Assembly: GCF_018141525.1 (NCBI RefSeq)
Contig: NZ_CP064655.1
Coordinates: forward strand, 2,946,501-3,010,500
DNA length: 64,000 nucleotides
From: Miltoncostaea marina
GTDB lineage: Bacteria > Actinomycetota > Thermoleophilia > Miltoncostaeales > Miltoncostaeaceae
Direction of reading: 5' to 3'
Notes under the pieces: model-generated
Told to the model about the DNA's origin: nothing
Seen by the model: the letters and a program-made list of their open reading frames with translations, nothing else
Database searches by the model: none
Translations under genes and position numbers: made by a program
Shown: one piece after another, positions 1 through 64,000 of the stretch
Position numbering within the stretch: position 1 is the stretch's first letter
Layout of the letters: each line of letters starts with the position of its first letter

Positions 1-468
1 GGCGTCGTGCTGTCGGCCGGCAGCACCGCGGGGGTGTCCGGCATCCCGAACATGGCGATCTACGGCGGCACGAAGGGCTTCGCGACCTCGTTCACGCTCG
101 GCGTGGCCGCCGAGTCGGCGGCGGACGGCGTGCGCGCCGTCGTCGTGGTGCCGGGGCCGACCGACACCGGCCAGACGCGGCCCGAGGCCGGGCCGCACAC
201 GCCCGAGGCGGCCCAGACGATCGTCGACTCCACGATCGTGGGGCGCCGGGCCACCGTGGAGGAGATCGCGAACGTCTACGCCTTCCTGGCGGGCGACGAG
301 GCGTCGTTCGTGACGGGCGTGGTGTGGGTGGTGGACGGCGGCGTGGGCATCTCGCGCGGCCTGCCGGGCCGCCGGGGCGACATCCCCGCCCCGCCGCTCA
401 CGCTGCCGGTGCGCCACTCGCTGGAGGGCTTCGCGCACGACGAGGGCGACAAGCCGGGTCAGTCGTGA
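1..468 (+). CDS. Short-chain dehydrogenase/reductase, C-terminal part (partial)
   Basis: The reading frame is open to the window edge, so the Rossmann nucleotide-binding N-terminus lies outside. Visible are the catalytic Tyr-x-x-x-Lys (YGGTK), the serine segment before it (VVLSAGS), the PGPTDTG loop and the closing VVWVVDGG typical of SDR C-termini. After VDGG there is a tail of roughly 40 residues, longer than usual. The stop codon overlaps the GTG start of the next gene (GTGA), which suggests translational coupling with a flavin oxidoreductase. Family membership is clear; the substrate cannot be told. Confidence 0.88.
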   Translation, partial: GVVLSAGSTAGVSGIPNMAIYGGTKGFATSFTLGVAAESAADGVRAVVVVPGPTDTGQTRPEAGPHTPEAAQTIVDSTIVGRRATVEEIANVYAFLAGDEASFVTGVVWVVDGGVGISRGLPGRRGDIPAPPLTLPVRHSLEGFAHDEGDKPGQS

Positions 469-1811
469 GCGGCGGCGCCTACGACGCGATCGTGATCGGC
501 TCCGGATCGGGGGGCCGCTCGGTCGCCGGGCGCCTGGGCGACGCCGGCATGCGGGTCGCGATGGTGGAGGCCCGCCTCGTGGGCGGCGAGTGCCCCTTCT
601 GGGCCTGCATGCCGGCGAAGGCGCTGCTGCGGCCCGGCGAGGCCGTCGCCGCCGCGCGCAGGGTGCCCGGCGTGGAGGCGCGCATCGCCGACTGGGACGC
701 GGTGGCCGGCTGGCGCGACTGGGTGACCGCGGGCCTCGACGACGCGGGCAAGGTGCGCCGCTACGAGGACCAGGGCGTCGAGGTGCTGCGCGGCACCGCG
801 CGCATCGACGGCCCCGGGCGCGTGGTCGTCGACGGCGAGACGCACGCCACGCGGCGGATCGTCGTGGCCACGGGCAGCGAGCCCGTGGTGCCGCCGGCCG
901 AGGGCATCGACCGCATCGGCGCGTGGACCAACCGCGAGGCGATGGAGCTGCGGCGCGTCCCCGAGCGCGCGCTGGTGCTGGGCGGCGGGCCGGTCGGCGT
1001 GGAGATCGCCCAGATGCTGGCCCACGGCGGGGCGCGGGTGAGCGTGGTGGAGGCGGACGACCGCCTGCTGGCCGGCGAGGAGCCGGAGGTGAGCGCGCTG
1101 CTGGAGGAGGCGTTCGCCGCCGCGGGCATCGAGCTGCTGCTGGGCCGGCGCGCGGAGCGCTTCGCCCCGGAGGACGGGATGGCCCGCGCCGTCCTCGACG
1201 ACGGCACCGAGCGCGTCGTGGAACGGGTCGTCGTGGCCACCGGGCGCAGGCCGCGCGTCGAGAACATCGGCCTGGAGACGGTGGGCGTGGAGCCCGGCGA
1301 GGCCGGCATCGACGTCGACGACCGCTGCCGCGCGGCCGAGGGCGTCTGGGCGGTCGGCGACTGCACGAGCGCCCCGAGCTTCACCCACGTCGCGTCCTAC
1401 CAGGGGCGCGTCGCGGCGGCCGACATCCTCGGCGAGCCGCTGCGCGCCGACCTGTCGGCCGTGCCCCGCTGCGTGTTCACCGACCCCGAGGTGGCGGCGG
1501 TGGGCCGCACCGCGGCGCAGGCCCGCGAGGCGGGCATCGCGACCGTCGCCGCCGCCGTCGACCTGGCGGACCTCGAGCGCGCCACCACCTACGGCCGCGG
1601 CGTGATCGGCCGGGCCGGGCTGCTGGCCGACGCCCGCGAGGGCGTCGTGGTGGGCGCCCACGCGGTCGGGCCGCTCGCCTCGGAGTGGATCCACATGGCG
1701 GTGCTCGCGGTGCGGGCCCGCATCCCGGTCGACGTCCTGCGGGACGTCGTCGCCCAGTTCCCGACCTTCTCGGAGGCCCTCGTTGCCGCAGCGCGCCGGC
1801 TCGACGTCTGA
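465..1811 (+). CDS. FAD/NAD(P)-dependent disulfide oxidoreductase (dihydrolipoamide dehydrogenase/mercuric reductase-like)
   Basis: 448 aa from the GTG at 465, chosen because it overlaps the upstream stop and puts the FAD motif (GSGSGG) near residue 12. A redox cysteine pair C-P-F-W-A-C lies at residues 43-48, an NAD(P) motif GGGPVG near 173 and the FAD-contact GDC near 298. The C-terminal dimerisation domain is present, but the catalytic HPT of dihydrolipoamide dehydrogenases reads FPT (residue about 432), so the usual active-site histidine is absent. True lipoamide dehydrogenase activity is therefore doubtful; a related disulfide or quinone reductase is more likely. It is the second gene of a four-gene run with the SDR and the DUF1990 protein. 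Confidence 0.88.
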   Translation: MSGGAYDAIVIGSGSGGRSVAGRLGDAGMRVAMVEARLVGGECPFWACMPAKALLRPGEAVAAARRVPGVEARIADWDAVAGWRDWVTAGLDDAGKVRRYEDQGVEVLRGTARIDGPGRVVVDGETHATRRIVVATGSEPVVPPAEGIDRIGAWTNREAMELRRVPERALVLGGGPVGVEIAQMLAHGGARVSVVEADDRLLAGEEPEVSALLEEAFAAAGIELLLGRRAERFAPEDGMARAVLDDGTERVVERVVVATGRRPRVENIGLETVGVEPGEAGIDVDDRCRAAEGVWAVGDCTSAPSFTHVASYQGRVAAADILGEPLRADLSAVPRCVFTDPEVAAVGRTAAQAREAGIATVAAAVDLADLERATTYGRGVIGRAGLLADAREGVVVGAHAVGPLASEWIHMAVLAVRARIPVDVLRDVVAQFPTFSEALVAAARRLDV

Positions 1812-1815
1812 CGGC

Positions 1816-2313
1816 GTGGCGGACGACCGCCGCGTCCTGCGGATCTACCTCGGCGACCACCTCGCCATGATGCGCGCGGGGGCGGCGCTCGTCGGCCGCA
1901 TGCGCGGCGGCGGCCACCACGGCGCCGCGGCGGCGCTGCTCGAGCGGGCGGCGGCCGAGCTCGACGCCGGCCAGGAGGCGGCGACGGTGCTCCTGCGCCA
2001 GCTCGGCGCCGGGCCGCCGCTCGCCAAGCTGGCCGCGGCCACGCTCGGCGAGCGCCTCGGGCGCATGAAGCTCAACGGGCGCATCGCCAGCCGCTCCCCG
2101 CTCTCGGACGTGCTCGAGCTGGAGGGCCTCGGGCTCGTGCTGCTCGGCTCGGCCGCCCTCTGGCGGGCCCTGGAGCGGGCCGAGGTGGCCTCCGACGGGC
2201 TCGTGCGCGACCACGCCGAGCGCTGCGAGGCGCTCGCCGCCGAGGTGGAGGAGGCGCGCCTGGCGCGCGCGACGGACGTGCTCGGCACGACGGCCGGGTC
2301 GGTGCCGCGGTGA
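1816..2313 (+). CDS. Helical protein of unknown function, possibly ferritin-like
   Basis: 165 aa from the GTG at 1816, four bases after the upstream stop; a TTG at 1783 in frame would overlap that gene and is less likely. Almost entirely alpha-helical, with alternating Leu/Ala/Arg/Glu heptads (LLERAAAELDAG, VLLRQLGAG, LVLLGSAALWRALE). The pattern resembles small four-helix proteins of actinobacteria that carry an unassigned ferritin-like fold. I see no convincing E-x-x-H metal pair, so the fold guess is weak. Its stop overlaps the start of the DUF1990 gene, so it belongs to the same transcription unit as the redox genes upstream. Confidence 0.7.
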   Translation: MADDRRVLRIYLGDHLAMMRAGAALVGRMRGGGHHGAAAALLERAAAELDAGQEAATVLLRQLGAGPPLAKLAAATLGERLGRMKLNGRIASRSPLSDVLELEGLGLVLLGSAALWRALERAEVASDGLVRDHAERCEALAAEVEEARLARATDVLGTTAGSVPR

Positions 2314-3761
2314 GCCTCGCGGGGCTCCTGGAGCGCGCCTACACGGCGCTGCTCGCGGCCCGCTCCGCGCTGCGCTGGGGCCTCGGCGGCGTCGTGGCGA
2401 GCTGGCGCTACCTGCGCCACGCGGTCGACATCGAGCGCGAGACCGAGACGCGGCGCGGCCCGGACACCGGCCCGGTCGACCGCCCCGTGCCCGGCGGCGA
2501 CGAGGAGCTGCAGCCGCGCGAGGAGGGCGCCGGCGCCTCGCTGCGCCGCCGGTACCGCGTGCGGGTGCGCGACGCCGCGATGTCCCCCGAGGAGCTGATC
2601 GACGCGCTGGCGCGCGACCCCAACCGCGCCTCGCCGCTCGAGGTGTCGCGCTTCGTCAAGACGAAGGGGCGCCTCGGCGAGATGGCCGAGGGCGACGAGT
2701 ACGTCGTCTGGATGCCGGGGCCCTGGAACGGCCCGGTGCGCGTCGCCGAGCGCCGCCCGCGCTCCTTCCGCCTCGCCACCCTGCAGGGCCACATGGAGGC
2801 GGGCGAGATCGAGTTCCGGGCCCGCGAGGAGGGCGACGAGCTCGTGGTGGAGATCGAGTCGGCCGCGCGCAGCGGCAGCGTGCCGTTCCTCCTCGTCTAC
2901 GGCCCACTGCGGGTCGCCCAGGAGATGCAGCTGCACATGTGGGCGCACTTCCTGGAGCGCGCCGCCGCCATCGCCGGCGGCGAGGCGACCGGCCCCGTGC
3001 AGGTGCGCACGGTGCGCTTCCCCGACGACCGCGGCGAGCCCTCCCGGCGCGGGTCGCGCCGCGCGATGCGGATGCTGGAGCGCCTGCAGGACCGACGGCT
3101 CAACTTCGACCCCGCCGAGCTGGAAGGGGCCGGGCCCGAGACCGGCTGGCTGGTCGACGACCACAGCGTGGCGCTCGGCACCGAGCCGCCCGGCCCGCCC
3201 GTCCCCGGCGGGCCCTGGGAGGTCGCGCGGGACCTCGTGCGTGACTACCGCTTCGCCGATCCCCGGCTGATCGAGGCCATCTACCACCCCACCGAGCGCC
3301 TCGAGGAGCGCAACATGCTCCTGCAGGGGCACTTCCTCGGCATGCGCTTCCTGTTCGGCGTGCGCGTGGCCGCGGTCGTCGACGAGACGCGCGAGATCGA
3401 CGGCCGGGAGGCGCGCCTGTGGGGCTGGAGCTACCGCACCCTCGAGGGACACCTCGAGCGCGGCCAGATGGAGTTCGAGGCCCTCAAGTGGCTCGACACC
3501 GGCGAGGTCCTCTTCCGCATCCGCGCCATCTCGCAGAAGGCGCCGGTGCGCAACCCGGTCGTCCGGTGGGGCTTCCACGTCTTCGGCCGCGGCCTCCAGC
3601 TGCGGTTCGCCCGCCTCGCCCTGGCGCGCATGCGGGACATGGTGGCCGCCGAGCTCGCCGGCGGCGGCGAGGCGCGCGCCGCGGAGGGCGGGCCCGCCGC
3701 GGTGCCCGTCGAGACGACCTCCCGCCCCGACGACGCCGACGCCGGAGGCGCCGCCGCCTGA
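2310..3761 (+). CDS. Tandem DUF1990-like protein
   Basis: 483 aa from a GTG that overlaps the preceding stop. It contains two DUF1990-like halves: the first has its core LQGHMEAGEIEF near residue 155, the second its better match WSYRTLEGHLERGQMEFE near residue 372, followed by LFRIRAISQ. A third stretch (YHPTERLEERNMLLQGHFLG, about 325-345) also recalls the family. DUF1990 proteins are usually single-domain, about 160-200 aa, so this is an internal duplication plus an N-terminal basic segment and a disordered C-terminal tail. Function of DUF1990 is unknown; the operon context (SDR, flavoprotein) hints at redox or lipid metabolism. Confidence 0.75.
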   Translation: MSLAGLLERAYTALLAARSALRWGLGGVVASWRYLRHAVDIERETETRRGPDTGPVDRPVPGGDEELQPREEGAGASLRRRYRVRVRDAAMSPEELIDALARDPNRASPLEVSRFVKTKGRLGEMAEGDEYVVWMPGPWNGPVRVAERRPRSFRLATLQGHMEAGEIEFRAREEGDELVVEIESAARSGSVPFLLVYGPLRVAQEMQLHMWAHFLERAAAIAGGEATGPVQVRTVRFPDDRGEPSRRGSRRAMRMLERLQDRRLNFDPAELEGAGPETGWLVDDHSVALGTEPPGPPVPGGPWEVARDLVRDYRFADPRLIEAIYHPTERLEERNMLLQGHFLGMRFLFGVRVAAVVDETREIDGREARLWGWSYRTLEGHLERGQMEFEALKWLDTGEVLFRIRAISQKAPVRNPVVRWGFHVFGRGLQLRFARLALARMRDMVAAELAGGGEARAAEGGPAAVPVETTSRPDDADAGGAAA

Positions 3762-3806
3762 GCCCTCGCCGGCGGCCGTCGCCGCAACGTGCTCGATCGG
3801 GCGCCA

Positions 3807-3967
3807 GGCGGCCGCTCACTTGGGCGCTGGGCGGCCGCTCACTTGGGCGCTGGGCGGCCGCTCACTTGGGCGCTGGACGGCCCGCTCACTTGGGCGTCTG
3901 GGCGGCCGCTCACTTGGGCGCTGGGCGGCCGCTCACTTGGGCGCTCGACGGCCGCTCACTTGGGCGG
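3807..3967. repeat. Seven-copy tandem repeat, 23-24 base period
   Basis: The core CTCACTTGGGCG starts at 3815, 3838, 3861, 3885, 3909, 3932 and 3955, giving spacings of 23, 23, 24, 24, 23 and 23. Each unit reads GGCGGCCG followed by CTCACTTGGGCGCT with few substitutions. GGCGGCCGC includes an octameric palindrome. The array follows the DUF1990 stop by about 45 bases and precedes the proline-rich gene on the opposite strand. Units are contiguous, so this is not a CRISPR. Frames through it give repeats such as PLTWAL but have no start signals. Confidence 0.93.
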
Positions 3968-4025
3968 GGGACGGCTCCGCCCCGGTGGGCGCGCCGTGGG
4001 CGCCACCGGGGGGGTCCCGACGGGC

Positions 4026-4241
4026 TCAGATGCCGGGCTGCGGCACCGGGTCCGGCTCCGAGGGCGGGACGGGGTCCGGCTCCGGGAGCGGGATGCTGGG
4101 CGGCGTGGGCTCCGGGATGCGGGCGGGCCCCGGCACGGGCTCGGGCACGGGGTCCGGCATCGGCTCGGGGACCGACGGCGGGTACGGCTCGGGGATGGAC
4201 GGCGGCGTCGGGAACGGGTCCGGGATCGGCTTGGTCGTCAT
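4026..4241 (-). CDS. Small proline-rich protein (P-x-P repeats)
   Basis: 71 aa from the ATG at 4241. Apart from the first few residues the whole chain is proline with alternating acidic residues (PIPDPFPTPP, PEPMPDPVPEPV, PLPEPDPVPP). It is probably an extended polyproline-type filament or linker; no signal peptide or membrane segment is seen. The opposite strand would give a Gly/Ser-rich frame without a start. No clear ribosome site precedes the ATG. It lies between the tandem repeat and a divergent 55-aa gene. Low-complexity sequence alone cannot prove expression. Confidence 0.45.
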   Translation of the reverse strand: MTTKPIPDPFPTPPSIPEPYPPSVPEPMPDPVPEPVPGPARIPEPTPPSIPLPEPDPVPPSEPDPVPQPGI

Positions 4242-4338
4242 GACCGGTCGACTACCCGGGAGCCGGGGCCGCGGCACATCGGTTGAGCGCCCGGGCGATC
4301 GGGGATCACTCGGGCGACCACGACCCGCAGGAGGACCC

Positions 4339-4506
4339 GTGCAGGACGACCGCACCGACCAGCAGGGGGCCGAGCCGGAGCGCAGGCCCGGCGTGCCGCC
4401 GCACCAGCCGCCGCCCCAGACCAGCGACGCGGACCGCGTCGACGAGGGCAGCGAGGAGTCGTTCCCCAGCTCCGACCCGCCTGCCACGGGGGGCCCGGGG
4501 GTCTGA
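4339..4506 (+). CDS. Small acidic protein with ESFPSSDPP tail
   Basis: 55 aa from a GTG preceded at a short distance by CAGGAGGA (4328-4335), a strong ribosome-binding site that decides the start. The C-terminus DEGSEESFPSSDPPA matches a widespread short motif (E-E-S-F-P-A/S-S-D-P-P) found at the ends of small bacterial proteins of unknown role. The N-terminal part is hydrophilic, Gln/Pro-rich and probably disordered. It ends about 50 bases before the CNNM/CBS gene. Confidence 0.75.
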   Translation: MQDDRTDQQGAEPERRPGVPPHQPPPQTSDADRVDEGSEESFPSSDPPATGGPGV

Positions 4507-4557
4507 CGGGCGTGACGACTGGGATATCATTCCGGTCGTGAACGTCACCACGGGCCG

Positions 4558-5874
4558 TTGACCAACGCGGTCCAGATCGCCGCGGCACTCTTCCTGGTGC
4601 TGCTGAACGGCTTCTTCGTCGCCGCCGAGTTCTCGCTCGCCCGGGCGCGGATGACCCGTCTCGACCAGCTGGCCGACGCCGGCCGGGGCGGCGCGGTGCT
4701 CGCTCGCGAGCAGGTGCGACATATCGACCGCTACCTCGCCGCCTGCCAGCTGGGCATCACGCTCGCCAGCCTGGGGCTCGGCTGGCTGGGCGAGCCGGCG
4801 TTCGCCCACCTGCTCGAGCCCGCCTTCGAGGCGGTGGGCTTCGGCGCGGGCTCCTCGACCGCGACCGCCGTGGTGATCGCCTTCGTCATCATCACGGTGC
4901 TGCACGTGGTCGTGGGCGAGCTGGCGCCGAAGTCGGTCGCGATCCAGCGGGCGGAGAGCACGGCGATGGGCATCTCCCGCCCGCTCGAGTGGTTCCGCAT
5001 CGTCTTCTCGCCGTTCATCTACCTGATGAACGGCGCGGGCAACGCCCTCGTGCGCGCGCTCGGCGTGCAGCCGGCGACCGAGAGCGAGCTCGCCTCCTCG
5101 CCCGAGGACCTGCAGATCCTGATCGCCCAGAGCGAGGAGGGCGGCGCGATCGAGCCGGAGGAGGCCGACATGCTGGAGGGCGTCTTCGGCCTGCAGGAGA
5201 CGCTCACCCGCGACATCATGACCCCCCGCCCCGAGGTCATGACCCTCGACGCCGGCTCGCCGGTGCGCTCGGCGCTCACCGAGGCGCTCGCCACCCGCCA
5301 CAGCCGCTTCCCCGTGCTGAACGGCGACGGCGTGCGCGGCGTGGTGCACCTCAGCCAGCTCGCGCGCGGGCTGCTGGAGCACGGCGAGCAGGTGCCGGTC
5401 TCCCAGCTCTCGGGCGCCGCCCTCTACGTGCCGGAGACCCAGCCGGTCGACGACCTGCTGCGCCAGATGCAGAGCCGCCGCGCCTCGCTGGCGGTGGTGC
5501 TCGACGAGTACGGCGACTTCGCCGGCGTCGTGACCATCGAGGACGTCATCGAGGAGATCGTCGGCGAGATCGACGACGAGCGCGACCGCGCCCCAGCGGT
5601 CGACCAGCGCCCGGACGGGCGGCTCATCGTGCGCGGCCACGTCCCCCTGGAGGACCTCGCCGACCACGGCGTGGAGCTCGTCGACGAGACCGTCACCTCG
5701 GTTGGCGGGCTCGTCTTCACCAAGCTGGGGCGGCTGCCGCGGACCGGCGACAGCGTGACCGCGGACGGCTGGCACCTGACGGTGGAGGCCACCCGCGGCA
5801 CCCGCGTCGTGCTGGTGGCGATCGAGCCGGCCGACGTCGAGGACGACGCGGGCGCGGCGCCCGCCGGCGCGTAG
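4558..5874 (+). CDS. CNNM/HlyC-CorC family membrane protein with CBS pair
   Basis: 438 aa from a TTG start that directly begins the DUF21/CNNM membrane domain. Residues 4-150 form the transmembrane part (NGFFVAAEFSLARARMTRL is the family hallmark). A CBS pair follows at about 205-325 (DIMTPRPEV, then VLDEYGDFAGVVTIEDVIEEIVGEI) and a CorC/HlyC C-terminal domain at about 345-425. Members act in the cytoplasmic membrane, with proposed Mg2+/Co2+ efflux; the older label hemolysin is misleading. Full family length. The alternative GTG at 4538 is out of frame. Confidence 0.92.
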   Translation: MTNAVQIAAALFLVLLNGFFVAAEFSLARARMTRLDQLADAGRGGAVLAREQVRHIDRYLAACQLGITLASLGLGWLGEPAFAHLLEPAFEAVGFGAGSSTATAVVIAFVIITVLHVVVGELAPKSVAIQRAESTAMGISRPLEWFRIVFSPFIYLMNGAGNALVRALGVQPATESELASSPEDLQILIAQSEEGGAIEPEEADMLEGVFGLQETLTRDIMTPRPEVMTLDAGSPVRSALTEALATRHSRFPVLNGDGVRGVVHLSQLARGLLEHGEQVPVSQLSGAALYVPETQPVDDLLRQMQSRRASLAVVLDEYGDFAGVVTIEDVIEEIVGEIDDERDRAPAVDQRPDGRLIVRGHVPLEDLADHGVELVDETVTSVGGLVFTKLGRLPRTGDSVTADGWHLTVEATRGTRVVLVAIEPADVEDDAGAAPAGA

Positions 5875-5884
5875 GGCCCCGGCC

Positions 5885-6724
5885 TTAGGCCTCCACGAGC
5901 TGCGCCGCGAGCGCGCCGCGGCCGGTGAGGCAGGCGGCGCCGCAGCGGGCGCCCAGCGCGAGCGCCGCATCGAGCTCCAGACCGCGCCCGAGGCCCACCG
6001 TCAGCCCGCCGGCGAACGAGTCGCCGCAGCCGTAGGAGTCGATCGGCGGCCCCGGCGGCGGCGCCGCCTCCCAGCGCCCCGAGGCCCCGCCGGCCGTCTC
6101 GTAGCGGCCGCCGCGGGCGCCCTCCGTCCACACGATCGCCCCGGGGGCGACGGGCAGCGCGTCGGGGTCGACCGCCTCGGCCGGGTCGCTCGCGCTCGCC
6201 ACCACCACGTCGGCCCGCACGCCGCTCTCCACGAGCTGGCGCAGGCGCCGGCTGGTGGCGACGAGCACCCGCGCGCGCCGGGCCGCCGCGACGGTCGCGG
6301 AGTCGTGGCCCGTGAAGTAGGCGGCGTCGCAGCCGGCCAGCTCGTCCCACGGCAGGGCGTCCTCGATGCGCGCCGAGGTGGCCGCGCCGATCACCAGGAT
6401 CGCCCGGTCGCCGGTGGGGCCGGTGGCGCTCACGGCGCGCGTCTGCGGGCCCGCCCGGCGCGCCGCGAGCACCGTGACGCCCTCGGCCTCGAGCCGCGCC
6501 GTGGCCTGGGCGCCCGAGCCGTCGTCGCCGAGGGCCGTGAAGAACAGGCACTCGGCTCCGAGCCTCGCGACCTGCGCGGCCGACACCCCGCCCCCGCCCG
6601 CCGGCTCGTCGAACGGCTCCGAGACGTAGGTGATCTCGCCGGGCAGGGGCATGACCCCGCGCGCGTGCGTCACCCACTCGACGTGCCCGACGACGGCCAC
6701 CCGCGGGCGCGTCACCGGGCTCAT
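5885..6724 (-). CDS. PfkB-family carbohydrate/nucleoside kinase
   Basis: 279 aa. The ATG overlaps the stop of serS upstream on this strand (ATGA), so the two are co-translated. The PfkB fold is shown by the glycine-rich GGGVSAAQVARLGA segment near residue 45 and by the C-terminal anion-hole/catalytic motif IDSYGCGDSFAGGL, where the Asp of GDSF is the expected base. Family members are about 300 aa and phosphorylate ribose, adenosine, fructose or related sugars. The first motif is loosely conserved, so the substrate is not predictable. Confidence 0.85.
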   Translation of the reverse strand: MSPVTRPRVAVVGHVEWVTHARGVMPLPGEITYVSEPFDEPAGGGGVSAAQVARLGAECLFFTALGDDGSGAQATARLEAEGVTVLAARRAGPQTRAVSATGPTGDRAILVIGAATSARIEDALPWDELAGCDAAYFTGHDSATVAAARRARVLVATSRRLRQLVESGVRADVVVASASDPAEAVDPDALPVAPGAIVWTEGARGGRYETAGGASGRWEAAPPPGPPIDSYGCGDSFAGGLTVGLGRGLELDAALALGARCGAACLTGRGALAAQLVEA

Positions 6725-7983
6725 CGCGGCCGGATCTCCTCCGGCGCGCCGTTCGCGACGAGCGCCGCCGGGACGGCGACCGAGCCGTCCTCGCGCTGGT
6801 GGTTCTCGAGGATCGCGATGATCGTGCGGCCCACGGCGACGGCCGTGCCGTTGAGCGTGTGCACCGGCTCGGTGCCCGTGGCCCGCTTCACGCGCGCCCG
6901 CAGGCGGCGGGCCTGGTAGTCGGTGCAGTTCGAGCACGAGGTGACCTCGCGGTAGGCGCCCTGGGCGGGCATCCACGCCTCGCAGTCGAACTTGCGCGCC
7001 GCCGAGGCCCCGAGGTCGCCCACCGCGATGTCCACCACCCGGTAGGGGACCTCGATCGCCTGCAGGATCGCCTCCTGCACGCCGAGGATGCGCAGGTGCT
7101 CCTCGGCCGAGTGCTCGGGCAGCACAAACGAGAACATCTCGACCTTGTCGAACTGGTGCACGCGGAAGATGCCGCGCGTGTCGCGGCCCGCCGCGCCGGC
7201 CTCGCGCCGGAAGCAGGTGGACAGGCCGCCGTAGCGCAGCGGCAGGTCGTCCTCCGCCAGGATCTGGTCGCCGTGCAGGCCCGCCAGCGGCACCTCCGAC
7301 GTGCCCACCAGGTAGAGGTCGTCGTCGGCGGTGCGGTAGATCGAGGCCCGGTCGGTCGGGAAGAAGCCCGTGCCGTACATCGCCTCCTCGCGCACCAGCA
7401 CCGGCGGGATGACCGGGGTGAAGCCCTCGGCCTCCAGCCGGTCGAGGGCGAGGCCGACGAGCGCCAGCTGCAGCCGCACCAGCGGCCCCAGCAGGTACGC
7501 GAAGCGGGCGCCCGAGACGCGCGCCGCCGACTCCATGTCGATCACGCCCGCGGCGGCGCCGAGCTCGAGGTGGTCGCGCGGGGCGAAGCCGAACGCCGGC
7601 GGCTCGCCGACGCGGCGCAGCTCCACCGAGTCCTCCTCGCCGCCGTCCGGCGCGGCGTCCTCGGCGAGGTTCGGCAGCCCGGCGAGGATCGCGTCGCGGC
7701 GCCCCTCCAGCTCGCGCAGCTCCTCCTCCTGGCGGGCCAGGTCGTCGCCCAGGCGCCGGGCGTCGGCCTCGAGCGCCGCCGAGTCCTCGCCGGCCCGGCG
7801 GGCCTGGCCCACGGCCTTGCTGATGCGGGTGCGCTCGGCGCGGGTCGCCTCGACGGCGGTGCGCAGCGCCCGGGCGGCCTCGTCGGCGGCCAGCAGGTCG
7901 CCCAGCGCGCCCTGCTCCCCGCGCCGCGCCAGCCCGGCGGCCACGCGCTCCGTGTCCGCGCGGATCAGCCTGAGGTCGAGCAC
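6721..7983 (-). CDS. serS: Serine-tRNA ligase
   Basis: 420 aa, the normal length. The N-terminal long coiled-coil arm that binds tRNA-Ser starts MLDLRLIRADTERV and continues to about residue 105. The class II catalytic core shows motif 2 (TCFRREAGAAGRDTRGIFRVHQFDKVE) and motif 3 (LNGTAVAVGRTIIAILENHQ) near the C-terminus. It charges tRNA-Ser, a cytoplasmic essential step. It starts four bases from the stop of the STAS gene and overlaps the downstream PfkB kinase. Confidence 0.98.
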   Translation of the reverse strand: MLDLRLIRADTERVAAGLARRGEQGALGDLLAADEAARALRTAVEATRAERTRISKAVGQARRAGEDSAALEADARRLGDDLARQEEELRELEGRRDAILAGLPNLAEDAAPDGGEEDSVELRRVGEPPAFGFAPRDHLELGAAAGVIDMESAARVSGARFAYLLGPLVRLQLALVGLALDRLEAEGFTPVIPPVLVREEAMYGTGFFPTDRASIYRTADDDLYLVGTSEVPLAGLHGDQILAEDDLPLRYGGLSTCFRREAGAAGRDTRGIFRVHQFDKVEMFSFVLPEHSAEEHLRILGVQEAILQAIEVPYRVVDIAVGDLGASAARKFDCEAWMPAQGAYREVTSCSNCTDYQARRLRARVKRATGTEPVHTLNGTAVAVGRTIIAILENHQREDGSVAVPAALVANGAPEEIRPR

Positions 7984-7986
7984 CGG

Positions 7987-8352
7987 CTAGCCGTCGTCCC
8001 CGTCGGCCTGCTGCTCGTCGAACGCGGCGATGACGGCGTCGAAGTCGTCGCCGAACACGAACGCGCGGCGCAGGCCCGTGATCTCGAACACGCGCCGCAG
8101 GCGCCGGTGCGGGCAGATCAGGCCCAGGCGCCCCTCGCCGGCCCGCGAGCGGTTGAGCAGGCTCACCAGGGCGCCGAGCCCCGACGAGTCGAGCAGGGTG
8201 ACGTCGGTGAGGTCGATGACCAGCGGCGTGGTGGCCGGGTCGAGGTCCTCCAGGTCCTGCCGGAAGCCCGAGACGGTGTAGATGTCGAGCTCGCCGCCGA
8301 GGATCACGAGCATGACCCCGTCGCGAGCCTCGGTGGTCACGTCCAGGCTCAT
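7987..8352 (-). CDS. STAS-domain anti-sigma factor antagonist
   Basis: 121 aa, one STAS domain. The phosphoacceptor motif LLDSSGLGAL is present, with the probable phosphorylated serine at residue 56. Such proteins bind and titrate anti-sigma kinases in the SpoIIAA/RsbV manner; serine phosphorylation by an HATPase kinase switches them off and SpoIIE/PP2C phosphatases restore them. The C-terminus is acidic (QQADGDDG). Candidate partners in this window are the HATPase protein at 54.5 kb and the SpoIIE protein at 9.5 kb, but linkage is not shown. It is the first gene of a three-gene run with serS and the kinase. Confidence 0.92.
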   Translation of the reverse strand: MSLDVTTEARDGVMLVILGGELDIYTVSGFRQDLEDLDPATTPLVIDLTDVTLLDSSGLGALVSLLNRSRAGEGRLGLICPHRRLRRVFEITGLRRAFVFGDDFDAVIAAFDEQQADGDDG

Positions 8353-8414
8353 GCGCGGGATGCTACCGGCCGGGGCCCCGGAGCCGCGTCGCGGCCCGGG
8401 GCCCCGCCGGGCAG

Positions 8415-8924
8415 CTACTGCAGGCTGACCACGTAGGCGACGACGTTGTCGAGGTCCTCGCCCTGCGCCAGGCCCGGCGGCATGGCGCCGCGGCCGTTCT
8501 CCACGGTCTGGCGGACGACGTCGGGGGTGAGGCCCTTGCCGGCGAGCTGCGGGCCGATGCCGCCGGCGTCCTGGCCGTTGTTCATGTGGCAGCTCGTGCA
8601 GGTCGAGGCGAAGAACTGCTGGCCGGCGGCCGCGTCGCCGCCGGTGGCCTCCTCGCCGCCGCCGCCCCCGGCGGGCGCCTCGGCGCCCCCGCCGGCGTCC
8701 TGGCCGCCGTCGGTCTCGACACCCGCCCCCGCGCCGCCGGGCGCCGGGGCGCCGGGCGCGGTCACGGTCTCGCCGTTCGAGTCGGTCTGGAGGGCGCTGT
8801 TGACGACGGTCGGGGCGCCATCCGGCGTCCGGGCCTCCTCATCGCTGCTCTCGACGCAGCCGGCCAGGAGGCCGGCGGCGGCCACGAGGACCACCATCGG
8901 AAGGACAATCCAGCGCCTGCGCAC
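8415..8924 (-). CDS. Lipoprotein cytochrome c, class I
   Basis: 169 aa from the GTG at 8924, preceded by GGGGGTGAGTGG. Lipoprotein signal with lipobox LLAGC (Cys 23), then a disordered Gly/Ala/Pro/Glu linker to about residue 95, then one c-type haem domain: CTSCH (Cys 109, Cys 112, His 113) and the methionine ligand in GAMPPG (Met 148). It is expected on the outer face of the membrane as an electron carrier. A promoter is readable upstream. Confidence 0.93.
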   Translation of the reverse strand: MRRRWIVLPMVVLVAAAGLLAGCVESSDEEARTPDGAPTVVNSALQTDSNGETVTAPGAPAPGGAGAGVETDGGQDAGGGAEAPAGGGGGEEATGGDAAAGQQFFASTCTSCHMNNGQDAGGIGPQLAGKGLTPDVVRQTVENGRGAMPPGLAQGEDLDNVVAYVVSLQ

Positions 8925-8957
8925 CCACTCACCCCCGGTTCGTCGGATCGGCCCCGG

Positions 8958-8985
8958 ATCATATGCGCCGGAGCGTCAGAAACAA
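8958..8985 (-). promoter_or_regulatory. Promoter of the cytochrome c gene
   Basis: On the minus strand TTGTTT (8985-8980) is followed after 16 bases by TATGAT (8963-8958). This would start transcription near 8950, about 26 bases before the GTG at 8924. The match to the vegetative consensus is good for this GC-rich background. Confidence 0.6.
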
Positions 8986-9053
8986 CGCGACGGATGTCAC
9001 CCGGGCGCGCCGCGACGGGCGCTGGCGCGACATCGCGGTAGCCTTCCGGAACC

Positions 9054-9566
9054 GTGATCCGGACCCTCCAGGGCGAGGCGCCCGACATCGCCGCCGGCGC
9101 GTGGGTGCACGACGCCGCGGAGGTGATCGGGCGCGTGCGGCTCGGCGCGGGGGCCTCCGTCTGGCCGCGCGCGGTCGTCCGCGGTGACACGGAGCGCATC
9201 GTCGTGGGCGCCGGCTCGAACGTGCAGGACGGCGCGGTGCTGCACGCCGACCCCGGGTTCCCCTGCCTGATCGGCGAGCGGGTCACCGTGGGGCACCTCG
9301 CCTGCGTCCACGGCTGCGTGATCGAGGACGAGGTGCTCCTGGGTATGGGTGCGATCGTGATGAACGGCGCGGTGGTGGGCGGCGGCTCGATCGTGGGCGC
9401 GGGCGCGGTGGTGACCGAGGGTGCGCGCATCCCGCCGGGCTCGATGGTGCTGGGCGTGCCCGGCCGGGTCGTGCGCGCGACGAGCGCGGAGGAGCGGGAG
9501 GGCCTGCGGGCGTCCGCCGCCCGCTACGTCGCGCTGATCGGACGGCACCGTGGCGATCTGGAGTGA
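9054..9566 (+). CDS. Gamma-class carbonic anhydrase family protein
   Basis: 170 aa from a GTG. The sequence is a left-handed beta-helix of hexapeptide repeats (for example VIGRVRLGAGASVWPRAVV). The three zinc-binding histidines of the family are in place: His 64 in VLHAD, and His 81 and His 86 in VGHLACVHG. Length matches the bacterial YrdA/CaiE/PaaY group, which may be carbonic anhydrases or related thioesterase-like proteins. The 3' end overlaps the start of the SpoIIE gene by 17 bases. Confidence 0.92.
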   Translation: MIRTLQGEAPDIAAGAWVHDAAEVIGRVRLGAGASVWPRAVVRGDTERIVVGAGSNVQDGAVLHADPGFPCLIGERVTVGHLACVHGCVIEDEVLLGMGAIVMNGAVVGGGSIVGAGAVVTEGARIPPGSMVLGVPGRVVRATSAEEREGLRASAARYVALIGRHRGDLE

Positions 9567-11781
9567 CCCCACGGCCCGCGCCCGGGCGGACCGGGTGCCG
9601 GCCGTCGCCGCGCGCGTCGCGGCCGTCGCCGCCGCGGACCTCGGCGCGGCGCTCTGCGAGATCGCGGCGCTGGTGCACGAGGTGCTCCCGGCCGACGTCG
9701 TGGCCGTGCGCGTCGTCGACGAGACGGAGGCCGCCGACCACCGCACCGGGCACCACTTCGGCCCCGCGCCGGCGGCGCAGGCGCTGGAGCCGCTGCTGCG
9801 CGGCGACGGCCCCGACCCGATCGCGATCGGCGACGCGGCGCGCGCGGCGGGCGCGCCCGTCACCTGGCCGCGGGTGGCCGCCGAGGCGGAGCACGTGGCG
9901 CGCCTCGCGGAGCTGGCGGGCGGCGACGGGCGCCTCGGCGCCCTGCACCGCGCCCTGTTCGACGCGGCCGGCGTGGCGGTGCCGCTGACCCTGCCCGGCG
10001 AGCCGCCCGTCGGCTCGACGACCCTCATCGCCCTGAGCGGCGAGGCGGCGCTGCCGCCGGACGCCATCGCGGCGCTCACCGCGCTGACGCCGCAGATCGC
10101 GCTCGTCGCGCGCAACCACCAGCTCGCCGTGCGCAGCCGGCGCACGCGTCGCACGCTCGAGGGGGTGATCGCGTCGATCCCGGTCGGCGTGATCGTCAGC
10201 GACGTGCGCGGGCGCCTGTCGCTCGCCAACCGGGCCGCCGACGAGCTGGTGGGCATCGAGCTCGGCGCCCACGTGGGGCGGCCGATCACCGCGGTGGTCG
10301 ATGAGCAGGTCAAGTGGCGGTTCACCAACCCCGAGGAGTACGCCGCGCGCTTCCTCGCCATCCACGCCGACCCCGAGGCCGAGGTGACCGGCAGCGTCGA
10401 CACCGTCGCCGGCCGCGTGGTGGAGCACAGCTCGGCCCCGGTGCGCGACGAGGACGGCGGCCTGCTCGGGCGGGTGGACATCCTCCACGACGTCACCGCC
10501 ACCCGCCACGCCCTCGACGACGCGCGCCGGCTGGCGGAGGAGCGCGCCATGCTGCTCGACCGCGAGGAGCGGCGGGCGCAGGAGGAGGCCGACCTCGCCC
10601 GGGCCGCCCAGGCGCTCGCCTCGGCGATGAGCCCGGCCGAGATCCACGAGCGCCTGCTCGACGAGGCCCACCACTTCGTCGCCGGCTGCGAGAAGGGCGC
10701 CGTGCTGACCGTCGACCGGCGCGGGCTGGTGCTGCCGGCCGCCACGCGCAACTTCGGCGAGGCCACCGTCGAGCAGCTCACCTTCCGCCTGGGCTCGGGC
10801 ACGGTGGGGCGGATGCTCGAGAGCGGCCGGCCGCTCATCTGCAACGACACGGCCGTCGACGACCGGATCTCCACCCGCATCACCGGCCCGGAGGGCATCC
10901 GCTCGTTCATGCTGGTGCCCCTGATGCACGGCGGGCGGGTGCTCGGCCTGGTGAGCGTCAACTGCCTCCAGCCGCGGGAGTTCGGCGAGCGCGAGGTGCG
11001 CATCCTCACCGAGCTCGCGCGCCACGCCGCCGGGGCGCTCGCCAACGCCCTCGAGTTCGAGCGCGAGCGGCACATCGCCGAGACGCTGCAGCAGGCGCTC
11101 ATCGCCGACCGGCTGCCCGACGTCCCCGGCCTGGAGCTCGCCGCCCGCTACCAGGCGGCGGCCGGGTCGCTGGTGGGGGGCGACTTCTACAGCGCCTGGA
11201 CGCTGCCCGACGACCGCCTGGCGGTGCTGGTGGGCGACGTGTCCGGCAAGGGCGTCGACGCCGCCGGCGTCACGGCCATGGCGCGCTACATGGCGGAGGC
11301 GCTCAGCCAGCACCGCCCCGAGCCGGCCGACGTGGTGGGCGAGCTCAACGACCTCATGTGCCCGCGGCTCGCCGACGGCGCGCTGGTCACGCTCGTGCTG
11401 ACCGTCGTGGACACCGCGCGCGGCGAGCTGCGCTGGTGCTGCGCCGGGCACCCGCCGCCGCTGCTCGTGGGCGCGGGCGGGACGATGCGCGCGCTGGAGG
11501 ACCCCTGCCCGCCCTGCGGGGTGTTCCCGGGCGAGCGGTACCGGCAGTCGACCGAGCCGTTCGGCCCCGGCGACGCGCTGGTGCTCTACACCGACGGCCT
11601 CATCGAGGCGCGCCGGCGCCTGCGCGAGTTCGGCGAGGACGGGCTGCGGCGGGCGCTCGCCGACGCCGCGGGCCTGGACCCGCGGGGGGTCGTGGGAGCC
11701 CTGCACGCGGCGGCCTGTGACTGGCGGGGCGGGCGCCTGACCGACGACGTGGCGATCGCGGTGGTGCGCCGCACCGCGTAG
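9550..11781 (+). CDS. GAF-PAS-GAF-SpoIIE family serine phosphatase
   Basis: 743 aa from the GTG at 9550, inside the end of the preceding gene. Order: an N-terminal GAF-like sensor (about 30-180), a PAS domain (about 200-310: LEGVIASIPVGVIVSDVRGRLSLANRAADEL), a second GAF (about 345-510) and a C-terminal PP2C/SpoIIE phosphatase (about 530-740) with GGDFY near 542, GDVSGKGVDAA and LVLYTDGLIEAR. These enzymes dephosphorylate STAS antagonists to release sigma factors in response to signals sensed by GAF/PAS. No membrane segment is visible. The hairpin at 11861 follows it. Confidence 0.93.
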   Translation: MAIWSDPTARARADRVPAVAARVAAVAAADLGAALCEIAALVHEVLPADVVAVRVVDETEAADHRTGHHFGPAPAAQALEPLLRGDGPDPIAIGDAARAAGAPVTWPRVAAEAEHVARLAELAGGDGRLGALHRALFDAAGVAVPLTLPGEPPVGSTTLIALSGEAALPPDAIAALTALTPQIALVARNHQLAVRSRRTRRTLEGVIASIPVGVIVSDVRGRLSLANRAADELVGIELGAHVGRPITAVVDEQVKWRFTNPEEYAARFLAIHADPEAEVTGSVDTVAGRVVEHSSAPVRDEDGGLLGRVDILHDVTATRHALDDARRLAEERAMLLDREERRAQEEADLARAAQALASAMSPAEIHERLLDEAHHFVAGCEKGAVLTVDRRGLVLPAATRNFGEATVEQLTFRLGSGTVGRMLESGRPLICNDTAVDDRISTRITGPEGIRSFMLVPLMHGGRVLGLVSVNCLQPREFGEREVRILTELARHAAGALANALEFERERHIAETLQQALIADRLPDVPGLELAARYQAAAGSLVGGDFYSAWTLPDDRLAVLVGDVSGKGVDAAGVTAMARYMAEALSQHRPEPADVVGELNDLMCPRLADGALVTLVLTVVDTARGELRWCCAGHPPPLLVGAGGTMRALEDPCPPCGVFPGERYRQSTEPFGPGDALVLYTDGLIEARRRLREFGEDGLRRALADAAGLDPRGVVGALHAAACDWRGGRLTDDVAIAVVRRTA

Positions 11782-11860
11782 CCGGCCGCCGACGAGCACG
11801 TCGAAGAAGTCGGCCACGCGTCCGCCGGCTGCAAACCGTCGCGCTCCGGCGTCCGCGTCA

Positions 11861-11885
11861 ACGCCGATGCAACCAGCATCGGCGT
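11861..11885. terminator. Perfect hairpin between convergent genes
   Basis: A 10-bp stem, ACGCCGATGC with GCATCGGCGT, closes on the loop AACCA. It lies 80 bases after the SpoIIE gene stop and 70 bases before the end of the converging gene, so it could terminate either strand. No T-run follows. Confidence 0.55.
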
Positions 11886-11954
11886 CGGCCGCGGCCATCC
11901 GGATCGCTCGGTCTTCGCTCGGCGGGTCACGTGCCCTTCGTTCTTCGACGTGCC

Positions 11955-12614
11955 CTACAGGTGCTCGGCGAGCGCCTCCACGAGGAAGCGGGTGTGCGCC
12001 TGGAGCGTGGCCGCCTGGCCGATCCGGTTGACGGTCTCGGGGCCGGCCACGGCGTCGGGCCCGCCGCGGTCGATCTCGATCTGCTTCGCCCGCCGGTCCA
12101 TCGCGAAGATCGTGTCGGCGAGCTGCGTCTGGCGCTCGTTCATCCACGCCAGCACGTCGTCGGCGATCGGCGGCCGCCCCTCGCGCGCCTCGTCGAGCAG
12201 CCCGAGGAAGACCCGGGTCCAGGCGGCGATGCGCACCCGGCGCTCGAGCATCGGCTCGATGCCCGGGTCGCCCGCGGCGACCTCGCCGAACTGCAGGCCC
12301 ACCTCGAACGCGTGGGCCTCCCCCACCCGTCCCATCTGGGCGTCGACGTCCGCCTCGCGCCGGGCGAGCCGCGCCGGCAGCTCGCGCGCCAGGCGCTCCA
12401 GCGCCGGCGCCGCCGCGGGGGCGGCGTTGGCGGCGAGCGCCTCGGCCACGAGAGCCAGGTGGGCGCGCACCGCCGGGTCGCCCGCGGGCGCGAGGTCGTC
12501 CGACCCCGCGGCCTCGCGGGCGAGCAGCTCGGGCAGCCGGCCCGGCCGCGCCTGCATCCACGACAGCAGCCCGCGCGCCGTGGGGTGCGGGGCGCGGGCG
12601 GCCGGCCCGGCCAT
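11955..12614 (-). CDS. Conserved helical protein coupled to ETF-QO, unknown function
   Basis: 219 aa. The ATG overlaps the stop of the ETF-quinone oxidoreductase by one base (TGATG), so it is made from the same message. It is largely helical and charged, with no signal peptide or membrane segment: LLSWMQARPGRLPELLARE near the start, ARREADVDAQMGRVGEAHAFEVGL in the middle, VFLGLLDEAREGRPPIADDVLAWMNERQ later. No motif identifies an enzyme. Position suggests a role tied to ETF-QO function or assembly, which is inference only. Confidence 0.78.
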   Translation of the reverse strand: MAGPAARAPHPTARGLLSWMQARPGRLPELLAREAAGSDDLAPAGDPAVRAHLALVAEALAANAAPAAAPALERLARELPARLARREADVDAQMGRVGEAHAFEVGLQFGEVAAGDPGIEPMLERRVRIAAWTRVFLGLLDEAREGRPPIADDVLAWMNERQTQLADTIFAMDRRAKQIEIDRGGPDAVAGPETVNRIGQAATLQAHTRFLVEALAEHL

Positions 12615-14317
12615 CAGGTGATCGTGTACTCGGGCCCGCTGCCGCCCTCGGGCGGCGTCAGGCGGCCGCCCTTGGCGGTGATGGCGCCGCACTGGACGCA
12701 GTTGGACGGGTTGACGTGCACCGTCACCCGCCCGTCGCCGGCGCCGCGCGACTCCTCGTCGATCTCGTAGACCTTCGCCGGGCACATGTGCACCCAGGCG
12801 GTCGCGAGCTCGGCCGGCACGTCGCGCTGGATGCGGATGTGGTTGGGCTGGTCGTCGCGGGTGGCGTTGCCGCTGGCGAAGACGCTCGACAGCTTGTCGA
12901 ACAGGTACTCGCCGTCGGGCGCCGGGTAGCTCTTGTCGCGGTCGCCGATGAAGATCGGCTCGCGCACGTCGGGCTTGAACCGCACCGGCTTGCGCGGCGC
13001 GTGGCCGAACGAGCCCGTGGCCATGCCGTGCATCATCCCGCCGTAGACGAAGCCCTTCTGGAAGGCCGGCCGGATGTTGCGGACCTTCCAGAGGTCCTTC
13101 CAGATGGCGGAGTCGCGGACGGCCTTCGTGTAGCCCCACAGGCCCGTGGCGGTGGTGGCCTTGCCGGCCTTGAGCGCCTGGTAGATCTGCTCGCCCGCCA
13201 GGCGGCCGGAGTGGATCGCGTTGTGGACGCCCTTCAGGGCCATCATGTCCACGAAGCCCGCGCTGTCGCCGACCATCACGGCGCCCGGCACGTGGAAGCG
13301 GCTCGGCAGGCCGTAGAGGCCGCCGCCCGGGATGGTCTTGGCGCCCCAGGCCAGCCGCTTGCCGCCGGCGAGGATGTCGCGGACCATCGGGTGGGTCTTG
13401 AACTGCTGCAGGACGTCGTGCACCGACAGGGTGGCGTCGGCGTAGTCGAGGCCGACCACGTAGCCGATCGAGACCATGTCGTCGCCCATCGGGTAGATCC
13501 ACGAGCCGCCGTACTCGCGGTACTTCGTGCCCAGGCGCAGCGGCCAGCCGAGCGTGTGGATGACCTTCGTGAGCGGCTTCGGGACCTGCCAGACCTCCTT
13601 GACCCCGAGCTCCCAGATCTGGGTCGACTGGCGGTCCAGGTCGAAGTGGCGGCGCAGCACCCCGGTCAGGTGGCCGGGCGTGCCCTCGGCCAGCACGGTG
13701 ACCCGCGCGTGGACCTCGGCGCCGGGCTCGAAGGCGGAGAGCTCCTCGCCCTCCTTGCCCCGCCCCTTGTCGCCGGTGACGACGCCCATCACGCGGCCCT
13801 GGTCGAGGATGAGCTTCTGGCAGTCCGTCTCGGGCAGCATGAAGGCGCCGAGCTCCTCGGCCTGCTCGCTCATCCAGCGCGCGAGCTGCGACACGGAGAC
13901 GACCCAGTTGCCGTGGTTCTTCATCTGCGGCGGGGTCGGGATGCGGATCTTCGACTTCGGCCGCATGAAGTAGACCGACTCGCCGGTGACCTCGCCGTAG
14001 TGCGGGATGGAGGCCGCGTCGACGTCCGGGAACAGGTCGCGGATCGGACCGGGGCGCATGACCGCGCCCGACAGCAGGTGGGAGCCGGCCGTCTTGCCCT
14101 TCTCGGCCACCGCCACCGGCACCTCGCCGAGCTGCTCGGCGAGCTCGGGGTCCTCGCCGATGAGCTGACCCAGGCGCACGGCGGTCGCGAGGCCGCCCGG
14201 CCCCGCCCCGACGATCAGTACGCCGACGTCGATGCGCTCGTCCTCGGCCGCGGCGGGCGGGACGATGTAGTCGGACGGCTGGAAGGGCGGCGGGTAGTCG
14301 GCCGGGAGGACGCTCAT
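12614..14317 (-). CDS. Electron-transfer flavoprotein-ubiquinone oxidoreductase-like protein
   Basis: 567 aa from the ATG at 14317. FAD motif VGVLIVGAGPGGLATAV near residue 30, the ETF-QO hallmarks GSHLLSGAVM and GDSAGFVDMMALKGVHNAI, and a C-terminal ferredoxin-like part (AWVHMCPAKVYEI, then NPSNCVQCGAITAKGG, then TPPEGG). Family members carry four cysteines for a 4Fe-4S cluster (CP, then C-x2-C-x2-C). Here the last reads C-x2-C-x2-Ile, so one ligand is missing. The enzyme should pass electrons from ETF to the quinone pool at the membrane. No etfAB genes are in the window. Confidence 0.93.
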   Translation of the reverse strand: MSVLPADYPPPFQPSDYIVPPAAAEDERIDVGVLIVGAGPGGLATAVRLGQLIGEDPELAEQLGEVPVAVAEKGKTAGSHLLSGAVMRPGPIRDLFPDVDAASIPHYGEVTGESVYFMRPKSKIRIPTPPQMKNHGNWVVSVSQLARWMSEQAEELGAFMLPETDCQKLILDQGRVMGVVTGDKGRGKEGEELSAFEPGAEVHARVTVLAEGTPGHLTGVLRRHFDLDRQSTQIWELGVKEVWQVPKPLTKVIHTLGWPLRLGTKYREYGGSWIYPMGDDMVSIGYVVGLDYADATLSVHDVLQQFKTHPMVRDILAGGKRLAWGAKTIPGGGLYGLPSRFHVPGAVMVGDSAGFVDMMALKGVHNAIHSGRLAGEQIYQALKAGKATTATGLWGYTKAVRDSAIWKDLWKVRNIRPAFQKGFVYGGMMHGMATGSFGHAPRKPVRFKPDVREPIFIGDRDKSYPAPDGEYLFDKLSSVFASGNATRDDQPNHIRIQRDVPAELATAWVHMCPAKVYEIDEESRGAGDGRVTVHVNPSNCVQCGAITAKGGRLTPPEGGSGPEYTIT

Positions 14318-14380
14318 TCGGCAGGCTCGCTGGGCTCGGGTACGGGGATCTCCGGTGATCCTACCCGGCGCGGTGTCGGA

Positions 14381-14409
14381 TGGACGGCCCCCGTTGCGGG
14401 GGCCGTCCA
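14381..14409 (-). terminator. GC-rich hairpin terminator
   Basis: A perfect 12-bp stem, TGGACGGCCCCC with GGGGGCCGTCCA, closes on a five-base loop (14393-14397). It lies just after the stop of the secreted 192-aa gene on the minus strand and before the ETF-QO start. There is no real T-tract. Confidence 0.65.
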
Positions 14410-14417
14410 CCCCCGGC

Positions 14418-14996
14418 TCAGGCCGCCGCTGCCCCGGGCGCGGGCGCCGGCGCCGGCGCGTCCTGCGCGGGCGCCGCCGCGGCCGCCGCGAGCTCGCCGC
14501 AGCGCTTCGTCGGGCCGCGGTCGATGACCAGCTTCGCGGCGGGCAGCGCGTCGGCCGTCGTGCCCCGGGGGGCGCGGAAGGTCACGATCACGCGGTCGCC
14601 GGCGTCGAGCGCGTCCCAGGTGCCGGCCCGGGGGGCGCGCTTGGGCGTCGCGCCCGTCGCCCCGTGGCGCGCCTTGCCGACCAGCCGCACGCGGGTCGTG
14701 TCGGCGAGGCCGGCGCTCAGCGCGCGCTCGCCGTCGAGGGCCCGCCGCATGTGGCGGTTGCCGCCCAGCACGGCCAGGTCGACGCCGCCGGCCGTCGCGT
14801 CGCGGACGACGCAGGCCTGGAGCAGGTGGGCGACCGGCCGCGGTGCCTTCGCCTTGGCCTTGGCCTTGGCCTTGGCCGTCGCGGGCGCCGTGGCCGTGGC
14901 CGGCGCGGCGGGGGACGGGGCGTCGCCCGGCGCGGCCAGCGCGGCCGGGGCCACGATGAGGGCGAGCGACGTGCTCACGATCAGGGTCTTGCGCAT
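14418..14996 (-). CDS. Secreted protein with AK repeats, unknown function
   Basis: 192 aa. A signal peptide, MRKTLIVSTSLALIVAPAALA, is followed by an Ala/Pro/Thr linker with an (AK)5 run encoded by repeated GGCCTTGGCC-like hexamers. A compact domain of about 100 residues follows (HLLQACVVRDATAGGVDLAVLGGN, RVIVTFRAPRGTTADALPAAKLVIDRG, KRCGEL), with two cysteines that could pair. The end is an Ala/Pro tail. The domain may be a small beta-fold; I do not recognise a family. It has hairpins on both sides and appears to be a single-gene unit. Confidence 0.8.
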   Translation of the reverse strand: MRKTLIVSTSLALIVAPAALAAPGDAPSPAAPATATAPATAKAKAKAKAKAPRPVAHLLQACVVRDATAGGVDLAVLGGNRHMRRALDGERALSAGLADTTRVRLVGKARHGATGATPKRAPRAGTWDALDAGDRVIVTFRAPRGTTADALPAAKLVIDRGPTKRCGELAAAAAAPAQDAPAPAPAPGAAAA

Positions 14997-15119
14997 CGGC
15001 GGGATCCTCGGTGCGGGGGAACGGGCGCCGGGAGTATCGGCACCGCCGTCGCGATCCGGGAGGCCCCTCACGGATTCCTCACACGCCCCGAACGTCGCCA
15101 TGACGCGGGCGGGCGGCGC

Positions 15120-15148
15120 GGGACGGCGCCCCGCCGGGGCGCCGTCCC
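15120..15148 (-). terminator. GC-rich hairpin terminator of the pnt operon
   Basis: Thirteen bases, GGGACGGCGCCCC, pair perfectly with GGGGCGCCGTCCC around the loop GCC. It begins ten bases after the pntB stop on the minus strand. It lacks a T-run, like other hairpins here. Confidence 0.7.
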
Positions 15149-15157
15149 GCCACGGGG

Positions 15158-16564
15158 CTACAGCGAGATGGCGTCCCGCTGGCCGGCGACCTCGTTGGTC
15201 AGCTCCGTGACCACGGACTTGGCGTCGCCGAACACCATGGAGGTCTTCTCGTTGAAGAACAGCTCGTTCTCGATGCCGGCGAAGCCCGCGCGCATGGAGC
15301 GCTTGACCACGAAGATGGTCTGGGCCTGGTCGACGTTGAGGATCGGCATGCCGTAGATCGGGCTCGACGTGTCGTGACGGGCCGCCGGGTTGACGACGTC
15401 GTTGGCGCCGAGCACCAGGACCACGTCGGTCTGGGCGAAGTCCGAGTTGATCTCGTCCATGTCGAGCAGCTGGTCGTAGGGCACGTTGGCCTCGGCCAGC
15501 AGCACGTTCATGTGGCCGGGCATGCGCCCCGCGACCGGGTGGATCGCGAACTTCACGTCCACCCCTTGCTTCTCGAGCGCGTCGGCCAGCTCGCGCACCT
15601 TGTGCTGCGCCTGGGCCACCGCCATGCCGTAGCCGGGCACGATCACGACCGAGCCGGCGATCTTCATGAGGTCGGCCGCCTCGTCGACCATCGCGGTGCG
15701 GTACGTGCCCTGCTCGGCCCCGTCGCCGCCGGCGGTGGCGTCGGTCGCCCCGAACGCCCCGAACAGCACGTTCGTGAACGAGCGGTTCATGGCGCGGCAC
15801 ATGATGATCGACAGGATCAGGCCCGACGCGCCGTCGAGGGCGCCGGCCACGATGAGCAGCTTCGAGTCGAGCACGAAGCCCAGGGCCGCCGCCGACAGGC
15901 CGGCGTAGGAGTTGAGGAGGGCGATGACGGTCGGCATGTCGGCGCCGCCGATCGGGATGATCAGGAAGATCCCGAAGGCCAGGCCGAGGCCGACGACGAC
16001 CGGGATCGTCCAGTTCACGTCCGGGTCGGCCATCGTGTAGATCACGAGCGCCAGCGCCGCGCCGAGCACGGCGAAGTTCACCGCGTTCTGGCCGGGGTAG
16101 ACGATCGGCCGCTGCGGCAGCCACTCCTGCAGCTTGCCCGCCGCCATCAGCGAGCCGGTGAAGACCAGCATCCCGAGCGTGATCTCGATGCCGATCACCA
16201 GCAGGTCGAACTTCGAGTAGTGGCTGCGCTCGAGGTAGAAGTGCGCCACGCCGATGAGGCCGGCGGCGAGACCGCCGAACGCGTGCGAGAGCGCGATCCG
16301 CTGCGGCATGGCGGTCATCGGCACGAGCAGGCCGAGCGGCACGCCGATGGCCGACCCGATCAGCAGGGCGACGGCGATGAGCAGGTAGCCCTCGCCGTCG
16401 ATGTCCGGCCAGAAGAGGGTCGCGACGATCGCGATGCCGAAGCCGATCTCGCCGGCGAGCACGCCGCGGCGGGCCGTCGAGGCCTGGGACATCCACTTCA
16501 GCGAGAAGGCGAAGCCCAGGGCGGCGACGAGGTACGCGAGCTGGATCCAGTTCATGCGGTCCAT
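15158..16564 (-). CDS. pntB: NAD(P) transhydrogenase subunit beta
   Basis: 468 aa, usual length. The N-terminal half has about eight or nine membrane spans. The C-terminal NADP-binding domain III starts near residue 290 and shows the family GYGMAVAQAQHKV motif, HPVAGRMPGHMNVLLAEA and VLVLGANDVVNPAA. With the two alpha subunits it couples proton entry to hydride transfer from NADH to NADP+ in the cytoplasmic membrane. The start overlaps the pntA2 stop (TGATG). Confidence 0.97.
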   Translation of the reverse strand: MDRMNWIQLAYLVAALGFAFSLKWMSQASTARRGVLAGEIGFGIAIVATLFWPDIDGEGYLLIAVALLIGSAIGVPLGLLVPMTAMPQRIALSHAFGGLAAGLIGVAHFYLERSHYSKFDLLVIGIEITLGMLVFTGSLMAAGKLQEWLPQRPIVYPGQNAVNFAVLGAALALVIYTMADPDVNWTIPVVVGLGLAFGIFLIIPIGGADMPTVIALLNSYAGLSAAALGFVLDSKLLIVAGALDGASGLILSIIMCRAMNRSFTNVLFGAFGATDATAGGDGAEQGTYRTAMVDEAADLMKIAGSVVIVPGYGMAVAQAQHKVRELADALEKQGVDVKFAIHPVAGRMPGHMNVLLAEANVPYDQLLDMDEINSDFAQTDVVLVLGANDVVNPAARHDTSSPIYGMPILNVDQAQTIFVVKRSMRAGFAGIENELFFNEKTSMVFGDAKSVVTELTNEVAGQRDAISL

Positions 16565-16887
16565 CAGGCGGCTCCGTCCTCGGTCGCGACCGGCTTGCGC
16601 TCACGCGGCTTGAACATCTTGAGCATGCGGTCCGTGATGATGAACCCGCCGACCACGTTGATCGACGACGCGACCACGGCGATGAAGCCGAGCACCTGCG
16701 CGTACGTCGAGTGCCCCTGGCCCAGGATCACGATCGAGATCACCAGGGCGATCGCGGACAGCGCGTTGGTGAGCGCCATCAGCGGCGTGTGGAGCAGCTT
16801 CGGGATGCGGCGGATCACCTCGAAGCCCACGAACGCCGCGAGCGAGAAGATGAAGAGGTTGGTGATGATGATGTCGGTGCTGCTCAC
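16564..16887 (-). CDS. pntAB: NAD(P) transhydrogenase subunit alpha part 2 (membrane)
   Basis: 107 aa, three or four hydrophobic helices (IIITNLFIFSLAAFVGFEVI; LMALTNALSAIALVISIVIL; VLGFIAVVASSINVVGGFII). It is the separate membrane part of the split alpha subunit seen in Rhodospirillum-type transhydrogenases. Overlaps of a few bases with both neighbours show an ordered three-gene operon pntAA-pntAB-pntB. Confidence 0.96.
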   Translation of the reverse strand: MSSTDIIITNLFIFSLAAFVGFEVIRRIPKLLHTPLMALTNALSAIALVISIVILGQGHSTYAQVLGFIAVVASSINVVGGFIITDRMLKMFKPRERKPVATEDGAA

Positions 16888-18098
16888 GAGGTGACACCCT
16901 CCTCGGCGCCGAGGGCCGACTGGACCCGCTCGTTGACGATGCGGCCGTCCCGGCAGACCGTGGTCTGGTTGACGATGTCGTCGTCGCCCGGCGGCGCGAC
17001 GGCGCCGTCGGCGACGATCAGCGCCAGGAAGTTCGCGACGTTCTTCCCGTAGAGCTGGCTGGCGTGGAACGGCGCCTCGGACGGGACGTTGACCGGCCCG
17101 ATCACCTTCACGCCGTCCACGTCCACGGTCTCGCCGGGCCGGCTGGGCTCGACGTTGCCGCCCTGCTCGGCGGCGAGGTCCACGACCACCGAGCCGGGCG
17201 CCATCGCGCGCACCATGTCGTCGGTGATCAGCACCGGGGCCTTCGCGCCCTGCACCTGCGCCGTCGTGATGACGACGTCGGACTTGGCGACGACCGCGGT
17301 CATCAGCTCGCGCTGCTTCGCGAGCTGCTCGTCGGTGAGGGCCTTCGCGTAGGCCCCCGAGCCGGTGCCCTCCTGGCCGGTGTCGAGGTCGAACTCGACG
17401 AACTTGGCGCCGAGGCTCTTGACCTCCTCCTTGGCCGCCGCGCGCACGTCGTAGGCCTCGACGACCGCGCCCAGGCGGCGCGCGGTGGCGATGGCCGACA
17501 GGCCGGCGACGCCGGCGCCGACGACGAACACCCTCGCCGGCGCCATCGTGCCGGCCGCCGTGGTCATCAGCGGGAAGACCTTCGGCAGCGCGACGCCGGC
17601 CATCAGCACGGACTTGAAGCCCGCGATGTTGGCCTGGGAGCTCAGCACGTCCATCGCCTGCGCCCGCGTGGTGCGCGGCAGCAGCTCGAGGGAGTGCAGC
17701 GTCACGCCCTTGTCGGCGAGCGCCGCGGCCACCCGGGGCTGCGCGAACGGCGCCGCCATGCCCACGACGACCTGGCCGGCGTGGAGCTTGGCCAGGTCCG
17801 GGCTCGCCGGGTCGTTGGCGAGCACCCGCACGTACGCGACGACGTTCGCCGAGAGGGCGTCGTCGCGCGTGCCGATGGTGGCGCCCTTCTCCTCGTAGGC
17901 GGCGTCGGGGTAGCCGGCGGCGGCGCCCGCGCCCGACTCGACGACGACCGCGGCGCCCAGCTTCTGGAGCTGGGGCACGACCGCCGGGGTCAGCGCTACT
18001 CGCCGTTCGCCGTCGAGCGTCTCGGCGGGCACGCCGATCGTGAGCGGCGCGCGCGTGGCTTCAGCCCCGTTCGGGGCGGGGGGGGAGCTGGTCGACAC
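16884..18098 (-). CDS. pntAA: NAD(P) transhydrogenase subunit alpha part 1
   Basis: 404 aa from the GTG at 18098. This is the soluble NAD-binding domain I: IGVPAETLDGERRVALTPAVV near the start, Rossmann motif VFVVGAGVAGLSAIATARRLGA at about 175-195, and RQ-loop-type segments later. It is related to alanine dehydrogenase. It is the first gene of the operon; the promoter is about 30 bases upstream. The first 15 residues are a Ser/Pro-rich extension without a strong ribosome site. Confidence 0.95.
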   Translation of the reverse strand: MSTSSPPAPNGAEATRAPLTIGVPAETLDGERRVALTPAVVPQLQKLGAAVVVESGAGAAAGYPDAAYEEKGATIGTRDDALSANVVAYVRVLANDPASPDLAKLHAGQVVVGMAAPFAQPRVAAALADKGVTLHSLELLPRTTRAQAMDVLSSQANIAGFKSVLMAGVALPKVFPLMTTAAGTMAPARVFVVGAGVAGLSAIATARRLGAVVEAYDVRAAAKEEVKSLGAKFVEFDLDTGQEGTGSGAYAKALTDEQLAKQRELMTAVVAKSDVVITTAQVQGAKAPVLITDDMVRAMAPGSVVVDLAAEQGGNVEPSRPGETVDVDGVKVIGPVNVPSEAPFHASQLYGKNVANFLALIVADGAVAPPGDDDIVNQTTVCRDGRIVNERVQSALGAEEGVTS

Positions 18099-18134
18099 AG
18101 TTATGGGATCCCGGGACGGTGACGAGGGTGCGGT

Positions 18135-18163
18135 TTTCTACCGTAGGCCTCATGGTCCGTCAA
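18135..18163 (-). promoter_or_regulatory. Promoter of the pnt operon
   Basis: Minus strand TTGACG (18163-18158), a 17-base spacer and TAGAAA (18140-18135). A start near 18128 gives a leader of about 30 bases to the GTG. An 8-bp inverted repeat, GGTCCGTC with GACGGACC, overlaps the -35 box (18154-18176) and could be an operator. The rest of the 339-base gap up to the tRNA (18177-18401) shows no gene. Confidence 0.65.
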
Positions 18164-18402
18164 CGAACGACGGACCAGGCGGCGGCTGGACGCGCATCCT
18201 ACGCGTATACGCAGAACGCCTGCAGATCGTGGGCGCGCGGCCCCTCGGGGGCGGGCCGCGGGCGACCGCACGGGGCGTCCCCGGCCGTCTCGGTACGCGA
18301 GATCCCGGGGCCGGCGGCGACGGGCGACGCGCCCGTGCGCCCGGCGGGGGCCGCCCTGGCGGGCGGCCGGGCGCCGGTGCCGACGGCGCCCACCCGGACA
18401 TG

Positions 18403-18426
18403 AAAAACGCCCCTGTGCGGGGCGTT
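18403..18426 (-). terminator. Rho-independent terminator after tRNA-Ala
   Basis: Read on the minus strand, AACGCCCC pairs with GGGGCGTT around the loop GCACA and is followed by a short T-run (TTTTT). It begins 12 bases past the tRNA 3' end. It is the only classical stem plus T-run terminator I found in the window. Confidence 0.88.
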
Positions 18427-18437
18427 CGTGAGCCGAG

Positions 18438-18510
18438 TGGAGGATAGCGGATTCGAACCGCTGACCTCCTGGGTGCGATCCAGGCGCTCTCCCAACTGAG
18501 CTAATCCCCC
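18438..18510 (-). tRNA. tRNA-Ala (anticodon CGC)
   Basis: The 73-nt cloverleaf folds completely. The acceptor stem GGGGGAT pairs with ATCCTCC and includes the G3-U70 wobble that identifies alanine tRNAs. The anticodon stem is CCTGG/CCAGG with loop ATCGCAC, reading codon GCG. The T loop TTCGAATC is normal, and discriminator A73 is present. The 3' CCA is not encoded. Confidence 0.97.
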
Positions 18511-18523
18511 GGGTCCGGCGAAC

Positions 18524-18552
18524 ACCATAGCGCCCGATGGGCGCGACGTCAG
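18524..18552 (-). promoter_or_regulatory. Promoter of tRNA-Ala
   Basis: Minus strand CTGACG (18552-18547), 17 bases, then TATGGT (18529-18524). The predicted start is near 18517, about seven bases before the mature 5' end. Together with the terminator it makes a single-gene tRNA unit. Confidence 0.6.
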
Positions 18553-18601
18553 CCCTCCGGGGGACGAGCCATCGGACCCCGGCGCTACCCTGCGAGGGGA
18601 C

Positions 18602-19396
18602 GTGATCGACCTCCACTCGCACCTGCTCCCGGGCCTGGACGACGGACCGGCCTCCATGGCCGAGGCGGTCGCGATGGCGCGCGCCGCGTGGGACGCGGGC
18701 ACGCGCCAGATGGTCTGCACGCCGCACATGAGCGCCCGCCACCCCACCGACCCGCACGCGGTGCACGAGGGGGTCGCGCGGCTGCGCACGGCGCTCGACG
18801 ACGCCGGGGTCGGCCTGCGCATCGCCGGCGGCGGCGAGATCGACCTCGAGCACCTCGCCGGGATGAGCAACGAGCAGCTCGCCCTGTCGGCGCTCGGCGA
18901 CGGCGGCAGGTGGGTGCTGCTGGAGATGCCGTTCCGCGGGTGGCCGCTCGCGCTGCCGCAGATCCTGCGCGACCTCGAGATGCGCGGCTACGGGGCGATC
19001 ATCGCCCACCCCGAGCGCGCCGAGGCCATCCAGCGCGCGCCCGACCGCATGCGCGACGTCGTCGGCCGCGGCGCCCTGGTGCAGCTCACCGCGGGCTCGT
19101 TCCTCGGCGAGCACGGGCCGGCCGCCCGCCGCACGGCGCTGGTGCTGCTGGCCGGCGGGGTCGCGCACCTCCTGGCCTCCGACGCCCACTCCGCGGGCCC
19201 CTGGCGGGGCCCCGAGCTCGAGCCCGGCCTGCAGGCGGCCGCCGACGGCATCGACGTGAACCCCCAGACGCTGCGCTGGATGGTCGACGAGGGCCCCGCC
19301 GCGGTGCTCGAGGGGCGGCCGGTGCGGCCGCCGCGGCTCACGTCGTCGCGAAGGCCCCGGGGGGACGGGAGCCCGGCGACCGCCGCGCGGCGATGA
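18602..19396 (+). CDS. CpsB/YwqE-type PHP phosphatase
   Basis: 264 aa from a GTG. The PHP metal motifs are in order: DLHSHLLPGLDDG (residue 3 on), CTPHM, GGEIDL, IIAHPERAE and ASDAHS. These match the manganese-dependent tyrosine-protein phosphatases that control capsule and exopolysaccharide kinases. No cognate BY-kinase is nearby, but the convergent neighbour is a nucleotide-sugar epimerase, consistent with surface polysaccharide work. The last 59 bases overlap the epimerase gene on the other strand. Confidence 0.9.
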   Translation: MIDLHSHLLPGLDDGPASMAEAVAMARAAWDAGTRQMVCTPHMSARHPTDPHAVHEGVARLRTALDDAGVGLRIAGGGEIDLEHLAGMSNEQLALSALGDGGRWVLLEMPFRGWPLALPQILRDLEMRGYGAIIAHPERAEAIQRAPDRMRDVVGRGALVQLTAGSFLGEHGPAARRTALVLLAGGVAHLLASDAHSAGPWRGPELEPGLQAAADGIDVNPQTLRWMVDEGPAAVLEGRPVRPPRLTSSRRPRGDGSPATAARR

Positions 19397-20297
19397 CCGA
19401 CTCGCGGGTGGCGGCGAGGCCGTCGCGCAACGAGGTCCGCGCGCTCCAGCCGTAGAGGCGGCCGGCCTTCGCGGGGTCGAGCGCGCTGCGCTGCAGCTCA
19501 CCCTGGCGGGGCGGGGCGAACTCCGGCTCGCCGTCGTAGCCAAGCCCCTCCAGCAGATCGAGCACGCTCACCTCGGCGCCGCAGCCCACGTTGACCGTCT
19601 CGCCGGGCTCCCCCGCCTCGGCGGCGAGGAAGGCGCGCACGACGTCGCCCACGTAGACGTAGTCGCGGGTCTGCAGGCCGTCGCCGAAGATGCGCGGGCG
19701 CTGCCCGTCGAGGATGCGCCCGCAGAAGATCGCGACCACGCCGGCCTCGCCGTGGGGGTCCTGGCGCGGGCCGTACACGTTGCCCAGCCGCAGCACGGTG
19801 ACCGGCACGCCGTAGAGGCGCCCGTAGAGGTGGCAGTAGCCCTCGCCCGCCATCTTGCTCATCCCGTAGTGGGACATCGGGCGGGTCTCGCAGGTCTCCG
19901 GCGTGGGGATCGGCAGCTCCTCGTACTCGCCGTAGCCGGCGCCGCCGGTGGAGGCGAACACCACCCGCGCCCCGGCCGCGCGGGCGGCCTCCAGCACGTT
20001 GATCGTGCCGATCACGTTGACCGCGGCGTCGTGGCCCGGGTCCTCCAGGGCCTTGCGCACGTCGGCCTGGGCGGCGAGGTGGAAGATCGTGGCCGGGCGC
20101 GCCTCCGCCACCGCCGCGGCCAGGGCGGTGGCGTCGCGGATGTCGATCTCGTGGAAGGCCGCCGCGTCCGGCACCCGGATGCGCTGTCCGTTCGAGAGGT
20201 CGTCGACCACGTGCACCTCGCGGCCCTCCAGCAGCAGCGCGTCGGCGAGGTTCGACCCGATGAACCCGGCGCCGCCGGTGATGAGTGCAGTCGTCAC
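19338..20297 (-). CDS. NAD-dependent sugar-nucleotide epimerase/dehydratase (GalE-like)
   Basis: 319 aa from the GTG at 20297, which has GAAAGGT upstream. Extended SDR fold: ITGGAGFIGSNL at the N-terminus, VDDLSNG, HLAAQADVRKALEDP, the catalytic STGGAGYG and YGMSK pair, and RLGNVYGPRQDP. The N-terminal extension available further upstream is not protein-like. It probably epimerises or dehydrates a UDP- or GDP-sugar in the cytoplasm. It converges on the CpsB-like gene with a 59-base overlap of coding ends. Confidence 0.93.
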   Translation of the reverse strand: MTTALITGGAGFIGSNLADALLLEGREVHVVDDLSNGQRIRVPDAAAFHEIDIRDATALAAAVAEARPATIFHLAAQADVRKALEDPGHDAAVNVIGTINVLEAARAAGARVVFASTGGAGYGEYEELPIPTPETCETRPMSHYGMSKMAGEGYCHLYGRLYGVPVTVLRLGNVYGPRQDPHGEAGVVAIFCGRILDGQRPRIFGDGLQTRDYVYVGDVVRAFLAAEAGEPGETVNVGCGAEVSVLDLLEGLGYDGEPEFAPPRQGELQRSALDPAKAGRLYGWSARTSLRDGLAATRESVIAARRSPGSRPPGAFATT

Positions 20298-20359
20298 GCT
20301 GCTACCTTTCGGTCGATGGTGGAGCCACCCCAGGCGGTGCGGAGGATGACCCACCGCCC

Positions 20360-20569
20360 ATGGGGGGACAACCGACGGGCGACCAGTTGAGCCTGCCCGA
20401 GGACGAGGAGGCGACCCGCCCGGGCGTCTACGCCCGCCTGGCCCAGCAGTCGGAGGTCCGGCGGACCGTCCTGACGCCCGGCCGCTGGGTGCGCTGGGCC
20501 GGCTGGGGCATCGTCCTGGCGCTGGCGGGCGGCGTGGTGCTGGCCGCGGTCGAGGCCCACCCCTGGTGA
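20360..20569 (+). CDS. Small single-span membrane protein upstream of tmk
   Basis: 69 aa from the ATG at 20360. A hydrophilic acidic N-terminus (SLPEDEEATRPGVYARLAQQ) is followed by one membrane helix (WAGWGIVLALAGGVVLAAV) and a five-residue tail. Its stop overlaps the GTG of tmk (GTGA), the best evidence that it is real. The function is unknown; residues 25-45 are basic and face the cytoplasm if the usual positive-inside rule holds. Confidence 0.72.
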   Translation: MGGQPTGDQLSLPEDEEATRPGVYARLAQQSEVRRTVLTPGRWVRWAGWGIVLALAGGVVLAAVEAHPW

Positions 20570-21177
20570 CCCCGCGCTTCATCGCGCTCGAGGGCATCGA
20601 CGGCAGCGGCAAGAGCACCCAGGCCGAGATGCTGGGCGAGGCGCTCCGCGCGCGCGGGCTGCGCGTGCGGCGCACCCGCGAGCCGGGCGGCACCCCCGTG
20701 GGCGAGCGCGTCCGCGCGCTCCTGCTGGAGGGGGCGCCCGGCGAGCTGAGCCTGCCGGCCGAGATCCTGCTGTTCGCCGCCGCGCGCGCCGAGCTGGTGC
20801 AGCGGGCGATCCGGCCGGCGCTCGCCGACGGCGCCTGGGTCGTCTCGGACCGCTTCCTCGACTCCTCGCTCGCCTACCAGGGCGCCGCCCGCGGCGCGGG
20901 CATCGACGCGGTGCTCGACGCCAACCGAGTGGCGCTCGACGGCTGCCTGCCCGACCTGTCGCTGGTCATCGACACGCCGGTCGTGCTCGCCGCCGGCCGC
21001 CGCACCGCCCCGCCCGACCGCATCGAGTCGGAGGGCGACGGCTTCCTCGCCGCGGTGGCCGAGGGCTACCACGCGCTGGCGGCCCGCTTCCCCGAGCGGG
21101 TGCGCCTCGTCCCCGGCCACGGCACCGCCGCCGAGGTGCACGCCCGGGTGATGGACGCGCTCGCGCCGCTGCTGTGA
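20566..21177 (+). CDS. tmk: Thymidylate kinase
   Basis: 203 aa, normal length. P-loop FIALEGIDGSGKSTQ at residues 4-18, the DRx motif VSDRFLDSSLAYQGAARG and the arginine-bearing TREPGGT. It phosphorylates dTMP to dTDP with ATP in the cytoplasm. It sits between a small membrane protein and holB with four-base overlaps on both sides, the common tmk-holB arrangement. Confidence 0.97.
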   Translation: MTPRFIALEGIDGSGKSTQAEMLGEALRARGLRVRRTREPGGTPVGERVRALLLEGAPGELSLPAEILLFAAARAELVQRAIRPALADGAWVVSDRFLDSSLAYQGAARGAGIDAVLDANRVALDGCLPDLSLVIDTPVVLAAGRRTAPPDRIESEGDGFLAAVAEGYHALAARFPERVRLVPGHGTAAEVHARVMDALAPLL

Positions 21178-22217
21178 TCGAGATCGACCGCCAGCCGCTC
21201 GCCCAGCGCATCCTGCGCGCGGCCGTCGGGCGGGCCGACCCGCCCCAGCAGATGCTGCTCTTCGGCCCCCCGGGCACCGGCAAGCGCCGCGCCGCCGTCG
21301 AGGCCGCGTGGGCGATCATGGACCCCGAGGGGCGCCACCCGCGCACGACGAAGGCGCTCGACCTGACGGTCGTCGAGGCCTCGGGGCAGCAGATCCTGCT
21401 GCGCGACCTGGAGGACGCCCTCGCCCAGGTCGCGGCCCGCCCGAGCGTCATGCGGCGGCGGGTGCTCGTGATCTTCGACATCGAGCGGCTGCGCGAGCAG
21501 GAGTCGCGCCTGCTGAAGACGCTCGAGGAGCCGCCCGCGCGCTCGAACATCATCCTCGTCACCGACCACCCCGCCGACCTGCTCGACACCATCCGCTCGC
21601 GGTGCCTGCCGGTGCCGTTCCGCAGCGTCGGCTGGCGCGCCGCGATGGACCGGCTCGGCCCCTTCGAGTCGCGGATGCACGCCATCGGCGTCGACCTCGC
21701 GGTGGCGGCCCTCGCGGGCGGCGAGGCCGCGGGCGGCCCGGGCCGGCTGGTGCGCGACGTGCAGGCCCGCATGGAGGCCGCCGCCGACGGCAACCCCTCC
21801 GAGGAGCTGGTGCGCCTGCGCGCCGAGGCCGAGGCGCTCGCCGGCAAGCGCGGCGAGCGCACGGCCACCAAGCGCGCCGACGACCAGGAGAAGCGGGAGC
21901 GTCGCCGCATGGTCACCGACGGCTGGACCGTCGTGCTCGACGCGGCGGCCGCCACCGCCGCCGACGCCCTGGCCATCGCCGTCGGCGCCGAGCGCGCCGT
22001 GCGCCACGCCGACCGCGCTGACGACCTGCGGCCCGTGGCGGTGCCCGAGCGGCGCGAGTTCCTCGAGCGGGCCATCGAGGAGTTCCAGGCCGCGCGCGCC
22101 GACCTGGAGCTCAACCCCAGCGTCGAGCTCGCCGCCGAGGCGCTCCTCGTGCGCATCGACGAGGCCCGCCACGGCGCCCACGGCCGGCTGGTGCGCCCGG
22201 GCCGGCTCGGCTACTAG
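21174..22217 (+). CDS. holB: DNA polymerase III subunit delta'
   Basis: 347 aa from a GTG overlapping the tmk stop. AAA+ clamp-loader fold: Walker A LLFGPPGTGKRRAAVEA near residue 30, the VLVIFDIERLREQESRLLKTLEEPP segment near residue 100 (sensor and DEAD-like region), IRSRCLPVPFR (SRC motif, about 140). The zinc-finger cysteines of classical delta' are absent, as is common outside proteobacteria. It loads the sliding clamp as part of the gamma complex. Confidence 0.92.
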   Translation: MIEIDRQPLAQRILRAAVGRADPPQQMLLFGPPGTGKRRAAVEAAWAIMDPEGRHPRTTKALDLTVVEASGQQILLRDLEDALAQVAARPSVMRRRVLVIFDIERLREQESRLLKTLEEPPARSNIILVTDHPADLLDTIRSRCLPVPFRSVGWRAAMDRLGPFESRMHAIGVDLAVAALAGGEAAGGPGRLVRDVQARMEAAADGNPSEELVRLRAEAEALAGKRGERTATKRADDQEKRERRRMVTDGWTVVLDAAAATAADALAIAVGAERAVRHADRADDLRPVAVPERREFLERAIEEFQAARADLELNPSVELAAEALLVRIDEARHGAHGRLVRPGRLGY

Positions 22218-22256
22218 CGACCGGCCCGGGGCCAGGATTGGCCCTCGCATGACGAA

Positions 22257-22287
22257 GGGCCGGGGCGCGATCTCGCGCACCCGGCCC
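22257..22287 (+). terminator. Hairpin after holB
   Basis: GGGCCGGG pairs with CCCGGCCC, with an inner GCGCGA/TCGCGC helix. It lies 40 bases after the holB stop, the end of the tmk-holB unit, and is followed by a C-run rather than T-run. Confidence 0.55.
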
Positions 22288-22824
22288 CCCGATCGGTTCA
22301 TGTCCGTGCTGACGGGCCTCGATCCGCCCCGTCCATGGTCAGGGCGCGGGCTCGTCCTCGTTCAGCCGTTCCAGAGGCGCTCACCTCCCCGCGGCGACGG
22401 GCGCCGCCACGGCGCCACCACGTCGGTCGCCACATCGGGTTGTACCCGCATCGATGCGCCGCCACGCGACGCGCGTTGGGAGATCGGTGCGCGCGGGATG
22501 TCCGTCCGGCGACGATCGCCGCCCGGCCACCTGGCGCCATCCGGCGTCCTCGCCACGATCCCCGGCCCGACGGCCCGCGCAGTGGCGGTGGGAACCTGGC
22601 CGACCCGCTGACCTCGCCGGTTCACCCCGTTCGCCTTTCCGAGTCCCACGGTCCGGACGTGCAAGCCGGGCGCTGGATCCTTCGGCCCCGCTCACGTCCT
22701 GTACCGGCAACATCGACCGCTTCCGCCCCCGGGTCAAGGGCGACGGCCACCCGCCGACCGGCGGCCTGCGAAGGGCCGTCGTCGGCGCTAGGCTCTGTGG
22801 TCGTGGGCCCGCACGGGCCCCCGG
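22288..22824 (+). other. Gene-free stretch before tRNA-Thr
   Basis: About 540 bases with lower GC than the flanks and no reading frame showing codon bias. Short frames in both directions lack ribosome sites and protein-like composition. A possible -10 box TAGGCT (22789-22794) lies 30 bases before the tRNA, followed by an inverted repeat GGGCCC/GGGCCC. I see no integrase or attachment-site duplication. Confidence 0.5.
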
Positions 22825-22897
22825 GCCGACGTAGCTCAGCTGGCAGAGCACTTCACTCGTAATGAAGGGGTCCCCGGTTCGAATCCGGGCGTCGGCT
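22825..22897 (+). tRNA. tRNA-Thr (anticodon CGT)
   Basis: A 73-nt cloverleaf. Acceptor stem GCCGACG pairs with CGTCGGC; anticodon stem CTTCA/TGAAG closes the loop CTCGTAA, reading ACG. D-arm GCTCAGCTGGCAGAGC and T-arm CCCGGTTCGAATCCGGG are standard. Discriminator T; CCA not encoded. No terminator hairpin is obvious in the following 290 bases, which are extremely GC-rich and carry no visible gene. Confidence 0.97.
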
Positions 22898-23190
22898 CTA
22901 CGATCCGCCCGCGACGGCGCGCCTCGTGGAGCCCCCGCAGCGGGCGGCGACCGGGCGCCCGGGACGGGCGCGGGCGGCGACCGGGAAGCCCCTCGGCGAG
23001 GGCTCATGTCGCACCCGTGAGGCGGGCGCGCCCGGCCGCGCCCGGACGGGCGGCCGCGACGCGCGGCTGACCCGGGGGCGCGCCGCGCGGGCGGTTCCGG
23101 CGGACCGCGCGGCGCGCGCGCCCGGTTTGCGCGCGGCCGGCGGCGGAGATACCGGCGCGGTCGGGACGCGGTCGGTGGGAGGAGCGCCGG

Positions 23191-23577
23191 GTGGAGGACG
23201 TGCTGAGCGAGGAGACCCTCCGCGACATCGTCGATGTCGCGGTGCGGCTGGTCGAGCTCGGCGGCGCGGCCGTCATCGCCGTCGGGGCGTCGATCGCGTT
23301 CGTTCGGGTCGGCATCGTGCTCGCCCGGCGGGACTCCGGACCCGCGCGCTTCACCCCCGTGCGACTCGACCTCGGACGCTTCCTCGCGCTGGGTCTCGAG
23401 TTCCAGCTCGCCGGCGACATCCTCCGCACCGCGATCGCCCCGAGCTTCCAGCAGATCGGCCAGCTGGCGGCCATCGCCGCGATCCGCACCGCGCTCAACT
23501 GGTTCCTGCGCCTGGAGATCCGGCAGGAGCGCGACGAGCTCGCCGAGGGCGCCCGCGGCGCGGCCGGCGTGCCGTGA
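23191..23577 (+). CDS. DUF1622 family membrane protein
   Basis: 128 aa from a GTG. Two or three hydrophobic segments: VRLVELGGAAVIAVGASIAFVRV near residue 15, and RFLALGLEFQLAGDILRTAI, the family signature, near residue 65, then AAIAAIRTALNWFL. DUF1622 proteins are small membrane proteins of unknown role, usually about 110-130 aa. The stop overlaps the start of a second small membrane gene (GTGA). Confidence 0.9.
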   Translation: MEDVLSEETLRDIVDVAVRLVELGGAAVIAVGASIAFVRVGIVLARRDSGPARFTPVRLDLGRFLALGLEFQLAGDILRTAIAPSFQQIGQLAAIAAIRTALNWFLRLEIRQERDELAEGARGAAGVP

Positions 23578-23843
23578 GCCCGGCGGTCGCGCTCGTCGTG
23601 GTGGCCATGGGCCTGCTGGCGTGCGGCGCGGCCCTCGCGCGCGGCTCCGGGCTGCACGCGAGCCTCGCCCTGGGGCTCGACTTCTGGATCGGCGCGGGCC
23701 TGATCCGGCTCACCTCGCGCGGCTCGTGGCAGGCGCTCGCCGGCGTCGCGGTCGTCATCCTGATCCGCCAGATGGTGATGCGGTTCGGGCTGCGCCCGAT
23801 CGACGCGGCGGACGCCGGCCGGCGCGCCCGCGGCCGGGCGTGA
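23574..23843 (+). CDS. Small membrane protein paired with DUF1622
   Basis: 89 aa from a GTG overlapping the DUF1622 stop. Three hydrophobic stretches (VALVVVAMGLLACGAALA; LALGLDFWIGAGLI; WQALAGVAVVILIRQMVM) and a basic C-terminus. IRQMVMRFGLRP resembles the end of the DUF1622 fold, so it may be a relative of its partner. The gene pair likely forms one membrane complex, by inference from the overlap. Confidence 0.78.
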   Translation: MSPAVALVVVAMGLLACGAALARGSGLHASLALGLDFWIGAGLIRLTSRGSWQALAGVAVVILIRQMVMRFGLRPIDAADAGRRARGRA

Positions 23844-23919
23844 GGCGCCGGCGGCGCCGCCCCCCATCCCGATGCCGGCCCGAGGGCCCACCCCGCACCC
23901 CCGGTGACGCCGTCGTCTC

Positions 23920-23936
23920 GTGATCCGATATATCAC
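23920..23936. promoter_or_regulatory. AT-rich inverted repeat, possible operator
   Basis: GTGAT-CCGATAT-ATCAC forms a perfect 5-bp inverted repeat around a CGATAT core. It lies in the gap between two convergent genes (DUF1622 unit and GH15), where no promoter is needed. The core resembles palindromes at 32402 and 35993. Confidence 0.35.
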
Positions 23937-24031
23937 CCGCACGGGCCGCGCCGGCCGGCGAGGGCGAACGGTTCAGGGGCCGGTCAGGGAGGCCGCCCCG
24001 GGCGCCGCTGCCGAGCACGCCGCCCGCGGGG

Positions 24032-25888
24032 TCATCCCGCCTGGGTCCCACCGCTCGCGGCCGACTCGCGGCGCTCGTCCATGGGACCGCCGGCGCGGGA
24101 CAGGTTGCGCGCGCTGTTGACCAGCGCGACGTGCGAGAAGGCCTGGGGGAAGTTGCCGAGCATCCGCCCGCCGGCCACGTCGTACTCCTCCGCGAGCAGG
24201 CCGAGGTCGTTGCGGAGCGACAGGATCCGCTCGAACAGCCGCCGCGCCTCCCCGCCGCGGCCGGTCAGGGCGAGAGCGTCGACGAGCCAGAACGAGCAGG
24301 CGAGGAAGGCGCCCTCGCGCCCCGGGAGGCCGTCCAGCCCGGGCGCCTCGTCGACGGCGTAGCGCATCACCAGGCCGTCCCGGCAGAGCCGGCGCCGCAC
24401 CGCCTGCACGGTGCCGACGACGCGCGGGTCGTCCGGGGGCAGGAAGCCGACCTGGGGGATCAGCAGCAGGCTGGCGTCGACCGCCCGCGTCCCGTAGTGC
24501 TGGACGAAGGTCCCCGCGTCCGCGTCGTAGCCGCGGGCGAGCACCTCGCGATGGATCTCGGCGCGCGTGCGCCGCCAGCGGGTCAACGGCCCGTCCAGGC
24601 CGAACCGCTCCACGGCACGGATCGCGCGGTCGAGCGCGACCCAGGCCATCACCTTGGAGTGCACGAAGTGGCGGCGCGGCCCCCGCACCTCCCAGAGGCC
24701 CTCGTCGGGCCGGGCCCAGGCCGACTCGAGCACGTCGAGGAGCGCGCGCTGGAGGTCCCAGGCGGCCGGCTCGGGCGGGATGCCCATCCGGCGCGCCTGG
24801 TGGAGGGTGTCCATCACCTCCCCGTAGACGTCGAGCTGCAGCTGGCCCACCGCGGCGTTGCCCTCGCGCACGGGCCGCGAGCCGGCGTGGCCGGGCAGCC
24901 AGCCCAGCTCCAGCTCGGTCAGCCGCCGCCGCCCGTCGAGCCCGTACATGATCTGCAGCCCGCGCGGGTCGCCGGCCACGGCGCGCAGCAGCCAGTCGCG
25001 CCAGGCGGACGCCTCCTCGCGGTATCCGGCGAGCAGCAGCGAGTAGAGCGCGAAGGTGGCGTCGCGCAGCCAGCAGTAGCGGTAGTCCCAGTTGCGCACC
25101 CCGCCGGGCCACTCGGGCAGCGAGGTCGTCGGGGCGGCGACGATGCCGCCGGTCGGCGCGTAGGTGAGCGCCTTCAGCGTGATGAGCGAGCGCACCACCT
25201 CGCCCGCCCACTCGTCGCGGTACCGGCACCGGCCCGACCAGGCGCGCCACCAGCGCTCCGTGGCCCCCAGCGCGGCGAGCGGGTCCTCCGGCGGCGGCGG
25301 CGCCTCGTGGGAGGGGTACCAGTCCAGGCTGAAGCCCACCCGCTCCCCCGCGCCGACCTCGAACCCGGCCGCCAGCGCGCCGCCCGGCGCGCCGTCCGCC
25401 GCCCGCAGGGGCACGTCGGCCGCCAGCCGCAGGCCGTCCGGGCCGCCCACGATGTGCACGCCGTCGTCGTGCGAGCTGACCCAGGGCGCCAGCGCCCCGT
25501 AGTCCCACCGGACCACCAGCTCGGTCCGCATCGGCACGCGGCCGCTGAGGCCCTCGACCACGCGCACGACGCGCGGGTGGGGATGGTCCTCGGCGTGGTG
25601 CGGCATGAAGTCGACCACGCGCACGGCGCCGTCGGCCGTCCGCAGCTCGCTCTCGAGCACGAGGGTGCCGTCGCGGTAGCGGCGGGCGGCGCCCGCGAGC
25701 GCGCCGGCCGGCGCGATCCGCCAGTACCCGTGGCGCCCGTCGCCGAGCAGCGCGGCGAAGCAGGCGCCCGAGTCGAACCGCGGCAGGCACAGCCAGTCGA
25801 TCGAGCCGTCGCGGCCCACGAGCGCCGCCGTGTGCAGGTCGCCGATGAGGCCGTAGTCCTCGATGCGCCCGTGCCGGTGGCCCGCCAC
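24032..25888 (-). CDS. Glycoside hydrolase family 15 protein (glucoamylase/trehalase-like)
   Basis: 618 aa from the GTG at 25888, which gives the usual short lead into RIEDYGLIGDLHTAALVGRD; an earlier GTG at 25948 would add 20 residues. The family N-terminal beta-domain runs to about residue 240. The catalytic (alpha/alpha)6 barrel carries NWDYRYCWLRDATFALYSLL near 270. The group hydrolyses alpha-glucosidic bonds and many actinobacterial members are trehalases. There is no signal peptide, so it is cytoplasmic, consistent with trehalose or maltodextrin turnover. It is not in an operon. Confidence 0.93.
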   Translation of the reverse strand: MAGHRHGRIEDYGLIGDLHTAALVGRDGSIDWLCLPRFDSGACFAALLGDGRHGYWRIAPAGALAGAARRYRDGTLVLESELRTADGAVRVVDFMPHHAEDHPHPRVVRVVEGLSGRVPMRTELVVRWDYGALAPWVSSHDDGVHIVGGPDGLRLAADVPLRAADGAPGGALAAGFEVGAGERVGFSLDWYPSHEAPPPPEDPLAALGATERWWRAWSGRCRYRDEWAGEVVRSLITLKALTYAPTGGIVAAPTTSLPEWPGGVRNWDYRYCWLRDATFALYSLLLAGYREEASAWRDWLLRAVAGDPRGLQIMYGLDGRRRLTELELGWLPGHAGSRPVREGNAAVGQLQLDVYGEVMDTLHQARRMGIPPEPAAWDLQRALLDVLESAWARPDEGLWEVRGPRRHFVHSKVMAWVALDRAIRAVERFGLDGPLTRWRRTRAEIHREVLARGYDADAGTFVQHYGTRAVDASLLLIPQVGFLPPDDPRVVGTVQAVRRRLCRDGLVMRYAVDEAPGLDGLPGREGAFLACSFWLVDALALTGRGGEARRLFERILSLRNDLGLLAEEYDVAGGRMLGNFPQAFSHVALVNSARNLSRAGGPMDERRESAASGGTQAG

Positions 25889-26032
25889 GTCAGGCGGCCG
25901 CGGGGCGCGTGCGCCGCACCGGGCCCCGCCCGCGGATGCTCTTGCCACCGGTCACCGCACGCGGCGTACCCCGTCGCGCCCGGGGCCGGCGCCGCCGTCG
26001 GCGCGTCGTCACGCCCGTCTCGACCACCGAGA

Positions 26033-26065
26033 CCGGGCGGTCCCGCAATCGGCGGGACCGCCCGG
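26033..26065 (-). terminator. Long perfect hairpin after the VOC gene
   Basis: CCGGGCGGTCCCGC pairs perfectly over 14 bp with GCGGGACCGCCCGG around the loop AATCG. It lies 29 bases past the VOC gene stop on the minus strand. No T-run follows. Confidence 0.7.
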
Positions 26066-26093
26066 GGCGGGGATCGCGACCGGCGGTCGGCGG

Positions 26094-26474
26094 CTACAGC
26101 TGCGCGTCGATGAGGCTGAGGATGTTGCCGTCGGGGTCCTTCAGCCAGACGCCCCGCATGTCGCCGAGCAGGTGGACGTCGCCCTCGCGCGACACGCCGG
26201 GCAGGTCGTAGCGCTCGTAGGTGACCCCCTTCCCGCGCAGGCCCTCGACGATCGCGTCGAAGTCGTCGCCGAGCGCCCAGGTGGCGGCGGTGGCCTGGTT
26301 CGTCCCGGCGTACTGCGACGGATAGACCAGCACGGCCGAGGCGCCGCTGCCGTAGAGCACCGATCCCTCGTCCTCGTGCGTCGCCGTCAGCCCCAGCGTG
26401 CCCTCGTAGAACGCCCGCGCCCGCTGCATGTCGCTCACCGCGAGCGCGGCGGCGACGTTCTTGTCTCCCAGCAT
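26094..26474 (-). CDS. VOC (glyoxalase/bleomycin-resistance) family protein
   Basis: 126 aa from the ATG at 26474, preceded by GGGAGGG. Two beta-alpha-beta-beta-beta modules: NVAAALAVSDMQRARAFYEGTLGL at the start and GVWLKDPDGNILSLIDAQ at the end. The metal-ligand pattern of true glyoxalase I is incomplete in the first module, so the activity is unknown. Divergent from the arsR gene across about 190 bases that hold the arsR promoter. Confidence 0.88.
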   Translation of the reverse strand: MLGDKNVAAALAVSDMQRARAFYEGTLGLTATHEDEGSVLYGSGASAVLVYPSQYAGTNQATAATWALGDDFDAIVEGLRGKGVTYERYDLPGVSREGDVHLLGDMRGVWLKDPDGNILSLIDAQL

Positions 26475-26625
26475 GCCCACCCTCCCGTCGTGACCGGTCG
26501 GCGGAGGCGGGAAGGGCGTCTGCGGGGGGCCCCGGCTCGCGGACGATCGCGCCGGCGTGCGCGCGGTCGTCGCCCCGCTCCCGGCCGAGCGTACGGCGGG
26601 CGCAGCGGCGCCGTCCAGCCCGTAC

Positions 26626-26669
26626 TTGCGCCGCGCTCGCACCGCCCGTAACCTGCAACCAAATGGTTG
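26626..26669 (+). promoter_or_regulatory. Leaderless arsR promoter with overlapping operator
   Basis: TTGCGC (26626-26631), 17 bases, TAACCT (26649-26654), which places the transcript start at about 26661-26663, that is on the ATG itself. The perfect inverted repeat CAACCA-AA-TGGTTG (26656-26669) covers the start codon. No ribosome site precedes the ATG. The arrangement suggests a leaderless mRNA and autorepression by the encoded ArsR protein. Confidence 0.65.
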
Positions 26670-27013
26670 TAAGTGATCTCACCGAGCCGCAGATCGACGA
26701 GCTCTTCCACGCGCTCGCCGACGCGACGCGGCGCGACATCGTGGTGCGGGCCGCCGCCGGCGACCTGTCGGTCTCGGCCCTGGCCCGCGCCTATCCCATG
26801 AGCGTGACCGCGATCCAGAAGCACGTCGCGGTGCTCGAGTCGGCCGGCCTCGTCCACAAGAGGCGGCGTGGGCGCGAGCAGCTCGTGACCACGGACGTCG
26901 CGACCCTGTCGTCGGCCCGGGGCATCCTCGACCGCCTCGAGGCGATGTGGCGCGACCGGCTCGGCCGGTTCGGCGCCGCCCTCGCCGACCTGCCGGAAGG
27001 AGACCCGACATGA
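26663..27013 (+). CDS. ArsR/SmtB-family transcriptional regulator
   Basis: 116 aa. Winged-helix region LFHALADATRRDIVVRAAAGDLSVSALARAYPMS with recognition helix TAIQKHVAVLESAGLV, then wing RRRGREQL. No metal-binding Cys cluster is seen, placing it with the ArsR regulators paired with an SRPBCC protein, which sense organic ligands or are of unknown signal. The ATG lies inside the operator. The downstream SRPBCC gene overlaps by four bases. Confidence 0.93.
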   Translation: MVVSDLTEPQIDELFHALADATRRDIVVRAAAGDLSVSALARAYPMSVTAIQKHVAVLESAGLVHKRRRGREQLVTTDVATLSSARGILDRLEAMWRDRLGRFGAALADLPEGDPT

Positions 27014-27504
27014 CCGTGCTCGACGTGCGCAAGGACGTCGCCACCCGCTCGATGACCATCGTCGCCGAGTACCCCGCGCCCGTCGCCCGCGTGTGGCGGC
27101 TGTGGGCCGATCCGCGCCAGCTCGAGCGCTGGTGGGGCCCGCCCGGCTACCCCGCCACCGTCACCGACCACGACCTGTCGGCCGGCGGGCGGGTGAGCTA
27201 CTTCATGACCTCGCCGGAGGGCGAGCGCTACCACGGCGGCTGGCGTGTGCTGCGCGCCGACCCGCCGAGCCGCCTCGAGGTGGAGGACTTCTTCGCGGAC
27301 GAGGACGGCGGCGAGGCCGCGGACATGCCGCGCTCCACGATGGTCGTGGCCATCGACGAGGCCGGCGGCGGCAGCCGGATGACGATCACGAGCATCTGGG
27401 AGTCCGAGGAGGCCATGCGGAAGGTCATCGAGATGGGGGTGGAGGAGGGCATCCGCGGGGCGCTGGGCCAGATCGAGGCGCTGCTCGCCGAGCGCCCGGC
27501 GTAG
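27010..27504 (+). CDS. SRPBCC/AHSA1-family protein
   Basis: 164 aa, start ATG overlapping the ArsR stop, ribosome site GGAAGG. AHSA1-like START fold: EYPAPVARVWRLWADPRQLERWWGPPG near residue 20, followed by GGRVSYFMTSPEG and GGWRVL, and a C-terminal helix (AMRKVIEMGVEEGIRGALGQIEALL). Such proteins bind hydrophobic ligands and are commonly co-expressed with ArsR regulators. Cytoplasmic; ligand unknown. Confidence 0.93.
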   Translation: MTVLDVRKDVATRSMTIVAEYPAPVARVWRLWADPRQLERWWGPPGYPATVTDHDLSAGGRVSYFMTSPEGERYHGGWRVLRADPPSRLEVEDFFADEDGGEAADMPRSTMVVAIDEAGGGSRMTITSIWESEEAMRKVIEMGVEEGIRGALGQIEALLAERPA

Positions 27505-27523
27505 CGGTCGCCTCCCGCGCCGG

Positions 27524-27566
27524 GCATCCGGGCCGCCGCCATGTCGGAACGCGGCGGCCCCGATGC
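27524..27566 (+). terminator. Hairpin terminator of the arsR operon
   Basis: GCATC plus GGGCCGCCGC pair with GCGGCGGCCC plus GATGC around an 11-base loop, with one mismatch position between. It lies 20 bases after the SRPBCC stop. Confidence 0.65.
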
Positions 27567-27642
27567 TCGTCGCGCGGCCCAAGCGGGCGCGGCGGCGGCG
27601 CTCAGAGCGTGCGCCCATCCGGCATCCGGATGAGAGGCCTCC

Positions 27643-28883
27643 GTGGAGGATCACCCGACACCGCGCCGGCGGCGCCGGCGGCGCGCGGCGCTCGCCTGGG
27701 CCGCCGCGCGCACCACGACGCTCGCGGTCGCGGGCGGCGCCGGACAGGCCGTCGCCGCCGCCGGCCCCGCGACGGCCGAGCGGGGCGGCTGGGACCACCA
27801 CCTGCGCTCGACCCCGGCCGCCACCGTGCTGGGCGGGTTCCCCATCGGCCTGCCGGCGCGGGCGACGGTCCGCTCGGCGAGACGATCCGCATCGACACGA
27901 TCTCGCAGCGCGCGGCCACGAACCCCGACATCCCCCGGAGGAGCACCTCGGCGCCCTCGGCGTGACGCCGAAGGAGATCCTCCCCGACCTGCGGCGGTTC
28001 TGGGAGTCGCTGCCCGGCCGGCCGCGCTACGGGCCGCACATCACGACCGGGCCGGTCGACGTCGAGGGCGCCGAGCCGGGCGACATGCTGCAGATCGACG
28101 TGCTGGACCTCGACACCCGCGTGCCGTACGGGGTCAACGGGACGGCCGCGACGAGCGGCGACTTCGGCGAGGGTTCCCCGGGCTGGCGCCCGGGGGACCA
28201 CGGGCTCGACATCCCGCCGGTCCCCGCCGGCGCGCCGGGTGGGCCGATCCCCGACGCGACCCAGCACCTCGACCGCACCGGCACCTCGCGCGGCCGGGAG
28301 GTGGCGTTCTTCGGTCACGGCATCCGGATCCGGCTGCAGCCGTTCATGGGCGTGATGGCCGTCGCGCCCGCCGACAGGATGTTCGTCGGCTCGACCGAGG
28401 GCGCGCCGCCGCGCGCGAGCGGCGTGCAGGGGCTCCGGCCCGCCCGGGCCCTTCGGCGGCAACCTCGACGTCAACGATCTGACCGAGGGCAGCACGCTCT
28501 ACCTGCCGGTCTTCCAGCCGGGCGGCCGGCTCGTCGCCGGCGACCCGCACTCGGTGCAGGGCGACGGCGAGGTGTCGGGCTCGGCGATCGAGCACTCGCT
28601 CGCCGGCACCGTCCGCTTCACCGTCCACACGGGCGCCGGCATCACGACCCCGTGGGCGGAGGACCGCACCCACTGGATCATGATGGGCATCGACTGGGAC
28701 CCGGACCCCGCCCGGCGGTCCGCGACGGGGGCGGTGATCGACTTCCTGGCCGAGCGGGAGGCTTCACCGTGCGAAGGCGTCCTCGTCCGCGAGCATCGCG
28801 GTCGACTTCCAGAACGCGGAGGTCGTGGACGGGACCAGGTGGTCGTCGGGAGGATCGCGAAGGCCCTGCTGCGCGGGAGGTGA
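27643..28883 (+). pseudogene. Acetamidase/formamidase, multiply frameshifted
   Basis: Pieces of one acetamidase/formamidase lie in order in three frames: WDHHLRSTP and GFPIGLPARATV (frame of 27643), then GETIRIDTISQRAATNPDIP, then PEEHLGALGVTPKEILPDLRRFW through FMGVMAVAPADRMFVGSTEG, then GPFGGNLDVNDLTEGSTLYL through IMMGIDWDPDPARR, then SSSASIAVDFQNAEVVDGTR, then RIAKALLRGR. At least five frame changes, mostly single-base losses in G or C runs, separate them. Conserved blocks are otherwise intact and there are few stops. Neighbouring genes are unbroken, so decay is more likely than error, but sequencing error is not excluded. Confidence 0.85.
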
Positions 28884-28890
28884 GCCGCGG

Positions 28891-28920
28891 GGCGGCCGCC
28901 GCCGGCCGGCGGCGGCCGCC
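28891..28920. terminator. Perfect 30-base palindrome after the acetamidase relic
   Basis: The 30 bases 28891-28920 equal their own reverse complement, centred on CCGG. It begins eight bases after the last acetamidase stop and probably was its terminator. A slipped or unpaired tip would be needed for a hairpin. Confidence 0.55.
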
Positions 28921-28989
28921 ACCCCGGCGGGGGACGGGGCCTGCCCGGCCGGGCGGCTGTAGCCTCGCGCCCGTGACGCGGGGGCGGCC

Positions 28990-29901
28990 CTGACCGAGAC
29001 CACCTCCGCGGCGCTGCTCGTCATCCTCGCGGGCGCCCTCGCCCGCCGGGCCGGGGTGCTGCGCCGCGAGGACGGGCCGACGCTGATGCGGGTCGTGCTC
29101 ACCCTGACCCTGCCGCCGCTCATCTTCACGATCCTCGCGCGCGCCGACCTCGACCGCGCGCTGCTGCTGGTGCCGGTGGCGGGCCTCGCCGTCCACGTCG
29201 CGCTGCTGCTGATCGTGGGCGGGGCGGCGCGCGCCTGGGGCCTCGAGCGCCCCCGGGCGGGCGCGCTCGTGCTGGCGACCTCGCTCGGCAACACCGGCTT
29301 CTTCGGCCTGCCCCTGATCGCCGCCGCCGGCGGCGGGTTCTCGCCGGCGGCGGCGGCGATCTACCACACCCTCTGCACCAGCCCGCTCACCTGGACGTCG
29401 TCGGTCGCGCTCGCCGGCGCCTACGGCGCGCCGGCGGAGCGGCCGCGTCCCCGGGCGCGCGAGGTGGCCCGGGCCGTCCTCGTGCCGCCGACCTGGGCGC
29501 TGCTGGCCGGCCTGGCCGTCAACCTCGCCGGGGTCGAGCTGCCCGCGGCGGCGGAGCGGCCGCTCGAGCTGCTCGGCGCGGCGACCCTGCCGCTGGTGAT
29601 GATCTACGCCGGGCTGATGCTGCGGGCCCGGGGCCTGCACCGGGTGTGGGGCGAGCTCGCCTCCGTGACCGTCGTGCGGCTCGGCCTGGCCGCGGCGCTC
29701 GGTTACGCGGCCGCCGCGGCGCTGGGGCTCGACGGCGACGTGCTGCGCACCGTCGTGATCATGTCGGCGATGCCGACGGCGATGATGGCCCTGGTGATCG
29801 GCTCCCGCGAGGGCCTGCCCGCCGACGTGCTCGCCGGGGCCGTCGTGGTGACCACCCTGCTCGCCACGCTCACGCTGCCCGCGCTGCGCGCGCTGATGTG
29901 A
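28990..29901 (+). CDS. AEC-family (auxin efflux carrier) transporter
   Basis: The protein has about ten membrane spans: MRVVLTLTLPPLIFTIL, GALVLATSLGNTGFFGLPLI (the family motif with NTGF), ATLPLVMIYAGLML and VIMSAMPTAMMALV. Homology clearly begins before the first standard start (GTG 29056): the frame from 28990 reads SAALLVILAGALARRAGVL, the expected first helix. An in-frame TAG lies at 28960, and no ATG, GTG or TTG lies between it and 29056. The start may be the CTG at 28990 or a base may be missing. Substrate unknown. Confidence 0.85.
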   Translation: MTETTSAALLVILAGALARRAGVLRREDGPTLMRVVLTLTLPPLIFTILARADLDRALLLVPVAGLAVHVALLLIVGGAARAWGLERPRAGALVLATSLGNTGFFGLPLIAAAGGGFSPAAAAIYHTLCTSPLTWTSSVALAGAYGAPAERPRPRAREVARAVLVPPTWALLAGLAVNLAGVELPAAAERPLELLGAATLPLVMIYAGLMLRARGLHRVWGELASVTVVRLGLAAALGYAAAAALGLDGDVLRTVVIMSAMPTAMMALVIGSREGLPADVLAGAVVVTTLLATLTLPALRALM

Positions 29902-30747
29902 TCAGCCCGCGAACTCGCGGGCCGGCAGGCCGCGCACGCCGGGCTCGGCGCGGAAGAGCGCGCCGGCGAGCGGGTCGTCGGCCGGCCCCAGCCCCTCGCG
30001 CGAGGTGGTGATGTACAGCTCGTCGAGCGCCGCCCCGCCGAACGCGCAGGCCGTGACCTGGCGGGCGGGCAGCTCGATGACGGCGTCGAGCTCGCCCCGC
30101 GGCGAGTAGCGGCGCACCGCGCCGCCGTCGAACAGCGCGGTCCACACGCCGCCCTCGGCGTCGACCGTCAGGCCGTCGGGGAGGTGGTCGAGCCGCGCGA
30201 GGACGCGGCGCCCGGTGAGGCCCGCCTCGCGGTCGTAGTCGTAGACGGCGATCGCGCGGCTCGGCGTGTCGTTGTGGTAGGCCAGCGCGCCGTCCGGGCT
30301 CCAGTCGAGGCCGTTCGAGACGGTCAGCCCCTCCACGACGACGCGCACGTCGCCGTCCGGGTCGAGGCGGTGCAGCGCCGCCGCCCCCGGCCGCCCCTCG
30401 CCCGAGGTCGAGCCGCAGTAGAAGCGGCCGTCGGGGTCGCAGCCGCCCTCGTTCATGCGGATCGACCGGTCGCGCCACAGCTCGCCGAGCGGGTGGAGGG
30501 CGCCGTCGGCGTCCTCCAGCGCGAAGCCCCGCTCTACGCCGATCACCGCGCCCCCGCCGCGGCGGGGGCGCAGCGCCGCCGCGATCGCCCCCACGTGCCG
30601 GCGCCCCACCGAGCCGTCCGGCCGCAGGCTGAGCACGTCGCCGGCGAGCATGTCGACCCAGCGCAGCCCGCCCCAGCGGGCCGACCACACCGGGCCCTCG
30701 CCGTGGTACGCGACGACGTCGGTCACCTGATCGAGCCGCGTGCCCAT
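29902..30747 (-). CDS. SMP-30/gluconolactonase/LRE family protein
   Basis: 281 aa from the ATG at 30747. Six-bladed propeller of the SMP-30 group with its metal-site landmarks: GEGPVWSA near residue 15 (Glu), IRMNEGGCDPDGRFYCG near 100 (Asn), LTVSNGLDWSPDG near 145 (Asn) and PDGLTVDAEGGVW near 190 (Asp). These bind a divalent metal and usually hydrolyse sugar lactones or other lactones in the cytoplasm. Its stop abuts the AEC transporter stop with no gap. Confidence 0.92.
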   Translation of the reverse strand: MGTRLDQVTDVVAYHGEGPVWSARWGGLRWVDMLAGDVLSLRPDGSVGRRHVGAIAAALRPRRGGGAVIGVERGFALEDADGALHPLGELWRDRSIRMNEGGCDPDGRFYCGSTSGEGRPGAAALHRLDPDGDVRVVVEGLTVSNGLDWSPDGALAYHNDTPSRAIAVYDYDREAGLTGRRVLARLDHLPDGLTVDAEGGVWTALFDGGAVRRYSPRGELDAVIELPARQVTACAFGGAALDELYITTSREGLGPADDPLAGALFRAEPGVRGLPAREFAG

Positions 30748-30861
30748 CGGTCCACACCTACCCCTCGCGGGTGCGGGCGACGAATGTCGACGACGCCGGT
30801 CCCCGGTCGTCGTACGGGTGAGGGGGCCGGCGAGGGCGCCCGCGACAGAGGGGGGACGACG

Positions 30862-31395
30862 ATGGGACGGCTGATCGCGACGACGCAGGCCACCGTCGAC
30901 GGCGTGGTGGACCCGGTCGGCCCGTGGGTGCGGCCGGACGGCGACCACGGCGACCACTCGTTCGGGCGCCAGGCCCGGTCGGCCGGGCTGGTGCTGGGCC
31001 GGAGGACCTACGAGGGGCTGGCCGCGTACTGGCCGCACCAGTCGGGCCGGTGGGCGGACATGGTCAACGCGCTGCCCAAGCACGTCGGCTCGACGACGCT
31101 GTCCGGGCCGCTGCCGTGGAACGCGACCGCGCTCGAGGGGCCGCTGGAGGAGTCGGTGCCGGCGCTGACGGCCCGGGCGGACGGCGACCTGTTCCTGCAC
31201 GGCAGCGGCGCCTTCGCGTACGCCCTCGCGGAGCGCGGCCTGATCGACGTGTACGAGGTCTACGTCAACCCGCTCGTCTGGGGCCGGGGCCGCCTGCACG
31301 TGCTGGGCGACCGCGGCACGGTGCGGATGGCGCTCGAGGACGTGCGGCGGTTCGCGTCCGGGGTGGTCCTCCTCACCTACCGCCCGGCGCCGTGA
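30862..31395 (+). CDS. Dihydrofolate reductase-like (RibD C-terminal) protein
   Basis: 177 aa from the ATG at 30862 with GAGGGGGGAC upstream. RibD_C/DHFR fold: LIATTQATVDGVVDPVGPW at the start, LVLGRRTYEGLAAYWP near residue 50, LFLHGSGAFAYALAERGLID near 110 and LVWGRGRLHVLGD. Small stand-alone relatives (YyaP/YwjB type) are common in actinobacteria, probably NADPH-dependent reductases of unknown substrate. Confidence 0.9.
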   Translation: MGRLIATTQATVDGVVDPVGPWVRPDGDHGDHSFGRQARSAGLVLGRRTYEGLAAYWPHQSGRWADMVNALPKHVGSTTLSGPLPWNATALEGPLEESVPALTARADGDLFLHGSGAFAYALAERGLIDVYEVYVNPLVWGRGRLHVLGDRGTVRMALEDVRRFASGVVLLTYRPAP

Positions 31396-31401
31396 CCCGG
31401 C

Positions 31402-31923
31402 TCACGGCATCTCGGGCCGCTCCGGCCCGTCGGGCTCGCCGCCGTCGCGGCGGATGACGCTGACCATCCCGTTGGGCTCGAGGTAGGCCCAGCGCACCTC
31501 GTCGAGGTCCGTCACGCCATGCAGGCGCAGCTGGGCCATGAGCTCCTCGTGGGTCATCAGCTCGCGGCGCATCAGCCGGCGGTTCGGGCGGCCGTCCTCC
31601 ACGAGGGCGCGGGGACGCGCCTTCAGCAGGCCGGCCAGCCGCGGGAAGCGGTAGGCGACGGCGTCGACGGCCACGCTCCAGGCGATGATCGTGGCGATGA
31701 GCAGGATGGCGTCGGCCAGCGACTCCGACGAGCGCCCGAGCCCGCCGGCGGCGGCCTCCGCCACGAGCACGACCAGGAGCACGTCGCTGATCCCGAGCCC
31801 GCCGGCCTCCCGCTGGCCGGTGAGCCGCATGAGCAGGAAGATGGCGACGAACACGACCGTCCCGCGCAGCACGGTCTCGAGCACCGGGGCGTCGAACGCG
31901 AGGAGGGCGGGCCAGTCGGGCAT
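31402..31923 (-). CDS. DUF421 (YetF-like) membrane protein
   Basis: 173 aa. Three membrane helices (VLRGTVVFVAIFLLMRLTG; VLLVVLVAEAAAGGLG; ADAILLIATIIAWSVAVDAVAYRF) followed by the soluble DUF421 domain with RALVEDGRPNRRLMRRELMTHEEL and DEVRWAYLEPNGMVSVI. Length agrees with the family. Function is unknown; YetF-type proteins sit in the cytoplasmic membrane. It is divergent from the MarR gene, only 36 bases apart. Confidence 0.92.
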   Translation of the reverse strand: MPDWPALLAFDAPVLETVLRGTVVFVAIFLLMRLTGQREAGGLGISDVLLVVLVAEAAAGGLGRSSESLADAILLIATIIAWSVAVDAVAYRFPRLAGLLKARPRALVEDGRPNRRLMRRELMTHEELMAQLRLHGVTDLDEVRWAYLEPNGMVSVIRRDGGEPDGPERPEMP

Positions 31924-31959
31924 GGCCCGTCCCTACCCGGAGTAGCCTCCCCGACCACG

Positions 31960-32367
31960 ATGGAGCGACCCATCGATCCGGAGGTCTACCGGCAGGCGGC
32001 CGAGCTGCGCGGGTCGCTGCGGCGGTTCATGCGCCGCAGCGAGGAGGTGGCCGCGCGCCACGGCCTCACGCCCCAGCGCCACCTGCTGCTGCTGATGGTG
32101 AAGGGCGCGCCCGACGGCGGCGAGCGGGCGAGCGTCGGCGACCTGGCCGAGCGCATGCAGCTCGCCCAGAACACGGTGACCGACCTCGTGGCGCGGGCCG
32201 AGGCCGCCAGTCTGATCGCGCGGGAGCGCGACCTGCGGGACGGGCGGGTGGTGCACGTGCGGCTCACGGCCGAGGGAGAGCGACGGCTCGCCGCCACCGT
32301 GGGGGCGCTCGAGGAGGACCGCGCGGCGCTGACCGCGCTCGTGCGCTCGTTCACGCCGGGCGCGTAG
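31960..32367 (+). CDS. MarR-family transcriptional regulator
   Basis: 135 aa. Winged helix: ARHGLTPQRHLLLLMVKGAP, VGDLAERMQLAQNTVTDLVARAEAASLI (recognition helix) and RERDLRDGRVVHVRLTAEGERRL (wing with the DxRxxxV signature). It probably regulates the divergent DUF421 gene or itself. No palindrome is obvious in the 36-base gap. Confidence 0.92.
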   Translation: MERPIDPEVYRQAAELRGSLRRFMRRSEEVAARHGLTPQRHLLLLMVKGAPDGGERASVGDLAERMQLAQNTVTDLVARAEAASLIARERDLRDGRVVHVRLTAEGERRLAATVGALEEDRAALTALVRSFTPGA

Positions 32368-32401
32368 CCCCGCCCGGCGGGCCGGCCGCCGTCGCACGCT
32401 G

Positions 32402-32420
32402 CGATATATCGTGGTACGAT
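32402..32420 (+). promoter_or_regulatory. Nested palindromic operator upstream of small genes
   Basis: CGATATATCG (32402-32411) and ATCGT-GGT-ACGAT (32408-32420) are two overlapping perfect palindromes in DNA otherwise very GC-rich. A possible -10 box TACGAT (32415-32420) lies inside the second. The start codon of the 77-aa gene follows 33 bases later. Confidence 0.5.
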
Positions 32421-32452
32421 CTTTCTCTCGTCACCGACCAGCGAGGTGGACG

Positions 32453-32686
32453 ATGCGACGCGAATCCATGACGACCCGCCTGCGCGGGTACGAGGTGTGG
32501 ACGCACGACGGCGCGGCCGTCGTCGGCGAGGTGGACGGCGTGGGGCGGGCCGGGCTGCGGCTCGCGGCCGTGCCGGGCCACCGCGGCCACCGGTTCGTGC
32601 CGGCGACGGCGGTCACGGCGATCGACGACCGCACCGGCACGATGCGGCTCGCCACCGGCCGGCAGCCCGGCGGGGCCGCGGCATGA
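32453..32686 (+). CDS. Small basic protein, PRC-barrel-like
   Basis: 77 aa from the ATG at 32453 with GAGGTGG upstream; a second ATG at 32468 is possible. Short beta-strand pattern (GYEVWTHDGAAVVGEVDGVG, GHRFVPATAVTAIDDRTGTM) resembling PRC-barrel proteins that sense or tether. The next gene overlaps its stop by four bases. The AT-rich operator upstream suggests tight regulation. Confidence 0.75.
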   Translation: MRRESMTTRLRGYEVWTHDGAAVVGEVDGVGRAGLRLAAVPGHRGHRFVPATAVTAIDDRTGTMRLATGRQPGGAAA

Positions 32687-32799
32687 GCGGTCCCCACGAG
32701 GCGCCCGAGCCGCGGGCGCGCACGCTCGTGCTCTTCGGGCTGGGCCTGATCGTCGTGATCGTGGGGATCATCGGCGTGGCCGCCCTCATCGGCGCCTGA
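32683..32799 (+). CDS. 38-residue single-span membrane protein
   Basis: 38 aa from an ATG overlapping the preceding stop (ATGA). A charged N-terminus (SGPHEAPEPRARTL) is followed by one helix, VLFGLGLIVVIVGIIGVAAL. Too short for standard prediction, but the overlap, shared operator-bearing promoter and clean hydrophobic segment support it. Its 3' end overlaps the anti-sigma gene on the other strand by 14 bases. Confidence 0.68.
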   Translation: MSGPHEAPEPRARTLVLFGLGLIVVIVGIIGVAALIGA

Positions 32800-33094
32800 C
32801 CGACCGGCTTCCGCGCCCCGTCCGCCGGTGCCCCCCGCGGGCCCGGGGCGCGGGAGGCCCTGCCGGCTCCCCCGCGACCAGCGCGCGCAGGCTGTCGTGC
32901 TCCTCGCGGCACGCCGGGCAGCCCGCCAGGTGCGCGCGCATGCCGGGGACCGCGGCGTCGGCGAGCGCGCCGCCCCCGGCCAGGCCGGCCTCGACGTAGG
33001 CGTCCAGCCGGTCGAAGCACTCGTCGCAGCCGAGCTCGGGCCCGGCCGGGCCCAGCACCCGGCGCAGGGCGTCGGCGAGGCGGGGGCTCGCCAT
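32786..33094 (-). CDS. Zinc-finger anti-sigma factor
   Basis: 102 aa. A ZAS-type motif: CDECFDRLDAYVE (residues 23-35) and HLAGCPACREEHDSLRALV near 55-75, with His-x3-Cys-x2-Cys. These bind zinc and hold ECF sigma factors. No membrane helix follows; the basic Arg-rich C-terminus is probably soluble. The ATG overlaps the sigma stop, so the pair is coupled and likely regulatory partners. Confidence 0.88.
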   Translation of the reverse strand: MASPRLADALRRVLGPAGPELGCDECFDRLDAYVEAGLAGGGALADAAVPGMRAHLAGCPACREEHDSLRALVAGEPAGPPAPRARGGHRRTGRGSRSVRRR

Positions 33095-33783
33095 CAGCGC
33101 CCCTCCAGGACGTCGGGGCCGAGGCCGCGCGCGGCGAGCGCGCGGCGCAGCTTGCGGCGCGCGTCGTGCAGGCTCTTGTAGAGCGCGCCGCGGGTGGCGC
33201 CCAGCCGCTCGGCGAGCACGTCGATCGGGACGCCGTCGAGCGTCAGCGCGATCAGCACCTCGCGCTGGCGCGCGGTGAGGGCGTCGCGGACCGCCTCCTG
33301 CAGGGCGGCGATCAGCTCGTGCTGCTCGGCGTCCTGGTGCGGCGTGGGCCCGGCCTGCGCGAGCAGCGCCCAGCCCTCCGGCCGCAGCGGCACCTCGCGA
33401 CCCTGCCACGCGCGCCGGCGCAGCTTCACGGCGGCCTCCAGCAGGGCGAACTTGTACGCCCAGGTCGTGAAGCGGCTGTCGCCGCGGAAGTCGTCGAGGC
33501 GGCGCAGCACGCTCATCAGCGCGTCGTCGGCGGCCTCCATGGCGATGTCCGGCAGCTCGTCGCCGCGCAGGTGCGGCAGCGCCGGACGGCGCCGGGCGAC
33601 CTCGAAGCGGGCCGCGCGGTGCAGCAGCTCGTGCAGGCGGGCGATCGCCTCCTCGCGCGCCGCGCCCGGCCCCCGGAGGGCGCGGAGCCACTCGCGGGAG
33701 TCCGGGTCGAGGCGCGCCGGCGCCGGCGGGCGGGCGGCGTCCGGTGCGTCGACGACGGCGGCGGCGGCGGCGGCGGGTTGCAT
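33094..33783 (-). CDS. ECF-type RNA polymerase sigma factor
   Basis: 229 aa. Sigma-2 region: ARFEVARRR and DALMSVLRRLDDFRGDSRFTTWAYKFALLEA (region 2.2 to 2.4, with the typical DFRGDSRFTTWAYK). Sigma-4: ALTARQREVLIALTLDGVPIDVLAERLGATRGALYKSLHDARRKLR. An unusual Ala-rich N-terminus (QPAAAAAAVVDAPD) is a GC-rich-genome artefact or linker. It lies between a 232-aa unknown protein and the anti-sigma gene. Confidence 0.93.
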   Translation of the reverse strand: MQPAAAAAAVVDAPDAARPPAPARLDPDSREWLRALRGPGAAREEAIARLHELLHRAARFEVARRRPALPHLRGDELPDIAMEAADDALMSVLRRLDDFRGDSRFTTWAYKFALLEAAVKLRRRAWQGREVPLRPEGWALLAQAGPTPHQDAEQHELIAALQEAVRDALTARQREVLIALTLDGVPIDVLAERLGATRGALYKSLHDARRKLRRALAARGLGPDVLEGR

Positions 33784-33813
33784 GTCCGGTGCGTGTCCGC
33801 CGCCGCCCGGGTC

Positions 33814-34512
33814 TTACCGGTCGAAGCGGTCCGGGAACCGCTGAACGATGCCGTCGGAGAGCATGTCCGCCATGTGCAGCGCCTGGGCGTGCACCGCGTC
33901 GTACAGCAGCACGTCGCGCCGCCAGTCGCCCGAGAGGCGGGCGACCGCCTCGGCCGTGGTCAGCGCGAGGTGACGGCGCATCATGGAGCGCATGGCGGCC
34001 CGCGGCCACGCCGCGGGGTTGGCCGAGGAGAGGAAGCCCGCGATCGCGTCGCCGTTGCGCGCCCAGCGCGCCCGGGCGTCCGCCAGGGCGGCGGCGTCCC
34101 CGGCCTTCGCGGCGCCGAGCACGTCGACCGCGATGAGGATGTGCCCCCGCAGCAGCGTCGTGAGCCGCGCGCCCGCGGCGCGCCCGAACCACGGGACGAT
34201 GGCGCGCCCGATGTCCGCCTGGTTGCGCAGGAGCCGCGCGGCGCTCTCGGACAGCCCGGGCCCCGCGGCCGCCGCGTCCACGATGACCATGCGGGTCCAG
34301 GTGACGTGCTCCTCCCACAGCCGGCGCATGTCCTGGCGCAGGTCCAGCTCGCGGGCGGGCACGTCGGCGCCCGCGTGGTGGGCGGGCCGCGCGTCGGCGA
34401 CGGCCTGGTCGCCCCCGCCGCCGCCGAGCACGAGCAGCAGGCCGGCGGCCCCGGCCGCCACGAGGGCGCCGAGCGACGCCAGCGCGCGCCGGGGCGCTCG
34501 CGGCGCGCTCAT
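33814..34512 (-). CDS. Secreted or membrane-anchored helical protein, unknown family
   Basis: 232 aa. A Ser/Arg-rich start and one hydrophobic helix (ALASLGALVAAGAAGLLLVLGG) form a signal peptide or anchor. The rest is a helical bundle: LRQDMRRLWEEHVTWTRMVI, LLRNQADIGRAIVPWFG, LTTLLRGHILIAVDVLGAAKAGD, NPAAWPRAAMRSMMRRHL, LHMADMLSDGIVQRFPD. The His-x-Trp-Thr-Arg and the repeated His at helix ends could bind metal. Similar proteins occur in many actinobacteria without a known role. It is probably co-transcribed with the ECF sigma pair. Confidence 0.78.
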   Translation of the reverse strand: MSAPRAPRRALASLGALVAAGAAGLLLVLGGGGGDQAVADARPAHHAGADVPARELDLRQDMRRLWEEHVTWTRMVIVDAAAAGPGLSESAARLLRNQADIGRAIVPWFGRAAGARLTTLLRGHILIAVDVLGAAKAGDAAALADARARWARNGDAIAGFLSSANPAAWPRAAMRSMMRRHLALTTAEAVARLSGDWRRDVLLYDAVHAQALHMADMLSDGIVQRFPDRFDR

Positions 34513-34658
34513 CGGACGACCGCCTCGCCCGGCCCGGTGGCGGCCCGGCGCCGGCCGGCCGGCGGGGCGCTGCGAGGGATGGTCGGGGTCGGGGGGCGCC
34601 CGGGCGGGCACGCGGCCTGCACGACGTCCAGCCACCCGCGGATGCCGGTGCGCTTCAT
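34509..34658 (-). CDS. 49-residue protein at the head of the sigma operon
   Basis: 49 aa from an ATG with AGGAGGACACC directly upstream, the best ribosome-binding site of this operon. It begins MKRTGIRGWLDVVQAACPPG and is Pro/Arg/Ala-rich after that. The stop overlaps the ATG of the 232-aa gene (ATGA). The lone Cys and short length suggest a leader or small regulatory peptide, which is inference. Confidence 0.6.
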   Translation of the reverse strand: MKRTGIRGWLDVVQAACPPGRPPTPTIPRSAPPAGRRRAATGPGEAVVR

Positions 34659-34860
34659 GGTGTCCTCCTGTCGGCGGGCACGCGCGGGCGCCGCCCGCGC
34701 GGGCTGTGGGGAGCCGCGCGCCCTCGGCTGGCGCGGAGGCCGCGTGGCGACGGTGTCGCCCCCGCCGTCCGCGGGGGCGGGGGGCGGGTGACCGCCTCCC
34801 GCCCCCTCTGTGCCGCCCGGCCGGCCGCCCTTACCCCCGCCGGCCCGCGATACTGGGCCC

Positions 34861-35694
34861 ATGGATGACGAGGCGGTCGACCAGGCGGTCATCGAGGGGG
34901 CCCTCGAGGGGCTGGCGGAGGCGGGTCGCGAGCTGATCGCCGCGCGGCCGCTCGTGGCGCCGGTGACCCTCGCCGGCGACGAGGTGGCGCTGCTGGCGAT
35001 GGTGCCGGGCCACGTGCTGGAGGCGCTGGCCGAGCGGCCCCTCGAGGCCCAGGTGGTGCTGCGCGGGGGCGAGCCGGCGCTGCTGCTGGCCGAGCCCGGC
35101 GGCCGGCCGCTGCTCGACCTGCCGCTGCCGGCGGCCGAGGCCGAGCAGCGCGTGCAGGCGCGGCGGCTCGCCGACCAGCCGTCCGCGCTACGGCTGGTGA
35201 TCGGCGACCCCGAGGGCCGCTACGACGAGCGGCGGCTCGCGCTGTCCGAGCGCGGACGCGAGCGCATCCGCGGCGCCCTGGACGCCGGCGGCGCCGACGC
35301 CTCGGCCGACGAGCTGGTGGAGGCGCTGTCGCGCATGGGCGCGGCCGGGGCGCTCCTCGCCGACGGGGGCGACGGCAGGCCGCTCGTGCTGGCGCGGCGG
35401 GCCGGCGCGCCGGCCGGCGGCGCCGCACCGCGGCTCGCCGTCCGGGTGGACGAGGGCCGGGTGCGGCTCGCCGTGGAGCACGGCGGCGCCCCGGACGACC
35501 TCGGCATCGACCTGGCCGACCCGGCCCACGGCCTCGGCGCACGCAGCGCGGCGCGGGACGGCCGCATCGACGTCGTGGTGACCGGCGCCGACGGCGGCCT
35601 GGTGCTGCGCGACGAGCTGGAGCTGCCGCCCGCGGCTCGCGCCGCGATCCTCGACCGCAACCCGCCGGGGCCCGCGCTCGGGCCCGGCGCGTAG
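34861..35694 (+). CDS. Conserved protein of unknown function
   Basis: 277 aa from the ATG at 34861. Alternating strands and helices, with no signal or membrane segment: RPLVAPVTLAGDEVALLAMVPG, RPLEAQVVLRGGEPALLLAEPGG, LRLVIGDPEGRYDERRLAL, GADASADELVEALSRMGAAG, PRLAVRVDEGRVRLAVEHGG. The two early hydrophobic beta regions look like an internal repeat. I do not recognise the family. Divergent from the sigma operon across about 200 bases with no clear promoter. Confidence 0.72.
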   Translation: MDDEAVDQAVIEGALEGLAEAGRELIAARPLVAPVTLAGDEVALLAMVPGHVLEALAERPLEAQVVLRGGEPALLLAEPGGRPLLDLPLPAAEAEQRVQARRLADQPSALRLVIGDPEGRYDERRLALSERGRERIRGALDAGGADASADELVEALSRMGAAGALLADGGDGRPLVLARRAGAPAGGAAPRLAVRVDEGRVRLAVEHGGAPDDLGIDLADPAHGLGARSAARDGRIDVVVTGADGGLVLRDELELPPAARAAILDRNPPGPALGPGA

Positions 35695-35866
35695 CGCCCC
35701 CGCGGGCGGCGCCCGCGGTGGCCGGCGATCGCGAGCCGGCCGCGCGCGTGCGGACCCTGCCCACCGGCGCGGGCGAGCGGGCGCTGCTCGGCGGGCTCGC
35801 GTCGCTCGGGCGGCCGGATGGCCGTGGCGGCCGGGGGGCGGGGGCCGGCGCTGACCCCCGCGCGCC

Positions 35867-35971
35867 TCAGCGGGCCAGCAGCTCCACCACCTCGACGACG
35901 GTGACGAGGCAGAGCGCCATGGCGGTGACGACGAGGACGTCGCGCCGCGGCAGGTGTGACCGCCGTTTCAT
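35867..35971 (-). CDS. 34-residue membrane micro-protein
   Basis: 34 aa: a basic start (MKRRSHLPRRD) then VLVVTAMALCLVTVVEVVEL, a hydrophobic helix, then LAR. Composition is very unlike its Arg/Ala surroundings. It is preceded by an AT-rich stretch with an inverted repeat (35993-36013). The ribosome site is weak (GAAGG, 13 bases away). This is the kind of tiny membrane protein often missed by gene finders. Confidence 0.55.
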   Translation of the reverse strand: MKRRSHLPRRDVLVVTAMALCLVTVVEVVELLAR

Positions 35972-35992
35972 GTCCCACAGACCTTCGAATAC

Positions 35993-36013
35993 GATACGTG
36001 ACCGGCTCGTATC
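35993..36013 (-). promoter_or_regulatory. AT-rich inverted repeat upstream of the micro-protein
   Basis: GATACG (35993-35998) and CGTATC (36008-36013) are separated by nine bases, with a further TATCG-like copy overlapping. It lies 22 bases upstream of the 34-aa ATG and is the AT-richest point of the region. Its core resembles the operators at 23920 and 32402. Confidence 0.45.
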
Positions 36014-36100
36014 AGTGTGATCGACGCGCCGGCGTCTGCGGTCGAGCGCCGATGGCGCACCTGCCCATGCCGCGGCGGCGGCGGATCCCCGCGCGGGCGC

Positions 36101-37819
36101 TCAGGCGGGCAGGCGCACCCAGGCGTGGGCGTCGGGCGCCACCGCGAGGCGGTCGCCCTCGATCTCCCCCACCCCGCTGATGAGCCGCCCGCCGGGCCCG
36201 CCGGCGGGGATCCGCGCCGGCCGCGAGCCGGTGTTGTGCGCGCAGACGGCGCGCGACCCGTCGGCCGCCGTGCGGGTGATCACGAGCACCGGGCCGTGGA
36301 CCGCGACCTCCTGGGCGGCGTCCGGGTGGAAGGCGGGCTCGGCGGCGCGCGCGGCGAGGGCGGCCACGACGCCCCGGTTGACCGCGTGGCGGCGGCTGGA
36401 GGGGTCGGCCAGCTCGGCGAGCAGGGGCCCCGCGGCGAGGCGCTGGCGGTTGATCGCCCGGGCGTCGCCCTCCCTGCGGGCGCCGTCCCACGACCGCGAG
36501 CCGACGAGCGCGTGGGACCACACGCCGGGGATGCCCTGCAGCGACAGCAGCAGGGCCTGCGCGCAGAGGAAGCGGCGCACTTCGACGTGCCGCGGGGCGC
36601 GGCCGGGCGGGTTGATCGCGTCGAAGTAGGAGATGTCGAGCTCGTACGGCGCCGGGCCGGCGGCGCCGGCGCGCTCGCCCACCAGCCCGCCCGCATCGCG
36701 GCAGCGCGCGCAGAGGTCGGCGATGTCCGAGGGGGCGACGAACGGCTCGACCGGCGCGAGCTGGATGCCGTCGTGGGTGCCGAGCACGTTGAACAGCCAG
36801 GCGCCTGGCGGCGGCGCGCCCGCCGCCGCCAGGGCGTCGGCCAGCGCGCCCGGGTCCTCGCGCATGAATGCCAGCATCGTCAGCGCGGCCGGCGAGAAGC
36901 GGTAGACCAGGTGCGCCTCGTCGCCGCGGCCGAGGTAGGGCAGCACCTCGTGCTCGGGGGCGTTGACCTCGGCGACCAGCAGCGTGCCGGGCGCGGCGTG
37001 GTCGATGATCGCCCGCCAGAAGCGCACGAGCGCGTGGGTGCCCGGCAGGCTGCGGCAGTTCGTGCCCGGCTCCTTGTGGGCGTACGCCACCGCGTCGAGG
37101 CGGATCATGCGGGCGCCGCGTGCGACGTAGCCGAGCAGCACGCCGGTCATCTCCACCAGCACGGCCGGGTCGCCGAAGTTGAGGTCCACCTGGTCGGCGG
37201 AGAAGGTCGTCCAGGCGCGGCGCACCGACCCGTCGGGCAGCGCGTAGGCGTGGGCCGGCGGGCTCGTGCGCGGCCGGGCGAGGGCCGACGCGTCGAGGTC
37301 GGCGGGCGGCTCGATGTAGCGGTCGGGCAGGCCGGGGCGCCGGCGCAGCCAGTCGGCGAACCAGGGGTGGCGCGCCGAGGTGTGGTTGACGACCGCGTCC
37401 AGCATCAGGCCGTAGCGCCCGGCCAGCCGGGCGACGTCGTCCCAGTCGCCGAGCGCGGGGTCGACCGCCCCGTAGTCGGCGACGGCGAAGCCGCCGTCGG
37501 ACGTGGCCGGGTGGATCGGCAGCAGGTGCAGCCGGGAGAAGGCCCCCGGGGCGCACGCCCGCAGCACGCGATCGAGCACGGCGAGCGGCGGCAGCGGGCC
37601 GGGCGCGTGGAAGGCGTCGGCGTAGGCGATCAGCACCGCGTCGGCCTCCGTCGGGGCCGCGAGGGCCGGGCGGGCGCCGGACCGGGCCAGCAGCTCGACG
37701 ACGTCCGCCCACGCCGCGGCGGCCCGCTCCTCCCCGTACAGCTCGGCCAGGCACGCCCGGGCGCGCGCCAGCGGGCCGGCCGGGAGCGCCGGGGCCGCGG
37801 GCGCGACGGGCGCGTCCAC
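36101..37819 (-). CDS. GH13 subfamily 18-like sugar phosphorylase
   Basis: 572 aa. TIM-barrel amylase fold with SRLHLLPIHPATSDGGFAVADY near the start, LMLDAVVNHTS, nucleophile in MIRLDAVAY (Asp about 242), acid/base in LLVAEVNAPEHE (Glu about 283) and the transition-state VLGTHDGIQL (Asp about 350). The closest group is sucrose/glucosylglycerate phosphorylase, which use phosphate to break the sugar. A starch-acting enzyme is unlikely because the loops are short. No signal peptide. It stands alone, with an unidentified decayed locus upstream. Confidence 0.85.
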   Translation of the reverse strand: MDAPVAPAAPALPAGPLARARACLAELYGEERAAAAWADVVELLARSGARPALAAPTEADAVLIAYADAFHAPGPLPPLAVLDRVLRACAPGAFSRLHLLPIHPATSDGGFAVADYGAVDPALGDWDDVARLAGRYGLMLDAVVNHTSARHPWFADWLRRRPGLPDRYIEPPADLDASALARPRTSPPAHAYALPDGSVRRAWTTFSADQVDLNFGDPAVLVEMTGVLLGYVARGARMIRLDAVAYAHKEPGTNCRSLPGTHALVRFWRAIIDHAAPGTLLVAEVNAPEHEVLPYLGRGDEAHLVYRFSPAALTMLAFMREDPGALADALAAAGAPPPGAWLFNVLGTHDGIQLAPVEPFVAPSDIADLCARCRDAGGLVGERAGAAGPAPYELDISYFDAINPPGRAPRHVEVRRFLCAQALLLSLQGIPGVWSHALVGSRSWDGARREGDARAINRQRLAAGPLLAELADPSSRRHAVNRGVVAALAARAAEPAFHPDAAQEVAVHGPVLVITRTAADGSRAVCAHNTGSRPARIPAGGPGGRLISGVGEIEGDRLAVAPDAHAWVRLPA

Positions 37820-37839
37820 GACGCCGCCGTGCGCCCAGG

Positions 37840-38625
37840 ATGCGGGCGTCGGCCGCGGCCGCGCGGCGTGGAGGTCGTGCGGGTGGAGGGCCGGCGCGCT
37901 CGCGGGATCGGGATCACCCGACCCTCTTCGGCGCGCCGGGCGCGCACCTGAGGCCCCGTGCCGGGCGGCCCGCGCCGGCGCGCCGTCGCCACGCGGCCTG
38001 CGCGCCGACGCCCCGCCCGCGGCGGTGCCCTGGTCGCGGTGGCTCGCGGTCGACGACCACCTCGCCCTCGGCGGCCGGGGCTCGACGGCCTCACCGCGCT
38101 CGCCGCCGTGCTGGACGCGTCGGGCGGGATGGTGTCGCCACCCCCGTCGGCCTGCCGGCCGTCAGCGATCGCCGGGGGATGGCACGGCCCTGGCCGTGCC
38201 CCCGACCCGCGCTCCCGCGGGCGCCCCGTGGCCGGCCTCGGGCGGGGCGCGTCCCAGCGTCACCCAGTCGCGGGCGTGGTGCCGGTGGCCGAGGGCGGCG
38301 GCCGCGCCGAGCAGGCCGTCGGCGCGCCCCGGGCGCTGCTCGGCCGCGACCGGCGCCCGCTCGAGGGACGCGTCCGCTCGATCACGGGGGCTTCGCGGCG
38401 GCGCCGGGACGCGGTCCGCGCCGGGTGCGCGACCGCGACGGCGGCCCCGCCCGCGCCGCGAACGGCGTGGCCACCCCCTGGACCGGCGTCCGCCCCGCCG
38501 AGCACCGAGCCGAGCGGCTGCGGGCCGTCGCCGCGGCCGGCGCCCGGCGGGCCGTCGTCTGGCCGCCGGCGACGAGCTGCACCGGCCTGCGGCTGATCGC
38601 CCGGCGGGTGGCGCCCCGCGTGTGA
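37840..38625 (+). pseudogene. Decayed coding region, unidentified
   Basis: GC3-rich protein-like blocks lie in different frames: RWLAVDDHLALGG (38040), LDGLTALAAVLDASGGMV (38081), VATPVGLPAVSDRRGM (38135) and VATPWTGVRPAEHRAERLRA through RLIARRVAPRV ending at 38625. No single frame is open with good composition over the whole stretch. The pattern equals that of the acetamidase relic. I could not identify the family. Confidence 0.45.
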
Positions 38626-38650
38626 CGGCGGACGACCCCCTGGCGGGCGC

Positions 38651-39577
38651 TCAGGCGGCCGGTGCGCCGGCCGGGGGCGGCGCCCGGCGGCCCCGCGAGG
38701 CCCGGCGCGCGCCGAGCACGACCATCACGACCCCGGCCGCGAGCAGCACGCCGCCCGCCACCAGCAGGATGGCGGCGAGGAGCGTCAACGCGTCGGCCTC
38801 GGCCGCGACCTCCACGTCGGCGGCCACCCCGCGCGAGGCGTCCGCGTTCATCACGACGGCCGTCCACTCGCCGGGCTCGGGGTCCCACGTGACCACCTGC
38901 TCGCCGGCGCCCGACGCGCTCGCCACCCACACGTCCGCGTCGGCCGGGCGCGTCGCCGGCGCGCCGCCGGGGCGGGCCTCGTAGCGCGGCCGGAACGGCT
39001 CGAAGTCGACCTCGACCAGGCGGTGGTGCGCGACGCCGTCCAGGTACCGGTCCACGTCGGCCGCGCGGCCCACCCCGACGAACAGCCGGGCGCCGGTTGC
39101 GCGCAGCCGCAGGTCGCCCAGCACGTCGTCCTCCACGAGCCACCCGGCGCCGCCCGCCTCGTCCTCGACCAGGTCGATCGGCTCCGTCGCCACCGCGTAC
39201 GACGGCGCGCCGAACCGCTCGGTCGGCGTGCTGAGGAAGCCGTCGTCGTCGCGCTGGGTCTGGTCGACCCAGAGCGCCGTGCCGCCCGCGGCCAGCAGGG
39301 CCAGCCCGACCAGCGCGACGAGCGTCCCGAGCACGACGGCCACCACCCGGCCGGCCGTCCAGCCGGTCCGCGACGGACCGGGGGCCGCCGCGGGCGGCGC
39401 CTGGGGCTCGTCCACGCCGGCGGGGGGCGAGCCCCCGACGGGCGGCTCGTCGGCGCGCACGGCCTGCCCGAACTCCGGGCACGCCTCGTTGCGGCACTCC
39501 CAGCCGTGCTCGGGGCCGGCGAGCGCCGTGCTGGCGGGCTGCCCGCAGGAGGGGCAGAGGGGCGGCGCGGGGTCCAT
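38651..39577 (-). CDS. Zinc-ribbon membrane protein, unknown function
   Basis: 308 aa. The N-terminus holds a zinc ribbon (LCPSCGQPASTALAG, then WECRNEACPEFGQAV). A Pro-rich linker leads to a helix (VVAVVLGTLVALVGLALLAAGG), a periplasm-type domain of about 140 residues and a second helix (ALTLLAAILLVAGGVLLAAGVVMVVL). The outer domain resembles small ligand-binding beta domains but no family is recognised. It is convergent on the decayed region. Confidence 0.75.
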   Translation of the reverse strand: MDPAPPLCPSCGQPASTALAGPEHGWECRNEACPEFGQAVRADEPPVGGSPPAGVDEPQAPPAAAPGPSRTGWTAGRVVAVVLGTLVALVGLALLAAGGTALWVDQTQRDDDGFLSTPTERFGAPSYAVATEPIDLVEDEAGGAGWLVEDDVLGDLRLRATGARLFVGVGRAADVDRYLDGVAHHRLVEVDFEPFRPRYEARPGGAPATRPADADVWVASASGAGEQVVTWDPEPGEWTAVVMNADASRGVAADVEVAAEADALTLLAAILLVAGGVLLAAGVVMVVLGARRASRGRRAPPPAGAPAA

Positions 39578-39616
39578 GGGGCCAATCAGACCGCCCGGCG
39601 GACACGAGCGCAATCG

Positions 39617-40132
39617 TCAGCGTCCCGGTGCGTGCCCGGCGACCGAGCGGCCGAGGCGCGCCAGCAGCTCGGCCAGCGCCCGCTGCTCGTCGGCGGAGAG
39701 CCCGGACAGCAGGCGGCGCTCGTTGGCCGCGTGGTCGCGCACGGCGCGCTCGGCGAGGGCCCGCCCCCGCCGCGTCAGCCCCACCACCACCGCCCGGCGG
39801 TCGGCCGGGTCGGGCAGGCGCTCCACGAGCCCGGCGGCCTGCAGGCGGTCGACCCGGTTGGTGGTGGCCGCCGGCGAGAGCAGCATCGACGCCGCCAGCT
39901 CGCCCGCGGCGAGCCGGTACGGGGCGCCGGCGCGCCGGAGCGTGGCCAGCACGTCGAACTCGGCCCGGCTCAGCCCGTGCGGGGCCAGGCCGGCCTCGAT
40001 CGCGCGCGAGGCGGCCGCGTGGACCCGGCTGAGCCGCCCGAAGAGGGCCATCGCCGCCGCGTCCACGTCGGGCATCTCGCGCGCCCACTGCTCGAGCATC
40101 CGTCGCACCGGGGCGTCCGGGTCGCCCGCCAT
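39617..40132 (-). CDS. MarR-family transcriptional regulator
   Basis: 171 aa from the ATG at 40132, which has GCGGGGGTG upstream; a start at 40159 is in frame but lies inside the operator and has no ribosome site. Winged helix: GLSRAEFDVLATLRRAGAPYRLAAGELAASMLLSPAATTNRVDRLQAAGLVERLPDPADRRAVVVGLT. It is divergent from a SnoaL-like gene, with a pair of operators between them, so it probably regulates both. Confidence 0.92.
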   Translation of the reverse strand: MAGDPDAPVRRMLEQWAREMPDVDAAAMALFGRLSRVHAAASRAIEAGLAPHGLSRAEFDVLATLRRAGAPYRLAAGELAASMLLSPAATTNRVDRLQAAGLVERLPDPADRRAVVVGLTRRGRALAERAVRDHAANERRLLSGLSADEQRALAELLARLGRSVAGHAPGR

Positions 40133-40151
40133 CGCGCACCCCCGCAGGTCG

Positions 40152-40198
40152 TTTGACATCGAAAGACTACCGCGCGTAGATTCATTTCGACATCGAAA
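40152..40198 (+). promoter_or_regulatory. Divergent promoter with two MarR-type operators
   Basis: Plus strand: TTGACA (40153-40158), 18 bases, TAGATT (40177-40182), start near 40189. Operator 1 TTTGACATCGAAA (40152-40164) covers the -35 box; operator 2 TTTCGA-CA-TCGAAA (40185-40198) is a perfect palindrome at the start site. Minus strand: TAGTCT (40169-40164) is a plausible -10 for the marR gene, with a poorer -35. Confidence 0.68.
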
Positions 40199-40220
40199 TA
40201 CCGTGACCGGGAGGTGCACA

Positions 40221-40661
40221 GTGACCACCACGCAGATCGTCCAGGGGGAGCCCATGACCGGCATCGCAGCCCGCAACGCGGCGGCCGTCCGCGAGATGTA
40301 CGAGGCCCTGTCGGCGGGCGACCTGGAGCGGGCCGCCGCCTGCATCGCCGAGGACGCGGTGCTGCACGTGCCGGGGCGCAGCCCCAACACGGGCGACCAC
40401 GCGGGGCGCGAGGCGATCATCGCGTTCGTCGTCCACGCCCACGAGCTGACCGGCGGCACCCTGCGGCTGCGGCTGCACCGCGTGCTGGCGGACGACGAGG
40501 TGGCCGTCGCCCTGACGACCTACACGGCCTCCCGGCCGGACGGGCGCCCGCCCCTCGAGAACAACCTCGCCCACGTCCTCCGCATGCGGGACGGGCTGGT
40601 CGCCGAGTCGTGGTTCCACACGCGCGACCAGTACGCGGTCGACGCCTTCTGGGGGGACTGA
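40221..40661 (+). CDS. SnoaL-like/NTF2-fold protein
   Basis: 146 aa from the GTG at 40221, chosen because GGGAGG sits six bases before it; an ATG at 40254 would also give a sound NTF2 domain. Fold landmarks: AVREMYEALSAGDLERAAACIAEDAVLHVPG, IIAFVVHAHELTGGTLRLRLHRVLADDEVAVAL, and NNLAHVLRMRDGLVAESWFHTRDQYAVDAFWGD. Family members are ketosteroid-isomerase-like or polyketide cyclases. Regulation by the divergent MarR protein is likely. Its 3' end is overlapped by the opposite-strand membrane gene. Confidence 0.9.
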   Translation: MTTTQIVQGEPMTGIAARNAAAVREMYEALSAGDLERAAACIAEDAVLHVPGRSPNTGDHAGREAIIAFVVHAHELTGGTLRLRLHRVLADDEVAVALTTYTASRPDGRPPLENNLAHVLRMRDGLVAESWFHTRDQYAVDAFWGD

Positions 40662-41227
40662 GCGCCGACGAGGGCCGCCTGCCGGCAGAGCAGGCGCGCG
40701 TGGCCGCACAGGGCCCGCTCCTGCAGCCGCCACAGCGGCGCCGGCAGGCGGCGCAGCACCAGCACGCACGCGACGGCGGCCAGCCACGGGACGAGCCCGG
40801 CGACGTCCGCGGCGATGCGCAGGAGCAGCGCGGGGACGCCGGTCACCAGGCGCAGGGCCGCCCGCCCAGGGCCGGGGGGCGGCGGCGCCGGCGGCAGGCG
40901 CAGGCGCACCGGCCGCGCGCCGGCGGCCCACGGCGGCGCCGTGGTCGCGAGCGCAGCCCAGGCGTAGACGGACAGCAGCCACTCGAGCCCCTCCGCGACG
41001 CGCGGGGCGTCCTCGGCCGCGAAGCGGGCGCGGCCGGCGCCCGCGACGTGGCGGGCGACGGCCAGCGGCAGCGCGAGGTGCACGACCAGCGCCGGCCACA
41101 GCACCAGCGGCCCGGCGATGCCGAGCAGGGGCGCGAGCAGCAGCGGGCCCAGGGCGTCCCGGCGCCGCACCCGCCGCGGGGGCGCCACCTCGGGGCGCGG
41201 TCCGGCGGTGTCGGCGCTCGCCCGCAC
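40520..41227 (-). CDS. DUF4389-like membrane protein
   Basis: 235 aa from the GTG at 41227. It begins with the RRDALGPLLLAPLLGIAGPLVLWPALVVHLALPLAVARHVAG span pair, then GLEWLLSVYAWAALATTAPPW and ALRLVTGVPALLLRIAADVAGLVPWLAAVACVLVLRRLPAPLW. The layout (short loop, then PVRLRLPPAPPPPG) recalls DUF4389 proteins, which have unknown function. The frame has no stop until 40520, so the last 47 residues overlap the SnoaL gene antisense; that end may not be correct. Confidence 0.5.
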   Translation of the reverse strand: MRASADTAGPRPEVAPPRRVRRRDALGPLLLAPLLGIAGPLVLWPALVVHLALPLAVARHVAGAGRARFAAEDAPRVAEGLEWLLSVYAWAALATTAPPWAAGARPVRLRLPPAPPPPGPGRAALRLVTGVPALLLRIAADVAGLVPWLAAVACVLVLRRLPAPLWRLQERALCGHARLLCRQAALVGAQSPQKASTAYWSRVWNHDSATSPSRMRRTWARLFSRGGRPSGREAV

Positions 41228-41299
41228 GAGGCCAGGGTAGCTCCGCCCGGCCCTGATCCCGCCCGCCCAGGCGGCCCGCGCGGCCTCCGGGGATGGGCC

Positions 41300-42061
41300 C
41301 GCAGCAGGCCGCCGGCCGCCAGGCGCTCGATGGCGCCGACGACCGCGGGGGCGAACGGGCCGCCCGCCTGCGCGCGGCAGTCGGCCAGGGCGTCGGCCGC
41401 CGGCAGCGGTGACGAGCAGGGGCGCGGGCCGGTCATGACGTCGAGGGCGGCGGCGAGCCCGGGGGTGCGGGCCCCGGCCGGGATGTCGTCGCCGACGAGC
41501 CCGTCGGGGAGCCGCGGGCCGTCGTGGCGCTCGTGGTGGTGGCGCACCCAGGACACCCGCTCGTCGTCGCCGTGCCCGATCCTGCCCACGTCGTGGACGA
41601 GGCCCGCGTCGTGCAGGACCCGCGCCGCCGCCGCCTCCCAGCCGAGCGCCCGCGCCGGGCAGGCGCGCCAGCGCCGCGACCCGGCCGGAGTGCGCCTGGA
41701 CGGCCTCGGCGGTGACGAGCAGGTCCTCCGGTGTGCACGGCGTGTGGACGAATCGGAACACCCGCCCCCGGTTGACGGCGCCCACGGCCGCGTCCATGAC
41801 GGCGCCGTCGGTGGCGCGCTCCCGGGCCGCCAAGGGGTCGCGCTCACGCACCTCCCCGAGCAGGGCGGCGTCGTCCATGCCGGGCACGCGGTGGTGGGAC
41901 ATCACGACCGCGAGCGGGCCGTCCTCGCGCAGCACGCCGAGCGCCTCCAGCCCGTGCCGCGCGAGCCTGGCCTCGACGCGCCGCCGCAGCCGGTCGCCCG
42001 GCCAGGCCCGCATGGTCGCGTCGTCGTCCACCAGCGGCAGCCGCGGGCGCTCATCGCGCAT
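41300..42061 (-). pseudogene. Response regulator/HD-GYP relic
   Basis: The N-terminal receiver (LPLVDDDATMRAW, then LREDGPLAVVMSHHRVPGMDDAALLGEVRERD) has His where the phosphoacceptor Asp is expected (S-D-M in the family). It continues to GRVFRFVHTPCTPEDLLVTAEAVQAH. After a frame change near 41650 the HD-GYP part appears: VLHDAGLVHDVGRIGHGDDERVSWVRHHHERHDGPRLPDGL through PAVVGAIERL. The usual 20-residue stretch between the HD helix and HHER is missing. Several indels and a lost Asp make this non-functional, though the reading is not absolute. Confidence 0.7.
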
Positions 42062-42080
42062 GAGATCTCCATGCGGGGCC

Positions 42081-42746
42081 TCAGCCGAGCCAGCCGGGGC
42101 GCACGAGGCCCGTCTCGTAGGCCCGCACCACGAGCTGGGCCCGGTCGCGGGCGCCCAGCTTCACCATCGCCCGGCTGACGTGGGTCCGCGCCGTGGCGGT
42201 GCTCACCACCAGCCGGCGGGCGATCTCGTCGTTGGACAGGCCCTCGGCGGCGAGCGCCATCACCTCGCGCTCGCGCGGGGTGAGCGCGTCGAGGGCGCCG
42301 CTCGGCGGCGGCGACTTCGTGCGCGCGGCGAACTCGGCGATCAGCCGGCGGGTGACCCCCGGCGACGGCAGGGCGTCGCCGCCGGCGACCACCCGCACGC
42401 CCCGCAGCAGCTCGCCGGGGTCGGTGTCCTTGACGAGGAACCCGCTCGCGCCGGCGCGCACGGCCTCGTAGACGTACTCGTCGAGCTCGAACGTGGTCAG
42501 GATCACCACCCGGACGGCCGCCAGCCGGTCGTCGGCCGCGATGCGCCGGGTCGCCTCGAGGCCGTCGAGCGCCGGCATGCGGATGTCCATCAGCACGACG
42601 TCCGGCCGGCGCACCGCGACCAGCTCGAGCGCGTGCGCGCCGTCGCCGGCCTCGCCGACCACCTCCATGTCCGGTTGCGACTCGAGCAGCGCCCGGAAGC
42701 CCGCGCGCACGAGCGCCTGGTCGTCGGCGAGCAGCACCCGGATCAC
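42081..42746 (-). CDS. NarL/LuxR-family response regulator
   Basis: 221 aa from the GTG at 42746, overlapping the kinase stop (GTGA). Receiver: IRVLLADDQALVRAGFRALL, Asp 54 in PDVVLMDIRMPALDG, Thr in VVILTTFE, Lys in GFLVKDTDP. C-terminal LuxR DNA-binding: LTPREREVMALAAEGLSNDEIARRLVVSTATARTHVSRAMVKL. It is the partner of the adjacent kinase and likely controls the ABC transporter pair divergent to it. Confidence 0.97.
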   Translation of the reverse strand: MIRVLLADDQALVRAGFRALLESQPDMEVVGEAGDGAHALELVAVRRPDVVLMDIRMPALDGLEATRRIAADDRLAAVRVVILTTFELDEYVYEAVRAGASGFLVKDTDPGELLRGVRVVAGGDALPSPGVTRRLIAEFAARTKSPPPSGALDALTPREREVMALAAEGLSNDEIARRLVVSTATARTHVSRAMVKLGARDRAQLVVRAYETGLVRPGWLG

Positions 42747-43888
42747 GACGCGCCGTCCAGCGGCAGGCGGGCGCGCACCCGGAACCCACCGCCGGGGCGG
42801 GCGCCCGCCTCCAGGGCGCCGCCGAGGGCGGCGGCCCGCTCGCGCATGCCGGCGATGCCGGCGCCGCCGGGCGCCGTCGCGGCCCCGCCGGCCGGGCCGC
42901 GGCCGTCGTCGTCGACGGTCACGGTCAGCTCCCGGCCGCCGTAGTCGAGGCGCACGACGGCGCGGGCCGCGCCCGCGTGGCGCCGCACGTTGGTGAGCGC
43001 CTCCTGCACGATGCGGAACGCGGCCTGGTCCACGCCCGCCGGCAGCGGCCGCCGGTCGCCGGCCACCTCGACCTCCACCCGCGGGCCGGCCTCGGACGCG
43101 CCGCCCACGAGCTCGCCGAGCCGGCTCAGGCTCGGGGCCGGCGCCCGCGGCGGCCCGTCGCCGCGCCCCCGCAGCGCGCCGAGCGTGGCGCGCACCTCGC
43201 GCAACGCGTCGCCGCTCGCCTCCTTGATCGCGGCGAGCGCCGTGCGCGCCTGCTGCGGGCGCTCGTCGATGAGGTGCAGGGCGACGCCCGCCTGCACGTT
43301 GATCAGCGAGAGGCTGTGGGCGAGCACGTCGTGCAGATCGCGCGCCAGCTCGAGGCGCACCTCGTCGGCCCGCCGCCGCGCCGCCTCCTCGGCGGCCCGC
43401 TCGCGCGCCGCCCGCCGCTCCCGCGCGCCGCGCACCACCTCCGCTGCCGTCAGCGTGATCACCAGCCAGGTGCCCACGCCCACGAGCGCCTCGGCCGACG
43501 CCCCGGGCGCCAGGTCGCGCGCCTCCATGCCGGCGAAGTGGCCGCCGTAGAGGGCCGCCGCGGCGGCCCACGCGTGCCACCGGTGACCGGCCGCGACCGC
43601 GATCACGAGCGCCGCCACCACCGACAGCACGACCGGCCCGAACGGGTAGCCGGCCACGAGGTATGCCAGCGTGGCGGCGGTCACGGCCCACAGCGCGCCC
43701 ACGGGGCGGCGGCGCGCGAGCGCCAGCGCGGCGGGGCCCGCCACCAGCAGGGCGTAGGCGGCGGCGTCGAGCGCCCGCCGGTCGTCCTGCCCCCGCGCGG
43801 CGAGCGTCGTGCCCGCCACCTGCACGGCCGCGAGCGCCGCGGCGAGCGCGGCGTCGCCGGGGCGGACGCGCGGCGGGCGGAGGGGCAT
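42743..43888 (-). CDS. NarL-type sensor histidine kinase
   Basis: 381 aa from the ATG at 43888; a GTG at 43906 would add six residues. About five or six membrane helices up to residue 145. A HisKA_3 dimerisation helix: RLELARDLHDVLAHSLSLINVQAGVA, with phospho-accepting His near 186. HATPase: AFRIVQEALTNVRRHAGAARA and VDDDGRGPAGG and GIAGMRERAAALGG. It phosphorylates the response regulator encoded downstream. This kinase/regulator/ABC arrangement often senses envelope-active compounds. Confidence 0.95.
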   Translation of the reverse strand: MPLRPPRVRPGDAALAAALAAVQVAGTTLAARGQDDRRALDAAAYALLVAGPAALALARRRPVGALWAVTAATLAYLVAGYPFGPVVLSVVAALVIAVAAGHRWHAWAAAAALYGGHFAGMEARDLAPGASAEALVGVGTWLVITLTAAEVVRGARERRAARERAAEEAARRRADEVRLELARDLHDVLAHSLSLINVQAGVALHLIDERPQQARTALAAIKEASGDALREVRATLGALRGRGDGPPRAPAPSLSRLGELVGGASEAGPRVEVEVAGDRRPLPAGVDQAAFRIVQEALTNVRRHAGAARAVVRLDYGGRELTVTVDDDGRGPAGGAATAPGGAGIAGMRERAAALGGALEAGARPGGGFRVRARLPLDGAS

Positions 43889-44056
43889 GGGGGCACGGTA
43901 GGACACGCGCGCGGCCCCGTCCTGCGCCGGCGGGCGGCCCCCGGCCTACGCACCACGACGTAGCCGGCGCCGCCGCAGCGCCGCCCGCCGGCCGACGACG
44001 CGGCGGCGGCGCGGGCCGACCATGCGCCCACGGCAGCCACCGACGGGAGCTGGACC

Positions 44057-44992
44057 ATGCGACACGCACCACCACCCGACGCGCCGGCCATCGAGCTGGA
44101 CGGCGTGACCAAGCGCTACGGCCGGCGGACCGCCGTCGACCGGCTCACCCTCGAGGTGCCGCCCGGCGTCGTCGCCGGCCTGATCGGGCCGAACGGGGCC
44201 GGCAAGACCACGGCCATGGCCATCCTGTTGGGCCTGGTGCGGCCGACCTCCGGCGGCGGGGCCGTCCTCGGCGGGCCCATCGGCCGGCCGGAGGCCTACA
44301 TGCACCGCGTCGGCGCGCTGATCGAGGGGCCGGCGTTCCACCCGCACCTGACGGGGCGCGAGAGCCTGCGCATGCTCGCGGTCCTGGGCCGTCACGATCC
44401 CGCCGCGGTCCCGGGTCTGCTGGAGCTCGTGGAGCTCGGCGACCGGGGCGACGAGCCGGTGCGCGGCTACTCGCTGGGCATGCGGCAGCGGCTCGGGATC
44501 GCGGCCGCGCTGCTCGGCGACCCGGCGCTGCTGGTGCTGGACGAGCCCACCAACGGGCTCGACCCGGCCGGCATCCGCGAGATGCGGGAGCTGATCGCGC
44601 GCCTGGGGCGCGGCAGGCGCACCGTGCTGGTCTCCTCGCACGCGCTCGGCGAGGTGGAGCAGGTGTGCGACTGGCTGATCGTCATCGACCGCGGCCGGGC
44701 GCGGTTCGCCGGGCCCGCCGCCGGCCTGCTGGGCGCCGACGAGCTGGTGACCGCGCCCGCCGCACCGGGGGACGTCCCGCGGCTGGCGGCGCTGCTGGAG
44801 CGCCTCGGCCACGACGTGCGCGCCGGCCTCGGCGCCGTCTCGGTGCCGGTGGGCGACGCCGACCCGTCGGCGCTGGCGGCCCGCGTCAACAGCGCCGCGA
44901 TGAACGAGGGCATCGTGCTCGCCGAGCTCCACCGGGCGCGCGCGAGCCTCGAGCGCAGCTACCTGTCACTCGTCGGAACGGAGGCGTCATGA
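44057..44992 (+). CDS. ABC transporter ATP-binding protein
   Basis: 311 aa. Walker A GLIGPNGAGKTTAMAILLG near residue 50, signature GYSLGMRQRLGIAAALLG near 140, Walker B LLVLDEPTNGLDPAGIREMR near 160, and the switch SSHALGEVEQVCD. Divergent from the two-component genes and followed by a permease gene overlapping by four bases. It resembles drug/bacteriocin efflux ABC proteins. Confidence 0.96.
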   Translation: MRHAPPPDAPAIELDGVTKRYGRRTAVDRLTLEVPPGVVAGLIGPNGAGKTTAMAILLGLVRPTSGGGAVLGGPIGRPEAYMHRVGALIEGPAFHPHLTGRESLRMLAVLGRHDPAAVPGLLELVELGDRGDEPVRGYSLGMRQRLGIAAALLGDPALLVLDEPTNGLDPAGIREMRELIARLGRGRRTVLVSSHALGEVEQVCDWLIVIDRGRARFAGPAAGLLGADELVTAPAAPGDVPRLAALLERLGHDVRAGLGAVSVPVGDADPSALAARVNSAAMNEGIVLAELHRARASLERSYLSLVGTEAS

Positions 44993-45771
44993 CCCACGTC
45001 GTCCACGCGCAGCTCGTGCGCCTGGCGCGCCCGCGCGCGCTGCTCGCCGCCCTCGCGGCGGCGCTGCTGTTCGCCGTCGTCGTGCCGGCGGCCGTCATCC
45101 TGTCCGCCGGCGCCGGCCCCGCCGGGGGGCGCGCGCCGACCCTCACCTCGCTCGCCGGGCCCGGCGGCGGCGCCGAGGCGTTCGCCCTCGGCGTCTCGTT
45201 CACCGGGCTGCTCGTGCTGGTGCTGGTCACCGCGGTGTTCACCGGCGAGTTCTCGCGCGGCACGATGCGCGTGATGGTGATGCGCGAGCCGCGGCGCCTG
45301 CGGCTGCTGGGCGGCACGATGGCCGCGATGCTCGGCGTCGCGGCCGCGTTGCTGGCCGTGACGGCCGCCCTGGCCTGGGCCGGGTCGGCGGCGATCGCGC
45401 CGGGCCGGGGTGTGCCGATCGGCGACTGGCTGACCGCCGAGGCGCTCGGCGAGGACCTCGCGGCGTACGGGCGGGCCCTCGCGGTGGTCTGCTGCTGGGC
45501 CCTGATCGGGATGGCGCTCGGCGTGTCCCTGCGCGTCACGCCGCTCGCCCTGGCGGCGGGCGTGGCCTGGTTCGGGCCGTTCGAGCACATCGTGGCCGAC
45601 TCCTGGGGCGGCGGCGAGCGCTGGTTCCCCGGGCTGCTGCTCGAGGCGGCCGCGGCGGGCGGCACCGACGCCGTGCCGCTCGCGCGCGCCCTGCCGCTCG
45701 GCGCCGCCTACGCGCTGGCGGCGGCGACCGTGGCGGCCGCGCTGCTGCGGCGGCGCGACGTCACCGCGTGA
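44989..45771 (+). CDS. ABC transporter permease
   Basis: 260 aa. Six hydrophobic segments: ALLAALAAALLFAVVVPAAVILSAG, GVSFTGLLVLVLVTAVFTGEF, TMAAMLGVAAALLAVTAALAWAG, LAVVCCWALIGMALGVSL and a final LPLGAAYALAAATVAAALL. The EFSRGTMRVM after span 2 is typical of ABC-2 permeases of this class. With the ATPase upstream it makes a half-transporter pair. The last 11 bases overlap the GH65 gene end. Confidence 0.93.
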   Translation: MTHVVHAQLVRLARPRALLAALAAALLFAVVVPAAVILSAGAGPAGGRAPTLTSLAGPGGGAEAFALGVSFTGLLVLVLVTAVFTGEFSRGTMRVMVMREPRRLRLLGGTMAAMLGVAAALLAVTAALAWAGSAAIAPGRGVPIGDWLTAEALGEDLAAYGRALAVVCCWALIGMALGVSLRVTPLALAAGVAWFGPFEHIVADSWGGGERWFPGLLLEAAAAGGTDAVPLARALPLGAAYALAAATVAAALLRRRDVTA

Positions 45772-48136
45772 CGCCGCCGCCGGTGCGGCGGCGGGGCTCC
45801 CGCCCGGCCGGCTGCCGCGGGCGCGGCAGGTCCGGCAGGGGCGGGAGCGGCCGCGTGACGGCCTCCGTCCCCGTCAGGGTGAGCCGCTCGCCCCAGTGCA
45901 GGATCGGCAGCGGGTCGTCGCCGGGGTCCAGCCGGTAGGTGGCCCGGTCGCGCACGATCTCCACGTAGAGCCGCCGGTCGCGCACCAGCAGCGGGAAGGC
46001 CAGCCGCTCCACCTGACGCGGCAGCCGCGGGCTGAACGCCAAGCCGTGGCGGCTGCGGCGCAGGCCGCCGAAGCCGGCGACGACGGCCAGCAGCGCGCCC
46101 GCGAGCGAGGCCATGTGCAGGCCCTCGCGGATGTTGCCCTTGAGGTCGTGGAGGTCCGTGAGCGCGGCCTCCGCCAGGTAGTCGTAGGCGAGGTCGACGT
46201 GCCCGACCTCGGCGGCCACGATCGCCTGGATGCACGCCGACAGCGACGAGTCGCGCACCGTCAGCGCCTCGTAGTACTCGAAGTTGCGCCGCTTCTGCTC
46301 GGGCGTGAAGGCGTCGCCGCAGGTGAACATCGCCATCACCAGGTCGGCCTGCTTCACCACCTGCTTGCGGTAGAGGTCGAGGTAGTGGTGGTGCAGCAGC
46401 AGCGGGTAGCGCTCGGGGGCGGTGGCCTCGAAGTCCCACACCTCGTGGTCGGTGAAGCCCTCGCTCTGGGGGTGGACGCCCAGCCGCTCGTCGTACGGGA
46501 TCGCCATCGTGTCGGCCGCACGGCGCCAGGCGGCGACCTCGTCGGGGCTCACGCCGAGGGCGTCGGCGCGCTCGGGGCGGCGCTCCACCGCCGCGGCCGC
46601 CGCGCGGAAGTTGTCCCGCGCCATGAGGTTCGTGTAGACGTTGTTGTCCGCGATCGCCGAGTACTCGTCGGGGCCGGTGACGCCGTCGATGCGGAACGCG
46701 CCGCCGGCGACCTGGTAGCCGAGGCTCGCCCAGAGCCGCGCCGTCTCGACCAGCAGCTCCAGGCCCACGTCGCGCATGAAGTCCTCGTCGCCGGTCACGT
46801 CGTCGTAGAGCTGCACGGCCCGGGCGATGCCCGCGTTGACGTGGAAGGCCGCCGTGCCCGCCGGCCAGTAGCCCGAGCACTCCTCGCCGCCGATCGTGCG
46901 CCAGGGGAACGCCGCCCCGTCGAGGTCGAGCTGGCGGGCGCGCTCGCGCGCCAGGTCGAGCATCCCGTGGCGCCAGACGAGCGCGTCGCGGGCCAGCCGC
47001 GGTTGCGAGAACACGTAGACCGGGAGCACGTAGGCCTCCATGTCCCAGAAGGCGTGCCCGTCGTAGCCCGGGCCGGTGAGGCCCTTCGCCGGCACCCCCC
47101 GGCCGTCGGCGCGGGTGCCCGCCTGCACGAGCTGGAACTGGGCGAAGCGCAGCGCCTGCTGCAGCTCGTCGTCGCCGTCGACCTCGATCTTCGTGCTGCG
47201 CCAGTAGGCGTCGAGCGCCTCGCGCTGCATGGCCGCCAGGCCGTCGAAGCCCTCCGCGAGCGCGTTCTGCAGGCTGGCGTCGACCTGGTCGCGCAGCCAC
47301 TCCACGGACTGATGCGACGACCAGTGATAGGCGATGAGCTTCGTCATCCGCAGCGGCCGTCCGGGGTGCAGCTGCGCCGACACCGTCACGCGGCCCAGGT
47401 CGGGCTCGCTCTCGGTGCGGGTGAGCGGCGGGTTGTCGGTCTCGAGGGCGTGCTCCATGCCGGCCGCCAGCGACAGCCCCGTGCGCGAGGTGGTGTGCGC
47501 GAGCACGACGCGCAGCCCGTCGTGGACCGACAGCCGCGGCACGAGCACGGCGCCGATCGCCGCCGCCTCGCGGGGGTCGGTGCCCGAGCCCACGTCGACC
47601 CGGTTGGCGAGCAGGCTCGACTGCAGGGCGATGCGCACCGGGCGGTCGATCGCCTCCACCTCGAAGCTCACCGCGGCCACGCTGCGCATGCGCAGCGACA
47701 CCAGGCGCCGGCTGGTGACCCGCACGGTGCGGCCCGCGCGGGTACTCCACACCAGCACTCGCTCGAGGATCCCGGTGCGCAGGTCGAGCCAGCGCTCGTG
47801 CGACTGCAGGTCGCCGCGGTGCACGTCCAGCGGCTCGTCCTCGACCAGCAGCCGGATGAGCTTGCCGTCGGTGACGTTGACGACGGTCTGGCCGTCCTCC
47901 GGGTTGCCGTAGGCGCGCTCGCCGTACCCCAGCGTGTGGGTCTCGTAGAAGCCGTTGAGGTACGTCCCGGCGATGGCGCGCGGCTCGCCCTCGTCGAGGT
48001 TGCCGCGCAGGCCGAGGTGCCCGTTGGACAGCGCGAAGACGGACTCGGTGAACGCGAGCCGATCCAGGTCCAGCGCGGGCTCGCGGATGACCCACGGGTC
48101 CAGCGGAACCCCCTCGGTCTCCAGTGTCGCGGGCAC
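45761..48136 (-). CDS. Glycoside hydrolase family 65 phosphorylase
   Basis: 791 aa from the GTG at 48136. N-terminal beta-sandwich (ALSNGHLGLRGNLDEGEPRAIAGTYLNGFYE), then the catalytic helical barrel with FRIDGVTGPDEYSAIADNNVYTNLMARDNF (catalytic Glu near residue 490), VVKQADLVMAMF and DLKGNIREGLHMASLAG. These enzymes cleave maltose, trehalose, kojibiose or nigerose with phosphate to give beta-glucose 1-phosphate; the substrate is not determined by sequence alone. A beta-phosphoglucomutase partner is not adjacent. The secreted repeat protein lies upstream by 21 bases. Confidence 0.93.
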   Translation of the reverse strand: MPATLETEGVPLDPWVIREPALDLDRLAFTESVFALSNGHLGLRGNLDEGEPRAIAGTYLNGFYETHTLGYGERAYGNPEDGQTVVNVTDGKLIRLLVEDEPLDVHRGDLQSHERWLDLRTGILERVLVWSTRAGRTVRVTSRRLVSLRMRSVAAVSFEVEAIDRPVRIALQSSLLANRVDVGSGTDPREAAAIGAVLVPRLSVHDGLRVVLAHTTSRTGLSLAAGMEHALETDNPPLTRTESEPDLGRVTVSAQLHPGRPLRMTKLIAYHWSSHQSVEWLRDQVDASLQNALAEGFDGLAAMQREALDAYWRSTKIEVDGDDELQQALRFAQFQLVQAGTRADGRGVPAKGLTGPGYDGHAFWDMEAYVLPVYVFSQPRLARDALVWRHGMLDLARERARQLDLDGAAFPWRTIGGEECSGYWPAGTAAFHVNAGIARAVQLYDDVTGDEDFMRDVGLELLVETARLWASLGYQVAGGAFRIDGVTGPDEYSAIADNNVYTNLMARDNFRAAAAAVERRPERADALGVSPDEVAAWRRAADTMAIPYDERLGVHPQSEGFTDHEVWDFEATAPERYPLLLHHHYLDLYRKQVVKQADLVMAMFTCGDAFTPEQKRRNFEYYEALTVRDSSLSACIQAIVAAEVGHVDLAYDYLAEAALTDLHDLKGNIREGLHMASLAGALLAVVAGFGGLRRSRHGLAFSPRLPRQVERLAFPLLVRDRRLYVEIVRDRATYRLDPGDDPLPILHWGERLTLTGTEAVTRPLPPLPDLPRPRQPAGREPRRRTGGGVTR

Positions 48137-48157
48137 TGTACCCGCGCGCCCGGCCGC

Positions 48158-50221
48158 TCAGCCCCCCGGCGCCGCGGGCTCGAGGTCCTCGGCGCGCAGG
48201 CCGCCCGCGCGGAAGTCCTCGCCGCGCAGCCCGCCCTCCAGCCGCTCCACGAGCCAGTTGGCGCGCAGCACCGCCGCCTGCGAGATGCGCTGGTTGATGC
48301 GCAGCTGCTCCGCCGTGAGCTGCACCCGCGCCGCGCGGCGGACCGGCCGGCGGAGGACCGGCGACTCGGGCAGGGGCGTCGCGACCGGGACGGCCGCGGC
48401 GATGCGCAGGCCGGGCAGCAGGTGCCGCCGGCCGATGGCGCCGTCGGCCACGTTCGCGCCGGTCAGCCCGAGCTCGACGAGCTGCCGGCCGAAGGCCGCG
48501 CGGGCCACGGCCGCCTGCGAGACGCGCTGGTTGATGCGCAGCTGCGAGGCCGACCACCGCACGCCGCCGGGCGCGCGTGCCCCCGGGCGGGCCACGGCGA
48601 GCGGCTCGATGGCGAGCGCGGGCGCCGGCTCCCCGGTCGGCGCGCCCTCCACGCGGACGCCGTCGCCGAAGGCCGCCGCCGGCAGCGTCCCCCCGCGGAT
48701 GTGGGCGGGCCCCACCCGGCCGTCCAGCCGCTCGAGCGCCGCGTTGACCCGGCGCACGGCCGCCTGCGAGATGCGCTGGTTGACCACGAGCTGCGCCCGC
48801 GTCGCGGTGAACCGCGGCGGCCGCGGGAAGCCCGCGGCCAGCATGCGGATGTTGGGGCCGCCGACGGCCTCGGCCCCGGGCGTGGCCAGCACACCGCCGC
48901 CCCGGGCGCTCACCGCCATCGCGGGCTCGTTGAGGTCCTCCATCACCGACACCCGCGCGGCGCTGCGCCAGCCCGCCAGGCCGCCGCTCGCCGCGTGGAC
49001 CGTCGCCGAGCCGGGGCCCTCGGGGTCGAGCCAGGCGAGGTGGCCGACGCGCTGCTCGTCGATCGCCGCCTCGAGCGTGGCCAGGTCGAGCACCGAGAAG
49101 AACGCGAACCCGTCGTAGACCACCCGCTCCCGGTCCCACAGGCCGCTCGCCCCCGACCGCACGCGGGCCCGGACCGACAGCCCGCCCGGCCCGTCGGCGC
49201 CCGAGGCCCACGCCACCAGCGCGTACCCCTCGTCGTTGACCGCCACCTGCGGCAGCGAGGGCGCGGGGGCGCCGGCCTCCGGGCCGGCGAGGGCCTCCGG
49301 CGCGGGCCAGCCGTCGGCAGCGGCCCCGCGCACGGCGGCCTGCAGGGCGTTGCCGTCCTGCACCCAGACGACGGCGACCTCGCCGCGCCCGCTGACGGCG
49401 AGGTCGGCCTGCCCGCCGGTCGCCGACAGCTCCGCGGCCGGCTCCCAGCCCGCCGCGCCGCGGTGCACGGTCGCGGCCACCCGTCCGGGCGGCGCCAGCA
49501 CGGCGGGCCCGCCGGGGCCGACCTCGCCGCCCCGCCCCGGGACCGGCGTGCGCGCGGGCCACACGACCGCCACCCGGCCGCGCCCGCTCGCGCCGATCGC
49601 CGGCGGCAGCGCCGCCCCGGCGGGCGCGACGCCGGCGGCCACGAGGTCGAGGGGCGGGTCGGCGGCCCAGGGTGCGCCCCGCGCGGGGCGCACCGCGCGG
49701 TGCACCCGCCAGCGGCCGTCGAGCCGGTCCGCCCACGCGGCGGTCGCCCCGCCGGACCCGATGGCGACGGTCGCCGCGGCGAAGCCCTCGCCCGGGCCGG
49801 ACGCCACCGGCGCGGCGGCCCAGCCCCGCCGGGCCGTCGCGCCGAGCGACGCCGAGCGGACGGCCCCGCCCGGCGCCCGCCAGACGGCCACGGCCCGGCC
49901 GTCGTCCGCCATGGCCACGACGGGCCCCAGCGGGCGCGTCGCCGTCACGCCGGAGACCCGGTCCGCGGGTGCCCAGCCGGCCGCCCGGCCCGTGCGCACG
50001 CGGGCGACCACCGCGAAGCCGTCGCCGCTGCGCTGCGTCCAGGCGGCGACCGCCCGCCCGGACGGGGCCACGGCGACGTCCGGCCCGCGCGGCTCGGCCG
50101 AGCGGGCGGCCAGGACGACCGCGTCCGTCGCGTCCGCGGCGGCGGCCCGCCCGGCCAGGGCGGCGGCGGCGAGCGCAAGCACGGCGGCGGTGGCGACGCG
50201 ACGGGCGCGCGAGGGGCGCAT
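48158..50221 (-). CDS. Secreted beta-propeller-like protein with NQRISQAAV repeats
   Basis: 687 aa from the ATG at 50221. Signal peptide VATAAVLALAAAALAGRAAA. About residues 30-410 form repeats of the type VAVAPSGRAVAAWTQR, VVAMADDGRAVAVWRAP, VAIGSGGATAAWADR and LAVSGRGEVAVVWVQD, suggesting a multi-bladed propeller. The C-terminal 240 residues hold three copies of Q-L-x-[VI]-N-Q-R-[IV]-S-Q-A-A-V-x-R at about residues 475, 560 and 640, each followed by a helical segment. I do not recognise this motif family. No sortase or lipid anchor is seen. Confidence 0.8.
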   Translation of the reverse strand: MRPSRARRVATAAVLALAAAALAGRAAAADATDAVVLAARSAEPRGPDVAVAPSGRAVAAWTQRSGDGFAVVARVRTGRAAGWAPADRVSGVTATRPLGPVVAMADDGRAVAVWRAPGGAVRSASLGATARRGWAAAPVASGPGEGFAAATVAIGSGGATAAWADRLDGRWRVHRAVRPARGAPWAADPPLDLVAAGVAPAGAALPPAIGASGRGRVAVVWPARTPVPGRGGEVGPGGPAVLAPPGRVAATVHRGAAGWEPAAELSATGGQADLAVSGRGEVAVVWVQDGNALQAAVRGAAADGWPAPEALAGPEAGAPAPSLPQVAVNDEGYALVAWASGADGPGGLSVRARVRSGASGLWDRERVVYDGFAFFSVLDLATLEAAIDEQRVGHLAWLDPEGPGSATVHAASGGLAGWRSAARVSVMEDLNEPAMAVSARGGGVLATPGAEAVGGPNIRMLAAGFPRPPRFTATRAQLVVNQRISQAAVRRVNAALERLDGRVGPAHIRGGTLPAAAFGDGVRVEGAPTGEPAPALAIEPLAVARPGARAPGGVRWSASQLRINQRVSQAAVARAAFGRQLVELGLTGANVADGAIGRRHLLPGLRIAAAVPVATPLPESPVLRRPVRRAARVQLTAEQLRINQRISQAAVLRANWLVERLEGGLRGEDFRAGGLRAEDLEPAAPGG

Positions 50222-50314
50222 GGGCGGCTCCGGGAGGATGACGGGCAGGATCGCCCGGCCGGGGGCGCCCGCGCAACCGTTACCGGCCGGCGGCCCCGGG
50301 GTAGGCGGGGGCGC

Positions 50315-51802
50315 ATGGACGAGCTCGCCCTCCTCCCCGCGACCGCGGTGGCCCGCCTCGTCGCGCGCCGCGAGGTGACGAGCCGCGAGCTCGTCGAGCT
50401 GCAGATCCGGCGGGTGCGCAGGCTCGACCCCGGGCTCGGCGCGGTGGTGCTGCTGGACGAGGAGGGCGCCCTGGCGGCGGCCCGCGCCGCCGACGCCGCG
50501 GTCGCCGCCGGGCGGCCGCTGGGCCCGCTGCACGGCGTGCCGATGACGGTGAAGGACGCCTTCGCCACCGCGGGCATGCGCACCACCTCGGGCGATCCCG
50601 GGCGCGCGGACCACGTGCCCGCCGCCGACGCCGTGGCCGTGGCGCGCCTGCGGGCCGCCGGGTGCGTCGTCGCGGGCAAGACCAACGTGCCGTCGGGCGT
50701 GACCGGGCAGGAGACGGCCAACCCGCTGTTCGGGCGCACGTCCAACCCCTGGGACCGCTCGCGCACCCCGGGCGGCTCGTCGGGCGGCGCGGCCGCCGCG
50801 CTCGCCGCGGGCCTCACCTGGCTCGAGCTGGGCAGCGACATGGGGGGCTCCATCCGTCAGCCGGCGCACTGCTGCGGCGTGGCGGGCCACGTGCCCTCGC
50901 ACGGCCTCGTGCCGCACCGGGGGCACCTGCCGTCCGTGCCGCTGCACGAGCGCGACGCCGAGATCGACCTGATGGAGGTGGGCCCGCTCGCCCGCGCGCC
51001 CGCGGACCTGCGCGCCGCCCTGCTGGCGATCGCCGGCCCCGACGACGACGCTGCGCCCGCCTGGCGCCTGGAGCTGCCGCCCGCGCCGAGCGGGGGCCTG
51101 CGCGGGCTGCGCGCCGCGGCCTGGCTCGACGACCCCGCCGCGCCCTGCGACGCCGCCGTGCGCGAGGTGCTGGAGGGCGCGGTGGACGCGCTCGCGGACG
51201 CCGGCCTCGCCGTGGACCGGCGGGCGCGCCCCGCCGCCACCCTGGAGGACGCCTGGCGCACCGCCTTCGCGCTGTGGGTGTCCGGCTCGTCGGCGGGCAC
51301 CTCCGACGAGGAGATGGACGGGTACCGGGAGCGCGCGCGCCGCCTCGACCCGGGCGACGACTCGCTCGCCGCGCGGCGGCTGCGCGCCGAGGTCATGGAG
51401 CACCGCGACTGGCTGCGCGCCGACGCCGCCCGCCGGGCGGTGGGGCGCGCGTTCGCGGCGCTCTTCCGGGAGGTCGACGTGCTGCTGTGCCCGGTCATCG
51501 GCGTCGAGGCGCCCGAGCACGACCCCGACCCCGACGGCATCCCCTCGGTCGAGCACCGCCTGGCGCGCACGATCACGGTGGACGGCCGCCCCCGCCCCTA
51601 CCTGGACCAGCTCGTGTGGAACACGGTCGTCGGCATGGCGCGCCTGCCCTCCACGGTCGTGCCGGCCGGGCGCACGCGCCGCGGCATGCCGGTCGGGCTG
51701 CAGGTCGTCGGCCCGATCACCGGCGACCTGCTCACCCTGCGGGTCGCGGAGCTCGCCGCCGCCGTGCTCGGGCTGCCGGGCCCGCCGCCCGGGTGCGCGT
51801 GA
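50315..51802 (+). CDS. Amidase-signature family amidase
   Basis: 495 aa. Ser-cisSer-Lys triad visible: Lys 80 in PMTVKDAF, cis-Ser 155 in TPGGSSGGAAAA and nucleophile Ser 179 in LGSDMGGSIRQPAHCCG. The latter ends QPAHCCG where many amidases have PAxFCG. C-terminal VPAGRTRRGMPVGLQVVGP is typical. Full length. It hydrolyses an amide, substrate unknown; no GatB/C partner nearby, so it is not the tRNA amidotransferase. Divergent from the secreted protein. Confidence 0.94.
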   Translation: MDELALLPATAVARLVARREVTSRELVELQIRRVRRLDPGLGAVVLLDEEGALAAARAADAAVAAGRPLGPLHGVPMTVKDAFATAGMRTTSGDPGRADHVPAADAVAVARLRAAGCVVAGKTNVPSGVTGQETANPLFGRTSNPWDRSRTPGGSSGGAAAALAAGLTWLELGSDMGGSIRQPAHCCGVAGHVPSHGLVPHRGHLPSVPLHERDAEIDLMEVGPLARAPADLRAALLAIAGPDDDAAPAWRLELPPAPSGGLRGLRAAAWLDDPAAPCDAAVREVLEGAVDALADAGLAVDRRARPAATLEDAWRTAFALWVSGSSAGTSDEEMDGYRERARRLDPGDDSLAARRLRAEVMEHRDWLRADAARRAVGRAFAALFREVDVLLCPVIGVEAPEHDPDPDGIPSVEHRLARTITVDGRPRPYLDQLVWNTVVGMARLPSTVVPAGRTRRGMPVGLQVVGPITGDLLTLRVAELAAAVLGLPGPPPGCA

Positions 51803-51812
51803 GCCGCGGGCG

Positions 51813-52826
51813 CTACCGGGCGACGGGCGCGGCGACGTCCTCGGGCAGCGGCCGCAGCAGGGAGGTGCGGCCGGCCCGCCAGTCCTCCAGCAGCCCCCCG
51901 GTCAGCAGCCCGTCCACCAGCACGAGCGCGCGGGCGCCGAAGATGATGTCCCCGGCCGTCGCCGGGTCGTCGGCGGCGAGCGAGCCGGCCAGGTCGTGGG
52001 CGGCGATCGCCTCGTGCACCGCGTCGGCCTCGACGTGCTCGTCGTAGAAGTCGGTGGCCTCCTCGCCGAAGCCCAGCCGGCGCAGCCCGTCGCCGTAGCG
52101 GCGGTTGGGCAGGCTCGAGTCCATCTCGAGCATCGCCAGGTGTCCAACGATGGCGCCGCGCAGCCGCCGGTGCAGCCCGAAGAGCGACATCACGTTGACC
52201 GTGGCCAGGGTGCGCCCCGGGATGTGGTCCAGGTACGCGCCGTAGCGACGGTCCAGGCCGAGGGCCGCCATCGTGTCGCCGAACAGCTTCGGGTGCAGGC
52301 GCTCCGGGCGGCCGCCGCCGAACTCGTCGCTCTGGATCTCGGCGAGCGCCACCTTCGGCCGACCGTCGAGGCGCGGCAGGGCCCAGGAGTGCGGGTCGTT
52401 CTCCTTCAGCTGGTACGCGGAGCGATGGACCACGAACTCGCGGAACTGCGCGAGCGTCGCCTCACGCTGCAGGTGGCGGCCGAAGCCGGTGTCGGGGGCC
52501 TCCTCGAGCACGGCCGCGAGCCGCTCGGCCACGTCGCGGCCGGGGGGCGGCGGGCCGTCGACCTCCTCGCGCAGGCGCCGCTCGAGCCGGCGCTCGAGCG
52601 CCGCGCGCACGGCGAGCGCCGAGGGCTCCCACTCCCAGTCGTCGTCGACCTGGTCGAAGCCGCGGTAGTGGAGCTCGTAGAGCACGTACAGCGACAGGTG
52701 GAAGTCCTCGCCGGCGAGCGCGTCGTCCTCCGCGCGTGGCGCGGGCCCGAGCGGGCCGGGCTCGCCGCGCAGGCGCTCGGCGAGAAAGGCGGACAGCGGC
52801 CCGCGGGGCTCCGGGAGGCGTGGCAT
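51813..52826 (-). CDS. Iron-containing redox enzyme family (haem-oxygenase-like fold)
   Basis: 337 aa. Helical bundle with metal-ligand landmarks of the group: FHLSLYVLYELHYRGF near 45 (Glu and His), KVALAEIQSDEFGGG near 165 (Glu), and FYDEHVEADAVHEAIAAHDL near 265 (His and Asp/Glu). Family members are diiron or similar oxygenases that act on lipid or amino acid derived substrates. Cytoplasmic. Convergent on the amidase end with 10 bases between. Confidence 0.88.
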   Translation of the reverse strand: MPRLPEPRGPLSAFLAERLRGEPGPLGPAPRAEDDALAGEDFHLSLYVLYELHYRGFDQVDDDWEWEPSALAVRAALERRLERRLREEVDGPPPPGRDVAERLAAVLEEAPDTGFGRHLQREATLAQFREFVVHRSAYQLKENDPHSWALPRLDGRPKVALAEIQSDEFGGGRPERLHPKLFGDTMAALGLDRRYGAYLDHIPGRTLATVNVMSLFGLHRRLRGAIVGHLAMLEMDSSLPNRRYGDGLRRLGFGEEATDFYDEHVEADAVHEAIAAHDLAGSLAADDPATAGDIIFGARALVLVDGLLTGGLLEDWRAGRTSLLRPLPEDVAAPVAR

Positions 52827-52856
52827 GCCCGCTCACTACCCACCGGCGGGCGCCCG

Positions 52857-54116
52857 TCACGCCCAGCCGGCCGGATCGGGCCGGTACCCGAGTCGCTCCG
52901 CCAGCCCGAGCACCGCCGGGTCGGCGAGCACGGGAGCGAGCTCGGCCTCGCGGGCCCGCCAGCGGCCGGGCCGCGGCGGGGCGGTGGCCATCACCGGGTC
53001 GAGGCCCTCCACCACGAGCGGTTCGAGCTCGCCGGCGGGGATGCCGAGCCAGCCCTCGAGCGCCCGGGCGGCCGCGGCGCGGGCGGGCGGCGGGCCCACC
53101 AGGTCCTCGTAGCGCACCGTGTGCCGGTCGGCGCCGAGCTCGCCGGCCGCGTCCAGGGCGGCCTCGTGGGCCGAGCGCCACTGCAGGGCGCACACCTCGG
53201 CGAGCGTCGCCCCCGCGACCGCCTCCCACCCGGGCGGCACGTCGTACTTCCACCATCGCCGCGCCCACGGCGCGCCCTCGTCGTAGCCGCGGATCGCCAG
53301 GTCGCGCGGCATGCGGCAGTTGAAGAAGCCGTGGTGGCGCCAGCCGTCCAGCAGGCCGTTGACCGCCGCGGCCGGGTTGCGCACCAGGTGCAGCAGGCGC
53401 AGGCGGGCCCCCGGCACCAGCCCGGCGAGGAAGCGCACCCGGTAGGCGTTGCGCGGGGTCGCGATCACCAGCGGGCGGGCGGCGAGCTCGTCGTCGCCGG
53501 CTCGCCGCCACGGACGCGGCACGACGAAGGGCGGCATCTCCACGAGCAGCTCCCCCGGCGGCCCGGCGGGCGGCCGGCCGCGTGGCGCGGACGGCCCCAG
53601 GTCGTAGCGGCGCGCGTCGATCGCCGGATCGGCGCCGCGCGCCCGGGCGAGCACGAAGGCCGCGGTCGCCGCAGGGTCGCCCTCGCCGGCCTCGCGCACC
53701 CACGACATGACCCGCTCGGGCGCGATGTCGGCGTGCGGCCACTGCGCGCGCATGCGCCACGCCCACTCGCGCGCCAGCCCGGTGGCGCCGAGCGGGTCGC
53801 CCGGTCGCGCCGGCGCCCCCACGGCCCGCGCGAGCTCGGCGGCGACGATCCCGGCCGGGTCGTCCCCGCCGAGCTGCGCGACGACCACGTAGGGGTTGCT
53901 CTCGGCGGGCAGGGAGAGCAGCGACGGACAGCGGCGCAGCAGCTCGCCGAGCAGGGTGCACCCGCCGCGCGAGCTCGACACCACGACGACCAGCTCCCTG
54001 ACGCGGCCCAGGTCGGCCGCCGGGCGCATCGCGCGCAGCTCGGCGAAGCGCGCCGCCAGCCGCGCGTCGGCGGGCGGGTGCGGGACGAGCTCGTCGTAGG
54101 GGGCGAGCGAGGCCAC
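52857..54116 (-). CDS. Sulfotransferase-family protein
   Basis: 419 aa from the GTG at 54116. PAPS-binding 5' loop ELVVVVSSSRGGCTLLGELLRRCPSL near residue 40 and 3' phosphate segment LRLLHLVRNPAAAVNGLLDGW near 260, then NPAAAVNGLL and TVRYEDLVGPP (the KYEDL-like motif). The catalytic His is likely within HHGFFNC. The substrate may be a sugar or lipid; the length is at the upper end for stand-alone sulfotransferases. The divergent neighbour is DUF3072. Confidence 0.87.
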   Translation of the reverse strand: MASLAPYDELVPHPPADARLAARFAELRAMRPAADLGRVRELVVVVSSSRGGCTLLGELLRRCPSLLSLPAESNPYVVVAQLGGDDPAGIVAAELARAVGAPARPGDPLGATGLAREWAWRMRAQWPHADIAPERVMSWVREAGEGDPAATAAFVLARARGADPAIDARRYDLGPSAPRGRPPAGPPGELLVEMPPFVVPRPWRRAGDDELAARPLVIATPRNAYRVRFLAGLVPGARLRLLHLVRNPAAAVNGLLDGWRHHGFFNCRMPRDLAIRGYDEGAPWARRWWKYDVPPGWEAVAGATLAEVCALQWRSAHEAALDAAGELGADRHTVRYEDLVGPPPARAAAARALEGWLGIPAGELEPLVVEGLDPVMATAPPRPGRWRAREAELAPVLADPAVLGLAERLGYRPDPAGWA

Positions 54117-54199
54117 GCCGTCTCGTACCCCCGCGGGGGGGTGGGGACGCCCCCGCCCCGCGCGGTTTGCGCCACCCCGGCGGGGGGCACGGACGCCGC

Positions 54200-54409
54200 A
54201 TGGCGAACGCACCCGACGCACCCACCCCGAACCCCGAGAAGGACCCCGAGGACTGGACGACGGGCGACGAGCCCATAACCGGGCCGCAGGCGTCCTACCT
54301 GCAGACGCTGTGCCAGGAGGCCGGCGAGGAGTTCGACCCGGGCCTGACGAAGGCGCAGGCCTCCGCCCGCATCGACGAGCTGCAGGAGCGCACCGGCCGG
54401 GGCCGCTGA
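54200..54409 (+). CDS. DUF3072 family small protein
   Basis: 69 aa from the ATG at 54200. Core: DPEDWTTGDEPITGPQASYLQTLCQEAGEEFDPGLTKAQASARIDELQERTGR, which matches the DUF3072 family closely. Role unknown; often in environmental actinobacteria and proteobacteria. It is followed by the HATPase gene 100 bases on. Confidence 0.92.
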   Translation: MANAPDAPTPNPEKDPEDWTTGDEPITGPQASYLQTLCQEAGEEFDPGLTKAQASARIDELQERTGRGR

Positions 54410-54507
54410 CCCCTCCCGGCACCCGGCGGGGTCGACTGCCACGCCCCCCGCGGGCAGAATGGCCCGAGCGGCGCCTCCGCACGCCGCCCCCACGAGGAGC
54501 CTCCCCC

Positions 54508-55476
54508 TTGGACTGGTACTTCGACGCCCGCGACCCGGGCGCGATCCGCGCGCTCAGGGACGAGTTCGGCCGCTACCTGCGCCGCCACGCCGAGCCGGGG
54601 TCGGACGTCGAGGGCTCGGAGATCGCCTTCAGCGAGCTGGTGACCAACGCCGTGCGCCACGCGCCCGGGCCCGCCTGGGTGCACATGGACTGGTCGGGGC
54701 GAAGTCCCCTCGTGGAGGTCCACGACCTCGGGCCCGGGTTCGAGCTGCGCCCCCGGCTGCCCGACGACCCCCTCGAGCGCGGGGGCCGCGGCCTGTTCAT
54801 GGTCAACCATCTCGCCGAGGACCTGGCGGTCGCGGCCAAGCGCGGCGGCGGCTCGCGCGTGAGCGCCGTGCTGCCGGTGGCCCGTCCGCCCGAGGACGAC
54901 CACGATCCGCCGCGCGCAGCCACGGCGGCGCTGCCGGCGCCCGAGGAGGCGTCGGACGACGGCACGTTCACCAGGGAGCCGTTCCTGCGCGCGCTCGTGG
55001 TCGAGCTCGCGCGCACGGTCGAGGCGCTCCAGGGGCCGGGCGTGACCGAGGCGGTCGTGGCGCAGGTCGGCGCGAACATCGGCGGGCGCATGGAGGAGGA
55101 GTACCGGCGCGCCCGGGGCATCGTGGGGCGGCTGGACCACGAGCAGATCGCCGACCTCTACCTGCGCCTCAAGCGCGCCATCGACGGCGACTTCTACGTC
55201 GTCGAGGCCACCGACGAGCGCATCGTGCTCGGCAACCGCGCCTGCCCCTTCGGCGACGTGGTGCGCCGCGCCCCGGGCCTGTGCCGCATGACCTCGAGCG
55301 TCTTCGGCGGCATCGCGGCCCGCAACGCCGACGGCGCGGCGGTGGTGCCGGAGGAGCGCATCGCCCTGGGCGACCCGGAGTGCCGGGTGGTCGTGCGGCT
55401 GGGCGGGGAGCCCGACGGCGGGCCCCGGGTCGGCCACGCGTACGCCCGCCGCGACGGCGACATGGCGGCGACCTAG
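54508..55476 (+). CDS. HATPase (anti-sigma-kinase type) fused to a cysteine-containing output domain
   Basis: 322 aa from the TTG at 54508 with GAGGAG upstream. The N-terminal half is an RsbW/SpoIIAB-type HATPase: EIAFSELVTNAVRHAPGP, VEVHDLGPGFELRPRL, GGRGLFMVNHLAEDLAVAAKRGGGSRV. After a Pro/Asp linker the C-terminal half (about 165-320) shows NRACPFGDVVRRAPGLCRMTSSVFGGIAARN and DPECRVVVRLG, the Cys pattern of the methanogen output domain 1 group. Such a fusion suggests sigma control tied to a metal or redox signal. The last bases overlap the next gene. Confidence 0.84.
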   Translation: MDWYFDARDPGAIRALRDEFGRYLRRHAEPGSDVEGSEIAFSELVTNAVRHAPGPAWVHMDWSGRSPLVEVHDLGPGFELRPRLPDDPLERGGRGLFMVNHLAEDLAVAAKRGGGSRVSAVLPVARPPEDDHDPPRAATAALPAPEEASDDGTFTREPFLRALVVELARTVEALQGPGVTEAVVAQVGANIGGRMEEEYRRARGIVGRLDHEQIADLYLRLKRAIDGDFYVVEATDERIVLGNRACPFGDVVRRAPGLCRMTSSVFGGIAARNADGAAVVPEERIALGDPECRVVVRLGGEPDGGPRVGHAYARRDGDMAAT

Positions 55477-56156
55477 CCGGGGGTCAGCCGCCCGGGGGCG
55501 CCGGCGCCCATGGCGAGGGGGCGCCCCTCGCGGGCGACCGCCAGGGCCAGCAGCACCAGCCCGGGGATCTGGGCGAGGTGGTAGAGCGAGACCGGGTCGA
55601 GCCCGCTCAGGTCGGTGACGTCGTCCGGCGCCGCCCGCGCGCCCGCCGCCGCGCCGCTGGCCAGCAGCGCGGCGATCACCGGCCAGGCCAGCGGCAGGCG
55701 CCGGCGCGCCGCGTACGCCCACAGGCCGAGCACCGCGAGCATGGTGAGCCCCTCGCAGATGAGGATCGACTCCACCCCGGCCCGGCCGGCCACCGCCAGC
55801 GCGGCGTACGCGACCAGGCCGGCCGACCGCAGCACCCAGAAGACCCGGCCCCGGCCCGGCCCGAGCACCTCGTCGACCGTCGCGGCGAGCAGGTACGAGA
55901 CGGCCACGACGACCATCACGCTGATGACCGCCCAGCTCGGGCCGGCCCAGCGCTCGGAGCAGGTCACCCAGCCGTGGTGGGCCGCCCCGGCGAGCGCCGC
56001 CGCGCCGGTCCACAGGAACACCCGCCGCCAGTGGGGGCTGCGCGCGGGCTTCGGCGGCAGCAGCACGGCGAGCGCCACGGCCGCGAGCCCCAGGACGAGG
56101 TCGGTGATCGATTCGGCCGGCTCGCAGAGCACAACGGGACACGGTAGCCGCCCCAT
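55473..56156 (-). CDS. Six-span membrane protein, DUF6962-like
   Basis: 227 aa. Six or seven hydrophobic segments: [114 protein letters not shown] and [18 protein letters not shown]. The two His in AHHGWV and SLYHLAQ recall the haem- or lipid-interacting members of this family. Role unknown. It overlaps the HATPase gene end by four bases. Confidence 0.8.
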
Positions 56157-56255
56157 GGACAGGTCTCACACCGCGCCGCACGGCGCGGGCGGCGGCGGAC
56201 GATGACGTCTCGAGCGCCGGGGACGGTCCCCTCCCCTCCGACGACGAGGATCGCC

Positions 56256-57259
56256 ATGCCGTCCCGCCCTTCCGGCCTGCGCCTGCGCACGAGGCTGCTC
56301 GGGGCCTTCGGCGCCATCGCTCGGCATCGGCGCCGCCATCGCGCTGCTGCTCACCCGCTCGATCGGCGCGTCGCTGGGCCGAGTGCGCGAGGCCGCCGCC
56401 CGCGCCGCCGACGGCGACCCGACCGTCGCGATCGGGGCGACGGGCGGGGACGACCTCGCGACCTCGCCCGGCGTTCGACCCCGAGGTCGGGTCCATGCGC
56501 GAGGTGGTCGGCGAGGTGGTCGAGCGCCCACCGCCGGGCGGACGGCCGTGGAGATGGCGACCGGGGCCCCAGGGGCCGGCGCCGCGGTGGCCCGGATCGC
56601 CTCGACGGTCGACGGCGTCGCGCAGGGCTCCGGTCGACCAGGCGCGGTCCACCCAGGACGCCACCGGGGCGATGGGCCGCATCGAGCACGCCGTGGACGG
56701 CGTCGCCGAGGTGGTCGGCGGCCTGGGCGTGAGGTCGCGGGAGATCGGCCAGATCGTCGGCACGATCACCCAGATCGCCGACCAGACCAACCTGCTGGCC
56801 CTGAACGCGGCCATCGAGGCCGCCCGCGCGGGCGAGCAGGGGCGCGGCTTCGCCGTCGTCGCCGACGAGGTGCGCAAGCTGGCCGAGGAGTCGCAGGCGG
56901 CCGCCGGCTCGATCGAGACGATCATCCGCGACATCCAGCGCGAGACCGAGCGGGCCGTGTCCGCCATGGACGAGGGCCGCCGCGAGGTCGGCGAGGGCTC
57001 GGCGAAGGTCACCGCCGCGGGCGGCGCCTTCGAGGCGATCCGTCAGCGCGTCGCCGACGTCGCGAGCGAGGTCTCGCAGGTCGCCGCCGCGGCCCAGCAG
57101 CTCGAGGCCGGCGCCGTGCAGGTGCAGGACTCGATCGGCGCCGTCGCCGCGGTCTCGGAGGAGAACGCCGCCTCGGCCGAGGAGCTGTCGGCCTCCGCGG
57201 CGGCCGTCGCCGCCCAGGCCCGCGGGCTCAGCGAGCTCGTGGGGCGCTTCCGCGTGTGA
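56256..57259 (+). pseudogene. Methyl-accepting chemotaxis protein relic
   Basis: The N-terminus [20 protein letters not shown] is followed directly by a frame-shifted second helix ([30 protein letters not shown]), so the ligand-binding domain has gone. [16 protein letters not shown] lies in a third frame, [21 protein letters not shown] in the second, then [17 protein letters not shown] runs on cleanly to the end. The signalling hairpin is intact: [40 protein letters not shown]. At least four frame changes in 350 bases. No other chemotaxis gene is in the window. Confidence 0.82.
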
Positions 57260-57297
57260 CGCCGCCCCGGGCGCCGGCGGGCCCGGGGCGCGGCGTC
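57258..57297 (+). terminator. GC-rich hairpin after the chemotaxis relic
   Basis: GACGCCGC and CCCGGGC pair with GCCCGGG and GCGGCGTC, with a two-base bulge, around an eight-base loop. It overlaps the stop codon of the relic. Confidence 0.6.
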
Positions 57298-57330
57298 GTG
57301 CCGCGCCGCCGGCGGTGGCATGATGGCCCC

Positions 57331-57774
57331 ATGGCCGGCGATCCACGCCAGCGGTTGTCCGGGTGGCGCGTCGGGGACGTGATGTCCTCGCCCATCCGCG
57401 CCTGCGCGGCCGACATGCCGCTGGCCGACGCGGCCGAGCTCATGGCGGCCGAGCGGATCCACTGCCTGGCGGTGGTCGCCCACACCCCCGACGACGACGA
57501 GCCGCGGTTCGTGGGCGTGCTGTCCGACCTCGACCTGATCGCGGCCCTCGACGGTCCCGGCGCCGGCGGCACGGTGGCCGAGCACGCGAGCGCGCCACTC
57601 GAGAGCGTCGCCGCCGACGCCCCGCTCGGCACCGCCGTCCACCAGATGCGCGAGGCGCGCACCCAGCACCTGGTGGTCGTCGCGGAGGGGTCGGGGCGCC
57701 CCGTGGGCGTGCTCTCGACGCTCGACGTGGCCCAGGCGCTCGCCGGCGCGGCCGGCGCCCGACCGGGGGATTGA
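57331..57774 (+). CDS. CBS-pair protein
   Basis: 147 aa. Two CBS motifs: WRVGDVMSSPIRACAADMPLADAAELMAAERIHCLAVVAHT and TVAEHASAPLESVAADAPLGTAVHQMREARTQHLVVVAEG, then GRPVGVLSTLDVAQALAG. Stand-alone pairs bind adenylates (AMP, ATP, SAM) and act as sensors. Upstream is a receptor relic; there is no clear partner. Confidence 0.93.
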   Translation: MAGDPRQRLSGWRVGDVMSSPIRACAADMPLADAAELMAAERIHCLAVVAHTPDDDEPRFVGVLSDLDLIAALDGPGAGGTVAEHASAPLESVAADAPLGTAVHQMREARTQHLVVVAEGSGRPVGVLSTLDVAQALAGAAGARPGD

Positions 57775-57778
57775 GCGG

Positions 57779-57971
57779 CACCGCTCGCCGGATCCGGCGG
57801 ATTCCAACCGAAGGGTTAGCGGAAAACCCCCCGGAGGTCCTGCCGGACCGCGCCTGGCTGCGGGAAAGGAGCATCCGCACCGGGGCGACGTCCCCGATGC
57901 GCATCCCATCGGATCGGCGGACCATGACATGGACACCGACCGTCGCGAGATCGCCAGAGAGGGTGATCGCC
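57779..57971 (+). promoter_or_regulatory. Structured leader region of the surface protein gene
   Basis: In the 190 bases before the ATG, several hairpins occur: AACC-GAAG-GGTT (57801 area), CCGG/CCGG around 57829-57844, TGCGG/CCGCA around 57857-57877, and CGGGG/CCCCG around 57881-57896. A ribosome site GAGAGGG precedes the ATG. I cannot match it to a known riboswitch. Confidence 0.35.
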
Positions 57972-59333
57972 ATGTTCCCCAGCACCACACTCCAGCGCCG
58001 GCACGCCGCACCGGCGCGCGCGGCGCGCGCACTCGCCGTCGCGATCCTCGCGGTGGCACTGCTGCTCATCGGCGCCTCGGCCGCGAACGCGGCCCCCGGC
58101 TCGATCGAGGTCATCGATCGTGGACCGACCCTGGGCCACGACGTCCGCATCCAGCTCCCGGGCGGCGGCTCGACCTGGGAGGACCCGGGCCGCTCCGTCA
58201 TCCAGGTCACGCCGTCCGGCGGCCCGGCCTACGAGGTCGCCGCCTGGTGCGTCGACACGGCCCGCAGCATCGCGGGCGGCACCGTCTTCCCCGTCGACCT
58301 GCAGACCGCCGCCGACGCCCCCGAGCTCGCGGGGCCCGGCTACGCGCAGGCCGCCTGGCTCATGACCCGGGCCGACGACCTCATCGCCGCCGCCGACGAG
58401 CCGGGCTTCGAGGCGGCCGCCATCCAGGTGGCGATCTGGCAGCTCACCGGGCAGGCGCTCAACGTCCGCGAGGTCACCAGCGACCCCGCGCTCAACGGGC
58501 GCGCCTACGCGCTGCGGATCATGGCCGCCGGCCGCACCGCCGCCACCACGCTGGCGCTCAGCGGCCCCGAGGGCGGGCTGACGGCCGGACAGCCGGGCGT
58601 CGTCACGGTCACCGGCACGCCCGGCGCCGAGGTCGACCTCGCGGTCGTCGCCGGCTCGGCGACGCTGTCGGCCGCCCGCGTGACGCTCGCCGAGGGCAGC
58701 GCCCAGGTCGCCGTCACACCGGCGGCCGCCGGCGAGGTGCGCATCCGCGCGACCGCCGCCGGCGGGGTGCTGTGGCGCGCCACGCACCTGCCCCACCGCG
58801 GCTCGCCGCAGGACATGGGCTACGTCCTGCCGACGACGATCACGGCCGAGGCGGCCCTGACCGCCCAGGCGGCGCCCGTCGTCACGCCGGCGCCGACCCC
58901 GGTCGCCGTCGCGCCCGTGACGACCGGCCGGCCGGGCCCCGCCCGTGCCGCCCTGCGCATCGTCAAGCGGGCGCCCCGCAGCGCCGTGGCCGGGCGCGTG
59001 ATCACCTACCGGATCACGGTGACCAACACGAGCCGGCGCGTGGCGCGCGGCGTCGTGATCCGTGACCGCATCCCGGCGGGCACCCTGCTGCGCCGCCTGC
59101 CGGCCCGGGCGCGGCTCGACCGCGGCGCGGTCGTGATCCGCATCGGCACGCTGCGCCCCGGCGCCACGCGCACGGTGAAGGTGTGGCTGCGCACGCGGCC
59201 GCGGCTCGACCGCACGGTCCGCAACGTGGCCGTCGCCTCGGCGTCCAACGCCCGCACCGTGCGGGCCGCGGCCCGCACCGCCGTGCGGCCGGTCCGGGCG
59301 GCGCCCGCCGTCGCCCCCGCCGTCACCGGCTGA
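57972..59333 (+). CDS. Secreted thioester-domain protein with DUF11 repeat
   Basis: 453 aa from the ATG at 57972, preceded by GAGAGGG. Signal peptide ALAVAILAVALLLIGASAANA. Residues about 45-200 carry a TED (thioester) pattern: EVAAWCVDTARSI and AAIQVAIWQLTGQ, with the Cys and Gln that form the internal Cys-Gln thioester in adhesins. A DUF11 domain, RVITYRITVTNTSRRVARGVVIRDRIPAGTLL, follows at about 340-440. The Arg/Ala-rich tail has no sortase motif. It may bind surfaces or host/partner amines covalently. Confidence 0.83.
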   Translation: MFPSTTLQRRHAAPARAARALAVAILAVALLLIGASAANAAPGSIEVIDRGPTLGHDVRIQLPGGGSTWEDPGRSVIQVTPSGGPAYEVAAWCVDTARSIAGGTVFPVDLQTAADAPELAGPGYAQAAWLMTRADDLIAAADEPGFEAAAIQVAIWQLTGQALNVREVTSDPALNGRAYALRIMAAGRTAATTLALSGPEGGLTAGQPGVVTVTGTPGAEVDLAVVAGSATLSAARVTLAEGSAQVAVTPAAAGEVRIRATAAGGVLWRATHLPHRGSPQDMGYVLPTTITAEAALTAQAAPVVTPAPTPVAVAPVTTGRPGPARAALRIVKRAPRSAVAGRVITYRITVTNTSRRVARGVVIRDRIPAGTLLRRLPARARLDRGAVVIRIGTLRPGATRTVKVWLRTRPRLDRTVRNVAVASASNARTVRAAARTAVRPVRAAPAVAPAVTG

Positions 59334-60564
59334 CCCCCTGGACGCCGGCGTCCGCCCGGGTGAACCCCGCGGCGGCGCCGGCGCCCACGAGGTCGCGGCG
59401 CGCCGTCTCGGGCAGCCCGCGCAGGGCGAGCGCCGCCGGCGCCAGGCACGCGCCCAGCGCGACGAGCAGCACGGAGGGGCTCACGGCGCCCGTCAGGGCG
59501 CCGAGGGCCGCCAGGCCCACGGAGCCCGCCACCACCTGGCAGGCGAGCACGAACGCGGTGGTCGTCGCACGCACCTCGGTCGGGAAGAGCTCGGCGAGGT
59601 AGGCGACCGACGCGGCGACGAAGCACGAGCCCGCCGTCGCGAGCAGGAAGCCCGGCGCGAAGAGCAGGCGCACCTCGGTGAAGACGAGCACCGTGCCCGC
59701 GGCGCCCGCCACCATCGCGGTGGCGATCATCGGCCGGCGCCCGACGACGTCGCCGAGCCTGCCGCCCAGCCAGAAGCCGAGCACCCCGAACACGGCCGAG
59801 GCGAGGATCAGGCCGGTGAAGACCCCGCTCCAGCGGTACTCCGTCTGCGCCAGGTCCGAGGCGTAGAAGAAGCCGCTCGTCTGGACCATCCCGAACGCCG
59901 CCACCACGCCGACGACCCGCCACAGGCGGCGGCGGTCGGCCGGCGGGATGCGCGGCCACAGCGACGACTGCAGCCGCGACGACGCCCGGGCCACCGTGAA
60001 GGCCCGCGTCTCGGGGAGGCGGCGCCGCAGCAGGGCGGCCATGGCGAGCGGCGCCAGGGCGACCAGGTAGAAGAGGCGCCAGTCGAGCGGCGTGAGCGGC
60101 ACGACGAGCAGCAGCCCGGCCACGGCGCCGTAGCCGATGCCCGAGACGATGCCGAGCGCGGCGAGCCCGGTGCCCCGCCGGTCGGGCCGCAGCTCCTCCG
60201 CGATCACGAGGTTCGCGAGCCCGGCCTCGGCGGCGAGGAACACGCGGGCCGCCCCCTGCAGCACCACGAACGAGACGAGCCCCCAGGCGAGCCCGGTCGC
60301 GCCGGTGGCGAGCGTGAAGAGCGCCAGCGACCAGAGGAGCATGGTGCGTCGCCCCCACCGGTCGGCGAGGCGCAGGAGCGGGACGCTGCCGAGCGTCGCG
60401 AGGCGGATGATCGCCACGCCCACGGCGAACGCCGCGATGCTGACGCCGAGGCCGTCGGCGATCCGCGGCGCGGCGAGGGTGAGCAGGGCCACGTCGTAGA
60501 CCTCGAAGAAGCCCACGGTCGCGAGCGGGCCGAGCACGGCCCATTCGCGCCTGCTGAAGTCCAC
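59323..60564 (-). CDS. MFS transporter (metabolite:H+ symporter-like)
   Basis: 413 aa from the GTG at 60564; a TTG at 60636 would add 24 basic residues. Twelve spans with the loop 2-3 motif LLRLADRWGRRTMLLWS and the loop 8-9 motif LGGRLGDVVGRRPMIATA. The N-terminus REWAVLGPLATVGFFEVYDVALLTLAAPRIADGLG is typical of MHS permeases for organic acids. Substrate unknown. It overlaps the surface-protein gene end by 11 bases. Confidence 0.92.
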   Translation of the reverse strand: MDFSRREWAVLGPLATVGFFEVYDVALLTLAAPRIADGLGVSIAAFAVGVAIIRLATLGSVPLLRLADRWGRRTMLLWSLALFTLATGATGLAWGLVSFVVLQGAARVFLAAEAGLANLVIAEELRPDRRGTGLAALGIVSGIGYGAVAGLLLVVPLTPLDWRLFYLVALAPLAMAALLRRRLPETRAFTVARASSRLQSSLWPRIPPADRRRLWRVVGVVAAFGMVQTSGFFYASDLAQTEYRWSGVFTGLILASAVFGVLGFWLGGRLGDVVGRRPMIATAMVAGAAGTVLVFTEVRLLFAPGFLLATAGSCFVAASVAYLAELFPTEVRATTTAFVLACQVVAGSVGLAALGALTGAVSPSVLLVALGACLAPAALALRGLPETARRDLVGAGAAAGFTRADAGVQGVSR

Positions 60565-60723
60565 AAGGGACAGGATGGCCCGCGTCTCCGCTCGCCGTCG
60601 CCACCGGCCGCGGTGCCGGCCGGGTCGGCCGCGCAACGAAGACGCTGTCTCGGATCAGCGTACGCCCGCGGTCAAGCGCGCCGCCGGCCCAGGCGGTACC
60701 GTGGCCGCCATGCGCCGCCGGCG

Positions 60724-61713
60724 ATGCCCGTGAGCGCGCCCGCGGCCGCGGGCGATCCGTTCGCCACCCTCCCCGACGAGCTGCGCGCCCTGCTGCGCGC
60801 GGAGTCGGTGCCCCGGCGCGTCGAGCCCATGGCGGCCGTGCTCGTGCACGAGCCGTTCTCCGAGCCGGGCTGGCTGTTCGAGCGCAAGCTCGACGGCATC
60901 CGCTGCATCGCCCTGCGCGACGGCGACCGGGTGCGCCTGCGCTCGCGCAACGACCTGCCGCTGGACGGCCGCTTCCCCGGCATCGCGGCCGCCCTCGCCA
61001 CGGCCGCGGCGCCCCGGTGCGCGCTCGACGGCGAGATCGTGGCGTTCGACGGCGCCCGCACGAGCTTCGAGCGCCTGCAGTCGCGCGGCGGACGGCCCGC
61101 GCGGGCGTTCCTCTACGTCTTCGACGTGCTGCACCTGGCCGGGCGGGACACCACCGCGCTGCCCCTGCGGGCGCGCAAGCGGCTGCTGCGCGCCGCGGTG
61201 GCCCCCGGCGGCCCCATCCGCACGACGCCCCACCGCACCGGCGACGGCGCCGCGCTGCTCGCCGACGCCTGCCGGCGCGGCTGGGAGGGCCTCATCGCCA
61301 AGCGCCCGGACGCCCCCTACGCGCACGGCCGCTCCGCCGACTGGCGCAAGCTCAAGTGCTCGGCCGAGCAGGAGCTCGTGGTCGGCGGCTACACGGCGCC
61401 GCGCGGCAGCCGCACCGACCTCGGCGCCCTGCTGCTCGGCTACCACGAGGGCGGGCGGCTGCGCTACGCGGGCAAGGTGGGCACCGGCTTCACCCGCGCC
61501 GCCCTGCGGGACCTGGCCGCGCGCCTGGGCCCGCTGCGCACCGGCGCGTCGCCGTTCGCCGACCCCGTGCGCGAGGCGGGCGCCACCTGGGTCGAGCCCC
61601 GGCTCGTCGCCCAGGTGGCCTTCACCGAGTGGACCCGGGACGGCCGCCTGCGCCATCCGCGGTTCCTCGGCCTGCGCGACGACACGCCCGCCGCGAAGGT
61701 GGTGCGCGAGTGA
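60724..61713 (+). CDS. ATP-dependent DNA ligase (LigD ligase-domain type)
   Basis: 329 aa from the ATG at 60724. Nucleotidyltransferase motifs: LFERKLDGIRC with catalytic Lys 55 (motif I), CALDGEIVAFD (III), WEGLIAKRPDAPY (IV) and WRKLKC (V), then an OB fold with TWVEPRLVAQVAFTEWTRDGRLRHPRFLGLR. It seals nicks; the set agrees with the ligase portion of LigD. The adjacent gene encodes the polymerase part, overlapping by four bases (GTGA), so this is a split LigD. Confidence 0.94.
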   Translation: MPVSAPAAAGDPFATLPDELRALLRAESVPRRVEPMAAVLVHEPFSEPGWLFERKLDGIRCIALRDGDRVRLRSRNDLPLDGRFPGIAAALATAAAPRCALDGEIVAFDGARTSFERLQSRGGRPARAFLYVFDVLHLAGRDTTALPLRARKRLLRAAVAPGGPIRTTPHRTGDGAALLADACRRGWEGLIAKRPDAPYAHGRSADWRKLKCSAEQELVVGGYTAPRGSRTDLGALLLGYHEGGRLRYAGKVGTGFTRAALRDLAARLGPLRTGASPFADPVREAGATWVEPRLVAQVAFTEWTRDGRLRHPRFLGLRDDTPAAKVVRE

Positions 61714-62633
61714 GCCCGCCGGGCGCGCGGGCCGTCCGGGCGGGGCGCCGCTCCGTGCCCATCAGCAACGCCGACCGCGTGCTGTTCCCCGACGCGGGCC
61801 TGACCAAGCTCGACCTGGCCCGCCACTACGCGCGCGTGGCCCCCGCGATGCTGCCGCACGTGCGGGGGCGGCCGCTGGCGCTGCACAGCTTCCCGGGGGG
61901 CATCGCGGGGGACGGCTTCTTCCTGAAGGACGCCCCGCGCCACTTCCCCCGCTGGATCGCCACCGTGGCCGTGCCCAAGCGCGAGGGCGGCACCATCCGC
62001 CACGTGGTGGCCCGCGACGCGGCCACGCTCGTGTACCTGGCGGGGCAGAACGTGATCACGCCGCACGCCTGGACCAGCCGCGCGGACCGGCTGGAGGTGC
62101 CCGACCGGCTGGTCATCGACCTCGACCCCACCGTGCAGCGCTTCGCCGAGGTGCGGGCGGCGGCGCGGGCCGTGGGCGACCTGATGCGCGACGCGGGCCT
62201 GGCGCCGTTCGCCATGACGACGGGCTCGCGCGGGCTGCACGTCGTCGCCCCGCTGCGCCGGAGCGCCCGCTTCGACGAGGTGCACGCGCTCGCCCGGGCG
62301 CTCGGCGAGGCCGCCGTCGCGCTCGACCCGGCGCGCCTGACCACCGCGTTCCGCCGCGCCGAGCGCGGGGAGCGGATCTACGTGGACGTGGGGCGCAACC
62401 GGTACGGGCAGCACGCGGTGGCCCCCTACGCCGTGCGGCCCCTGCCGGGCGCGCCCGTCGCCACCCCCCTGCGATGGGAGGAGCTCGACGACCCCGCGCT
62501 CGGCCCGCGGTCGTGGACGATCGCCACCATCGGGGCGCGCCTGGACGAGGGCGGCGACCCGTGGCGCGGCAGCGGCCGCCACGCCCGCGCCGCCGGGCCG
62601 GCGCTGCGCCGGCTGGGCGCCGGCGGGCGCTGA
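61710..62633 (+). CDS. LigD polymerase (primase-like) domain protein
   Basis: 307 aa from a GTG overlapping the ligase stop. AEP-type polymerase: VPISNADRVLFPDAGLTKLDLARHYARVAPAMLPHVRGRPLALHSFPGGI, FFLKDAPRHFP, DRLVIDLDPTV (metal-binding Asp-x-Asp) and TGSRGLHVVAPL. It adds nucleotides during non-homologous end joining. Ku is not found in the window; it must lie elsewhere or the genes act differently. Confidence 0.94.
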   Translation: MSPPGARAVRAGRRSVPISNADRVLFPDAGLTKLDLARHYARVAPAMLPHVRGRPLALHSFPGGIAGDGFFLKDAPRHFPRWIATVAVPKREGGTIRHVVARDAATLVYLAGQNVITPHAWTSRADRLEVPDRLVIDLDPTVQRFAEVRAAARAVGDLMRDAGLAPFAMTTGSRGLHVVAPLRRSARFDEVHALARALGEAAVALDPARLTTAFRRAERGERIYVDVGRNRYGQHAVAPYAVRPLPGAPVATPLRWEELDDPALGPRSWTIATIGARLDEGGDPWRGSGRHARAAGPALRRLGAGGR

Positions 62634-62723
62634 GCCGGCGGTCGCGCGGCACCGGGTCGCGTTTGGCGGTGCACCCCGCGGGCACCGGTCGACCAGTACG
62701 GCAATCGGAGCAGGAGGAGCCCA

Positions 62724-63146
62724 GTGAAGGTCCGTGACGCCATGGCCGAGACCATCCGCACCGTCTCCTCGGGCGACACGATCGGGGACGCCGCCCGCGC
62801 GATGCGCGACGAGGGCGCCGGCTTCCTGCCGGTGGTCGACGACGACCGCCTGGTGGGCGTGCTGACCGACCGCGACATCGTCATCCGCTGCGTGGCGGAG
62901 GGCGACGGCGATCCGCGCGGCGTGAAGGTGGCCGACGCGATGAGCACGGCGGTGCACACGATCTCGCCCGACGACCCGCTCGACCTCGCCGGCGAACGGA
63001 TGGCCGACGACGCGATCCGCCGCCTGCCGGTGGTGGAGGACGGCGGCCGGCTGGTCGGCATCCTCTCGCACGGCAACCTGGTGCAGGCGACGGGCGGCCG
63101 CGGCCCGGCCTGGGAGGCCACCACGGGCGTCACCCAGGGCGCCTAG
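62724..63146 (+). CDS. CBS-pair protein
   Basis: 140 aa from a GTG with AGGAGGAG just upstream, a strong start. Two CBS repeats: KVRDAMAETIRTVSSGDTIGDAARAMRDEGAGFLPVVDDDRLVGVLTDRDIVIRCVAEG and KVADAMSTAVHTISPDDPLDLAGERMADDAIRRLPVVEDGGRLVGILSHGNLVQA. The first carries the TDRDI motif of adenine-nucleotide sensors. Role unknown, commonly stress-linked. Confidence 0.94.
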   Translation: MKVRDAMAETIRTVSSGDTIGDAARAMRDEGAGFLPVVDDDRLVGVLTDRDIVIRCVAEGDGDPRGVKVADAMSTAVHTISPDDPLDLAGERMADDAIRRLPVVEDGGRLVGILSHGNLVQATGGRGPAWEATTGVTQGA

Positions 63147-63170
63147 GCGGGCACCACGGCGGGCGTCACC

Positions 63171-63196
63171 CGCGGAGGCCTCAGGGCGCCTCCGCG
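63171..63196. terminator. Hairpin between convergent CBS and PRT genes
   Basis: CGCGGAGGC pairs over 9 bp with GCCTCCGCG around an eight-base loop. It spans the end of the phosphoribosyltransferase gene and follows the CBS gene, so could terminate both. Confidence 0.55.
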
Positions 63197-63834
63197 GGGG
63201 GCCGCGCCAGCAGCGCCCGGACCTCCTCGTCGGAGGTCGGCTCGAAGTCGCGGTACCAGGCGCCGACCGCCCGGAAGGGCGAGGGCGTGCGTGCGCACAC
63301 CAGGTCGTCCACCTCGGCCCGCAGGCGCGCGCAGACCTCGGCGGCGCCCACCGGCACGGCCACGATCACGGCGGCCGCGCCGGCGCGGGCCACGGCGCCC
63401 ACGGCCGCCCGCATCGTGGCGCCGGTGGCGAGCCCGTCGTCGACCAGCAGCGCCCGGCGGTCGCGCAGGTCGAGCGCGGGCCGGCCCGCCCGGTAGCGGG
63501 CCTCGCGCTCCTCGACCGCGGCGATCGCCGCCCGCGCGGCGCGGCGCAGCTCCGCGTCGCCGAGGCGCAGCCCGGCGGTGACGTCGTCGTTCACCACGAG
63601 CACCCCGCCGCTCGCGACGGCGCCCATGGCCAGCTCCTCGCGGCCGGGCACCCCGAGCTTGCGCACCACGACCACGTCGAGCGGCGCGCCGAGCGCGCGG
63701 GCGACCTCCCACGCCACCGGGACGCCGCCGCGGGGCAGGCCGAGCACCACCAGGTCGTCGCCGGCCGCGCCGGCGAGCAGCGAGGCGAGCACGCGCCCCG
63801 CCTCGCGGCGGTCACGGAAGCGCTCACCCCCCAC
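63181..63834 (-). CDS. Phosphoribosyltransferase-family protein
   Basis: 217 aa from the GTG at 63834. The PRPP loop appears as ALLVDDGLATGATMRAAVGAV near residue 135, and LVVLGLPRGGVPVAWEVARALGAPLDVVVVRKLGVPGREELAMGAVA forms the N-terminal hood. These stand-alone PRTs are widespread, often next to dienelactone hydrolases or CBS proteins, with unknown substrate. It lies six bases after the upstream SpoIIE gene stop. Confidence 0.92.
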   Translation of the reverse strand: MGGERFRDRREAGRVLASLLAGAAGDDLVVLGLPRGGVPVAWEVARALGAPLDVVVVRKLGVPGREELAMGAVASGGVLVVNDDVTAGLRLGDAELRRAARAAIAAVEEREARYRAGRPALDLRDRRALLVDDGLATGATMRAAVGAVARAGAAAVIVAVPVGAAEVCARLRAEVDDLVCARTPSPFRAVGAWYRDFEPTSDEEVRALLARPPAEAP

Positions 63835-63840
63835 GCGCGC

Positions 63841-64000
63841 CTAGCCGTGGCCCGCCGCGTCGTCGGCGCGCGCCGGGACGCCGTCGCCGCGCGCCGCGCG
63901 CGCCGCCGCGGCGCCCACCACGAGCACGGCCACGTCGTCGTGCAGCCGCCCGCCGCACATCTCCCGCACCCGGTCGGCGACCCTGCCGGCCAGCTCCGCC
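63841..64000 (-). CDS. SpoIIE-family phosphatase, C-terminal end (partial)
   Basis: The last 50 or so residues of a PP2C/SpoIIE phosphatase run off the window edge. VADRVREMCGGRLHDDVAVLVVGAAA contains the DDVAVLV metal-site motif (compare DDVAIAVV at the end of the 9.5 kb gene). A disordered tail, PARADDAAGHG, ends in TAG at 63841. The upstream domains are not visible. Confidence 0.85.
   Translation of the reverse strand, partial: AELAGRVADRVREMCGGRLHDDVAVLVVGAAAARAARGDGVPARADDAAGHG

Follow-up and report, generated by a model that had tools for sequence, protein, structure and literature searches.

ETF-quinone oxidoreductase (ETF-QO) carries the electrons of fat and amino-acid breakdown into the respiratory chain and is the textbook bridge from fatty-acid oxidation to the quinone pool. 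The canonical enzyme has a [4Fe-4S] cluster bound by four cysteines, arranged as CP followed by C-x2-C-x2-C, and to our knowledge this four-cysteine cluster has been treated as fixed. Among the other systems considered here, FixC and FixX are two separate chains, while mycobacterial EtfD is recognized by CCG domains together with membrane helices. The ETF-QO described below retains three of the four cysteines, with isoleucine at the place of the fourth, and thus departs from the canonical arrangement. A lineage in which three cysteines are kept and the loop is remodelled amounts to an experiment by nature on the requirements of the cluster.

The ETF-QO gene and its protein

The window, that is, the whole stretch of 64,000 nucleotides that was analysed, comes from a genome assembled as a single contig of 3.37 Mb and contains the ETF-QO gene P0001 (Table 1). 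Its reading frame is open, without an inner stop, and the C-terminus of the protein reads MCPAKVYE...NCVQCGAITAKGGRLTPPEGGSGPEYTIT. The quinone-binding domain PF21162 (ETFQO_UQ-bd; 92.6 bits, Pfam cut-off 27.7) and the Fe-S domain PF05187 (Fer4_ETF_QO; 45.8 bits, cut-off 24) were both recognized on the same chain, the rest of the Pfam profile consisting of two sub-threshold FAD-domain hits. The PF05187 score is weak when set against the 131–142 bits obtained for six four-cysteine proteins of the same class. The nearest solved structure is porcine ETF-QO (2gmh; E 1.7e-92, 34 % identity), with which the AlphaFold model of P0001 (mean pLDDT 80.3) could be aligned over the whole chain (Foldseek, TM 0.83/0.81, 579 columns). 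The protein is one chain of 567 residues rather than a FixC/FixX pair, and a Pfam search of that chain found no CCG domain of the kind that characterizes EtfD. Judged from its sequence, P0001 is the full-length ETF-QO of its cell, and the statement of the initial annotation that the remaining domains are conserved is borne out by the Pfam domains and the full-length match to 2gmh.

Table 1. Features of the three-cysteine ETF-QO locus (positions are those of the window)
Feature	Positions	Strand	Remarks
ETF-QO gene P0001, three-cysteine type	12614..14317	minus	567 aa; ATG start, TGA stop
Neighbour gene, cysteine-free 219-aa protein	11955..12614	minus	ATGA overlap with the ETF-QO stop codon
Cys512 codon (CPA), kept putative cluster ligand	12782..12784	minus	Cys in 166/166 homologues
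Cys540 codon, kept putative cluster ligand	12698..12700	minus	Cys in 166/166 homologues
Cys543 codon, kept putative cluster ligand	12689..12691	minus	Cys in 166/166 homologues
Ile546 codon (ATC), place of the fourth canonical Cys	12680..12682	minus	I 98, C 40, T 28 of 166
Remodelled, shortened loop, residues 539-564 (NCVQCGAITAKGGRLTPPEGGSGPEY)	12626..12703	minus	In A1, four columns fewer than the canonical loop

Loss of the fourth cysteine and its spread

For comparison across homologues, 221 loci were collected, of which 196 yielded an ETF-QO extending to residue 540 (E ≤ 1e-30), and these were reduced to 166 non-redundant rows with P0001 included. FixC-only, ETF and CCG loci were left out, as were copies that are truncated or broken in frame (for example L048, L057, L093 and L150); L057 and L093 appear to be frame-broken in their C-terminal halves, perhaps through assembly errors. 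In both the alignment with 2gmh and the homologue alignment (A1), three canonical ligands coincide with C512, C540 and C543, and the fourth coincides with I546. The column of the fourth cysteine is occupied by isoleucine in 98 homologues, by threonine in the 28 of the Gemmatimonadota type and by cysteine in the remaining 40, namely 34 Pseudomonadota-side proteins and six from family f4 of the same class as P0001. Together, these alignments and counts confirm the initial claim of an ETF-QO with one Fe-S cysteine missing and isoleucine at the fourth place. P0001 has only one further cysteine, Cys166, and no cysteines besides C512, C540 and C543 are invariant in the three-cysteine groups (these three in 98/98 of the Ile type and 28/28 of the Thr type). 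No conserved cysteine elsewhere in the chain could act as a substitute, the next-best cysteine column reaching 48/98 in the Ile type and 21/28 in the Thr type.

The replacement extends across the class, as the initial annotation had proposed to check among relatives. At the DNA level, of 300 genomes from the class, 234 carry the motif NC[VIM]QCGAI and six a four-cysteine motif, these six all being of family f4 and devoid of the Ile motif. The remainder includes families f2 and f6, in which the Fe-S domain was matched weakly or not at all; in f6, the loci that were read encode the ferredoxin as a FixX-like chain of its own. The four-cysteine proteins of family f4 (L058-L063) are approximately 35–39 % identical to P0001 and were perhaps acquired separately. 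Some class members (G135, G628 and G632) carry two Ile-type motifs per genome, which points to a second ETF-QO copy or a mixed assembly.

In Gemmatimonadota, the Fe-S domain was matched in 80 of 121 genomes, and among the matches listed (30 loci) 28 are of the Thr type (the truncated L150 included) and two, L132 and L133, of the Ile type. The 28 Thr rows of the 166-row set correspond to 27 of these listed loci plus L131. L132 and L133, from genomes drawn as Gemmatimonadota, cluster with the Ile type in the tree, which may reflect transfer, a misplaced contig or old inheritance. A plasmid search returned 440 records, all (440/440) below 60 % identity, and these were excluded from the counts; among the matches listed (40 of 440), all are presumably from Pseudomonadota.

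The loss of the fourth cysteine is therefore real, clade-wide and far above chance. The initial annotation had considered that relatives might carry the cysteine and that the change might be a local sequencing error, yet the close relatives lack a cysteine at 546. With isoleucine in 98 non-redundant proteins, 234 of 300 genomes carrying the motif and an open frame, a sequencing error, frameshift or decayed gene has a vanishingly small probability and was ruled out. Because the loss is common to most relatives in the class and to relatives in a second phylum, it represents an inherited variant.

History of the loss

The Ile, Thr and Cys types are cleanly separated in the trees. A 45-row tree with a FixC outgroup joined the Ile and Thr types with a support of 96, whereas trees constrained to unite Thr with Cys or Ile with Cys were not rejected (p-AU 0.47 and 0.44, respectively), and the fork between the three types stayed unsettled in a 69-row tree. 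Both one loss and two losses are possible. Four cysteines were probably the ancestral state, since FixX-like outgroup ferredoxins keep CP + CxxCxxC in six of eight loci (the expression used missed L181 and L182).

A remodelled loop under selection

The initial annotation had noticed the missing cysteine only, but in both three-cysteine groups the loss is accompanied by a change of the surrounding loop, which in A1 is four residues shorter than in the four-cysteine group. Position 545 is alanine in all 126 three-cysteine proteins and threonine in 36 of 40 canonical ones, while position 550 is glycine in 126/126 and aspartate in 40/40, respectively. In Rhodobacter ETF-QO, the threonine preceding the last cysteine is reportedly a second-shell residue, the loss of which lowers the cluster potential. 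Residues N484, T486, R487 and D488 are also common to both three-cysteine groups and absent from most canonical proteins, whereas position 542 follows lineage (His in 40/40 canonical, Gln in 97/98 Ile-type and Asp in 28/28 Thr-type proteins).

Within the Ile type, the residues at positions 543-546 are fixed although their codons vary (four codons for G544, four for A545 and three, ATC, ATT and ATA, for I546), and the new loop is therefore under selection. The AlphaFold model gives no confident geometry for this loop, because pLDDT falls below 50 at residues 541-567; the loop of a four-cysteine Methylobacterium control, modelled with the same 21 sequences, is likewise below 50.

A three-cysteine cluster as the likely outcome

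P0001 belongs to a lineage-wide variant of ETF-QO whose three remaining cysteines most probably bind either a [3Fe-4S] cluster or a [4Fe-4S] cluster with a solvent-ligated fourth iron, a reading to which a probability of roughly 0.6 may be assigned. In this variant the fourth cluster cysteine has been exchanged, for isoleucine in the Thermoleophilia type and for threonine in the Gemmatimonadota type, along with the surrounding loop. As proposed here, C512, C540 and C543 would hold the cluster in either form, a solvent ligand occupying the fourth iron in the [4Fe-4S] case, and the cluster would still have a part in electron transfer from ETF to FAD and to the quinone of the membrane, which is probably menaquinone.

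This reading is favoured because of the invariance of the three cysteines, the likely necessity of the enzyme and the established precedents for three-cysteine clusters. The source genome has one pair of ETF-domain loci and one PF05187 locus, so the enzyme is probably needed. The four CCG-domain loci of that genome, read by eye in fetched stretches, look like lactate-, glycolate- or heterodisulfide-type loci and unlike EtfD, which speaks, suggestively and short of proof, against EtfD as an alternative exit. Given the single ETF pair, the single PF05187 locus and the lack of an EtfD-like CCG locus among those four, P0001 seems to be the only outlet for electrons from ETF.

With regard to precedents, the [3Fe-4S] centre of complex II is marked by Val or Ile at the place of a Cys, and the FrdB V207C exchange is said to turn this centre into a [4Fe-4S] cluster. 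Classical [3Fe-4S] ferredoxins have, as usually defined, lost the second Cys of CxxCxxC, whereas P0001 replaces the third, which counts against the proposal. Three-cysteine [4Fe-4S] clusters with water or an unknown fourth ligand are described for aconitase, RirA and RisR, and a ferredoxin with Cys3-Asp ligation is likewise established (PMC11138216). A further precedent comes from the homologous EtfX, in which the C29A variant still carried both clusters in approximately 40 % of the complex, an outcome put down to partial non-Cys ligation, but C29A/C33A, C61A and C61A/C64A gave no intact complex, which counts against the proposal (PMC10734219). Decisive details on redox properties or the [3Fe-4S] state were not found in the accessible portions of the open-licence literature, including the Thermus complex II paper (PMC3538594).

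Other readings of the site

A conventional [4Fe-4S] cluster, its fourth iron bound by a protein ligand other than cysteine, is an unlikely but tangible alternative to the solvent-ligated or [3Fe-4S] forms. It would fit the consistently polar position 547 (Ile type: T91, S4 and N3; Thr type: D28), the threonine at 546 in 28/28 Gemmatimonadota-type proteins and, as candidate ligands, the D488 and T486 shared by both three-cysteine groups and missing from most canonical proteins; moreover, Cys3-Asp ligation is known in Pyrococcus furiosus ferredoxin (PMC11138216). However, the Ile type has no strong ligand (C, H, D or E) at 544-551 and varies between T, S and N at 547, and the D547 of the Thr type also occurs in 40/40 canonical proteins, which already have four cysteines. 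A partner protein supplying the missing ligand in trans, which the initial annotation had raised for the coupled 219-aa protein, is very improbable. The 219-aa gene does overlap the ETF-QO stop codon, but its product, which matched no Pfam or NCBIfam family, is cysteine-free here and in every homologue found, and those homologues occur only beside ETF-QO genes of the window's own family, whereas the Ile type is class-wide. Since it is both cysteine-free and limited to that family, this protein cannot be a general source of the ligand, and a cysteine from it is excluded; a His or Asp from some other partner may be envisaged as a sub-case. The transhydrogenase genes pntAA, pntAB and pntB (15158-18098, minus strand) are found a short way upstream of the ETF-QO gene, and transhydrogenase genes adjoin ETF-QO in 2 of 26 named-genome loci, the extent of the flanks differing among loci.

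That the cluster has been lost altogether, with electrons passing directly from ETF to the ETF-QO FAD and the three cysteines serving otherwise, for example in a zinc site or a disulfide, appears quite improbable. One of four ligands is indeed missing and, as noted above, the Fer4_ETF_QO match is weak; nevertheless, the three cysteines, with their CPA and NCxxC context, are kept in 126/126 three-cysteine proteins from two phyla, whereas drift would be expected at a site no longer in use. Such strict invariance of the three cysteines disfavours the electron transfer without a cluster that the initial annotation had allowed for, and favours a retained three-cysteine cluster.

Beyond the retention of such a cluster, it is tentatively conceivable, though doubtful, that an ETF-QO lineage spanning two phyla exchanged its [4Fe-4S] entry cluster for a true [3Fe-4S] cluster and redesigned the loop, thereby tuning the delivery of ETF electrons to low-potential menaquinone. 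Actinobacteria generally use menaquinone, and six f4 genomes of the same class keep the four-cysteine type; for both reasons the link to menaquinone is not a strict one, and menaquinone as the strict cause was rejected.

Comparison with known systems

The ETF-QO family is known, but its class-wide three-cysteine form, which differs from the canonical [4Fe-4S] ETF-QO, is apparently undescribed, no published description having been found among the titles and abstract starts of the open-licence literature. Transfer of a 4Fe-4S annotation onto such proteins would be unsafe. Mycobacterial EtfD likewise passes ETF electrons to menaquinone and contains a [3Fe-4S] cluster of an unusual kind, but it is not an ETF-QO homologue (PMC13083937). 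It is distinguished by its membrane helices and CCG domains and by four cysteines that bind a linear [3Fe-4S] cluster. FixC (EtfCX, 7koe) is homologous to the flavin part of P0001, and FixX has the same CP + CxxCxxC arrangement as the Fe-S part of ETF-QO, but the two are separate chains and FixX mostly retains the complete set of cysteines. With the mitochondrial and proteobacterial enzyme, represented by porcine 2gmh, P0001 shares the full-length fold, the FAD and quinone-binding domains and the CPA and NCxxC cysteines, and differs by the replacement of the fourth Cys by Ile and of Thr545 by Ala and by a loop four residues shorter. The ETF-QO of the Gemmatimonadota type has the three-cysteine site, Ala545, Gly550 and the N484/T486/R487/D488 segment in common with P0001, and is set apart from it by Thr at 546, D542 in place of Q542 and a KATDV-x-GP loop.

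Follow-up and report, generated by a model that had tools for sequence, protein, structure and literature searches.

What is the role of three nearly identical motifs at the C-terminus of a secreted protein from Miltoncostaea marina? The gene in question lies in a 64,000-nucleotide stretch of the genome (hereafter the window), where an ORF on the minus strand at positions 48158-50221, running from an ATG start to a TGA stop, encodes 687 amino acids. The first-pass annotation had called this protein secreted and propeller-like, and the description stands. A crude test identifies a signal-peptide-like N-terminus (residues 1-29, MRPSRARRVATAAVLALAAAALAGRAAAA, positions 50135-50221, minus strand), which is followed by a cargo domain (residues 30-465, positions 48827-50134, minus strand) with no Pfam match. 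Seven or eight blade-like stretches of the type DVAVxxxGxAVAxW lie N-terminal to the repeats, so the propeller-like label is fair. A few Thermoleophilia genomes encode weak relatives of the cargo. Pfam models give no match anywhere in the protein; NCBIfam gives one, far under its cut-off. A glycoside hydrolase family 65 gene is found on the same strand (45761-48136, minus; Pfam E 3e-123), and because it starts 21 bases past the stop codon of the repeat gene, the two may be co-transcribed.

The three motifs conform to the consensus Q-L-x-[IV]-N-Q-R-[IV]-S-Q-A-A-V, with the asparagines of QLVVNQRISQAAVRR, QLRINQRVSQAAVAR and QLRINQRISQAAVLR at residues 481, 564 and 643. The spacing is thus 83 and then 79 residues, the first interval falling within the 80-90 residues originally given and the second just below it. 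All cores are on the minus strand. Repeat 1 spans residues 471-504 (positions 48710-48811) with a predicted helix at 475-500; repeat 2 spans residues 554-587 (48461-48562) with a helix at 558-584, followed by the cap motif LTGANVADGAIGRRHLLPGL; and repeat 3 spans residues 633-666 (48224-48325) with a helix at 637-662, followed by the terminal cap LRGEDFRAGGLRAEDLEP. The repeat unit exceeds the 15-residue core first noticed: its helix has about 26 residues, and the cap adds about 20 more.

A 34-column profile of the repeat scores the window copies at 64, 57 and 54 bits (E 5e-17 to 9e-14), values that lean upward since the profile was built from the repeat copies themselves. The whole 3.37 Mb genome yields 33 matches of at least 50 bits, and the next best, at 11.9 bits, is at chance level; the window copies are well beyond chance. 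A single-sequence search with the C-terminal 130 residues as query recovered the same genes, with 28 matches. The 33 copies are distributed over 13 genes, two of which encode small one-copy proteins. The possibility that the repeat is peculiar to the window protein is ruled out by these matches. Ten other secreted proteins of this genome carry the module behind unrelated N-terminal parts, which include a GH39-like domain, a proprotein-convertase P-domain, two lysyl-oxidase-like domains, a glucose/sorbosone dehydrogenase (GSDH), a weak glycosidase match, SpoIID, and three regions with no Pfam match. Across unrelated proteins and at all three repeat positions, the helix retains near-invariant polar residues (Q7, N11, Q12, R13, Q16 and R21). 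Residues 7-21 are conserved on nearly all faces, which is more than the core of a coiled coil needs and points to a second interface.

No known family accounts for this sequence in the collections that were searched. Pfam, NCBIfam and PHROG gave no credible match among 36 modules, and the PDB offered no sequence relative beyond a weak match to a ribosome-biogenesis protein (E 0.04). Foldseek searches of the PDB and BFVD, which as single-chain searches are blind to trimers made of several chains, returned no match with E <0.001, and a structural second look at 22 chains found none with Z >=2. On these negatives a known domain under a different name was rejected, whereas a fold shared with trimers of several chains may have escaped the structural searches. 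Likewise, our literature search found no paper with the motif and none on surface anchors in Thermoleophilia. An AlphaFold2 model of the 223-residue window module (residues 465-687, positions 48161-48829, minus strand), made with 36 sequences, reached a mean pLDDT of 86.6 and a pTM of 0.81. The latter value is high enough for confidence in how the three units are predicted to be arranged. Helices occupy model residues 11-36, 94-120 and 173-198, and behind each comes the same short strand-turn-strand cap. Taken together, the secondary structure and the pTM suggest a three-fold pseudo-trimer. We name this unit the NQR3 module; its sequence represents a new domain family whose function would be of a known, anchor-like kind.

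The three repeats within a module are not interchangeable. Specifically, R1 carries the pattern WLDaG....DlCGG, R2 GLTGGD..DG, and R3 f..GSITaxDLaP. With close homologues set aside, the nearest relative of 137 of the 150 repeats compared is the repeat of matching position in a different protein, which indicates that the triplet has spread as one block. Recent duplication within each gene is ruled out, as the repeats group by position. The cysteine in R1 is accompanied by exactly one cysteine within 60 residues upstream in 36 proteins, and both are absent from 18; the sole exception is a protein cut by a contig end. This co-occurrence suggests a disulfide that closes R1 in the cysteine-bearing class. 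The window protein falls in the group with neither cysteine.

Among 97 non-redundant repeat-bearing frames collected from relatives, 55 carry three copies, 34 carry one, and eight carry two, the last mostly explained by decay of the third copy, by a frameshift or by the end of a contig. With few exceptions, the 55 triples form the very C-terminal end of secreted proteins that are otherwise unrelated, and 43 of the 45 that could be tested have signal-peptide-like N-termini by the crude test. In the long type (50 triples), the units are about 80 residues apart and 15-24 residues remain to the C-terminus in nearly all cases. In the short type (five triples), the units are about 45 residues apart and only 0-2 residues follow. 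The existence of this variant without caps implies that the caps are dispensable. Cargos encoded at the loci of relatives include trypsin, OmpA, PD40, TIG, PKD, FG-GAP, NHL and GH43 domains. The first-pass annotation had proposed a new repeat that might bind a ligand or partner. Its novelty holds with respect to the libraries searched, but a ligand-binding repeat special to the propeller does not fit a module that many unrelated secreted proteins share. Rather, the copies together make up a single composite module, C-terminal, nearly always threefold, common to unrelated proteins and limited to one bacterial family. Such a pattern suggests that the module serves targeting or anchoring in all of these proteins.

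Single copies occur mostly in proteins of 190-280 residues, where the repeat directly follows the signal peptide, although a few of the frames with one copy are triples that have been truncated or frameshifted. In two genes with lysyl-oxidase or GH39-type modules, a frameshift inside the repeat region places the later repeats in another frame (L028 6169-7716, G000:C1:1137329-1137638; L108 4055-6189). These frameshifts may reflect either decay or sequencing error in GC-rich DNA. A model of a one-repeat protein has a pLDDT of 62.8, with the helix at low confidence as a monomer and a C-terminal beta domain near 83. This beta domain is of the trimeric tailspike type. It superposes on the C-terminal trimer domains of phage tailspikes and of the fibres of R-pyocins with Z values up to 9.2, which is only modestly above background for that structural search, the phiAB6 tailspike giving Z 9.2 at 2.4-2.5 Å over 90-91 residues. 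The top 17 structural matches are mostly tailspikes and R-pyocin fibres, and the rest are H-type lectins. Stalk-like DGAITxxKL motifs likewise occur, as in those phage and pyocin proteins.

Tailspikes and pyocin fibres are homotrimers. Given the resemblance of the beta domain, the simplest reading is that the one-repeat proteins are probably homotrimeric as well, with three single helices. We infer that the tandem module is the single-chain equivalent of this assembly. Unlike phage tailspikes, the NQR repeat proteins are cellular and secreted. A phage origin of the repeat was rejected, as no relative was found among viral contigs or phage genomes. Tailspike-like beta domains also occur in tandem without the NQR helix, three times in one locus (L135, G037:C70:3000-5075) and twice in each of two others (L136 and L137). 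In addition, a secreted protein (L140, G015:C6:91300-93000) has a related beta domain and, in the position of the repeat, a divergent helix, IIQRQNIRAIKQVN; it is possibly a remote member of the one-repeat group. In three genomes of the same genus (L031, L113 and L121), two tandem one-repeat genes lie beside a gene for ketopantoate reductase. The neighbourhood of this gene pair also contains aminotransferase and GtrA genes and is uninformative.

The repeat is present in 28 of the 42 genomes examined from the order Miltoncostaeales, all of them in one family. It is found in none of the 357 other Thermoleophilia genomes sampled, and the rest of a 396-genome sample of the phylum gave one weak match (22.5 bits) in a broken frame. 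These results rule out a widespread actinobacterial motif. Records labelled as Bifidobacterium and Acidobacteria (L065 and L070) contain the same frames as two loci of the window's family (L090 and L102), and are therefore probably mislabelled assemblies. One further match lies in a record labelled as Gemmatimonadota (L055). Within the family, many small genomes of the genus g12 have one match in a short frame, which corresponds to the one-repeat form. The larger genomes carry triples, with 70 copies in one case, and singles and triples coexist in Miltoncostaea-type genomes.

A folded triplet that is inherited as a block, ends unrelated cargos, and occurs in a genome where searches with positive controls revealed no SLH, CWB2 or sortase makes non-covalent retention at the cell surface the most likely function by analogy. 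We lean, with modest confidence, towards a module that is a pseudo-trimer derived from a homotrimeric ancestor and that serves as a non-covalent surface anchor akin to SLH and CWB2 triplets. Three tandem, non-identical units, each with a long conserved helix and a short beta-rich cap, would fold together as a single-chain pseudo-trimer. This tandem form would have arisen from the simpler one-repeat form, itself probably a homotrimer, and many secreted enzymes and propellers, unrelated to one another, would then have acquired the R1-R2-R3 block at their C-terminus. The module would keep its cargo on the cell surface by binding non-covalently to one common envelope component. Candidate receptors are a wall glycopolymer or the one-repeat proteins. 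Both the anchoring role and the receptor are proposed here from the likeness to known anchors. No sortase was found in genome G019. Sortase is present in 122 of 199 Thermoleophilia genomes sampled, including at least ten members of the module's own family, so some relatives possess another possible route to surface display.

The conserved helix could instead serve self-association. In such a scheme, the helices would mainly bind other NQR modules or one-repeat proteins to build a surface lattice or a multi-enzyme complex, with a logic like that of cohesin and dockerin. The core sequence shared by triples and singles, the conservation on nearly all helix faces, and the presence of both forms in Miltoncostaea-type genomes would all accord with this. 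However, most g12 genomes have the one-repeat form only, and others fit a single triple with no single copy detected, which indicates that each form can do without the other. The triple is also predicted to fold alone. We consider this scheme unlikely, though it is the most credible of the alternatives to surface anchoring.

The C-terminal position raises the question of whether the module is a device for export. As proposed for NQR3, an LPXTG/sortase anchor is a C-terminal surface-targeting device on unrelated cargos. The module C-termini lack an LPXTG motif, a hydrophobic segment and a basic tail, and end in the repeat cap. A sorting signal for some other translocation or processing machine, perhaps cleaved, could be modelled on the C-terminal domains of type IX secretion or on PEP-CTERM, and would suit the strict placement on unrelated cargos behind signal-peptide-like N-termini. 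Such a signal is quite improbable, given that the listed sequences have no C-terminal transmembrane segment or basic tail, that the module is a predicted folded body of about 220 residues in three units, and that the repeat is N-terminal in the one-repeat proteins. An outer membrane is also not known from these actinobacteria. Equally improbable is a purely structural role, as a stable cap or spacer with no specific partner that keeps secreted proteins protected or soluble, for although the high predicted stability and the disulfide-like cysteine pairing would suit it, the near-invariant polar residues exceed what folding needs and a spacer would need no limit of three copies.

The surface-anchor reading is best judged against the two triplets it resembles. 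Like the SLH triplet (PF00395), the NQR3 module sits at one end of diverse secreted proteins and has three non-identical repeats in tandem, conserved arginines, and a putative helix-based pseudo-trimer; both occur in Gram-positive bacteria. SLH domains form a parallel three-helix bundle pseudo-trimer, and their ligand is a pyruvylated secondary wall polymer. The NQR3 model gathers its three helices into one confident globule. Unlike SLH, NQR3 has no TRAE or GIIxG motif and no sequence similarity: the SLH profile matches none of 36 modules at E values up to 10 and nothing in the genome, and SLH entries are absent from the Foldseek matches to the triple-module model. Like the CWB2 triplet of clostridial cell-wall proteins (PF04122), NQR3 joins unrelated partner domains to three tandem, position-specific repeats whose order is fixed, as the same-position relationships above indicate. 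Unlike that triplet, it has no sequence similarity to CWB2, and the CW_binding_2 profile finds no match among 36 modules or in the genome. Both known systems have a three-helix core made by three repeats in tandem, with conserved arginines that recognise anionic wall polymers (PMC6081394), although the wall-polymer binding site of CWB2 is presented there as a hypothesis. Each CWB2 unit is larger than its NQR3 counterpart and has side sheets flanking the helix core (PMC6081394), and the order of their repeats matters (PMC4973711). A bolder and more tentative proposal, in which we place less than even confidence, is that NQR3 is a third, independently evolved triplet anchor of one bacterial family, in which the homotrimeric ancestor, a one-repeat protein bearing a tailspike-like trimer domain, and the single-chain form still coexist and the one-repeat protein is possibly a docking partner.

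If this route from homotrimer to single chain is true, the family would show, in organisms alive today, how three-repeat anchors such as SLH and CWB2 can come about. More generally, a previously undescribed domain gains a name and a testable function, and marks a class of surface proteins in a little-studied order, including in a genome without the known wall anchors that were searched for. The module would be an immediate predictor of the surface proteome in these organisms and a candidate display tag. In one genome (the Ww508 assembly, L047 and L048), there are runs of three to four consecutive genes that each end in a triple module, which suggests local expansion of a surface-protein cluster.
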